Assembly: GCA_034439655.1 (NCBI GenBank)
Contig: JAWXAU010000168.1
Location: forward strand, 1 to 34,765
From: Bacteroidota bacterium
GTDB lineage: Bacteria > Bacteroidota > Bacteroidia > UKL13-3
Direction: 5' to 3'
DNA: 34,765 nucleotides
Every line of letters begins with the position of its first letter. Position 1 is the stretch's first letter. Below, in pieces: positions 1 through 34,765 of the stretch. Under the pieces are notes generated by a model, which was given only the letters and a program-made list of their open reading frames with translations, did no database searches and was not told the DNA's origin. The position numbers and the translations under genes are program-made.

Positions 1-17
1 GAACTACATCCCGAAAG

Positions 18-52
18 CCCCGCTTAATCCCGATAATTATCGGGATGCGGGG
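18..52. repeat. Nested palindromic repeat (hairpin)
   Basis: The 20-bp perfect palindrome ATCCCGATAATTATCGGGAT (27-46) is enclosed by the pair ccccgc (18-23) and gcgggg (47-52), giving a strong hairpin with a 3-nt bulge. It belongs to the same CCCGATA..TATCGGG family seen inside ctaA (512-529) and upstream of ribE (27100-27113). It lies directly before a gene remnant whose 5' part is missing. Confidence 0.75.
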
Positions 53-69
53 GGATTAGTCCCTTTCTT

Positions 70-264
70 TTGGACTATTATATATTGAGTTTCGGTATTT
101 CAAGGTTTTTGTATATAGCATTGGCATCATGTAGCGAAGTTAAATCTATGCTATATCTAGCAGGAAAACTTAAATATATTAATATCGAACAAAGAGACAA
201 TCTGCTAAAACTTGGTGAGGAAATATCTAGTATCATCAGAGGACTTATCAAATCTATGAAATAA
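70..264 (+). pseudogene. 3' remnant of a four-helix-bundle (S23/IVP-like) protein gene
   Basis: The translation from SRFLYIALASCSEVKSML to the stop resembles the second half of the four-helix-bundle proteins first described in 23S rRNA intervening sequences (S23/IVP family), which usually have about 115-130 residues. The first half, with the conserved helix ending in an IAEG-type motif, is absent: bases 1-69 hold a palindromic repeat and no matching reading frame. The only available start in frame is a TTG at 70, inside what should be the protein interior. I therefore read it as a truncated or repeat-interrupted gene. The missing half could lie before position 1. The family's biological role is poorly known. 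Confidence 0.6.
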
Positions 265-315
265 AGTAAATAGCTTTCTATTCCCCACTAATACCCGCTG
301 AATGGTACTTACTCC

Positions 316-1386
316 TTACCTCTTATTAATTCGTACTATATAACTCTCCCACACCATCACCAATAGCAACATCATCGCCACAAACTGGTGACTGACGCCC
401 AGCCACAGCAGTTCTTGTTTTATACCTGAATGTAAAACGGTAAATACGCCCAATACTATTTGTAAGCTAACAACTGCAAGTGGAAGCCATTTTGTTTTGT
501 TAAAAAGCTTGTCCCGATAGCTATCGGGATTAGCGTTTTTATATGCTCTGTAAGTCCATAAACAAATCATGATAAATAATATATATGCCAATCCACGGTG
601 GATGAACTGTATCATAATTTCGTTCTCGAATATATTTATAATACTTGGTGACTTTTTGAAAAGTATATCTCCACTGGGTATAATGGCTGTATTAATATCA
701 GGCCACGTGGGAGCGAATGTTCCCGCTTTCAATCCCGCCATAAAAGCTCCATAGATAAGTTGTACTGTTAGTAAAACTATGATAGAGATAGATAATTTAT
801 ATAGGGGTTTGGAGTTTATTCTATATTCTTCTTTCACCAACATTTTCATCGCAAACCAAAATGTATAGCATAATACAATTAATGCCAACATAAAATGTGT
901 GGCCAATTCATAATGCCGTACATATAATAAATTGCTTCCATGCAGACCAGTTGCCACCATTATCCAGCCTACGAGTCCTTGCAATGCTCCCAATCCAAAT
1001 AAAACCAGTAGCGGATTCACCATCCACTTTTGAAAACGTTTTTGTAAAATAAATATAATAAAAGGGATGATAAATACTATTCCGATAAATCGTGCCCAAA
1101 CTCTGTGCAACCATTCCCAAAAATATATATATTTAAAATCGGAAACGGTAAATGAAGAATTGATAGTTTTGAATTGAGCAGTTTGTTTGTATCCTTCAAA
1201 AGCTTGCTCCCATTGGGTATCGTCCATTGGCGGTAAGCTACCTGTAACCAAATCCCATCGAGTAATGGAAAGTCCGCTGCCTGTGAGGCGTGTAATGCCG
1301 CCTAACAATACTTGTATCATAATCATGCTAACGCCCACCAGTAGCCAGATAGCAATGGGTCGCTGAGATAATTTTTTGTCAGTCAT
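316..1386 (-). CDS. ctaA: Heme A synthase (COX15/CtaA family)
   Basis: Converts heme O to heme A in the inner membrane for aa3-type cytochrome oxidase. The 356-residue product is a polytopic membrane protein. Near the N-terminus it has GGITRLTGSGLSITRWD, typical of COX15, then FWEWLHRVWAR with a heme-ligand histidine, YVRHYELATHF in the middle, FIHRGLAY and GVSHQFVAMMLL near the end, consistent with four conserved heme-ligand histidines. I chose the ATG at 1386 over a TTG three codons upstream because a perfect -7 box (TACCTTTG) ends 6 nt before that ATG. A palindrome at 512-529 is translated in frame and adds residues around NPDSYRD to a loop between membrane segments. No ctaB or other oxidase gene lies in the window. 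Confidence 0.93.
   Translation of the reverse strand: MTDKKLSQRPIAIWLLVGVSMIMIQVLLGGITRLTGSGLSITRWDLVTGSLPPMDDTQWEQAFEGYKQTAQFKTINSSFTVSDFKYIYFWEWLHRVWARFIGIVFIIPFIIFILQKRFQKWMVNPLLVLFGLGALQGLVGWIMVATGLHGSNLLYVRHYELATHFMLALIVLCYTFWFAMKMLVKEEYRINSKPLYKLSISIIVLLTVQLIYGAFMAGLKAGTFAPTWPDINTAIIPSGDILFKKSPSIINIFENEIMIQFIHRGLAYILFIMICLWTYRAYKNANPDSYRDKLFNKTKWLPLAVVSLQIVLGVFTVLHSGIKQELLWLGVSHQFVAMMLLLVMVWESYIVRINKR
512..529. repeat. Palindromic repeat inside ctaA
   Basis: Perfect 18-bp palindrome TCCCGATAGCTATCGGGA within the coding region. On the ctaA strand it reads as residues P-D-S-Y-R-D in a loop before the helix beginning near TKWLPLAVV. It is the same core as the intergenic copy at 27100-27113. 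Confidence 0.85.
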
Positions 1387-1392
1387 TGGTTG

Positions 1393-1400
1393 CAAAGGTA
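1393..1400 (-). promoter_or_regulatory. -7 promoter box of ctaA
   Basis: Minus strand reads TACCTTTG, a perfect match to the Bacteroidota sigma-70-type -7 consensus TAnnTTTG, with only 6 nt (CAACCA) to the ATG. I see no convincing -33 TTG. Confidence 0.6.
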
Positions 1401-1427
1401 TAATGGAAATAGGGAAGTCGAGTTGAA

Positions 1428-1449
1428 TGTCGGGTCTTACGACCCGACA
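1428..1449. terminator. Strong hairpin between the ctaA and pyrC transcription units
   Basis: The 9-bp arms TGTCGGGTC and GACCCGACA enclose a TTAC loop. No clear T-run follows on either strand, so it may be an intergenic palindromic repeat rather than a true intrinsic terminator. The rest of 1450-1797 is AT-rich and holds only the possible small gene at 1494-1637. Confidence 0.4.
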
Positions 1450-1493
1450 CGCAGAAAGGAGATTGATTTTTTGTTGTAGGGATTATATCATTT

Positions 1494-1637
1494 TCAATAA
1501 TATATTAATTTCGTTGATGGGGAACTCAAAAATAATTTCACTATCAATTCAACAATATTGTGGATAAATGCGAGAACATCGACTGCTAAGGTACATACAA
1601 CTAAAAATGCTAACATACCAGTATAATAATTTTTCAT
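1494..1637 (-). CDS. Possible 47-residue single-span membrane peptide
   Basis: A complete reading frame starts with ATG at 1637 (MKNYYTGMLAFLVVCTLAVD...) and ends at TGA 1494-1496. The peptide has one hydrophobic stretch at about residues 8-33 and a short polar tail. Upstream the sequence TTACTTTG, one mismatch from the -7 consensus, ends 6 nt before the ATG, the same geometry as for well-supported genes in this window. It lies between pyrC and ctaA on their strand. I recognise no family, and chance occurrence in AT-rich DNA is possible. Confidence 0.4.
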   Translation of the reverse strand: MKNYYTGMLAFLVVCTLAVDVLAFIHNIVELIVKLFLSSPSTKLIYY

Positions 1638-1797
1638 AAGGCCCAAAGTAAATAAAATTAATATACCTATATGAATACAATTTAGTAAAAAAGTATTTAT
1701 TCAAAATAATTCAAGCTAAAGCATAAAAAAGACTCACAGTTCATTTGTAATAAAAATAAGAAAAACTTTGTTACTATTCATACAGTCGCTTTATAAA

Positions 1798-3135
1798 TCA
1801 CCTCTCAAACTCCAACCTCTGTCCCGCCAAAACCGCATGCAGATTGCCGTTATCAAACACCATTTCCCCATTCACAAAAGTATATAATATTGTACTACTG
1901 AAAGTTGTATTCTCAAGCGGGCTCCAACCACATTTGTATAATATATTTTCTTTGGTTACAATATAATATTGGTTCAAATCAACGAGTACCAAATCCGCAG
2001 CATAACCTTCACGTATAAAACCACGTTTGCTTATTTGGAAGAGCTCCGCAGGGGCATGACACATTTTTTCTACTAGTTTTTCTAAAGTTATTTTTCCTTG
2101 TTTTACTTTTTCCAACATCATTTGCAGGCCATGTTGCACAAGTGGCAAACCTGCGGGAGATTTCGTATAAACTTGCTGCTTTTCTTCCCAAGTATGTGGA
2201 GCATGATCGGTAGCTATAATATCAATTCTATCATCCAAAACCGCTGCAAAAACTGCATCTCTGTCACTTGCTGTTTTAATGGCAGGATTACATTTTATTT
2301 GATTGCCCAACGTATGATAATCTTCATCGCAAAACCATAAGTGATGCACACAAGCTTCGGCAGTAATTTTTTTATCTTTGAGTGGAATGGTATTATCAAA
2401 TAATTCCAATTCTTTTTGTGTAGTTATATGTAATATATGCAAACGTGTACCATGCTTCTTGGCCAAGTCAGCCGCCATTTTGCTTGAGGAATAACATGCT
2501 TCCGCATTGCGAATTACAGGATGAAATTGCGGTGGAATATCCTCACCATATTGTGCAATATATTTTTGCAAATTCGCTTTAACCATCACGTCGTTTTCAC
2601 AATGTGTAGCAATTAGGGTAGGGGCGTTTGCAAATATTTTGGCCAGCAGATGTTCATCATCCACCAACATTTCACCCGTGGAAGAGCCCATAAATATTTT
2701 AATTCCACATACTTTTTTGGGATCAGTCCGCATGAGTTCATCATAATTGTGCAAACCTGTTCCCATAAAAAATGAATAGTTTGCAGGCGAACAATGTTTG
2801 GCAATCTGATATTTTTCTTCGAGCAATTCTTGGGTAAGTGCAGGTGGATTGGTATTGGGCATTTCCATAAATGTGGTCACGCCTCCTGCTACGGCAGCAA
2901 TACTTTCGCTAGCAATGGTAGCTTTATGCGTAAGCCCAGGTTCACGGAAATGAACTTGGTCATCAATAAGTCCAGGCAGCAAGTGCAAACCTGAACACTC
3001 AATCACCTTATCTGCCAGCTCAGCACTGATACCTGCTGCATCAATACGATCTATTAAACCATCTTTCAACAGCACATCAGCAACAAGGCTGCGGCCTTCA
3101 TTGACTATGGTGGGATTTTTCAACAAAATTTTCAT
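1798..3135 (-). CDS. pyrC: Dihydroorotase
   Basis: Cyclises carbamoyl-aspartate to dihydroorotate in de novo pyrimidine synthesis; cytosolic metal-dependent amidohydrolase. The 445-residue protein has DDQVHFREPGLTH near residue 60, MPNTNP, the lysine segment GIKIFMGSSTGEM, metal-ligand regions ATHCEND and LHILHIT, and the catalytic aspartate in DIIATDHAPH. In place of the usual HxH it has QVH. From memory, the Bacteroidetes enzymes, including the Porphyromonas one, carry this same QVH, so it is a family trait and not a defect. The start is ATG at 3135 (MKILLKNPTIVNEG); an upstream TTG would add 13 residues with no family counterpart. The MFS gene is divergent, with 59 bp between start codons. 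Confidence 0.95.
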   Translation of the reverse strand: MKILLKNPTIVNEGRSLVADVLLKDGLIDRIDAAGISAELADKVIECSGLHLLPGLIDDQVHFREPGLTHKATIASESIAAVAGGVTTFMEMPNTNPPALTQELLEEKYQIAKHCSPANYSFFMGTGLHNYDELMRTDPKKVCGIKIFMGSSTGEMLVDDEHLLAKIFANAPTLIATHCENDVMVKANLQKYIAQYGEDIPPQFHPVIRNAEACYSSSKMAADLAKKHGTRLHILHITTQKELELFDNTIPLKDKKITAEACVHHLWFCDEDYHTLGNQIKCNPAIKTASDRDAVFAAVLDDRIDIIATDHAPHTWEEKQQVYTKSPAGLPLVQHGLQMMLEKVKQGKITLEKLVEKMCHAPAELFQISKRGFIREGYAADLVLVDLNQYYIVTKENILYKCGWSPLENTTFSSTILYTFVNGEMVFDNGNLHAVLAGQRLEFER

Positions 3136-3194
3136 ACCAACACAAATTAAGGGAATATTGAGGCAACTTTGCAAATTATATTTAAAATATTTTT

Positions 3195-4460
3195 ATGAGC
3201 GACAAAAATCAAACCTCGATGTTGCTGCCCGTTTTCCTCACGGTCTTTATAGACTTGGTCGGTTTGGGTATCATCATCCCGATTATTCCGGATTTGATTT
3301 TGGACTTCCGCCATAAGAATGACCTGCTCGCAGGCATCGGTATCGACGAAAGATATATTATACTTGGTTTCCTACTTTCCAGTTTCCCTATCGCACAGTT
3401 TTTTGGAGCACCCATACTTGGTGCACTCAGTGACCGTTTCGGGCGAAAACCAATTCTTATTATATCATTAATTGGTACTTTGTTGGGTTATATAGTTTTT
3501 GCCATCGGTATTGCAGAACAAGATATATATATATTATTTGCCTCACGCATGTTGGATGGATTTACTGGTGGAAATATTGCTATTATCATGTCGAGTATTT
3601 CTGATGTGAGCGATGTAAAAACAAAAACAAAAAACTTCGGATTGGTAGGAATGGCCTTTGGTTTGGGATTTATATTAGGACCTTATATAGGAGGCAAATT
3701 TTCAAAACCTGAATTTGCAAATTGGTTCAATGATTTAACTGGCTTGCATGTTTCAAATTTGTCCATGCCCTTTTGGTTTGCCGCCCTGCTGTGTACTTTA
3801 AATATTTTATTTGTAATATATATGTTTCGAGAGACCTTGATTGGACGACGGCATACGCCTATTTCATTGACCACAGGTTTCAAAAATATATATAAGGCTT
3901 TCAAAATGCCCAACCTGAGAACGCTGATGATAGTGTCGTTTTTATTTATATTGGGATTCAATTTCTATACACAATTTTTTAGTCCGTATGTGATGAAAAA
4001 ATTTAATTGGGATATCGAAAATGTCGGTGACTTTTTTGCCTTTATTGGCTTGTGCAGTGCGTTGGGACAAGGATTTATTGTACGCAGATTTTCGGGTAAA
4101 GTAGCCCCACAAAAAATATTAAATATATCATTATTGGTGATGGCAGCAGGAATATTTTGCCAAATACTGCCTGAACCGGGTAATGATTATCAATTATTTT
4201 TAGCGGTTCCTTTTATCGCTTTATCACAAGGATTTTCTACACCCAATATGAATACTTTAATTTCTATGCAAGCAGATGCAAAAACACAAGGAGAAATATT
4301 CGGCATCAACCAAAGTATACAATCATTAGGCATGGCAATACCTGGAATTATAGCGGGTTATCTTTCTACCTATAGTGGAATGTTGCCCATCATCACCGCT
4401 ACTGTTGTGATTTTATTGGGATGGGCAGTATTTAAATTTACCTATAAAGCAGTTAAATAA
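3195..4460 (+). CDS. MFS transporter, TetA-like (DHA1) branch
   Basis: A 421-residue inner-membrane protein with about 12 predicted hydrophobic helices. It carries the MFS motif A (SDRFGRKPIL, near residues 79-88) in the loop after helix 2, and a first helix (FIDLVGLGIIIPIIPDLI) like that of tetracycline/multidrug efflux proteins. Proton-coupled export of a small molecule is likely, but the substrate cannot be told from sequence. The last codons and stop (KAVK-TAA) lie inside the left copy of the 28-bp direct repeat that bounds the restriction-modification cassette. Before that insertion this gene would have ended 10 nt upstream of the recN start, so the two probably formed one operon. Confidence 0.9.
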   Translation: MSDKNQTSMLLPVFLTVFIDLVGLGIIIPIIPDLILDFRHKNDLLAGIGIDERYIILGFLLSSFPIAQFFGAPILGALSDRFGRKPILIISLIGTLLGYIVFAIGIAEQDIYILFASRMLDGFTGGNIAIIMSSISDVSDVKTKTKNFGLVGMAFGLGFILGPYIGGKFSKPEFANWFNDLTGLHVSNLSMPFWFAALLCTLNILFVIYMFRETLIGRRHTPISLTTGFKNIYKAFKMPNLRTLMIVSFLFILGFNFYTQFFSPYVMKKFNWDIENVGDFFAFIGLCSALGQGFIVRRFSGKVAPQKILNISLLVMAAGIFCQILPEPGNDYQLFLAVPFIALSQGFSTPNMNTLISMQADAKTQGEIFGINQSIQSLGMAIPGIIAGYLSTYSGMLPIITATVVILLGWAVFKFTYKAVK

Positions 4461-4472
4461 TTATCATACTTT
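4445..4472 (+). repeat. Left copy of 28-bp direct repeat
   Basis: Identical base for base to 6823-6850; flanking bases differ (a before and t after here; t before and g after in the right copy). It contains the last MFS codons (A-V-K, plus part of the preceding K), the TAA stop and 12 nt of spacer. Confidence 0.95.
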
Positions 4473-4475
4473 TTT

Positions 4476-4483
4476 TATATTTG
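4476..4483 (+). promoter_or_regulatory. -7 promoter box of the restriction-modification cassette
   Basis: TATATTTG matches TAnnTTTG exactly and ends 5 nt before the methyltransferase ATG. It lies within the inserted DNA, so the cassette brings its own promoter. Confidence 0.6.
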
Positions 4484-4488
4484 AACTA

Positions 4489-5766
4489 ATGAAAATAACA
4501 GAAAAAATAAGCATAGATGAATTTGATGGCAAACGCTTCCAAATAAGATTGGTAGAGCCAGTAACCAATAAGAAAGCAGTCCTTACTCATTTTCTACATA
4601 ATTTGCAAAATGGAGCCTCAAAGCATTATAAAAAGGATGCAATGAAAGCACTAAAAGAATATATACTATACAAAAAAGAAGAGGAGAATTTGTCTTTGCT
4701 TGCTGAAGAAGCCTTGCAACAACTTTTATTTGAAGTTGAAAATGTACCGTTCCCTACACCAGAAAATTATACATTTAAATTCATTGACTTATTTGCTGGC
4801 ATTGGAGGTTTCAGAATAGCTATGCAAAACTTGGGAGGGAAATGTGTTTTTACGAGTGAATGGGATAAAGAAGCTCAAAGGACTTATAAAGCTAATTTTG
4901 GAGAAGTTCCTTTTGGCGATATTACAAATGAAAAAATCAAGAATTATATACCTGATAATTTCGATTTGCTTTGTGCTGGTTTTCCTTGTCAAGCATTCTC
5001 AATTGCTGGTAAACGAGGTGGCTTTGAAGATACCAGAGGCACATTGTTTTTTGATGTAGCCGAAATAATTAAAAGGAAAAGGCCGAAAGCAATATTCTTA
5101 GAGAATGTAAAAGGTTTGAGAAATCATAATGGTGGAAGAACATTAGAAACTATATTAAATGTTTTACGAAATGATTTAGGTTATTTCGTGCCCGAGCCAC
5201 AAATAATAAACGCCAAAGAATTTGGTGTGCCCCAAAATAGAGAGCGGATTTATATTGTTGGATTTCGAAAAGATTTAAATATTGATAAATTTGAATATCC
5301 TAAAGCTCAACAAAAGCAAATAAAATTTGCAAGTGTAAAAGAGAAAAAAGTCGTACCAACTAAATATTATTTGTCTACTCAATATGTTCAGACTTTGATA
5401 AATCATAAAGAAAGACATGAAAGTAAAGGTAATGGTTTTGGATATGCAATTATACCTGATGACGGAATTGCAAATTCGATTGTTGTTGGAGGAATGGGTA
5501 GAGAAAGAAATTTAGTAATAGATAATCGTATTACAGATTATACTCCAACTACACATATCAAAGGAGTTGTGAATAGAGAAGGAATTAGAAAAATGACTCC
5601 TAGGGAGTGGGCCAGACTACAGGGATTTCCAGATAAATATATAATTCCAGTAGCAGACGCATCTGCATACAAACAATTTGGTAACTCTGTTGCGATACCT
5701 GCAATTCAAGCAACAGCAAAAAATATAATTCAAGTAATCGGAGTCAAAAATGTTAACAGGAAATAA
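4489..5766 (+). CDS. DNA cytosine-5 methyltransferase, M.HpaII-like (CCGG)
   Basis: Methylates cytosine at C5 to protect the host from the partner endonuclease. The 425-residue protein has the C5-methyltransferase motifs in order: SAM-binding FIDLFAGIGGF (98-108), catalytic Cys167 in GFPCQAFS, FLENVKG (203-209), QNRER (249-253) and GNSVAIPA (398-405). The target-recognition segment (about 285-360, with TKYYLSTQYV, HESKGNGFGY, GGMGRERNLVID) closely matches M.HpaII as I remember it, so CCGG is the expected site. The first ~95 residues are an extra charged, helical region not recalled in M.HpaII, of a size like the N-terminal extension of M.MspI; it could regulate the operon. The endonuclease gene overlaps its 3' end by 17 nt. 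Confidence 0.95.
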   Translation: MKITEKISIDEFDGKRFQIRLVEPVTNKKAVLTHFLHNLQNGASKHYKKDAMKALKEYILYKKEEENLSLLAEEALQQLLFEVENVPFPTPENYTFKFIDLFAGIGGFRIAMQNLGGKCVFTSEWDKEAQRTYKANFGEVPFGDITNEKIKNYIPDNFDLLCAGFPCQAFSIAGKRGGFEDTRGTLFFDVAEIIKRKRPKAIFLENVKGLRNHNGGRTLETILNVLRNDLGYFVPEPQIINAKEFGVPQNRERIYIVGFRKDLNIDKFEYPKAQQKQIKFASVKEKKVVPTKYYLSTQYVQTLINHKERHESKGNGFGYAIIPDDGIANSIVVGGMGRERNLVIDNRITDYTPTTHIKGVVNREGIRKMTPREWARLQGFPDKYIIPVADASAYKQFGNSVAIPAIQATAKNIIQVIGVKNVNRK

Positions 5767-6838
5767 AGGAGAATGGAGTGAGATATATGTCTTTCTGAAA
5801 TTACTTGCAGATGGTAGATTAAATGCGGCTGACTCGAATTTGAATATCCTTCCCGATGTATATTATCCTATTATCAAGATATTACGTCAAGAAAGTGGGA
5901 TTTTAAGAGAATATATTGTAGACCAACAAATCAAAATAATAGATGGTAGTAACGGAAGTGAATTATTTAATTTAAATGTTTCTGAATTTGTTAATCGGTC
6001 GATTGACTTATTTGCTAAACTTAGAAATTCTGAAGGAAGAAGTTTTCAATTTGAAGATATAGAAGAATTTTTAAGTAGTATTGATGTAAACTCATTGACA
6101 GCAGTGAGCACTGATAAGTCAGATATCAATATAATAGTACACGATCTAAGTACGGGTCTGAAACCAAAACTTGGGTTTAGTATTAAATCAATGCTTGGTG
6201 GAAGTTCAACATTGTTCAATCCTGGAAATACGACAAATTTTATTTTTGAAATAATTGGGATGGGGGAATTAAATTTTATGGAAATAAATGAAATAGTATC
6301 AGAACCTAAAATTACAAATAGAATCTCAAAGTTTAAAAGTATGGGGTTTAATCTAAAATTTGTAAATATTCAATCCTCAACTTTACAATTAAATTTGCAA
6401 CTAATTGATGGTAGCCTGCCTGAAATATTAGCAGAATTACTATTATTAAGATATGCGTCCTTTGGGTCACCTGTATTGTCAGTTTTATTAGCCCAACTTA
6501 CAGAGATCAATCCATTAAATTTTGATTTATCAATGGGGCACCCATTTTATGAATATAAGGTTAAGAATTTCTTAACAGATAGTGCCCTCGGTATGACACC
6601 AGCGACAACATGGACAGGTAAATATGATGCAACAGGTGGTATTATTATTGTAAAAAGTGATGGTGAACTAGTTTGTTATCATATATATAATAGGAATGAA
6701 TTTCAAACATATTTGTTGAACAATACAAAATTAGAACAGGCTAGTACATCTAGATATAATTTTGGGGAGTTGTATCAAGATAATGGGAGATTCTTTATTA
6801 AATTAAATCTCCAAATTAGATTTAAAGCAGTTAAATAA
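5750..6838 (+). CDS. HpaII-family type II restriction endonuclease
   Basis: Cuts unmethylated CCGG sites; partner of the upstream methyltransferase, which it overlaps by 17 nt in another frame. Over 362 residues, the N-terminus GNKGEWSEIYVFLKLLADGRLNAAD and the C-terminal part GKYDATGG, GELVCYHIYNRNEF, TSRYNFGELY and FFIKLNLQIRF are hallmarks of the HpaII endonuclease family. Length is close to that family's usual ~360. The start ATG at 5750 places GEWSE at the expected position. The last residues (KAVK) and the stop codon lie in the right copy of the 28-bp duplication, so they derive from host DNA and are identical to the end of the MFS protein. Translational coupling would delay endonuclease production until the methyltransferase is made. 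Confidence 0.92.
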   Translation: MLTGNKGEWSEIYVFLKLLADGRLNAADSNLNILPDVYYPIIKILRQESGILREYIVDQQIKIIDGSNGSELFNLNVSEFVNRSIDLFAKLRNSEGRSFQFEDIEEFLSSIDVNSLTAVSTDKSDINIIVHDLSTGLKPKLGFSIKSMLGGSSTLFNPGNTTNFIFEIIGMGELNFMEINEIVSEPKITNRISKFKSMGFNLKFVNIQSSTLQLNLQLIDGSLPEILAELLLLRYASFGSPVLSVLLAQLTEINPLNFDLSMGHPFYEYKVKNFLTDSALGMTPATTWTGKYDATGGIIIVKSDGELVCYHIYNRNEFQTYLLNNTKLEQASTSRYNFGELYQDNGRFFIKLNLQIRFKAVK

Positions 6839-6850
6839 TTATCATACTTT
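6823..6850 (+). repeat. Right copy of 28-bp direct repeat
   Basis: Identical to 4445-4472. It supplies the stop codon of the endonuclease (6836-6838), 10 nt of spacer and the first two bases of the recN TTG start codon (6849-6851). Confidence 0.95.
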
Positions 6851-8498
6851 GTTACAATCTATCTACATAAAAAACTTTGCATTGATTGATGAAATTCAAA
6901 TTGAATTTTGTGCAGGATTTAATATTATAACAGGCGAAACAGGTTCGGGAAAATCCATTGTACTTGGTGCATTGGGCTTGGTTTTGGGCGAACGTGCAGA
7001 TACTTCGGTCATTAATAAAAACAGCGATAAATGTATTATTGAAGCACAATTTGTAGTTGATAAAAATATACGATATATATTCGATACGCATGAGCTCGAT
7101 TTTGATGCGACTTGTATATTGAGAAGAGAGATAAACAATCTCGGAAAATCAAGAGCGTTTGTGAATGACACACCCGTAAATATTTCTGTATTAAAAGAGA
7201 TTGGTTCGTATTTAATTGATATGGTTTCGCAGCATGAAACTTTGGAGTTAAACCAAAACAAATTCCAAATGGAAACTCTGGATGCCGCTGCTGATAATGG
7301 AAATCTGTTTGTAGAATATTCTCAAAACTATCATAGTATTAAAACTGCAGAGAAGAAATTAACAGACTTGCAAACAAAAGAAAGCAATATTAAAAACGAA
7401 CAAGACTATATACAATTTTTGCTGAATGAATTTGCCGAAGCTAAAATAAAGGCAGGCGAAGAGACCCAACTGGAGCAGGATTTGAATACTTTAGAACATG
7501 CAGGAAGTATTATAGAAGAAAGTTCAAATATTATTCAAACACTGAAAGAATCTGACTTTAATATAATAGCGATGCTGAAAGAAGTTTTGCAAAAAACATT
7601 GCAACTTTCAAAATATAATCAGAGTTTTGAGGAATTACATAACCGCATTAAGTCAGTACAAATAGAATTGGATGATATTGCTGCTGAAATAGAAAATACG
7701 GCCGAGAAAACACAAGCAAACCCTCAGCAGCAGCAGCTTTTAAAAGAGCGTTTGGATTTGATAAACCATTTGCTCAATAAGCATCGGGCAAAAACGACGG
7801 AAGAATTATTATATATAAAAAATGAACTTTCTGGCAAGAACGATGATATAGAATCATTGGGGAAAGATATTATAGTTTTGCAAAAGGAAATCGAGCTATT
7901 ATATAATACTTTAAATGCTTTTGCTACTAAATTGTCCGAACGCAGAAAGAAAGCTGCAACCCAAGCAGAGAAGGGCATTAACGAATTGATGAAGCAAGCA
8001 GGTTTGCAAAATGCGATATTTAAAATTGAACTTTTGCAACTTACTGAACCCAATCAATACGGAATAGATGCTGTGGACTTTCTATTTGCAGCCAACAAAG
8101 GTTCTAATTTTTTACCCGTCAGCAAAACCGCTTCTGGCGGCGAACTTGGCCGGTTGATGCTCTGTATAAAAACATATATCGCAGGCAAAACAAAATTAGC
8201 GACTATGATATTTGATGAGATAGATACAGGAATCTCGGGCGAAACTGCTATACAAATTGGTCGCCTCATGCAAACACTTTCTAACAATCATCAATTAATT
8301 GCAGTTACCCACCTTCCACAAATTGCTGCCCGTGCCGAGAATCATTATAAAGTATATAAAGAAGTAGGAAGTAAAAATACAATTACAAAACTTGAGCAGT
8401 TAGATAAGAAACAGAGATTGCAGGAACTGGCCCACATGCTTGGTGGGGAGAACTATAGTGATAAAACATTGGCCGCCGCGAAGGAATTGATGAGGTAG
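6849..8498 (+). CDS. recN: DNA repair protein RecN
   Basis: SMC-like ATPase that acts at DNA double-strand breaks in recombinational repair. At 549 residues it has the family's usual length. Walker A GETGSGKS is at residues 29-36, followed by long coiled-coil arms (about 150-370), then the ABC signature region TASGGELGRLML (near 426) and Walker B TMIFDEIDTGISG (near 452). The start is the TTG at 6849: MLQSIYIKNFALIDE aligns with the usual RecN start ML..L.IKNYALID, and there is no ATG nearby. The first two bases of that TTG are the end of the duplicated repeat. Its original promoter was probably upstream of the MFS gene; it may now be read from the cassette. Confidence 0.95.
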   Translation: MLQSIYIKNFALIDEIQIEFCAGFNIITGETGSGKSIVLGALGLVLGERADTSVINKNSDKCIIEAQFVVDKNIRYIFDTHELDFDATCILRREINNLGKSRAFVNDTPVNISVLKEIGSYLIDMVSQHETLELNQNKFQMETLDAAADNGNLFVEYSQNYHSIKTAEKKLTDLQTKESNIKNEQDYIQFLLNEFAEAKIKAGEETQLEQDLNTLEHAGSIIEESSNIIQTLKESDFNIIAMLKEVLQKTLQLSKYNQSFEELHNRIKSVQIELDDIAAEIENTAEKTQANPQQQQLLKERLDLINHLLNKHRAKTTEELLYIKNELSGKNDDIESLGKDIIVLQKEIELLYNTLNAFATKLSERRKKAATQAEKGINELMKQAGLQNAIFKIELLQLTEPNQYGIDAVDFLFAANKGSNFLPVSKTASGGELGRLMLCIKTYIAGKTKLATMIFDEIDTGISGETAIQIGRLMQTLSNNHQLIAVTHLPQIAARAENHYKVYKEVGSKNTITKLEQLDKKQRLQELAHMLGGENYSDKTLAAAKELMR

Positions 8499-8516
8499 GA
8501 TTTAGGAGTAAGGAAT

Positions 8517-8561
8517 AGGGAGTAAGGAGCTTACGCCAAATAGCACTTTCTCCTTATCCCT
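8517..8561. terminator. Probable bidirectional terminator between recN and the aldehyde dehydrogenase gene
   Basis: AGGGAGTAAGGAG (8517-8529) pairs with CTCCTTATCCCT (8550-8561) with a single bulge and a 20-nt loop. It lies between two converging genes. The loop contains GCTTACGCCAA, which recurs at 13969-13979. Confidence 0.5.
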
Positions 8562-8571
8562 TCGTACTTTT

Positions 8572-10101
8572 TCACAAATCAAACTTAATCCCTTGCGATA
8601 ACGGTAATTCCGTTCCATAATTAATAGTATTTGTTTGTCTACGCATATAAGCTTTCCAGGCATCGCTGCCGCTTTCACGACCACCGCCAGTTTCTTTTTC
8701 GCCACCAAATGCTCCGCCAATTTCGGCACCGCTGGTTCCAATATTTACGTTGGCAATTCCACAATCGGAGCCTGCAACAGTGAGGAATTTTTCGGTTTCT
8801 AAAATGTTTTGTGAGAATATAGAACTGCTCAAACCTTGGCGTACGCCATTCTGCAGGGCTATAGCTTCGTCAACAGTATTATACTTCATGATATATAATA
8901 TAGGAGCAAAAGTTTCATGTTGTACGATATCCCAATCGTTTTTCGCTTCTATAATACATGGATTCACATAACAATCGGATGGCATATTTTCTATAATAGT
9001 TCCACCACATAATATATTACCGCCAAGTTCTTTTGCACGGGCAACCGCATTCAAGAAACTTGTTACTGCATCATTATCAATGAGTGGACCAACCAAAATT
9101 CCATCTTCTACTGGGTTGCCAATCCTTATATGTTTATATGCATTTAATATTTTTTCTTTGAGCGTATCATATATACTTTCATGTATAATAAGTCTACGAG
9201 TAGTAGTGCAACGTTGGCCGCAAGTTCCTACAGCACCAAAGATGATAGCACGCAAAGCCATTTCTAAATCGGCATGTTGCGAAACAATGATGGCATTATT
9301 TCCACCAAGTTCTAATAAACTTTTTCCCAGTCGAGCACCCACAGCAGCACCTACTTTTTTGCCCATCCGTGTAGAACCAGTTGCCGAAACCAAAGGAACA
9401 TTTTCATCGTTGCTCATTAGTTCGCCAATTCTGTAATCACCTATAATAAGATTAAACACACCTTCGGGTATTTTATTTTCTTGTAATACTTTGCTCAATA
9501 AATGCTGACATGCAATAGCAGTCAACGGTGTTTTTTCACTAGGTTTCCATATACACACATCGCCACAAACGGCGGCTAGCATTGCGTTCCAACTCCACAC
9601 CGCTACAGGGAAATTAAACGCCGATATAATACCCACCGCACCTAATGGATGCCATTGCTCATACATACGGTGGTTGGGGCGTTCGCTATGCATAGTCAAT
9701 CCATATAATTGTCGTGAAAGCCCAACTGCGAAATCGCATATATCGATCATTTCTTGCACTTCGCCCAACCCTTCTTGCAGCAATTTCCCCATCTCATAGC
9801 TAACGAGTTTGCCGAGCGGTTCTTTATACTCACGCAATATATTTCCATACTGTCTCACAATCTCGCCACGCTTAGGGGCAGGCACGCTACGCCAGTATGA
9901 AAATGCTTTTTGGCTTTCAGTTATTATATGTTTATATTCGGCTTCACCAGCCATTTTTACGGTTGCTATTTTCTTACCATCCACAGGAGATATTATATCT
10001 TTTGTTTCGGTGTTACTATCACCAAACCATTGCAAACCAGTAGATGATGAGAGATTGAGTTCGTTGATGTGAAGTTGTTTGAGAATTGATTGTATATCCA
10101 T
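8572..10101 (-). CDS. ALDH7-family aldehyde dehydrogenase (aminoadipate-semialdehyde dehydrogenase-like)
   Basis: NAD-dependent oxidation of an aldehyde; ALDH7/AmaB members oxidise alpha-aminoadipate semialdehyde (piperideine-6-carboxylate) in lysine breakdown. The 509-residue protein has the ALDH7 signatures EQWHPLGAVGIISAFNFPVA, WNAMLAAVCGD, WKPSEKTPL, SATGSTRMGK, LLELGGNNAII with the general-base glutamate, and GTCGQRCTTTRRL with catalytic Cys298. Near the C-terminus NVNIGTSGAEIGGAFGG and GGGRESGSDAWK are also typical. Start: ATG 10101, with a perfect -7 box ending 4 nt upstream. No other lysine-catabolism gene is nearby, so the physiological substrate is inferred from the family only. Confidence 0.9.
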   Translation of the reverse strand: MDIQSILKQLHINELNLSSSTGLQWFGDSNTETKDIISPVDGKKIATVKMAGEAEYKHIITESQKAFSYWRSVPAPKRGEIVRQYGNILREYKEPLGKLVSYEMGKLLQEGLGEVQEMIDICDFAVGLSRQLYGLTMHSERPNHRMYEQWHPLGAVGIISAFNFPVAVWSWNAMLAAVCGDVCIWKPSEKTPLTAIACQHLLSKVLQENKIPEGVFNLIIGDYRIGELMSNDENVPLVSATGSTRMGKKVGAAVGARLGKSLLELGGNNAIIVSQHADLEMALRAIIFGAVGTCGQRCTTTRRLIIHESIYDTLKEKILNAYKHIRIGNPVEDGILVGPLIDNDAVTSFLNAVARAKELGGNILCGGTIIENMPSDCYVNPCIIEAKNDWDIVQHETFAPILYIMKYNTVDEAIALQNGVRQGLSSSIFSQNILETEKFLTVAGSDCGIANVNIGTSGAEIGGAFGGEKETGGGRESGSDAWKAYMRRQTNTINYGTELPLSQGIKFDL

Positions 10102-10105
10102 GGGG

Positions 10106-10113
10106 CAAAAATA
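10106..10113 (-). promoter_or_regulatory. -7 promoter box of the aldehyde dehydrogenase gene
   Basis: Minus strand TATTTTTG matches TAnnTTTG; only CCCC separates it from the ATG at 10101. Confidence 0.6.
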
Positions 10114-10210
10114 ATGGTTAATTGTTAATGGTGAATGGTTAATGTTGCTTACGCAGATTTGTAAAATCAGCCGCAGTAATATAATAGTTTAGAAATAATG
10201 TAGTTTTTTG

Positions 10211-10218
10211 TACCTTTG
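10211..10218 (+). promoter_or_regulatory. -7 promoter box before the antitoxin-like pseudogene
   Basis: TACCTTTG, an exact TAnnTTTG match, 14 nt upstream of the ATG at 10233. Confidence 0.5.
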
Positions 10219-10232
10219 AAAAAAAAACTGAT

Positions 10233-10415
10233 ATGCTTACCAAAATCAAAGTTATGCAAACTGTTAGCTCATTGCCAGATACTTTCTCAATAGAAGAGGT
10301 AATCAATAGGCTCATGCGACTTCAAAAAATTAAAATTGGTCTATAACAATCTGAAAAAGGCTTGTGAGTTTCAACAGAAGAATCGAAAAAGAAGCTTGAA
10401 AAATGGTTGAAATAA
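10233..10415 (+). pseudogene. Small antitoxin-like gene with two in-frame stops
   Basis: Read through, the frame starts MLTKIKVMQTVSSLPDTFSI and goes on EEVINRLMRLQKIKIGL-stop-QSEKGL-stop-VSTEESKKKLEKWLK-stop, with stops at TAA 10344 and TGA 10365 before the natural TAA at 10413. The layout (T/S-SLPD..SIEE.I..L, then Q.SEKG, then STEE.KK.L.KWLK) resembles small Bacteroidota proteins that are often annotated as antitoxin-like components of toxin-antitoxin pairs. All three parts remain in one frame, so two nonsense changes are enough to explain the break. No toxin gene follows: the next gene encodes an unrelated secreted protein. A shortened 37-residue product is still possible. Confidence 0.6.
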
Positions 10416-10428
10416 ATTGGCTTACTTA

Positions 10429-11049
10429 ATGAAAAAATTATATATCATATTCCTCCTTTTATTTATCCTAGCCAATCATCTTTATGGGCAAAAGCACAAA
10501 GTGCAGAATGATACTTTAGGATATTGGTCGGATATTGAATTGGCTGATGATTCAATATTTTGGAATGAGTTTTTTTATAAAGATTATTTCGAGTTACCTT
10601 TTTATGTTTGGAGAGATTCATTGGGTTATTATAAAAATAATTGGAGTGATCAGCCTTTAACTAAAGATGATACAATTCCGCATTTAATTACTGCACAAGG
10701 TATATGTAATGGGAAAGGCTACCATATAATAAATGAAGGCGAGGCAATTGATTTAAACGATACTATTGTTTTATATATTGGAGAATCTAGTCCAGCTTAT
10801 TATGATGATTATCTTTTTAAAATTGTCAATGGAAAATTTAAAGGGAGCTATAATACAGTTTATAAACACTATCGATATTCTACTAAACTATTTTGGAAAA
10901 CATTCAATCAAAAATTATATCTAAATATGCTGAAGCCTCAAAAAGGAACTTGGCTAAAAGGAAAGGTCGAATATGATTGTTTGCAAATTGATGATGGTGG
11001 TTCTCGCCTCATCCACCTGACTTCTTATTTTAAGTTGAGGGTGGAGTAA
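10429..11049 (+). CDS. Hypothetical secreted protein
   Basis: A 206-residue protein of no family I recognise. It has a clear signal peptide, MKKLYIIFLLLFILANHLYG, likely cleaved before QKHK. The mature part is rich in Tyr, Trp, Asp and Asn and contains several D-T-I/D-S-I strands (DDTIPHLI, LNDTIVLYIG), suggesting a beta-rich periplasmic or surface protein. It has no lipobox and no T9SS sorting domain. I chose the ATG at 10429 over the in-frame TTG at 10417 because it begins exactly at the signal peptide. The gene stands alone between the antitoxin-like pseudogene and a long non-coding stretch. Confidence 0.7.
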   Translation: MKKLYIIFLLLFILANHLYGQKHKVQNDTLGYWSDIELADDSIFWNEFFYKDYFELPFYVWRDSLGYYKNNWSDQPLTKDDTIPHLITAQGICNGKGYHIINEGEAIDLNDTIVLYIGESSPAYYDDYLFKIVNGKFKGSYNTVYKHYRYSTKLFWKTFNQKLYLNMLKPQKGTWLKGKVEYDCLQIDDGGSRLIHLTSYFKLRVE

Positions 11050-11185
11050 TAATGGTAAATTGTGGCATAAATGTAGTCGGAGCATAATTGAAAATCTCAT
11101 CGTATTGTCGAGAAAACAAAAGAATCCGCATAGAACCCCGCCGTCGCGTGCCTAAGCCTTAGCTAAATGCCATAGTTGGAAGACA

Positions 11186-11343
11186 TTTTTACTTACCCAG
11201 CGATAAACGGGCGGCCACAGTATCGGAATACTAATAGCTATGAAGACTTACGACGGTATCTTCTTTACATATAGGATCCAAACTGTGGCTGAACCGTGGT
11301 TTTGCATTGGCTTCCATGCAAAAATCGCCTAGGTAAGTAAAAA
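11186..11343. repeat. Imperfect nested inverted repeat, about 158 bp
   Basis: TTTTTACTTACC (11186-11197) is the exact reverse complement of GGTAAGTAAAAA (11332-11343). Just inside, GCGAT (11200-11204) pairs with ATCGC (11324-11328). Further in, GCCACAGT (11214-11221) pairs with ACTGTGGC (11282-11289). This could be a MITE-like relic or a structured RNA; no coding content is seen. Confidence 0.55.
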
Positions 11344-11352
11344 CACTTTTTG

Positions 11353-11378
11353 AGTACTTTTTTGTGTAAAAAAGTACT
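11353..11378. terminator. Perfect 11-bp hairpin, terminator-like
   Basis: AGTACTTTTTT (11353-11363), loop GTGT, AAAAAAGTACT (11368-11378). The A/T-rich arms could act in either direction, but no gene ends close by on either strand. Confidence 0.4.
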
Positions 11379-11698
11379 GTCGTGCTGGCGAGGCATGCGA
11401 CAAAAAAAATAGTAGAAAAATATATAATACTGGTATGTCTTGAGTACATATGTGCCTTAACTCTTTGTTGTAAATAGTTCCTGCACAGATTTGACAACTC
11501 TTCCATGCACTAGCCCCTGTGGATTTGACAAATTAACAATGTTTGTATTTTTCGATATCCGCCGCGGACGAGAACACGACAAATCAGCCCGTTGAATAAA
11601 ATGTTACTAATTCCCTCACCACCTACAACAAATAGCCTAACCCGCTGTGGATTAGCAAAAATATTTCGTGGTCGAATTTTTATTATATATTTTAAGAC

Positions 11699-11706
11699 TA
11701 TTTTTG
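11699..11706 (+). promoter_or_regulatory. -7 promoter box of the PIF1-like helicase gene
   Basis: TATTTTTG, an exact TAnnTTTG match, followed by TTTC and the ATG at 11711. Confidence 0.6.
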
Positions 11707-11710
11707 TTTC

Positions 11711-13885
11711 ATGGACTCAACAAACCCTGCATTAGAACTTGCAGAAAATTTCATGCACCAAACCAATTGCTCCGTGTTTCTCACAGGAAAAGCTGGTACA
11801 GGTAAAACTACATTTTTAAGAGAGTTGCAAAATACTTGTACCAAAAACATGGTAATTGTTGCACCTACAGGTGTCGCGGCCATCAATGCGGGTGGTATGA
11901 CTCTGCATTCGCTCTTTCAATTGCCATTTGGACTATATACGCCCGAACGGAAGAACTATTTCGCACACGAAAATTTATTGATCAATGATGCAAATACTTT
12001 GCTGAGTCAGATGCGGATAAGTAAAACCAAAATTGATATATTCAAAGAAATGGAGCTACTTATTATCGATGAAGTAAGTATGTTGCGTTGCGATTTGTTG
12101 GATGAAATAGATATCATACTTAAGCATTTTCGATATAATAAAAAACCTTTTGGAGGTGTGCAAGTATTATTCATCGGAGACCTATACCAGTTGCCACCTG
12201 TAGTAAATGACAATGAATGGAAAATATTGTCTGAATTTTACGAAACGCCATTCTTTTTCAGTGCAAAAGTATTACAAGAAAATCCGCCTTTATATATAGA
12301 ACTGCAAAAAATATATCGCCAAAATGAAGAGCATTTTATTGCCTTATTAAATGAAATTCGGAACAATAATTTGAATGAAGATGATTTTGAATTGCTGAAT
12401 CAACGCCGCGGTGCATGGACCGATGACATGGATGATTATATAGTTTTGACCACCCATAATAAGATCGCAGACGAAACAAATATACAACATTTGCAAAGAC
12501 TCGAAGGAGAAAAGTATAGTTATAAAGCATCCATCAAAGACGATTTTAATCAGTATGCATATCCAACTGAAGTGAATCTGGAATTGAAGATTGGAGCAAG
12601 GATTATGTTTATTAAAAACGATGTAGGGGAGGAGCGGAGATATTTTAACGGAAAGCTTGGCACCATTAGTAGAATTAAGGGTGAAGAAATATATGTGAAG
12701 TTTGATGATAATGATTTTGAGATGCTTTTGGAACGCGAAACCTGGAAAAATAATCGTTATGTATTAGATAAAGAAAGTAATAAAATTAGTGAGGAGGAAA
12801 TTGGAAGTTTTACGCAATATCCTATCAGGTTGGCTTGGGCTATTACTATACATAAAAGTCAAGGATTAACTTTTGAAAAAGCAGTAATTGATGCAGGGAG
12901 ATCTTTTGCTCCAGGTCAAGTGTATGTGGCATTGAGCCGCTGTACAACATTGGATGGCATGATTTTAAAATCGAATATTACGCAGCAAAGTGTTACAACC
13001 GATGAGCGTGTTATTAAATACACAAATGGTGCATTCGATGAAGATATATTATTAAATGTTTTTCAACTCGAACAAAAAATATTTCTTAAAAACAAACTAT
13101 TACATACATTCGATTTCAAAAAAATTGAAAGTGAGATTCGTAGTTTTAAAGAAAACAATATAGGAAAAAAGATACCGAATGAGTTAGCAGAAAAGCAATG
13201 GATAAATGCCATGATAGCCAGTATAGACGAGCAACAACCTATTGCAGAAAAATTCAAATTGCAATTAGAGGCTTTAATTAATGAAGCAGAAAGTACCACA
13301 GATTCTACCACATTAAAACTACGAATTGAAAAAGCAGTTGACTATTTTTCTGAGAAAGTAAAAACAGGAATGTTGATGCCTACGCAGGTTTATTTAGAAA
13401 GTTTGAAGAGTGCTACACGAATTAAAAAGTATAAGTTCGATGTATTAGCAATAGAATTGCAATTGTTGAATTTAGCTAAGAAATTTAGTAAGATACAATA
13501 TGGCGATATTGCATTTAAGTTCCCTGAATTTACGTATCATAAAACACAATTGCCCGCAGAAAAACCTAAGGGAGAAAAAGGCTCATCCGCCAAAGAAAGT
13601 GTCGCATTATTTCTTACTGGAAAAACCATTGCAGAAATAGCAACCGTAAGGAATATGGCCTTAACAACTGTTGAAGGTCATTTGGCGATTGGGGTGCAAG
13701 ATGGGGAGATACAAATTGAACAACTTGTTCCCGAACAGAAAATAAAAGACATACTAGAAGTGTTCGAGAAAAATACATTTGACACACTTGCACCGTACAA
13801 AGAAATACTTGGACATAGTGTGAGTTGGGGAGAATTTAGGAGTGTGATTGCATATAGGAAACTAATGGTTAGAGAGGATGGTTAA
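11711..13885 (+). CDS. PIF1-like DNA helicase with C-terminal helix-turn-helix domain
   Basis: Probable 5'-3' superfamily 1B helicase acting on DNA structures or stalled forks. The 724-residue protein has Walker A GKAGTGKTT (26-34), VIVAPTGVAAINAGG (motif Ia), Walker B LLIIDEVSM (near 114), GVQVLFIGDLYQLPPV (motif III), and the C-terminal helicase motifs AWAITIHKSQGLTFEKAVID and GQVYVALSRCTTLDG, all typical of PIF1/RecD2 enzymes. The last ~100 residues (about 625-715; ESVALFLTGKTIAEIATVRNMALTTVEGHL) look like the HTH_40 domain that also ends some RecQ proteins. The middle region (about 450-620) is helical and charged. The gene stands alone, with its own promoter box 4 nt before the ATG. Confidence 0.9.
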   Translation: MDSTNPALELAENFMHQTNCSVFLTGKAGTGKTTFLRELQNTCTKNMVIVAPTGVAAINAGGMTLHSLFQLPFGLYTPERKNYFAHENLLINDANTLLSQMRISKTKIDIFKEMELLIIDEVSMLRCDLLDEIDIILKHFRYNKKPFGGVQVLFIGDLYQLPPVVNDNEWKILSEFYETPFFFSAKVLQENPPLYIELQKIYRQNEEHFIALLNEIRNNNLNEDDFELLNQRRGAWTDDMDDYIVLTTHNKIADETNIQHLQRLEGEKYSYKASIKDDFNQYAYPTEVNLELKIGARIMFIKNDVGEERRYFNGKLGTISRIKGEEIYVKFDDNDFEMLLERETWKNNRYVLDKESNKISEEEIGSFTQYPIRLAWAITIHKSQGLTFEKAVIDAGRSFAPGQVYVALSRCTTLDGMILKSNITQQSVTTDERVIKYTNGAFDEDILLNVFQLEQKIFLKNKLLHTFDFKKIESEIRSFKENNIGKKIPNELAEKQWINAMIASIDEQQPIAEKFKLQLEALINEAESTTDSTTLKLRIEKAVDYFSEKVKTGMLMPTQVYLESLKSATRIKKYKFDVLAIELQLLNLAKKFSKIQYGDIAFKFPEFTYHKTQLPAEKPKGEKGSSAKESVALFLTGKTIAEIATVRNMALTTVEGHLAIGVQDGEIQIEQLVPEQKIKDILEVFEKNTFDTLAPYKEILGHSVSWGEFRSVIAYRKLMVREDG

Positions 13886-13920
13886 CGGTTAATGTTGCTT
13901 GCACCAGCAAAATAATGATT

Positions 13921-13965
13921 CCCGCCGCGGCGGGGTTAATGATAAATTATTTCCGCCACCGGCGG
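13921..13965. repeat. Two GC-rich mini-palindromes
   Basis: CCCGCCGCGGCGGG (13921-13934) is a perfect 14-bp palindrome, and CCGCCACCGGCGG (13953-13965) is a second with a 3-nt centre. Both stand between converging genes in otherwise AT-rich sequence and may double as terminators. Confidence 0.65.
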
Positions 13966-14029
13966 CTTGCTTACGCCAACTTTCTAGTTACTATTAATTG
14001 ATGATCTATCTGCCGAATGGCATTAACCA

Positions 14030-15154
14030 TTAACCTCTTTTCACTCTTTCCCAATTCACACTCTGCTTCCCCTTCATATATCGGAAGAAGCCTAGTACGG
14101 CGGCCCAGTGCATAAATACAAAGTAAAAAGGAATATATAATACCTTTACTTTGTTTATATAATATCCTAAGATAGCAATTATATAAAATGCAATTTGCAA
14201 ATAGAGAAAAGTATTATAATATATGTTTTTATCGAACAATATAATATTTGAAATAAATAATGTAATTAATGCCAAAGGGCATAAGGTCCATCGAAATACT
14301 CGGTGTGATATAAACTGAAAAGTGAGTTTGGGGTGTTTGAAAAAATTGAACATTCCGCTGTAGCGGGCCATTACTTGCCACGCACCGGCACACATACGAA
14401 TTTTACGTTTCAATTCTTCCTGCACATTTGCCGACGCAGTTTCCGCAGCGTAGGCACGAGGTTCGTAGACAATTTTATATCCTTGCAAATTCAACATCAC
14501 CGATTGTGTTAAATCGTCGTTGATACTGTCGGGCGGCATGGGTGTGTATAGTGCGGTGCGAACTGCAAACAGTTCGCCAGCGGCACCTACAACAGTGTAA
14601 AAATCACTGTCGAATTTCTTAATCATTGATTCGTATTTCCAATACAATCCTTCACTGGCACTGTTGGCATTGTCGGTTAAATTATATAAAATCTTTTTCT
14701 CGCCCGATACCCCAGCTACCATTTCATCCACAAAATGATTTGATATATATAATAATGCATCGGGATTTAAAGTTGAATTTGCATCGGTAAAAACAGTTAT
14801 TTCCGTATCCACAAACCCAATAGCCCTATTCTCTGCCATTGATTTACCTGCTCGTTCAGGTTGATGTAACACAACAATATCAGGATATTTTTTTAATAGT
14901 TCATCCGACCCATCATCAGAACCATCAGTAATAAAAATAATTTTCTTATTTGGATAATTTAGCTCGCGGGTGTTCTTTACTTTTTCGGCTATATAATCTT
15001 TTTCATTATAGCAAGGAACTACAACAGTGATCGAAGGAGCATAAGACTTTAGCTGTTTTTTTTTGTTGAACTGTGACAATAAAAATATGGCAACAATATA
15101 TAATAAATAGGTGTAAACTAAAACCAGCAGCGAAGAAAAAAACAGGGTTTCCAA
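14030..15154 (-). CDS. Membrane-anchored family 2 glycosyltransferase
   Basis: Transfers sugar from an activated donor, probably building a cell-surface polysaccharide. The 374-residue protein starts with a membrane helix (about 5-27), then a GT-A domain with ITVVVPCYNEKDYI, FITDGSDDGSDELL, FTDANSTLNPDALL (the metal/donor aspartate motif), INDDLTQS (acceptor/catalytic region) and RKIRMCAGAW (in the place of QxxRW). Three or so hydrophobic helices follow at about 275-360. The layout resembles cellulose/hyaluronan synthase-like GT2 enzymes; the product is unknown. The start is a TTG at 15154, 4 nt after the Hpt gene stop, so translation is probably coupled. The end converges on the helicase gene. 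Confidence 0.85.
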   Translation of the reverse strand: METLFFSSLLVLVYTYLLYIVAIFLLSQFNKKKQLKSYAPSITVVVPCYNEKDYIAEKVKNTRELNYPNKKIIFITDGSDDGSDELLKKYPDIVVLHQPERAGKSMAENRAIGFVDTEITVFTDANSTLNPDALLYISNHFVDEMVAGVSGEKKILYNLTDNANSASEGLYWKYESMIKKFDSDFYTVVGAAGELFAVRTALYTPMPPDSINDDLTQSVMLNLQGYKIVYEPRAYAAETASANVQEELKRKIRMCAGAWQVMARYSGMFNFFKHPKLTFQFISHRVFRWTLCPLALITLFISNIILFDKNIYYNTFLYLQIAFYIIAILGYYINKVKVLYIPFYFVFMHWAAVLGFFRYMKGKQSVNWERVKRG

Positions 15155-15158
15155 GGCT

Positions 15159-15497
15159 TTAAATTTGCTCGATAATCTGCTTTATTTCTTCCATCGCTAC
15201 ATATAATTCATCAATAGCCATTTCCAATTTAGAAGGTATTTGCTCAATATGGGTATTCGTTTTTGCAAAGGTTTCAATATCTTGTAATAAATTGGTGCAA
15301 GGCAAGCCTATCATGCGTGCCGACGACTTTACTTTATGTGCCTGCATGCCAGTGGCCATGTGGTCATCGCCTTGCAATAAGCGTTTTAATTCAGTTACAT
15401 CGCCGGGCATATAATCTATATAAGCCTGCAGTATTTGTTTCAGGATATCTTTGTCACCACCTGTAACACTGTTTAGATAGTCGAAGTTTATAATCAT
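15159..15497 (-). CDS. Single-domain Hpt phosphotransfer protein
   Basis: A 112-residue four-helix histidine-phosphotransfer domain that would shuttle phosphate between response-regulator receivers. The motif AHKVKSSARMIG contains the phospho-accepting His54, followed by the conserved K/S and G positions. The protein is one domain only, without receiver or kinase parts. No histidine kinase or response regulator lies in the window, so its partners are encoded elsewhere. It lies 44 nt after lysC and 4 nt before the glycosyltransferase gene, suggesting a three-gene transcript; a link to control of polysaccharide synthesis is only a guess. Confidence 0.85.
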   Translation of the reverse strand: MIINFDYLNSVTGGDKDILKQILQAYIDYMPGDVTELKRLLQGDDHMATGMQAHKVKSSARMIGLPCTNLLQDIETFAKTNTHIEQIPSKLEMAIDELYVAMEEIKQIIEQI

Positions 15498-15541
15498 ATC
15501 TTGTGGTTAGATTGTTTGTATTTGTGGATTGGATTCGTAAT

Positions 15542-16798
15542 TTAATTCATGACAGCGTATTGTATCATATCTTGGTTTTTTTGTTCGAGCAAAACTGTCT
15601 TATTTTTAAGCATTAAATTATTTTTTTCAAAAGTAGTGTTTTTTACAGAAAGTAGTTCCACATTGTTTTTCACATCTATCTCAAAACTTGTTTTCAGTTT
15701 GTCCAAAACCTCTTCCAAATGCCCGCTGGCATTAACGCATACACTAAAGCTGATGGCAGAATTTTGCATCAAATTGACGCGGATATTGTGCTGCTTAAAT
15801 TCCGTGAAAATTTGGCTTAAATGTTCTTCAGTAATAAATGAAAAATCTTTGGTGCTGAACGAAAGCAATGCTTGCTTGTCTTTGTGGATATAAAAACTCT
15901 GCGGATTGCTTTGCTCGATATTATTTATTTCAGTACCTTTCAACTCGGGTTCATAAAAAGATTTGACATAAAGCGGTAATCCCTTCTTCCTAAGTGGCTG
16001 TATCGTTTTGGGGTGAATTACATTGGCACCATAATACGCAAGTTCTATCGCCTCTTTAAATGAAAGGTGGTTCACCAATTCGGCTCCTTCATATTTTTTA
16101 GGATCGGCATTCATCACCCCAGGTACATCTTTCCAAATAGTAACAGAATTTGCCCCAAGTCCATATGCAAATATGGCTGCTGAGTAGTCGCTGCCATCAC
16201 GTCCCAAAGTAGTTGTAGATAAATCGGCACTGCGGCCAATGAAGCCTTGGGTAATTACCAATTGCTTTTTCACGATAGGCAATAATTTCTTCTGTATAAT
16301 ATCTTCGGTAGCGGGCCAGTCGACATGTGCTTCCAAATGGTTGGTGTCGGTACAAATAAAGTTGCGGCAGTCCATCCAACGGTTTTTGAGCCCATGCCCA
16401 TTAAGCCAAGTCGATATTATGCGGGTTGATATCAATTCTCCGAAGCAAACAATTTGGTCGTAAGTGTAGTCGTAGCTGCTCTCGGCAGGGGTTTCGAGTA
16501 TGCACTCCAGCTCCAAAAACAGGTTGTCTATATCATCGTAAGTCTCACTTCTTTGGTCAACCAGCAAATCATTGATGATATTTTGGTGGAAATCTTTAAT
16601 GGCCTGATAATTTTCCATCAAATCAGGCTTTTGTTTATAATAACTTTCAATCAATTTCTCGAAGGCGTTGGTCATTTTACCCATCGCCGAAACCACTACC
16701 AGTAAGGGTTCGTCGGTATATCGTGTAATGATATTGCCAACGTTTCTTACGGCCTCTGCATCTTTAACTGATGCCCCTCCAAATTTGAAAACCTGCAT
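15542..16798 (-). CDS. lysC: Aspartate kinase
   Basis: Phosphorylates aspartate in the first step of lysine, threonine and methionine synthesis. The 418-residue monofunctional enzyme begins MQVFKFGGASVKDAEAV (usual KFGG-T/S-SV; here Ala), and has TLGRDGSDYSAAIFA, WKDVPGVMNADPK and ELAYYGANVIHPKTI, the nucleotide- and aspartate-binding elements. The C-terminal part (about 310-400) fits a pair of ACT-type regulatory domains, somewhat shorter than in E. coli LysC (about 450 residues overall). fbp is divergent, with 69 bp between the starts; that gap contains the palindrome GCAAATTTGC (16818-16827), a possible shared control site. Confidence 0.93.
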   Translation of the reverse strand: MQVFKFGGASVKDAEAVRNVGNIITRYTDEPLLVVVSAMGKMTNAFEKLIESYYKQKPDLMENYQAIKDFHQNIINDLLVDQRSETYDDIDNLFLELECILETPAESSYDYTYDQIVCFGELISTRIISTWLNGHGLKNRWMDCRNFICTDTNHLEAHVDWPATEDIIQKKLLPIVKKQLVITQGFIGRSADLSTTTLGRDGSDYSAAIFAYGLGANSVTIWKDVPGVMNADPKKYEGAELVNHLSFKEAIELAYYGANVIHPKTIQPLRKKGLPLYVKSFYEPELKGTEINNIEQSNPQSFYIHKDKQALLSFSTKDFSFITEEHLSQIFTEFKQHNIRVNLMQNSAISFSVCVNASGHLEEVLDKLKTSFEIDVKNNVELLSVKNTTFEKNNLMLKNKTVLLEQKNQDMIQYAVMN

Positions 16799-16817
16799 GA
16801 CCTATTATTTTTTTGTC

Positions 16818-16827
16818 GCAAATTTGC
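16818..16827. promoter_or_regulatory. Palindrome in the lysC-fbp divergent promoter region
   Basis: GCAAATTTGC is a perfect 10-bp palindrome that offers a TTTGC on both strands, resembling the end of the Bacteroidota -7 box in each direction. It sits 20 nt from the lysC start and 41 nt from the fbp start. An operator role is speculative. Confidence 0.3.
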
Positions 16828-16867
16828 TATAATAATTTTATTTTCGCACCATTATTAATGAACAAAA

Positions 16868-17881
16868 ATGCAAAAAGAGATTACAGGACTAACAACAGTA
16901 CACCAATTTATTTTGGATAAACAAAAGGATTTTCCCTATGCCACAGGCGAACTATCGAGGTTATTGAGAGATATTATACTGGCAGCCCGCATTATAAACA
17001 GAGAGGTGAACAAAGCCGGCTTGGTTGATATTTTGGGAAACCATGGTTCTATTAACGTGCAAGGCGAAGACGTGAAGAAATTGGATATGCTCGCCAATGA
17101 AGAATTTATCAATGCCCTGCGTCGCGGACCTGAGTGTGCCGCTGTAATTTCGGAAGAAGACGAGGATATTAATTACCTCAACAACAATGGACATTATATC
17201 GTGGCCATGGATCCATTGGATGGTTCAAGCAATATTGATGTAAATGTTTCTATTGGGACCATTTTTTCTATCTATCGCCGCCTTTCACCCATTGGTGGTC
17301 CTGTTACATTGGAAGATTGCCTGCAACCCGGCATGAACCAAGTAGCTGCCGGTTATGTATTATATGGTTCGTCCACAATGCTGGTGTATACCACAGGCAA
17401 TGGCGTAAATGCTTTTACTTTAGATTTATCCATCGGTGAATTTTGTTTGTCGAGCCAAGGAATTACAACTCCCAAAATGGGCAAAATATATAGCGTGAAT
17501 GAGGGCAATTACAAAAAATTCCCTGTGGGTGTAAAAAATTATATCAAGTATTGCCAAGAGGATAATAAGGAGGAGAATCGCCCTTACAGCACGCGTTATA
17601 TTGGTTCTTTTGTGGCCGATTTTCACCGCAACCTCATGAAAGGTGGAATATATATATATCCACCCACTGCCAAAGATGTGAATGGTAAGCTACGGTTGAT
17701 ATACGAATGTAACCCCATGGCATTTTTGGTAGAGCAAGCTGGCGGACGTGCTACAGATGGCACTCGTCGTATTTTGGAAATAAAACCTGATGAATTACAC
17801 CAACGTGTTCCTGTTTTTATTGGTTCAGAAACCATGGTATTGAAGGCTGAGGAATTTGTACAAGCAGAAGTTGTGGCGTAA
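16868..17881 (+). CDS. fbp: Fructose-1,6-bisphosphatase class I
   Basis: Hydrolyses fructose-1,6-bisphosphate to fructose-6-phosphate in gluconeogenesis; cytosolic, Mg-dependent. The 337-residue protein shows ISEEDEDI, the metal-binding signature [22 protein letters not shown] (near 116-137), [19 protein letters not shown], the substrate-binding [12 protein letters not shown] and GGIYIYPP, and near the C-terminus [17 protein letters not shown]. This is the standard class I order and length. The start is ATG 16868; an ATG 8 nt upstream is out of frame. It is followed 60 bp later by a glycosyltransferase gene on the same strand. Confidence 0.96.
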
Positions 17882-17941
17882 ATAAATAATGATTTTAAGC
17901 AAGCAACCATTTGGAATATATGTTGTCTTTATCATAATTGA

Positions 17942-18757
17942 ATGATTAGTATTATAACGCCGATATATAACCAACTTGCGATGAATAAACTTTTTTATGA
18001 GAGTTTGTTGCAAAATACTTTTCATCCTTTTGAATTAATTATTATCGATAATAAATCGGACGACGGTTCGCGAGAGTATTTTGAAGGTAAAGAACATGTA
18101 GTTTTGATAAAAAATGAATTCAACTATTCATATCCTTATTGTAATAATTTGGGCATCCAAAAGTCAAGGTTTGAATATATGGCTTTTTTAAACAATGATA
18201 TTATATTATCAGAAGATTGGGATAAAAAGTTGATGGCGTGCATGGAGGTGAACGACGTTCAATTTATATGCCCTTGTGGCACTGAACGTATGGGAACTAA
18301 AGAACTAACCACAAAGAGAATGCTACGGTGGAAACTGATTAGTACTCCATTGCGTAAAATCTCAGTGAATATTCTTAGTTTGAAATGGATGATGAAATTG
18401 ATGTATAGCAGTTATGAAAAATATGCCGCCAGCTTATTTCGTAAATATGGATTCAAAATAAAAGAAGGCTTTTGCGGTTTTGCTATATTAACTACCAAAA
18501 CCAATTTAAATAAAATTGAAGGCATGGACATCAGAGTGCAGGAGGCCGATTGGGATTTATTTGTAAAAGTTAAAAAAAGAAGTATTGATATTGGCGATAT
18601 GAAGCCAATTCAAATTGCTTTGGGTATATTTGTGCACCACTTTGGGAGACTTACAGCAAAAAGCAATTTCCCCGATTTTAAAGACAGAAATAATTTATAT
18701 TCATTCGATGATAAATGGACAGAACATGAAAGAAAAAAATACTTGCAAAATTTATAA
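17942..18757 (+). CDS. Family 2 glycosyltransferase (soluble)
   Basis: A 271-residue GT-A fold enzyme: ISIITPIYNQ, LIIIDNKSDDGSREYF, and FLNNDIILSEDWDKKL, where NND takes the place of the usual DxD. Later it has GFAILTTK and EADWDLFVKVKKR, expected near the acceptor site. It lacks membrane helices, unlike the enzyme at 14030-15154, and looks like rhamnosyltransferase/WbbL-type enzymes acting on surface glycans; donor and acceptor are unknown. The 3' end overlaps the next gene, for a secreted T9SS client, by 32 nt, implying translational coupling. Confidence 0.82.
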   Translation: MISIITPIYNQLAMNKLFYESLLQNTFHPFELIIIDNKSDDGSREYFEGKEHVVLIKNEFNYSYPYCNNLGIQKSRFEYMAFLNNDIILSEDWDKKLMACMEVNDVQFICPCGTERMGTKELTTKRMLRWKLISTPLRKISVNILSLKWMMKLMYSSYEKYAASLFRKYGFKIKEGFCGFAILTTKTNLNKIEGMDIRVQEADWDLFVKVKKRSIDIGDMKPIQIALGIFVHHFGRLTAKSNFPDFKDRNNLYSFDDKWTEHERKKYLQNL

Positions 18758-19964
18758 ATGGATTTTGGCAGCCAGTATTATACTATGCTGCAATAAAACT
18801 ATTCTAAGTCAACAACTAATTAACGTTCGGATTATATATATAGATCCGGCTAAGAAAATTATAGCATTGACTAATTATTTGGATGCAGATTCCAACTTAA
18901 GTGATTGGAGAGTTAGTTCAAACGGTATCGATACTCCTTTGTCGAAACTTGTTACGATATTGGGTAATTTGAATCCATGCAAAAACACCCAAAGTTTGGT
19001 ATTGCAGGGTCTTACGATGGATCCCAATAAAGGCTCCCTAAGTTTGCATTTACCCAATTTGCCAATTGACTCACAATCGCTGCACGATTTTGTACAGTGG
19101 GGAGATTCTTCTCAAGCTTTTGAAGCTGATGCTGTCATGAAAAAAATATGGAGACAAGGTAGATATATAACGGCCAAACCTCCATTTTCTTTTAAGTGTA
19201 CTTACGGCGACCACGATGATACTTGTTGGCAAGGAATAAAAGCACCTGTCATAAATCTGCGTTTTGCCTATGTGAGTAATATTAATAATTCTATATGTAT
19301 AAAAAATGCAGGGGTATCTAATGTGGATTTATCTTATTCTGCTTTATGCATCAATGGAAATTGCTATGATACTATCAAAAATATGCCAATGAATCTCTTG
19401 AAAGGTAACTTGAACATTCTCAAAAATGATTCAGTGGTGATACAGTTTAAAAATGATTCAATACTTTATTCAGGTTCTGCGGCGTTGTTTGCTTTCCCAA
19501 AATTATATAATGACACTTCTGTATTGCTCGACTTTGTTCAATGGGGAGATAGTATGCAACCCTATTCGTCATTGGCAGGGCAAAAAGGTATATGGGATTC
19601 GCTGCAAACGGTAGATATAGCCAAAAATGATTCAATAGTGTACACAGGCAATTATACATTTGCACAAAGTGGTGCAAGCTACTGGGAGACAAGGCATCTG
19701 CTGGGGATATATCTTGATGAATTCAGGCAAGATTATGTAACTCTTTATCCAAATCCAACAGCACAATTCTTAAATATAAATTCTACTATTTCTAGTAAAA
19801 TATATTATCATATAATTGACATCACAGGCAAAGTGATGGGCAATGGCACTATATATAATACCCAACAGCTAGATATAAGCAAATATGCAAACGGTATATA
19901 TTATATCAAATTATATAAAGATGCAGGAAATCCTGGTATTATTAAGTTTGTGAAAGTAAATTAA
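18726..19964 (+). CDS. Secreted protein with two lamin-tail-like repeats and T9SS type A sorting domain
   Basis: A 412-residue protein exported by Sec and then by type IX secretion. It has a signal peptide (MKEKNTCKIYKWILAASIIL..., cleaved near LSQQ). Two similar blocks follow, each beginning with a V/LR..Y..P or LRFAYV..-type strand and ending DFVQWGDS.Q....A....IW; these resemble lamin-tail-like beta-sandwich domains (inference from pattern, not alignment). The last ~75 residues (LYPNPTAQFLNI ... GIYYIKLYKD ... KFVKVN) are a clear Por/T9SS type A sorting domain. I chose ATG 18726 because it starts the signal peptide; longer frames upstream belong to the overlapping glycosyltransferase gene. 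It is paralogous to the next gene. Confidence 0.82.
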   Translation: MKEKNTCKIYKWILAASIILCCNKTILSQQLINVRIIYIDPAKKIIALTNYLDADSNLSDWRVSSNGIDTPLSKLVTILGNLNPCKNTQSLVLQGLTMDPNKGSLSLHLPNLPIDSQSLHDFVQWGDSSQAFEADAVMKKIWRQGRYITAKPPFSFKCTYGDHDDTCWQGIKAPVINLRFAYVSNINNSICIKNAGVSNVDLSYSALCINGNCYDTIKNMPMNLLKGNLNILKNDSVVIQFKNDSILYSGSAALFAFPKLYNDTSVLLDFVQWGDSMQPYSSLAGQKGIWDSLQTVDIAKNDSIVYTGNYTFAQSGASYWETRHLLGIYLDEFRQDYVTLYPNPTAQFLNINSTISSKIYYHIIDITGKVMGNGTIYNTQQLDISKYANGIYYIKLYKDAGNPGIIKFVKVN

Positions 19965-20084
19965 TATAGCTCAAAAAAGAATATCGAACAAGGAATAATG
20001 CCCGCCGCGACGGAAAGATTATATAAGTAATAAAACTTCAAACTTCTAAAATCGTTAATCCTTGTTCATCAATCTAATCTCACA

Positions 20085-21308
20085 TTGAAAAAATATTTTT
20101 CCTATATCATCGTCTGTCTTTGTTTCACAAATGTGTCAGCCAAGGTACGCTTTGTAGGCATCGATCCAGTATATAAAGTACTCACTATTAAAAACTATTA
20201 TACCGATACACAAGACTTGGCCAAGTTTACCTTAGTATATAAAGGCGACACCATTTCATTAGGTAAGCTTAATTTGATATCAGGCTCTCTGAAATGTCCG
20301 CCCAAATTTTTCGCTTTTTTTTCTGTCCCAGATATCGACTACGATTCAGGTTCATTTGGAATGTATGATAATCGTTACGGCTCACAAATTAATCCTTCCA
20401 ATTTTTGCGATTTTGCACAATGGGGTAGGGCAGGGCAGCCCTATGAATACTTGGCAGATTCGATGAAGTTTTGGAAAAAAGGAGATTATATAAATGGCAA
20501 TCTATCCGCATTCAATTTTACGGGCGGTTCTACTGACCGGGGCGTGACTTATTGGACGGCTTTCAAAAAACCATTATTAGGTTTGCGAATAGTATATATC
20601 AAGCCCTACAAACAACAAATAGGTATTAAAAACACGGGCAATAGCAATGTTGATATATCAAATTTATATATTGCTAATGATACGGGATGCAGTGATTCCA
20701 TTAGCCGCATGCCGTTTGCCGTATTAAAAGGCAAGCTCAATTTATTAAAGAATGATACAATTATACTCGGTGGTTTTTATATGGGCGATACCGTAGGTTC
20801 AGCGGCTTTGTTTTTTAATATAAATCGATATGATACCGTTAACCTCCTCGACTATGTAAAGTGGGGTAGGGGGCATAGTCGGTTTGCATATTTGGCACAA
20901 CAAAAAAATATATGGGATACTACACAATTTATCACCATTAAATCCAATGATTCTTTTCATTATATTGGTAATTTTACTAAGCTGCAAACAGGTGCAGCAT
21001 TCTGGGAAGTATATAAAGTAGATACAGGCCATGTAGATACTACCGATACCACTTCCATACAAAGTTATTATATCTCTCCCGAAAAAATTAGTATACAAAA
21101 TATCAATAATGTTTTAAATATCACCAACAACACGGTCGAGAAAATGAACATGGAATTGATAGACCAAAGCGGGAAGATTCTTACTACTCATGCTGTACAA
21201 ATGGGTCTAAACGAATATAATATAGCAAACTTACCCCAAGGCATATATTATATATTGGTGCAGAAAGATGGGTGGAAAATGGTGGATAAGATAATGATTA
21301 ATGATTAA
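20085..21308 (+). CDS. Secreted paralogue with two lamin-tail-like repeats and T9SS type A sorting domain
   Basis: A 407-residue tandem paralogue of the preceding gene. Signal peptide: (M)KKYFSYIIVCLCFTNVSA. First block: KVRFVGIDPVYKVLTIKNYY ... FCDFAQWGRAGQPYEYLADSMKFW. Second block: GLRIVYIKPYKQQIGIKNTG ... NLLDYVKWGRGHSRFAYLAQQKNIW; the IKNTGNSNVDISNLYI stretch is what one expects in a lamin-tail-like domain. The C-terminus (NVLNITNNTVEKM ... GKILTTH ... LPQGIYYILVQKDG) is a T9SS type A sorting domain that lacks the usual YPNP start. The only usable start is TTG at 20085; no ATG or GTG occurs in frame before the signal peptide. The 120 bp upstream contain a degenerate GC palindrome (20001-20013). 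Confidence 0.8.
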   Translation: MKKYFSYIIVCLCFTNVSAKVRFVGIDPVYKVLTIKNYYTDTQDLAKFTLVYKGDTISLGKLNLISGSLKCPPKFFAFFSVPDIDYDSGSFGMYDNRYGSQINPSNFCDFAQWGRAGQPYEYLADSMKFWKKGDYINGNLSAFNFTGGSTDRGVTYWTAFKKPLLGLRIVYIKPYKQQIGIKNTGNSNVDISNLYIANDTGCSDSISRMPFAVLKGKLNLLKNDTIILGGFYMGDTVGSAALFFNINRYDTVNLLDYVKWGRGHSRFAYLAQQKNIWDTTQFITIKSNDSFHYIGNFTKLQTGAAFWEVYKVDTGHVDTTDTTSIQSYYISPEKISIQNINNVLNITNNTVEKMNMELIDQSGKILTTHAVQMGLNEYNIANLPQGIYYILVQKDGWKMVDKIMIND

Positions 21309-21565
21309 TGATTAATGATGGCCGCCGCTGCGGAATGAATGATGAATTGCGAATTGCATGTTTTGTCATTCCGACAATAGGAGAAATCTTAAAATGACGA
21401 ATATGTATACTCAGAACACAATTTTTCCATGATGACTTCGGACTGGCGTTGTCGCCAACCGAAAAAACCATCGCACCATTCTTTTGTGGTTGGCGACAAC
21501 TCGAGACCACAAGCAGTGCCGCGAGCTTTTGTCTTGAGTATACATATGCCTATAATGATAATTAC
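21309..21565. other. Non-coding spacer with low-complexity and palindromic repeats
   Basis: After the stop the sequence runs through tandem GATTAAT units (from about 21295), the GC-rich palindrome GCCGCCGCTGCGGA (21321-21334), a GTCATTCC...AATGAC inverted pair (about 21363-21396) and the nested inverted repeat at 21403-21544. I see no gene. Confidence 0.6.
21403..21544. repeat. Nested inverted repeat, 142 bp
   Basis: The outer arms ATGTATACTCA (21403-21413) and TGAGTATACAT (21534-21544) are exact reverse complements. The inner arms GTTGTCGCCAACC (21448-21460) and GGTTGGCGACAAC (21488-21500) are a perfect 13-bp pair with a 27-nt loop. The right outer arm resembles 11437-11452. Confidence 0.75.
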
Positions 21566-23207
21566 GTAAAAACTAAATATATCATAAAAAAAATTATAAT
21601 ATTAATTCTTTTAGGTAATCATCTGTGCACCCATGCTCAAGATATAAAATGGGTCACTGATGTGCAAACAAAGTATGTTGACAACAAGCAAACTCATAGT
21701 ACTTTAGGGATATTAAACACCTTAGACAAAACAGGAAGTTATATAAAAGATATTTCGTTTTCCGATACTTTGTCAATGTTTGGCAAAACTTTTTATCCCT
21801 TAGGTTCACAGTCCATCATCGTTATGCGTTTTGACGCGAATGGGAATTATAAATGGGGTATTACCCTAAAGGCACAAGGTATGGTAACGTTAGAAGATAT
21901 GGTTTCTGACGATTCATGCAATATTACGGTGATCGGTGATTATGAAGGAAAAATGCAATTACCCAATGCACAAATATTTGATACATTGCAGTACAATATG
22001 CAGGGATATATTATTAAGTTCGATTCATCAGGTAATATTATTTGGGCAAAAAATCACCATTATAGTTCATCTGGTTTTACTTTTAAAATCATCAATGACA
22101 AACAAGGGAATTTGTATTTTTCCACAGTTGCTGCGTTTGCTTTTGAATTAGCACATGATAGTGCATTTTTTTTGTCGTCCAGCTTTGCAATTGTTAAGTT
22201 TGACAGGGGTGGCAATATCGTTTTGTACAAACGAATCAAACCCTATTCTGGTAATATTGCCGTGTCGGATAATGGCAAATTTATATATCTATTTTCATTC
22301 ATGGTAGGTAAGTCAACTTATATATATGATAAAGATACTTTGGTAAATCCCAATCCAAAATACAATTATATATTATCAGCTTATGATGATAAGGGGGACA
22401 ATATTTACCACAGGATGTTAACGGCTAACGTACATGATGGCTATGAAGATTTAGCGTACAAAAATATGTATGTTGATGATGTGGGAAATTGCTATTTCAC
22501 CTATAGGCATAGTGGAATATTAGTGGAAGCAGGTCGAACATTTTATACAGCACCCTTAAGTTATCCCGACCCGGTGTGGATGAAAATCGATATAAATAGA
22601 AATATCATTTGGGCGGTATCGGGCACCGATTCTACCAGTTCAGGATTTGCAGGACTTATGGACACCATAGCTACAGGTATTATATATACACATTTTAGAA
22701 CTAAACAAGACAGCAGAATTAACAATATTATAATCAAATTCTGATTATATCATATTTTTTGATACTGCCGGCAAAATAATTCGACTAAATGAAATAGACC
22801 GTTATTATAAAGGTTATGGCAAGTCGCTGGAAACAAATGGAAGTGCTGTTTGGGTTCAGTCTTACGATTCCATTTATTGGAATGGACAATGGTTTGGAAC
22901 AGGAAGAGACAGCTATCCTTTAATTAAATTTGATTTGTCTCAATATAGTGTGAATATAAATAATTTTTCGAATCAGAATGGTTTTCATATCTACCCCAAT
23001 CCTTCATCTGGCACAGTAACAATAATTTATAGTAGTACTGTAAACAAAAATCAAATGGTCGCAGTATACAATATACTGGGCGAGGTGGTTTATAGTGAAA
23101 TATGGAATAATTCAATAAGACAAAAGACAATCGATTTATCTCATTTGCGAAGAGGTTTATATCTGATTTGTATTGGGGACGAAACTAGGAAATTGATATT
23201 AGGGTAG
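21566..23207 (+). pseudogene. Frameshifted secreted repeat protein with T9SS type A sorting domain
   Basis: Two adjacent frames form one protein. The first, to 22741, has a signal peptide KTKYIIKKIIILILLGNHLCTHAQ and then beta-propeller-like repeats of the type VMRFDANGNYKWG and IIKFDSSGNIIWAK. It meets TGA at 22742-22744. Shifting by one base at 22742 (reading ...IKF-DYIIFFDTAGKII...) continues to a type A sorting domain (FHIYPNPSSGTVTIIY ... LRRGLYLICIGDE) ending at 23207. One extra T therefore explains the break. The expected ATG before KTKYII is GTA (21566-21568), and the only in-frame start is a distant TTG in the inverted repeat, so the start also seems lost. Two defects favour a true pseudogene over a sequencing error. 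Confidence 0.75.
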
Positions 23208-23251
23208 CTTCTCATAAGTTAACATCATTTTTCATTATTAAAGTATACAAT

Positions 23252-24577
23252 ATGAAGAAATATATTAGGTTCATATTTACTCTCTTTATAATACATTGTG
23301 TATTAATTGCAAATGCACAAAAGCATATTAAAAAATATGTAATACCAATTCTTAAACTAAAATAGTTCTCTGCCTGTGGCGGATTTAGTTTTTAGAATGG
23401 TAATACCGATCAAATTAATTCGATAGAACCAGACTCAACTGATTATTCTGACTTAGAAGCGATAGGAAATGCAATTGGAGATGCCAGAATTGTTATGCTT
23501 GGAGAACAAGACCACGACGACGCCCCAACATTCTTAGCCAAAACAAGATTAATAGAATATTTGCATGAGAAAAAGGGATTTGATGTATTAGCATTTGAAA
23601 GTGATTTTTTTGCATTGAATTATGGTTGGGACAATCTTAAAAAAGTAGAAAGAGAGATTGATACTTTTATTCGGTTTAATATTTTTCCAGCATGGACATA
23701 TTGCCATACCTGCTCAAATTTATTTTATGACTATATCCCTAAAACATACAAAACCGCAACACCGCTCATTATCTCAGGATTTGACAACCAGATGCATCTA
23801 AACTATTCTTCAAAGAATCTAGTTGCAAAGCTTGATAGCGTAGTAAGATTATTGAATTTGTCAATTACTAAAATGCCCGAATACTCATCTGAAGTAATTG
23901 CACTTTTAACATCGCAAATGAATTGGTATGATATAGAAGAAAGGGATACTACACTATTCGCAAAATATGATTATTATCTCAATCTTATAAAATTACAACT
24001 AGGTGAAAAACTGAACACCAATGATTTTTGGTATCTGGTAGATGAAAATTTAATTCAAAAATATTTGAGGATTAAAGGTAATGGAAATATCGACAATAGA
24101 GACTATCAAATGGCTCAAAATTTAAAATGGCTAAGTGAAAATAAATTTCAAGATAAAAAAATAATTGTGTGGACCGCAAGTTTACATATCTCAAAAAAAT
24201 CTGAGAACTATCAAATAAAATACAAGGTGGATGACACATTTATGGGAACTTATTTTGCAGAAGATACTATTGCTTTAAGAAGTACTTATTATCTTGGGTT
24301 TACTTCTTTTAATGGGCAAGTGGGCTGGGTAGGGGAGAAAGGGCATAAGATACTGGAACCTCAGTATAATAGTTTTGAGAATTGGATAAGCAAAAAATCT
24401 AATTTCTCATTTGTAGATTTCAAAACATACAACAATATTTTCGATAAAAAGCAAGAAGCTTTCAATATGTCAGGTTTTGGACATCATAATACCGACATGT
24501 ATTGGACTAAAATATTTGATGGTGTTTTCTTTATAAGAGAAATGTATCCTTGTAAAAATATATTTCAATGGAAATAG
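23252..24577 (+). pseudogene. Erythromycin-esterase-like secreted protein gene interrupted by a palindromic element
   Basis: A signal peptide frame (MKKYIRFIFTLFIIHCVLIA, then NAQ) starts at ATG 23252. It hits TAG at 23363 inside a 70-bp imperfect palindrome, with a second TAG at 23393. The same frame then reopens as [20 protein letters not shown] and [20 protein letters not shown], followed by [13 protein letters not shown]-type helices and [14 protein letters not shown], as in the erythromycin esterase (EreA/EreB-like, DUF-type hydrolase) family. The usual GExxHG is GEQDHDD here. ATG 23495 lies within the conserved core, so starting there would lose the first strand and the signal. It is most likely inactive. 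Family members in Bacteroidota have varied, mostly unknown substrates; macrolide resistance should not be assumed. Confidence 0.7.
23339..23407. repeat. Imperfect palindromic element inside the esterase-like gene
   Basis: The arms ATTCTTAAACTAAAAT (23348-23363) and ATTTAGTTTTTAGAAT (23383-23398) are near reverse complements around a GC-richer centre (GCCTGTGGCGG, 23372-23382). GTAATACC flanks both sides as a direct repeat (23339-23346 and 23400-23407), but it is itself near-palindromic. The element carries both stop codons of the interrupted gene. Confidence 0.7.
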
Positions 24578-24584
24578 AACCAAT

Positions 24585-24608
24585 CGTATGCCGCTAATTA
24601 TCGGCACG
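24585..24608. terminator. Possible terminator between converging genes
   Basis: TGCCG (24589-24593) pairs with CGGCA (24602-24606) around an AT-rich loop, with a further CG/CG pair outside. It lies between the stops of the esterase-like gene and the sulfatase-fold gene. The stem is short. Confidence 0.35.
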
Positions 24609-24625
24609 TAATTCTAAATTCGTTA

Positions 24626-26494
24626 TTATTTAGCAAGGTATTGCCTAAAAACTTCCTGTAAATAACTTTTAGCTTCAATACCCATTTGCGGTATCTTGGT
24701 ACTATCACTCACTTGTATATTAAACAATTTATTATTGTCGCCGTGATGCACCGAGAGCTCGCCCCAGGGCCTTACCCATGTATCACCATCCCATGAGAAA
24801 ACCATGTAGGCAAATTCTTGTGTATACGGATTTAATACATTTTTGCTCCAAGTAAATTCATCATGTTTTAAATTGAGTTGTGCCAATAAAGTAGCAGCGA
24901 TATCTACTTGAGAAACCACTTTAGTATGTTTGTATCCTCGGTATTCTTTTTTAATTACATCGCCATATAATAAGAACGGAATACTGTGGTGGGTAGAAGG
25001 TACCAAATCGGTATGTTGCGGCGTATTGTGACTGTGGTCGGCCATAAATACAAAAAGCGTATTTTTGTACCAAGGCTGCTTTTTCGCTTCTTTAATAAAT
25101 GCACCAATACAACTATCAGTATAATAAGCTGAGTTAAGATATGGTTTCTCGTCACCGCCTTTGGTAATAGGGTTTGCACAGGGCATATCATAGGGATTGT
25201 GCGTGCTAACGGTAAACATTGAATTCATAAAAGGTTGCTTGGCACTATTACATTCTTTTAATAATTCGTTGAACATATAGCCATCATGTATACCCAGTTT
25301 TCCTTCAGGATATCCCGAAAAATCCTTGCCTTCCTGTATCTTGTCAAACTTATTATACATCATATAACCTTTTATATTTCCATATATCAATTGTCCGCCA
25401 AACATAAAAGAAGTATAATAACCTGCCTGTTTAAAATTATTGACCATTGATGGTAAGTGCTGGAATTTGTCGGGCTGACTTATAATAGAGTGCAAAGGTT
25501 GCGAAGGGAATGCACTCCATATAGCAGCCATACCTTGGTCGCTACGTTCGCCGGTAGCAAAGCATTTGGTGAATAGATAACCATCATTGCTCAAGCTTTC
25601 AAATACAGGAGCGATACCACTATCTCCTCCACAATATTTAATAAGGTCGGCACTCCAACTCTCAAGTATTACAAAAACGATATTTGGTTTTTCTACATTG
25701 AGTATATGTATAGTAGTATCCTTTTCAACACTATATAATTCTTTTAATACTTTTTGAGCTTCGGCATCAGCAAAAAATTGATAGGGATTATGCCGTGTAT
25801 CTATTTCTATATTTTGGTAAATGCTATTCATGAAATTCCAAAACGAATTTGTAGCGGCAATATTCAAGTCGTTATTATTAGAATAGTAACACTCACTTTG
25901 GTTGATAGGTATTTGTTGGAGACCACCACGCAAACCTACACCCACCCCTAGTGCACCGAGGAAAAGAAATGGCAAAGGGAAGAACCAATTGCGTGTGAAT
26001 TGTTCTATTTTAAGATATATAAATCTGTTGAAACTATATATTGAAATAAAAGTAAAAGATCCAAACAAAGCAAACAATAAAAGTATTTTACTTGAAGGCA
26101 ATGTATTAAATGCCTCCGAAGGATGCTGTAAATATACAATAGCTTTGTAGTTGAGTTTTACTCCCCATTCAGTATACAAATCCAGCTCGAAAACAGTGAT
26201 GGCACTTATAGCTACAATAATAATATAACAATAATATTTGAGAACGATATTGATATATTTTGCCCCATGCAAACTCATCAAAAATATAAGAACCACTGGC
26301 AAACCCATAATATAACAAGCCGCTGAAACATCGAGCCTGAGGGAGTAGGGGAATATTTTGAGTACTTCTATAAATGAGTTTTCAAAAATCTTGTCGGCAT
26401 GATAGATGATAAATAATAATCGCCCAGCTTGAAAAAAAATCAACCAAAACAAGAAAATTTTTAAAGTATAAATGGCTAAGTTTTTCCAGTTCAT
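24626..26494 (-). CDS. LtaS/MdoB-like membrane sulfatase-fold protein
   Basis: A 622-residue inner-membrane protein of the alkaline-phosphatase superfamily. It has about five N-terminal membrane helices (to about residue 185) and then an extracytoplasmic catalytic domain with NIVFVILESWSADL (metal-ligand Glu), GERSDQGMAAIW (probable nucleophile region near 316, Ser in place of the Thr of LtaS), MFTVSTHNPYD, and FMADHSHNTPQH with the second metal site. Relatives transfer glycerol-phosphate or phosphoethanolamine groups to surface glycolipids or glycans; in Gram-negative Bacteroidota the substrate is unknown. Its ATG overlaps the ribE stop (ATGA, 4 nt), so the two genes are translationally coupled even though no functional link is obvious. 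Confidence 0.87.
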   Translation of the reverse strand: MNWKNLAIYTLKIFLFWLIFFQAGRLLFIIYHADKIFENSFIEVLKIFPYSLRLDVSAACYIMGLPVVLIFLMSLHGAKYINIVLKYYCYIIIVAISAITVFELDLYTEWGVKLNYKAIVYLQHPSEAFNTLPSSKILLLFALFGSFTFISIYSFNRFIYLKIEQFTRNWFFPLPFLFLGALGVGVGLRGGLQQIPINQSECYYSNNNDLNIAATNSFWNFMNSIYQNIEIDTRHNPYQFFADAEAQKVLKELYSVEKDTTIHILNVEKPNIVFVILESWSADLIKYCGGDSGIAPVFESLSNDGYLFTKCFATGERSDQGMAAIWSAFPSQPLHSIISQPDKFQHLPSMVNNFKQAGYYTSFMFGGQLIYGNIKGYMMYNKFDKIQEGKDFSGYPEGKLGIHDGYMFNELLKECNSAKQPFMNSMFTVSTHNPYDMPCANPITKGGDEKPYLNSAYYTDSCIGAFIKEAKKQPWYKNTLFVFMADHSHNTPQHTDLVPSTHHSIPFLLYGDVIKKEYRGYKHTKVVSQVDIAATLLAQLNLKHDEFTWSKNVLNPYTQEFAYMVFSWDGDTWVRPWGELSVHHGDNNKLFNIQVSDSTKIPQMGIEAKSYLQEVFRQYLAK

Positions 26495-27072
26495 TTGCCC
26501 AAAATCTTTTGTATATATTTACCTATAACATCAAACTCCAAGTTAACGCTGCTTCCTTGTTTTATATTTTTGAAATTGGTATGCTCAAAAGTATATGGAA
26601 TTATTGCAACACTAAAACTTTCATTAGTAGAATCGACCACAGTAAGGCTCACGCCGTTCACACATATACTTCCTTTAGGTATGGTAATTTGCGTTTTATC
26701 ATTATATATAAATTCAAATTTCCAACTTCCGTTTTCTTCTATAATGCTTTTGCAAACACCTTTACCATCTGCATGGCCTTGCACGATATGTCCATCAAAG
26801 CGGCCATTGGCGGGCATACAGCGTTCTAGGTTTATCATATCACCGATTTGTAATTCACCTAAATTTGTTTTGTGGAGCGTTTCATCTATGGCTGTAGCTG
26901 CATAATAATTATCGTATAAATGGGTAACGGTTAAGCATACACCATTATGTGCAATGCTTTGCCCCAATGCAAGTTGGTTCACAAAGTTGCAGGCAATCTC
27001 CATCTCCAAATTCCCCGAATTCTTTTTTAGATTTCGAACAGTTCCTAAGGTTTCTATAATACCGGTAAACAT
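26491..27072 (-). CDS. ribE: Riboflavin synthase, alpha chain
   Basis: Dismutates two 6,7-dimethyl-8-ribityllumazine molecules to riboflavin. The 193-residue protein is a tandem of two lumazine-binding barrels. The first starts at MFTGIIETLGTV with GQSIAHNGVCLTV; the second follows RFDGHIVQGHADG and has GSICVNGVSLTVVDS and IPYTFEHTNF. The final helix, VIGKYIQKIL, is typical. Start: ATG 27072, because all family members begin MFTG; a TTG 7 codons upstream is unlikely. No FMN riboswitch is apparent upstream, and no other rib gene is in the window. Confidence 0.95.
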   Translation of the reverse strand: MFTGIIETLGTVRNLKKNSGNLEMEIACNFVNQLALGQSIAHNGVCLTVTHLYDNYYAATAIDETLHKTNLGELQIGDMINLERCMPANGRFDGHIVQGHADGKGVCKSIIEENGSWKFEFIYNDKTQITIPKGSICVNGVSLTVVDSTNESFSVAIIPYTFEHTNFKNIKQGSSVNLEFDVIGKYIQKILGK

Positions 27073-27333
27073 AGTTAATTTACGATTTGTCACTCTGTAC
27101 CGATAGCTATCGGGATTATCGAAGAGTTACGAGTTACGATTGACGATGTACGATGTACGATGTACGATTGATGCGGCAGGATAATTGAATACATTTTCTT
27201 ATTCTTATATATTTAGTTTTAAATTTTCTAACCCTTGCTACTTGCTACTTCCCGCCACGGCGGGCTTACTACTTCTAGCTTCCCTTTGCCGCGGCGAACC
27301 CACTTCCTACTCCCCACTTCTAGCTCCCCACTT
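27073..27333. other. Intergenic spacer of stacked short repeats
   Basis: Contains the palindrome CCGATAGCTATCGG (27100-27113), three tandem CGATGTA units (27144-27164) within a GTTACGA/GTACGA-rich run, CCCGCCACGGCGGG (27251-27264), GCCGCGGC (27290-27297), and repeated CCCACTTCTAGCT / ACTTCTAGCTTCCC phrases up to the glycosyltransferase stop. I see no gene and no riboswitch-like fold. Confidence 0.65.
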
Positions 27334-28407
27334 CTAGCTTCCCACTATCCCTTCCACCGCCTCAAACACCTTCTCCGCTGCTAACTCCTCCATACAGCTC
27401 ACCCCATCCACACAGGTTCCTCGGTAAAAACATTTACATTCTTTGGAGGGTTGTACTATAATACCATTATCACCTTTCACATTAAATTCGTACGGGTTAA
27501 ATATATTATTCATCAATACCATTTTTTTGCCCAAGCCCATAGTGATATGCATAGCCATCGTAACCTGTGTTACTACCAAATCGCATTGATATACCAAATT
27601 GATGAATTGTTGCAAAGGGAAATATCCGAAATATATAGCTCCTGTTTTTTCTTCCAGTTCTAGGTTGCGTTCATGTTCTTGTTTGCCACCCAATATTAAA
27701 ACATTATAGTTTTTCGACTGTAATAATTTAATCAGTTCTACCCATTTTTCAGTGCTCCACAGGCGTGTTACCCATCGATCGCCGCAGCCTGTATTTAGCC
27801 CTATAGTTTTTTTACTTTTATCGAGTTGCCAGCTATATCCTTTATCCTCGTGGTTATCGAGCAAATATTTTTCGTTAGTATAAGTATATCCGCAAATTTC
27901 AAAAATCTCTTCGGGATAGCTTTTGGTATTGGCTTGGCTCACATCATCGAACAAACCTGTATCAAATTTGTGTTGGGCCAAATCATTATAGGGTTGTATC
28001 ACACCGTCTTTCAATATAAAACCGTGTTTGGTTTTGGAAGCAATGGTTTGCAATAAGGCCCCGGCTTCTTTATCTTTATCTAGGTTGATCGTAATATCCC
28101 ATTCTGTATTTTGGATATATAATATATTTTTAAGCTCGAAACTTAGTATTTCATGAATCTCACTTTTGGGCAAAATATCGGGAGTAAGGGTGAGCCAAGT
28201 AATTTTACATCCTGGATATTCAGCTTTTAATTTCTGAACCAAAGGTGTTGTTCTAATCACGTCGCCCATTGCACCCAGTTTAATGATTAGTATCTTGTGC
28301 GTAACTTTTTCGTAGTAAGAGCAACCTTCGCAGTGAACTTTATGTCTCTTATGTGGGTTACAAGGTAGGTCTCCTCTAAAATGAATACAATCGGCTTGAT
28401 AGAACAT
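27334..28407 (-). CDS. Family 9 glycosyltransferase (heptosyltransferase-like) with Cys-rich ends
   Basis: A 357-residue GT-B enzyme related to ADP-heptose:LPS heptosyltransferases, probably acting on LPS core or another surface glycan. It has KILIIKLGAMGDVIRTTPLVQKLK (about 37-60), the donor-side TIGLNTGCGDRWVTRLWSTEKWVEL, LILGGKQEHER and VVTQVTMAMHITMGLGKKMVLMN. The N-terminus has Cys7, Cys16, Cys26 and Cys29 with His19, His22 and His25. The C-terminus has another CKC...C...C cluster. Together they look like a metal site, known to me in a Bacteroidota subset of this family. A perfect -7 box lies 19 nt before the ATG. Confidence 0.85.
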   Translation of the reverse strand: MFYQADCIHFRGDLPCNPHKRHKVHCEGCSYYEKVTHKILIIKLGAMGDVIRTTPLVQKLKAEYPGCKITWLTLTPDILPKSEIHEILSFELKNILYIQNTEWDITINLDKDKEAGALLQTIASKTKHGFILKDGVIQPYNDLAQHKFDTGLFDDVSQANTKSYPEEIFEICGYTYTNEKYLLDNHEDKGYSWQLDKSKKTIGLNTGCGDRWVTRLWSTEKWVELIKLLQSKNYNVLILGGKQEHERNLELEEKTGAIYFGYFPLQQFINLVYQCDLVVTQVTMAMHITMGLGKKMVLMNNIFNPYEFNVKGDNGIIVQPSKECKCFYRGTCVDGVSCMEELAAEKVFEAVEGIVGS

Positions 28408-28426
28408 AATTTATATTTTGAATTTG

Positions 28427-28434
28427 CAAAGATA
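28427..28434 (-). promoter_or_regulatory. -7 promoter box of the family 9 glycosyltransferase gene
   Basis: Minus strand TATCTTTG matches TAnnTTTG and leaves a 19-nt gap to the ATG at 28407, a conventional leader unlike the 4-6 nt seen for other genes here. Confidence 0.6.
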
Positions 28435-28543
28435 TGCAGCCAACCTTTTTGGCACACGTTTCGTTACGGTGAATATGAAATATTTTTTTTAAGGCCGAAA
28501 TATTTTGGTTACTTGAATTTTTATCCGTTATTTTGAATTGTCA

Positions 28544-31500
28544 ATGACAAAACGTAGTTCATTACTGAAAATAATATTGCTGGTATTTGGCTTCGTAGCC
28601 TTTAGTCAGGAAGCAAATTCAACCCATTTAATGGGAGGGAGTTTAACCTATACATACCTCAATCAGGTAACAGGGCCTGGCGGACAGAAGATGGTTAGGT
28701 ATAGAATTACACTAAAAGTATATAGAGATTGTAGTGTGATCACCAATGCCAATTTGGATGACCAGATTGAAATAGCGATTTATAATCACAATCCTAATAA
28801 AGACGAGCATCCACTTTATACTTCCACATTTCTTTCTCTTGCCACCCCCACAAAAACAATTAAGCCCCCAGCAGCCTGCAATAAAATTAGCTACTGTGTG
28901 GAAGAAGGAATTTATGAATCAACGATAGATTTACCTGTTTCGCAAAATGGTTATCACTTGGTTTATAAGCGTTGTTGCCGAAACCAACAGATAAATCTGC
29001 AATATGACCAAGGCCAAACTTATTATGTATACATCCCCAATACCGATTTAAAAAATAGTAGCCCTTATTTTACTGAACCCCCAGTGCCTTTTTTGTGTGT
29101 GAACGATACAAATGCCATTAATAATTACACCATCGACAAGGACGGTGATTCATTGGTTTATAAATTTTCTTATCCCTATAAAGGTGGAGATAAAAATAAG
29201 CCCAAGCCAGCTTCTACCAATAATTTTTACTTGAATCCATCCAATAATCCTACGGGCGACGAAACTGCTACTTTACCGCTAGTCGACTATAACTCAGGTT
29301 ATTCGTTTTCGCAACCATTTGGAAATAGTGGTTATAATTCAATTAATATTAGTACAGGTTTGTGCAAATATAAAGCAACACTAAAGGGCAATTATTCCTT
29401 GGCCGTAGATGTGTTTGAATATAGAAATGGTAAGCTTATTAGTTCAGTGAGACGCGATGTGCAATTGATATTTGGAATTTGCCCACCCAATAAAGAACCT
29501 CAATATAATTTAAACGGTAGCCTAACGCCACCTAAAGGAATTGATGGTAAATACTATGAGGTTGAGGCAGGCAATAAAATTTGTTTCGATATAAAATTAA
29601 CAGATACGCCTTCACAAACGGTTGATGTAGTTGTTAAAGGCGAGCCTTTGGTGGGATCTGTCAGATTAGGAACCCAGAACTTGGCTACCTGCAGCAATGT
29701 AAGCGGTACTGGTGGAACTATTACAACCACCTTCTGCTGGCAAACAGTATGTAACCAGGCAGATAATGTCCCTTATTTTGTTACAGCAACTGCTACCGAT
29801 GATGGTTGCCCGCCAAAGAGTTCCATCATCAATATCTTTATAAAAGTAAAACCTATTATCGATACTGGTGCACTTAAAGGTGACACTATTGTGTGCCAGA
29901 ATAAAGTGATACCCTATTATACCGATGCCAAAACTGGTTATTCTTACGATTGGACAGTGGTGAACGGTAACATCAAATCAGGGCAGGGCACTAATTCAGT
30001 AAATGTGGAATGGCCAAATGCAGGAGCGGGCAAAGTGATAGCGGTTCTTAAGAATTCTGCTGGGTGTACAAGTACGCCTACGGAGAAAGATGTGCAAATA
30101 CTTCCACCGGTAATTGCAAAACCAGTTAGTGGCGATACTGCATTGTGCGAGTTTGCAACCAATAAACCATATAGTATACAAGCAAGCTCAGGTTCTACTT
30201 ATAAATGGTTTGTATACAATGGGAAAATTATTTCAAATAACCCACAGAATTCAATTTTAGTAAATTGGGGTACTCGTGGCACAGGTTATGTGGCTGTTGT
30301 AGAAACCAATCAATATGGTTGTAGCAGCGACAGTATGTATTTGTTTGTGAATATATATTTCCCCAACACCGGGCCTATGAAGGGAACACAATCTGTTTGT
30401 CCCAATGTGCCAGGTGTTGAATATGAAATACCTCAAACAAGTGGGTCAACTTATTATTGGAAAATTATTGGAGGTACACAATCATCGGGCGGGAACACCA
30501 ATAAAATTACCGTCGATTGGGGTAATGTGGGGCAAGGATTTGTGGAAGTATTAGAGATAAATAAATATGGTTGCGTGGGCGATACACTTATGCACCCTGT
30601 GTCAAAAGAATATACACTTAAAGGCCAAACACCCACAGGCGATACTATTGTATGTGCGTTTACCACCAAGGTTGTTTACCAAGTTAATTATACCAACCGC
30701 AGCCATTATGCTTGGCAAATAAATGGAGGTACCATTACCTCCGATAATGATAGCGGAAAAGTAACCGTAGATTGGGGTGGACCTGGTATCGCAAATATAT
30801 CTTGTAAAGAGACTTCATTCGATTCAGTAAATAATTTGCCTTGTTTTGGTAGTTTTGTAAGATTGGATGTACGCATCGCTCCTTTGCCAAGTGCCAATGC
30901 CATTTTTGGCAATATGGATTTTTGTGAATCTAGTAAATTATTATTTTATCTAACAAAAGGAAATGCTGGCTCTACTTATCAATGGAGTTTAGATGGTGTA
31001 ACCTTGCCGCAAACTACTGATACCCTTTCGCTCGCATTCCCGCTTGCTGGCAGTTACACACTATCATTTATCGAAACTACCAAAGATAATTGTGTGGGGC
31101 TAACATTCGATACTATTATTATTGTTCATCCCAAGCCAACTACTTTACCTATTACAGGAGATACCAGTATTTGTTACCCCAATTTTAAAAATCATGTATA
31201 TAATGTTTCTGGTTTTGCAAATTCAACATTCGATTGGCGTATGCAAAATGGCAATATAAAAAATGGCCAAGGTACAAATACTATCACCGTCGATTTCTTG
31301 GGCAAAAACCCCGTATCGTTATATGTAATAGAAAGATCAGAATTTGGATGTGTGGGCGATACCATATCACTGCCACTCTATATAGATCGACCACTACTAA
31401 ATATAGACTATGTAACAGTGGGCAAAATAAATGATGTAGTGAACGAAATTTATTGGACTTTATCATCGGCACCACGCTACAATTCAGTTTTTGAAATATA

Positions 31501-32212
31501 TAGAAGAATAGCATATACAGCAGATACCTTTAAGCTTATTGGAACTGTCGAAGGCTCTATTCGCACGTACACAGATGCCAATGTGCTGGTAAATAAATCT
31601 AATTATGAATACCTTGTTAGGGGTTATGACTTATGTGGTTCACCTATTCAAACCAATATACATACTACCATACTATTGCGGGGTACAAAACCTAAACCCT
31701 ACGACGATTCTCTATTTTGGACGCAATACTTTGGATGGCCAAGCGGTGTAGATGCATATAATATCATGCGTAAGTTCCCCGAAGATCCAGATTACTTAAA
31801 CTACGATGCCACCTCTTTCGATACCATCAGAGAGTACAGCAATGGATTCGATAGCTACGAACAATCATATAGAATTATGGCCAGCCAATCGGGAGGAAAT
31901 TATATATCTTGGTCAAATAAAGTCATCTTTAATTTTGACCCCGCTTGTTGGATACCCAATGCCTTCACGCCCAATGGAGATAATTTGAATGATTTTTTTG
32001 AATTAAAAGGTGGTAGCCTCAAAACATTTGAGATTAATATTTATAACCGTTGGGGCGAACATTTATTTACTTCCAATTCGCTCAAAACTAGTTGGGATGG
32101 TAAATTCCATAATGCTGATTGTCCTGTGGATGTGTATGTATATGTAGTCAAATTTTGGGGTTTCGACAATGTACTTCAATCTAGCACAGGCGAGATTCAT
32201 CTGATACGCTAG
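28544..32212 (+). CDS. Large secreted adhesin-like protein with PKD-like repeats and T9SS type B sorting domain
   Basis: A 1222-residue surface protein exported by type IX secretion. Signal peptide about 1-24, then THLMGGSLTY, the start of a domain common in Bacteroidota gliding-associated proteins (YRITLKVYRDC, YKRCCRNQQI, up to about residue 440). Six PKD-like Ig repeats follow, beginning near 440, 525, 610, 693, 783 and 868; each has a GDT..C opening and most have Y.W....G.I and V.W....G strands. A fibronectin-like stretch comes at about 947-1040, and the C-terminus (1135-1222: WIPNAFTPNGDNLNDFFEL, INIYNRWGEHLF, WDGK) is the CHU_C type B sorting domain linked to PorP/SprF-type partners. 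Start: ATG 28544, two codons after a TTG. No porP-like gene lies next to it. Confidence 0.9.
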   Translation: MTKRSSLLKIILLVFGFVAFSQEANSTHLMGGSLTYTYLNQVTGPGGQKMVRYRITLKVYRDCSVITNANLDDQIEIAIYNHNPNKDEHPLYTSTFLSLATPTKTIKPPAACNKISYCVEEGIYESTIDLPVSQNGYHLVYKRCCRNQQINLQYDQGQTYYVYIPNTDLKNSSPYFTEPPVPFLCVNDTNAINNYTIDKDGDSLVYKFSYPYKGGDKNKPKPASTNNFYLNPSNNPTGDETATLPLVDYNSGYSFSQPFGNSGYNSINISTGLCKYKATLKGNYSLAVDVFEYRNGKLISSVRRDVQLIFGICPPNKEPQYNLNGSLTPPKGIDGKYYEVEAGNKICFDIKLTDTPSQTVDVVVKGEPLVGSVRLGTQNLATCSNVSGTGGTITTTFCWQTVCNQADNVPYFVTATATDDGCPPKSSIINIFIKVKPIIDTGALKGDTIVCQNKVIPYYTDAKTGYSYDWTVVNGNIKSGQGTNSVNVEWPNAGAGKVIAVLKNSAGCTSTPTEKDVQILPPVIAKPVSGDTALCEFATNKPYSIQASSGSTYKWFVYNGKIISNNPQNSILVNWGTRGTGYVAVVETNQYGCSSDSMYLFVNIYFPNTGPMKGTQSVCPNVPGVEYEIPQTSGSTYYWKIIGGTQSSGGNTNKITVDWGNVGQGFVEVLEINKYGCVGDTLMHPVSKEYTLKGQTPTGDTIVCAFTTKVVYQVNYTNRSHYAWQINGGTITSDNDSGKVTVDWGGPGIANISCKETSFDSVNNLPCFGSFVRLDVRIAPLPSANAIFGNMDFCESSKLLFYLTKGNAGSTYQWSLDGVTLPQTTDTLSLAFPLAGSYTLSFIETTKDNCVGLTFDTIIIVHPKPTTLPITGDTSICYPNFKNHVYNVSGFANSTFDWRMQNGNIKNGQGTNTITVDFLGKNPVSLYVIERSEFGCVGDTISLPLYIDRPLLNIDYVTVGKINDVVNEIYWTLSSAPRYNSVFEIYRRIAYTADTFKLIGTVEGSIRTYTDANVLVNKSNYEYLVRGYDLCGSPIQTNIHTTILLRGTKPKPYDDSLFWTQYFGWPSGVDAYNIMRKFPEDPDYLNYDATSFDTIREYSNGFDSYEQSYRIMASQSGGNYISWSNKVIFNFDPACWIPNAFTPNGDNLNDFFELKGGSLKTFEINIYNRWGEHLFTSNSLKTSWDGKFHNADCPVDVYVYVVKFWGFDNVLQSSTGEIHLIR

Positions 32213-32379
32213 TTTTTCAATCCAGCCACCCTCTCAGATGTATGCCGCACACAAAGGAAATACTTATGCTCTGCCATGTTTTCGGAGTTCGCATTGCCAC
32301 CAACGCTACTGGTCATCGGGATGCACACAACAGTTTACTATACTAGATTTCAATTAGTTCAAATTCTTTAACCTCATAT

Positions 32380-32387
32380 TACTTTTG
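32380..32387 (+). promoter_or_regulatory. -7 promoter box of the PorE-like gene
   Basis: TACTTTTG, an exact TAnnTTTG match, then CCCCT and the ATG at 32393. The 180 bp between the two genes contain no other feature I can name. Confidence 0.6.
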
Positions 32388-32392
32388 CCCCT

Positions 32393-34297
32393 ATGATTAA
32401 ACGCGTAGCAAAAATATTTTTTTCTTTATTATTTGTGTGGTCTTGCGGCACAGCACAGCCTATTTCCGACGGTGGAACTCAAAATAAAAAAGCCCTTAAA
32501 AAATTTAATGAGGCTCTAGCTGGTATCGATACCAAAAAGCCTGTAGAGCTCATCAAAATGCTCGATGACGCCATTGAAAAAGATCCCCAATTTATTGATG
32601 CTTATATGCTGAAGGCAGGGATTCTGGCCGAGAATAAAAAATATGATGATGCCATCTCAGTTTTTGAGAAAGTATTGACGATAAATCCCGACTATGCGAT
32701 GGCATATTATAGGTTGGGTGAGACACAGAGTGAGTTGGGCAATTTTGAAAAGACCCGAGCTGTGTTAGAAAAGTTTTTAGCGTATCCCAAAAATCCTGAA
32801 GCTAGAATTAATGTAGCGAAGAGGTTATTGGCCAAGGCAAATTTTGCTATCAATGCCATGAAAAACCCAGTAAAGTTCGAACCTGAGAACTTAGGTCCAA
32901 ATATTAATACCCAATACAAAGATTACTTCCCCAGCTTCACTGTAGATGGCAAGCAAATGATATTTGATAGAAATGTAAATGGCAACGAAGAGTTTTATAT
33001 ATCGCAAGTTGATGGCAAAACATTTACTCCAGGTAAATTATTGCCCGCCCCTATGAACAGCAATCAACGCCAAAGCTATCCCAGTTTTACTGCCGACGGC
33101 AAATTTGTTTTTTTTGCACGGTTTACAGCGGGAGGTGGTGAAAATTGTGATATATGGTTTTCGCATTTTAATGGTTCGGTATGGGAGAGCCCTACAAATT
33201 TGCAAGGTCCGATAAATACCCTTGCTTGGGAATCGCAACCATGTATTAGTGCCGATGGAAGAACTTTATACTTCCTCAGCAACAGAAAAGGTAGCATTGG
33301 GTATTCTGATATATACGTAAGTAAATTTGGTGAAAAAGGTTGGTCAGTTCCAGAAAATTTGGGACCCGGTATCAACTCAGTGGGCGAAGAAGAAGCACCT
33401 TTTATTCATCCCGATGGTAAAACATTATACTTCTCTTCATCTGGTCGCATAGGCATGGGCGAAAATGATATATTTATGAGTCGCTTAAGTAAGGATGGCA
33501 AATGGGGGGAAGCAGTCAATATGGGCTATCCCCTCAACTCTACCAAAGATGAACGATGTATGATAGTAGCTGCAAATGGTATTGATGCTTATATCACTAC
33601 CGATAATTTGAAAGGCTATGGCGATTGGGATATATATAAATTCACCCTCGACCCTGCCTATCGGCCACAGCAGGTTACTTATGTAAAAGGTACCATAGTG
33701 GACGATAAAACAAGTAAGCCTTTGGGAGCACTTATAGAGGTGTTTGATTTATATACCAAAGAAAGTTATTATATATCCCGCTCCAATTCATCAAATGGGC
33801 AGTTCTTTGCCTGCCTGCCCACGGGGTCTAGTTATATGTTTAAAGTTCAAGGAGAAGGATATTTATTTTATACAGAAAATTATTCTTTCCCAAACTCAAA
33901 CTCCGTTCAAAAACCCGAACAGCTTTCTATCCGTTTGCAAAAACTAGAGATCGGAAGTAGCTTAAGATTGAACAACGTATTTTTTGAAACCGATAAATTC
34001 GATTTAAAACCCGAATCATTTACCGAGCTCAATTTGGTAGTAGACCTGCTCAAGAAAAATCCCAAAGTAAAAGTAGAACTCGGCGGCCACACCGACTCCA
34101 TAGGCAGCAAACAATTAAACAAAACTCTCTCAGCCAGCAGGGCAAAAGCAGTATATGATTATTTGGTGGGCAAAGGAATCCCCGCCACACAACTCACCCA
34201 CAAAGGCTATGGCGACACGGTTCCCTTCACCTCAAATAAAACCGAGGAAGGACGGAAGATGAATAGGAGGACGGAAATGAAGATTGTGGCGATTTAA
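32393..34297 (+). CDS. PorE-like outer-membrane lipoprotein (TPR, PD40 propeller, CRD, OmpA)
   Basis: A 634-residue lipoprotein with signal MIKRVAKIFFSLLFVWSCG and a lipobox cysteine near residue 18. The domains in order: TPR helices (about 35-150), five PD40/WD40-like blades (about 180-420; motifs YFPSFTVDGKQMIF, SYPSFTADGKFVFF, SQPCISADGRTLYF, EEAPFIHPDGKTLYF, and a degenerate fifth), a carboxypeptidase-regulatory-like fold (about 431-500), and an OmpA peptidoglycan-binding domain (about 528-632, GHTDSIGSKQLNKTLSASRA and RKMNRRTEM). This is exactly the architecture of PorE, which anchors the type IX secretion machine to peptidoglycan, but Bacteroidota often carry several paralogues of this design, so true orthology is not proven. 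Confidence 0.85.
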   Translation: MIKRVAKIFFSLLFVWSCGTAQPISDGGTQNKKALKKFNEALAGIDTKKPVELIKMLDDAIEKDPQFIDAYMLKAGILAENKKYDDAISVFEKVLTINPDYAMAYYRLGETQSELGNFEKTRAVLEKFLAYPKNPEARINVAKRLLAKANFAINAMKNPVKFEPENLGPNINTQYKDYFPSFTVDGKQMIFDRNVNGNEEFYISQVDGKTFTPGKLLPAPMNSNQRQSYPSFTADGKFVFFARFTAGGGENCDIWFSHFNGSVWESPTNLQGPINTLAWESQPCISADGRTLYFLSNRKGSIGYSDIYVSKFGEKGWSVPENLGPGINSVGEEEAPFIHPDGKTLYFSSSGRIGMGENDIFMSRLSKDGKWGEAVNMGYPLNSTKDERCMIVAANGIDAYITTDNLKGYGDWDIYKFTLDPAYRPQQVTYVKGTIVDDKTSKPLGALIEVFDLYTKESYYISRSNSSNGQFFACLPTGSSYMFKVQGEGYLFYTENYSFPNSNSVQKPEQLSIRLQKLEIGSSLRLNNVFFETDKFDLKPESFTELNLVVDLLKKNPKVKVELGGHTDSIGSKQLNKTLSASRAKAVYDYLVGKGIPATQLTHKGYGDTVPFTSNKTEEGRKMNRRTEMKIVAI

Positions 34298-34486
34298 GGG
34301 AGGAGGTACTTGCCATATTGCAGTATTAGGGTGCTTAGTATTTGATAAGGAAAAAAGGTTGCCCTCGCTAAGGCATTCGGTTCTCCCCGCCAGCTTGCAG
34401 GGCGATCGGGATTGTTTCAGAATCTGGATGCAGCATAGCTATTTGTTTTATTATCAGTTTGGAAACTACTATCCCCTCTTTATCCC

Positions 34487-34501
34487 TCCGCCTTCGGCGG
34501 A
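34487..34501. terminator. GC-rich hairpin downstream of the PorE-like gene
   Basis: TCCGCC, loop TTC, GGCGGA: a 6-bp perfect stem of the CCGCC..GGCGG repeat family. It is about 190 bp after the stop and has no T-run, so a terminator role is uncertain. Confidence 0.35.
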
Positions 34502-34508
34502 TAGAATT

Positions 34509-34540
34509 TGTAATTCAATTTTATATAAAATTGAATTACA
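34509..34540. repeat. 32-bp perfect AT-rich palindrome
   Basis: The left half TGTAATTCAATTTTAT is followed by its exact reverse complement with no spacer. A second, outer pair AGAATTTGTA (34503-34512) and TACAAATTCT (34546-34555) offers an alternative fold. Confidence 0.85.
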
Positions 34541-34610
34541 CTCTCTACAAATTCTTAATCGATTCAGCAGTTCTAATTCTGAATTTGGGTTTAGGGTTTG
34601 ATTTTTTATT

Positions 34611-34765
34611 AGACCTCTTTCATAATTGAAAATTGTAAAGTCCAGCAATCAGATTAAGTCTCAGGTTATATTTCTTTCTTCTGTTCCTATATTTTCCAGC
34701 AATAATTCTGAATATTTTCAAACAGCGAATTATGTTTTCAACCAAAACTCGGCTTGATGAAATTA
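34611..34765 (-). mobile_element. IS5-like insertion sequence, 3' end (runs off the window)
   Basis: The minus strand encodes the last 47 residues of a DDE transposase (34620-34763): SSRVLVENIIRCLKIFRI and YRNRRKKYNLRLNLIAGLYN. This matches the end of IS5/IS1031-type (DDE_Tnp_4) transposases, in which R.(x)VE..I...K.FR......R is the catalytic glutamate region. The sequence AGACCTCTTTCATAA (34611-34625) just outside the coding end is a likely terminal inverted repeat. The rest of the element lies beyond 34765. Confidence 0.7.

Follow-up and report, generated by a model that had tools for sequence, protein, structure and literature searches.

REPINs consist of two palindromes with inverted outer ends that together form one unit. 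The repeat described here, from the genome of a Bacteroidota bacterium (assembly GCA_034439655.1), has the same anatomy, with two palindromes, inverted outer ends, a single unit and about 200 copies, but differs from REPINs and REP doublets with a RAYT in that this genome has no Y1_Tnp gene and that there is evidence for target duplication. Our comparison applies to REPINs other than the GTAG/CGTC-tagged REPs (PMC3733652). Bacterial MITEs form the second obvious reference (general accounts in PMC10969869 and PMC3049150). One of them, MITECca01 of Cardinium, also a member of the Bacteroidota, is an element of about 240 bp with 169 mostly intergenic copies (PMC9769881); its parent belongs to the IS982 family. 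The repeat resembles Correia elements, RUP and MITECca01 in being short, non-coding, high-copy and mostly intergenic, with terminal inverted repeats; it differs in its probable 3-bp TWA duplication, in having halves that are each a hairpin covarying between species, and, unlike MITECca01, in having no known parent IS. BOX of Streptococcus pneumoniae is likewise a modular stem-loop repeat with a variable number of modules, whereas the element here has two unit types, inverted outer ends and another sequence, phylum and module order (the two were compared by plan only). Pneumococcal repeats have been found inserted into one another (PMC3049150). A literature search covering titles, the beginnings of abstracts and part of the matching papers returned no description of this repeat.

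We assign a probability of roughly 0.7 to the reading that a palindrome lying in an esterase-like gene of this genome represents an incomplete copy of a MITE-like, non-autonomous two-hairpin element. What appeared to be a single-gene curiosity belongs to a family of repeats; many contigs of the assembly terminate at members of this family, and some members have taken up other mobile elements.

A palindrome in an esterase-like gene

The window, the whole stretch of DNA analysed, comprises 34,765 nucleotides. On its forward strand, the frame opened by the ATG at 23252 begins with a signal-peptide-like segment (called by eye), is interrupted by TAG codons at 23363 and 23393, and beyond them encodes, still in phase, an esterase core. 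The 5' piece of the gene (23252-23362, forward strand) holds the start, the signal-peptide-like segment and the initial residues and stops at the first in-frame TAG, and its last codons, from 23343 on, are already element sequence; the 3' piece (23410-24577, forward strand) holds the erythromycin-esterase-family core. The ATG at 23495, the first in-frame ATG, GTG or TTG beyond the stops, opens an ORF of 360 aa (23495-24577) that matches PF05139 with E 3.7e-14. Frame and domain match together confirm the original prediction of a signal peptide and an esterase core in one frame, split by a palindrome with two TAG codons. Most likely, these two codons break the gene, which at best yields a shortened protein from ATG 23495 that lacks the signal peptide. 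Might the insertion instead be an in-frame spacer of a working gene, passed by read-through or restart? The common frame of the two pieces and the 360-residue ORF would fit such a gene, yet we consider it very improbable, given the two TAG codons, the lack of any in-frame ATG, GTG or TTG between the second of them and 23495, and the fact that a product restarted at 23495 would lack the signal-peptide-like start as well as about 30 residues alignable with relatives.

The esterase-like protein was matched in 5 of the 58 genomes searched, this one included. A homologue in another genus (locus L039, genome G010) reads AQIGIKKYVKKNMSPIKTIQPDSNDYSD where the window protein reads AQKHIKKY followed by the insert. 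This relative of the gene is 45% identical, collinear (AQ..IKKYV) and without the spacer. No empty site was seen among the genomes compared, which include no strain of the same species.

GTAATACC stands at 23339-23346 and again at 23400-23407, and between the two lies an imperfect palindrome that folds as single-stranded DNA at -13.1 kcal/mol, against a shuffle mean of -4.1 (z -4.89; 0 of 200 shuffles as stable), so that an imperfect palindrome flanked on both sides by this repeat is indeed present. The length of 70 bp first given for the element was too small, as the palindrome is the left half of a larger two-hairpin unit. The GTAATACC pair was considered as a target duplication and rejected: its left member is the left end of the element, and its right member is the linker between hairpins A and B, GGTAATRCC in full copies. 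If, as is probable, TWA is the duplicated target, its left member here is instead the TAA at 23340-23342 (forward strand), which occupies the place that the left TWA has in 101 full copies. Next comes hairpin unit A (TACC...GGT; 23343-23401, forward strand), with a GGCGG-type secondary palindrome in its loop and the two in-frame TAG codons, and then, by alignment to full copies, the A/B linker with the first bases of unit B (TAATACCGA; 23401-23409, forward strand). The rest of unit B is missing, and with the right half of the element absent, no right TWA can be recognised.

Similarity starts at 23338-23342 and ends at 23409 in the 40 places listed, the window copy itself excepted; the window copy's own similarity stops at 23409, nine bases into linker and unit B. 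Since 105 profile hits in this genome have both ends, the window copy was probably complete at first and lost B afterwards. Its insertion would have struck the esterase-like gene at GTAA, where a relative has codons V-K, with the loss of the right half as a later event. Among other shortened copies, L051 ends almost where the window copy does, L104 and L115 break off within A, and L029 within the B spacer. A second copy in the window, consisting of unit B and the right end and cut by the contig end, occupies positions 1-98 of the forward strand (nhmmer, model 69-137; exact right-end match at 72-98). The notion of a small mobile palindromic element caught in a gene therefore stands as far as a repeated mobile element of about 200 copies is concerned, but the mobile unit is two hairpins and the window copy a truncated left half.

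Copies and anatomy of the double hairpin

The assembly (205 contigs, 3.5 Mb, 96.8% complete) contains 199 matches to the left end (31 bases; 83 + 116) and 216 to the right end (27 bases; 97 + 119), each with at most 3 mismatches, and reversed-pattern controls gave 0 matches for either end. The further copies that the original prediction implied thus number about 200, and the sequence is not single-copy. A profile search of the fetched loci gave 174 distinct hits, 105 with both ends, 41 with the left end only, 26 with the right end only and 2 with neither; many of the one-ended hits are cut by contig ends. Mean divergence among 45 copies of this genome is 0.094. Once the element and one TWA are removed, 6 of 89 copies leave a frame of at least 450 nt running across the insertion point; with a +1 or +2 shift, none does (0 of 89). 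The test fixes the net length modulo three only. Flank midpoints fall within frames of at least 450 nt in 123 of 176 cases, against the 6 of 89 copies inside, and the copies therefore avoid genes. Phage and plasmid records held no match to one copy (L002), and viral contigs none to two exact patterns of the element. Rfam 15 at gathering score gave 0 matches on the window, and on nine copy-bearing loci its sole hit was a SAM riboswitch lying outside the element (L011, 103-217, 70.2 bits).

Full copies have the form TWA, TACC-hairpin A-GGTAATRCC-hairpin B-GGTA, TWA, and measure 103-169 bp, mostly 119-169 (96 two-ended copies). The left arm of A can alternatively pair with the right arm of B as a terminal inverted repeat, with 17 pairs in the consensus fold, none of them changed on both sides, and this arm-to-arm pairing competes with hairpins A and B. 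The terminal inverted repeats are imperfect, about 27 bp long and partially similar (about 19 of 27 by eye). Short, non-coding, present in many copies and bounded by recurrent ends and terminal inverted repeats, the element has the features of a MITE. Tandem variants occur as A-A-B, with a AGAATGTTATACC junction, and as A-B-B.

Of 146 A units, 132 have a GGCGG mini-palindrome as their loop and 11 a plain loop of the TAGTC type. The plain loop of L158, AAAATAGTCCAAAGATTATTTT, has the same 22 bases as that of a genus mate (G002), and the GGCGG loop looks derived for this reason; by eye, no GGCGG core was seen in the related elements of other genomes. From these comparisons, the core looks like a secondary loop replacement. 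It had been proposed to link the element to the GC-rich mini-palindromes of the window: the core is present and the mini-palindromes exceed chance (5 free matches against 0.11 expected; 4 against 0.00 in another count), but as a replaced loop the core does not define the element. The free-standing mini-palindromes (TCCCGATAGCTATCGGGA and CCGCC..GGCGG types) are at 512-529, 27098-27115, 13922-13965, 27252-27263 and 34488-34500, and the loops of the element are filled by sequences similar to them. The spacers of hairpin B were measured in 114 copies; in 108 of them they are 10 bases (28 copies), 19-22 bases (46) or 50-51 bases (34) long, and they are, by eye, palindromes nested in palindromes.

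Relatives in other Bacteroidota and covariation of the stems

With stricter filters, a covariance model built from 45 copies, chosen among 60 listed, has matches in 12 of the 64 genomes of the family, counting this one. Eleven weak matches, fetched of 12 listed, have the same plan by eye, the ends being least clear in L189. Two genus mates gave 0 matches to the right end and none to a 156-base window query; the covariance model does detect a single diverged copy in G002, one of the two. In named genomes, an exact core pattern occurs in 15 stretches: nine in the uncultured Bacteroidetes AlinenLipids_bin-7249 (G087), two in Crocinitomix sp. SJ859 and one each in four other Bacteroidota records. 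G087 has 14 right ends, and seven of its copies, each of 122 bases, are near-identical, with a mean divergence of 0.016.

The cross-genome alignment holds 16 sequences from 15 genomes (16 matches passed of 17 loci given), with 90.7% of cells pairing. In this alignment, which was fitted to the structure of the model, 27 of 40 pairs are changed on both sides, and the covariation score is 0.268 against 0.097 for shuffled and at most 0.041 for slid alignments. Covariation among the copies of this genome alone is modest, with change on both sides in 3 of 45 pairs, a number reached by 292 of 500 shuffles; 26 cells are changed on both sides, above all 500 shuffles. As the aligned sequences indicate, the two-hairpin plan is kept across related genomes with different, covarying stems.

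Are these hairpins a structured RNA or a terminator-like repeat, kept for a function in the host? Covariation of both hairpins across genomes points in that direction, as does the folding of four copies far better than shuffles (z -7.35 to -13.26). We nevertheless judge a host function to be quite unlikely in view of boundaries that recur at TWA, the six of 89 copies within reading frames, the absence of right-end matches from two genus mates apart from the one diverged G002 copy found by model, the near-identity of the seven G087 copies, and the lack of an Rfam family on the window or on copies in the nine loci.

Target duplication and the search for an enzyme

The conserved double hairpin and the probable duplication raise a question: which enzyme moves the element, and does it read the hairpins or the linear ends? 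Of 101 full copies, 97 have A or T as the middle base of TWA on both sides, and in 70 of these the two bases agree (Fisher p 3e-5); the TWA pairing is the best of 1113 flank-offset pairs tested. The two flanking 3-mers are identical in 65 of the 101, while 2000 permutations gave 47.0 on average and never more than 62. The first 46 copies alone gave no clear duplication, a reading that the 101-copy set weakened. Five of the six copies inside frames have identical TWA pairs, and the sixth has TCA/TTA. In other genomes, 19 of 25 pairs of 3-mers are identical (middle base, Fisher p 0.0017), a count in which a good part of the 25 comes from one genome, G087, the L236 row took the inner linker as left end, and L233, L237, L241 and L251, with unlocated ends, are left out, L237 being the same place as the counted L243. 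Many of these 3-mers are TTA, so part of the agreement is composition.

Non-identical pairs make up 36 of the 101 in this genome and 6 of the 25 elsewhere. The mismatched pairs of this genome are mostly A/T swaps with T and A intact, a pattern poorly explained if a clean duplication had simply decayed; possible causes are recombination among the copies and misassembly of short reads. Inheritance within subfamilies was also considered as the cause of the TWA agreement and set aside, since no clear association with internal subfamily markers stood out when the two were tabulated. On the statistics of the flanks, a target duplication of 3 bp, TWA, is likely. A transposase supplied in trans would recognise the ends and cut TWA with a 3-bp stagger.

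A search of this genome for PF01797 and PF01609 brought to light neither a helper nor an autonomous parent. PF01609 (DDE_Tnp_1) has two matches here, one in a Tn5/IS50-like IS and the other in a gene next to a copy, with ends that do not match the element; in six relatives it has 15 loci in four genomes, where the best end similarity, 12 of 30, equals that of background loci and no match to the model was obtained.

A REP/REPIN-type element, with two inverted hairpins moved by a RAYT (HUH/Y1) and no target duplication, would account for the paired hairpins with inverted outer ends, the roughly 200 copies, the tandem variants and the position of most copies outside genes, and Y1_Tnp genes are common in the family, occurring in 53 of 62 genomes, one of which has 15 matches. 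This genome, however, gave 0 matches to Y1_Tnp at E up to 0.001 (assembly 96.8% complete), so that the element has the anatomy of a REPIN but, lacking a resident RAYT, is not grouped with REPINs. When 30 Y1_Tnp loci, one per genome, were scanned with R1, a model made from this genome's copies only and from which diverged copies may escape, the best E was 0.14. The agreement of TWA at both ends argues for target duplication and hence also against a REPIN, and we regard this origin as unlikely.

Ordinary DDE transposons are not known to need covarying internal hairpins, and such hairpins count against the MITE-like reading. A bolder reading is a paired-hairpin family of Bacteroidota, its plan retained across genera while the sequence changes, in which an enzyme would recognise these hairpins, not linear repeats, and yet leave a 3-bp TWA duplication, so that REPIN-like anatomy would be combined with a cut-and-paste-like footprint and no resident RAYT in this genome. 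We put such a family forward tentatively and think it rather doubtful.

The truncated, MITE-like copy remains our preferred reading, and the transposase genes met within copies or next to them are those of other elements, either nested or adjacent. The transposase of L183 was rejected as a parent: it is part of a Tn5/IS50-like IS (about 430-1860 of that locus, with Tnp_DNA_bind and DDE_Tnp_1 pieces in separate ORFs) that lies in the loop of hairpin A with its own ends and a 9-bp near-repeat, recognised by eye. That of L184 (DUF772/DDE_Tnp_1, IS1182-like by eye) was rejected as part of a copy, as it ends about 120 bp before it. In G087, an IS110-family transposase element (NF033542, E 4.2e-56; PF02371, PF01548) stands between the halves of a copy, inside unit B (L240, about 2790-4340), and could suggest that the repeat is a deletion derivative of an IS110-family element. 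At that point, however, the sequence is uninterrupted in the other full G087 copies read and partly in other genomes, so the IS110 element most likely went into a copy. This was the only IS110 element met, it sits inside a copy with which it does not share outer ends, and the Tn5/IS50-like insertion in L183 provides a parallel case; descent from an IS110-family element is highly improbable.

A third repeat, with AGACCTCTTTCATAATT ends, lies inside hairpin B of L114, L119, L121 and L081 and is a putative IS. With L183, L240 and the AGACCTCTTTCATAATT insertions all inside copies, the copies have evidently received other elements. The same type of end, known from at least seven other places in the fetched loci, among them the four in unit B just named, also runs off the right end of the window (34610-34765).
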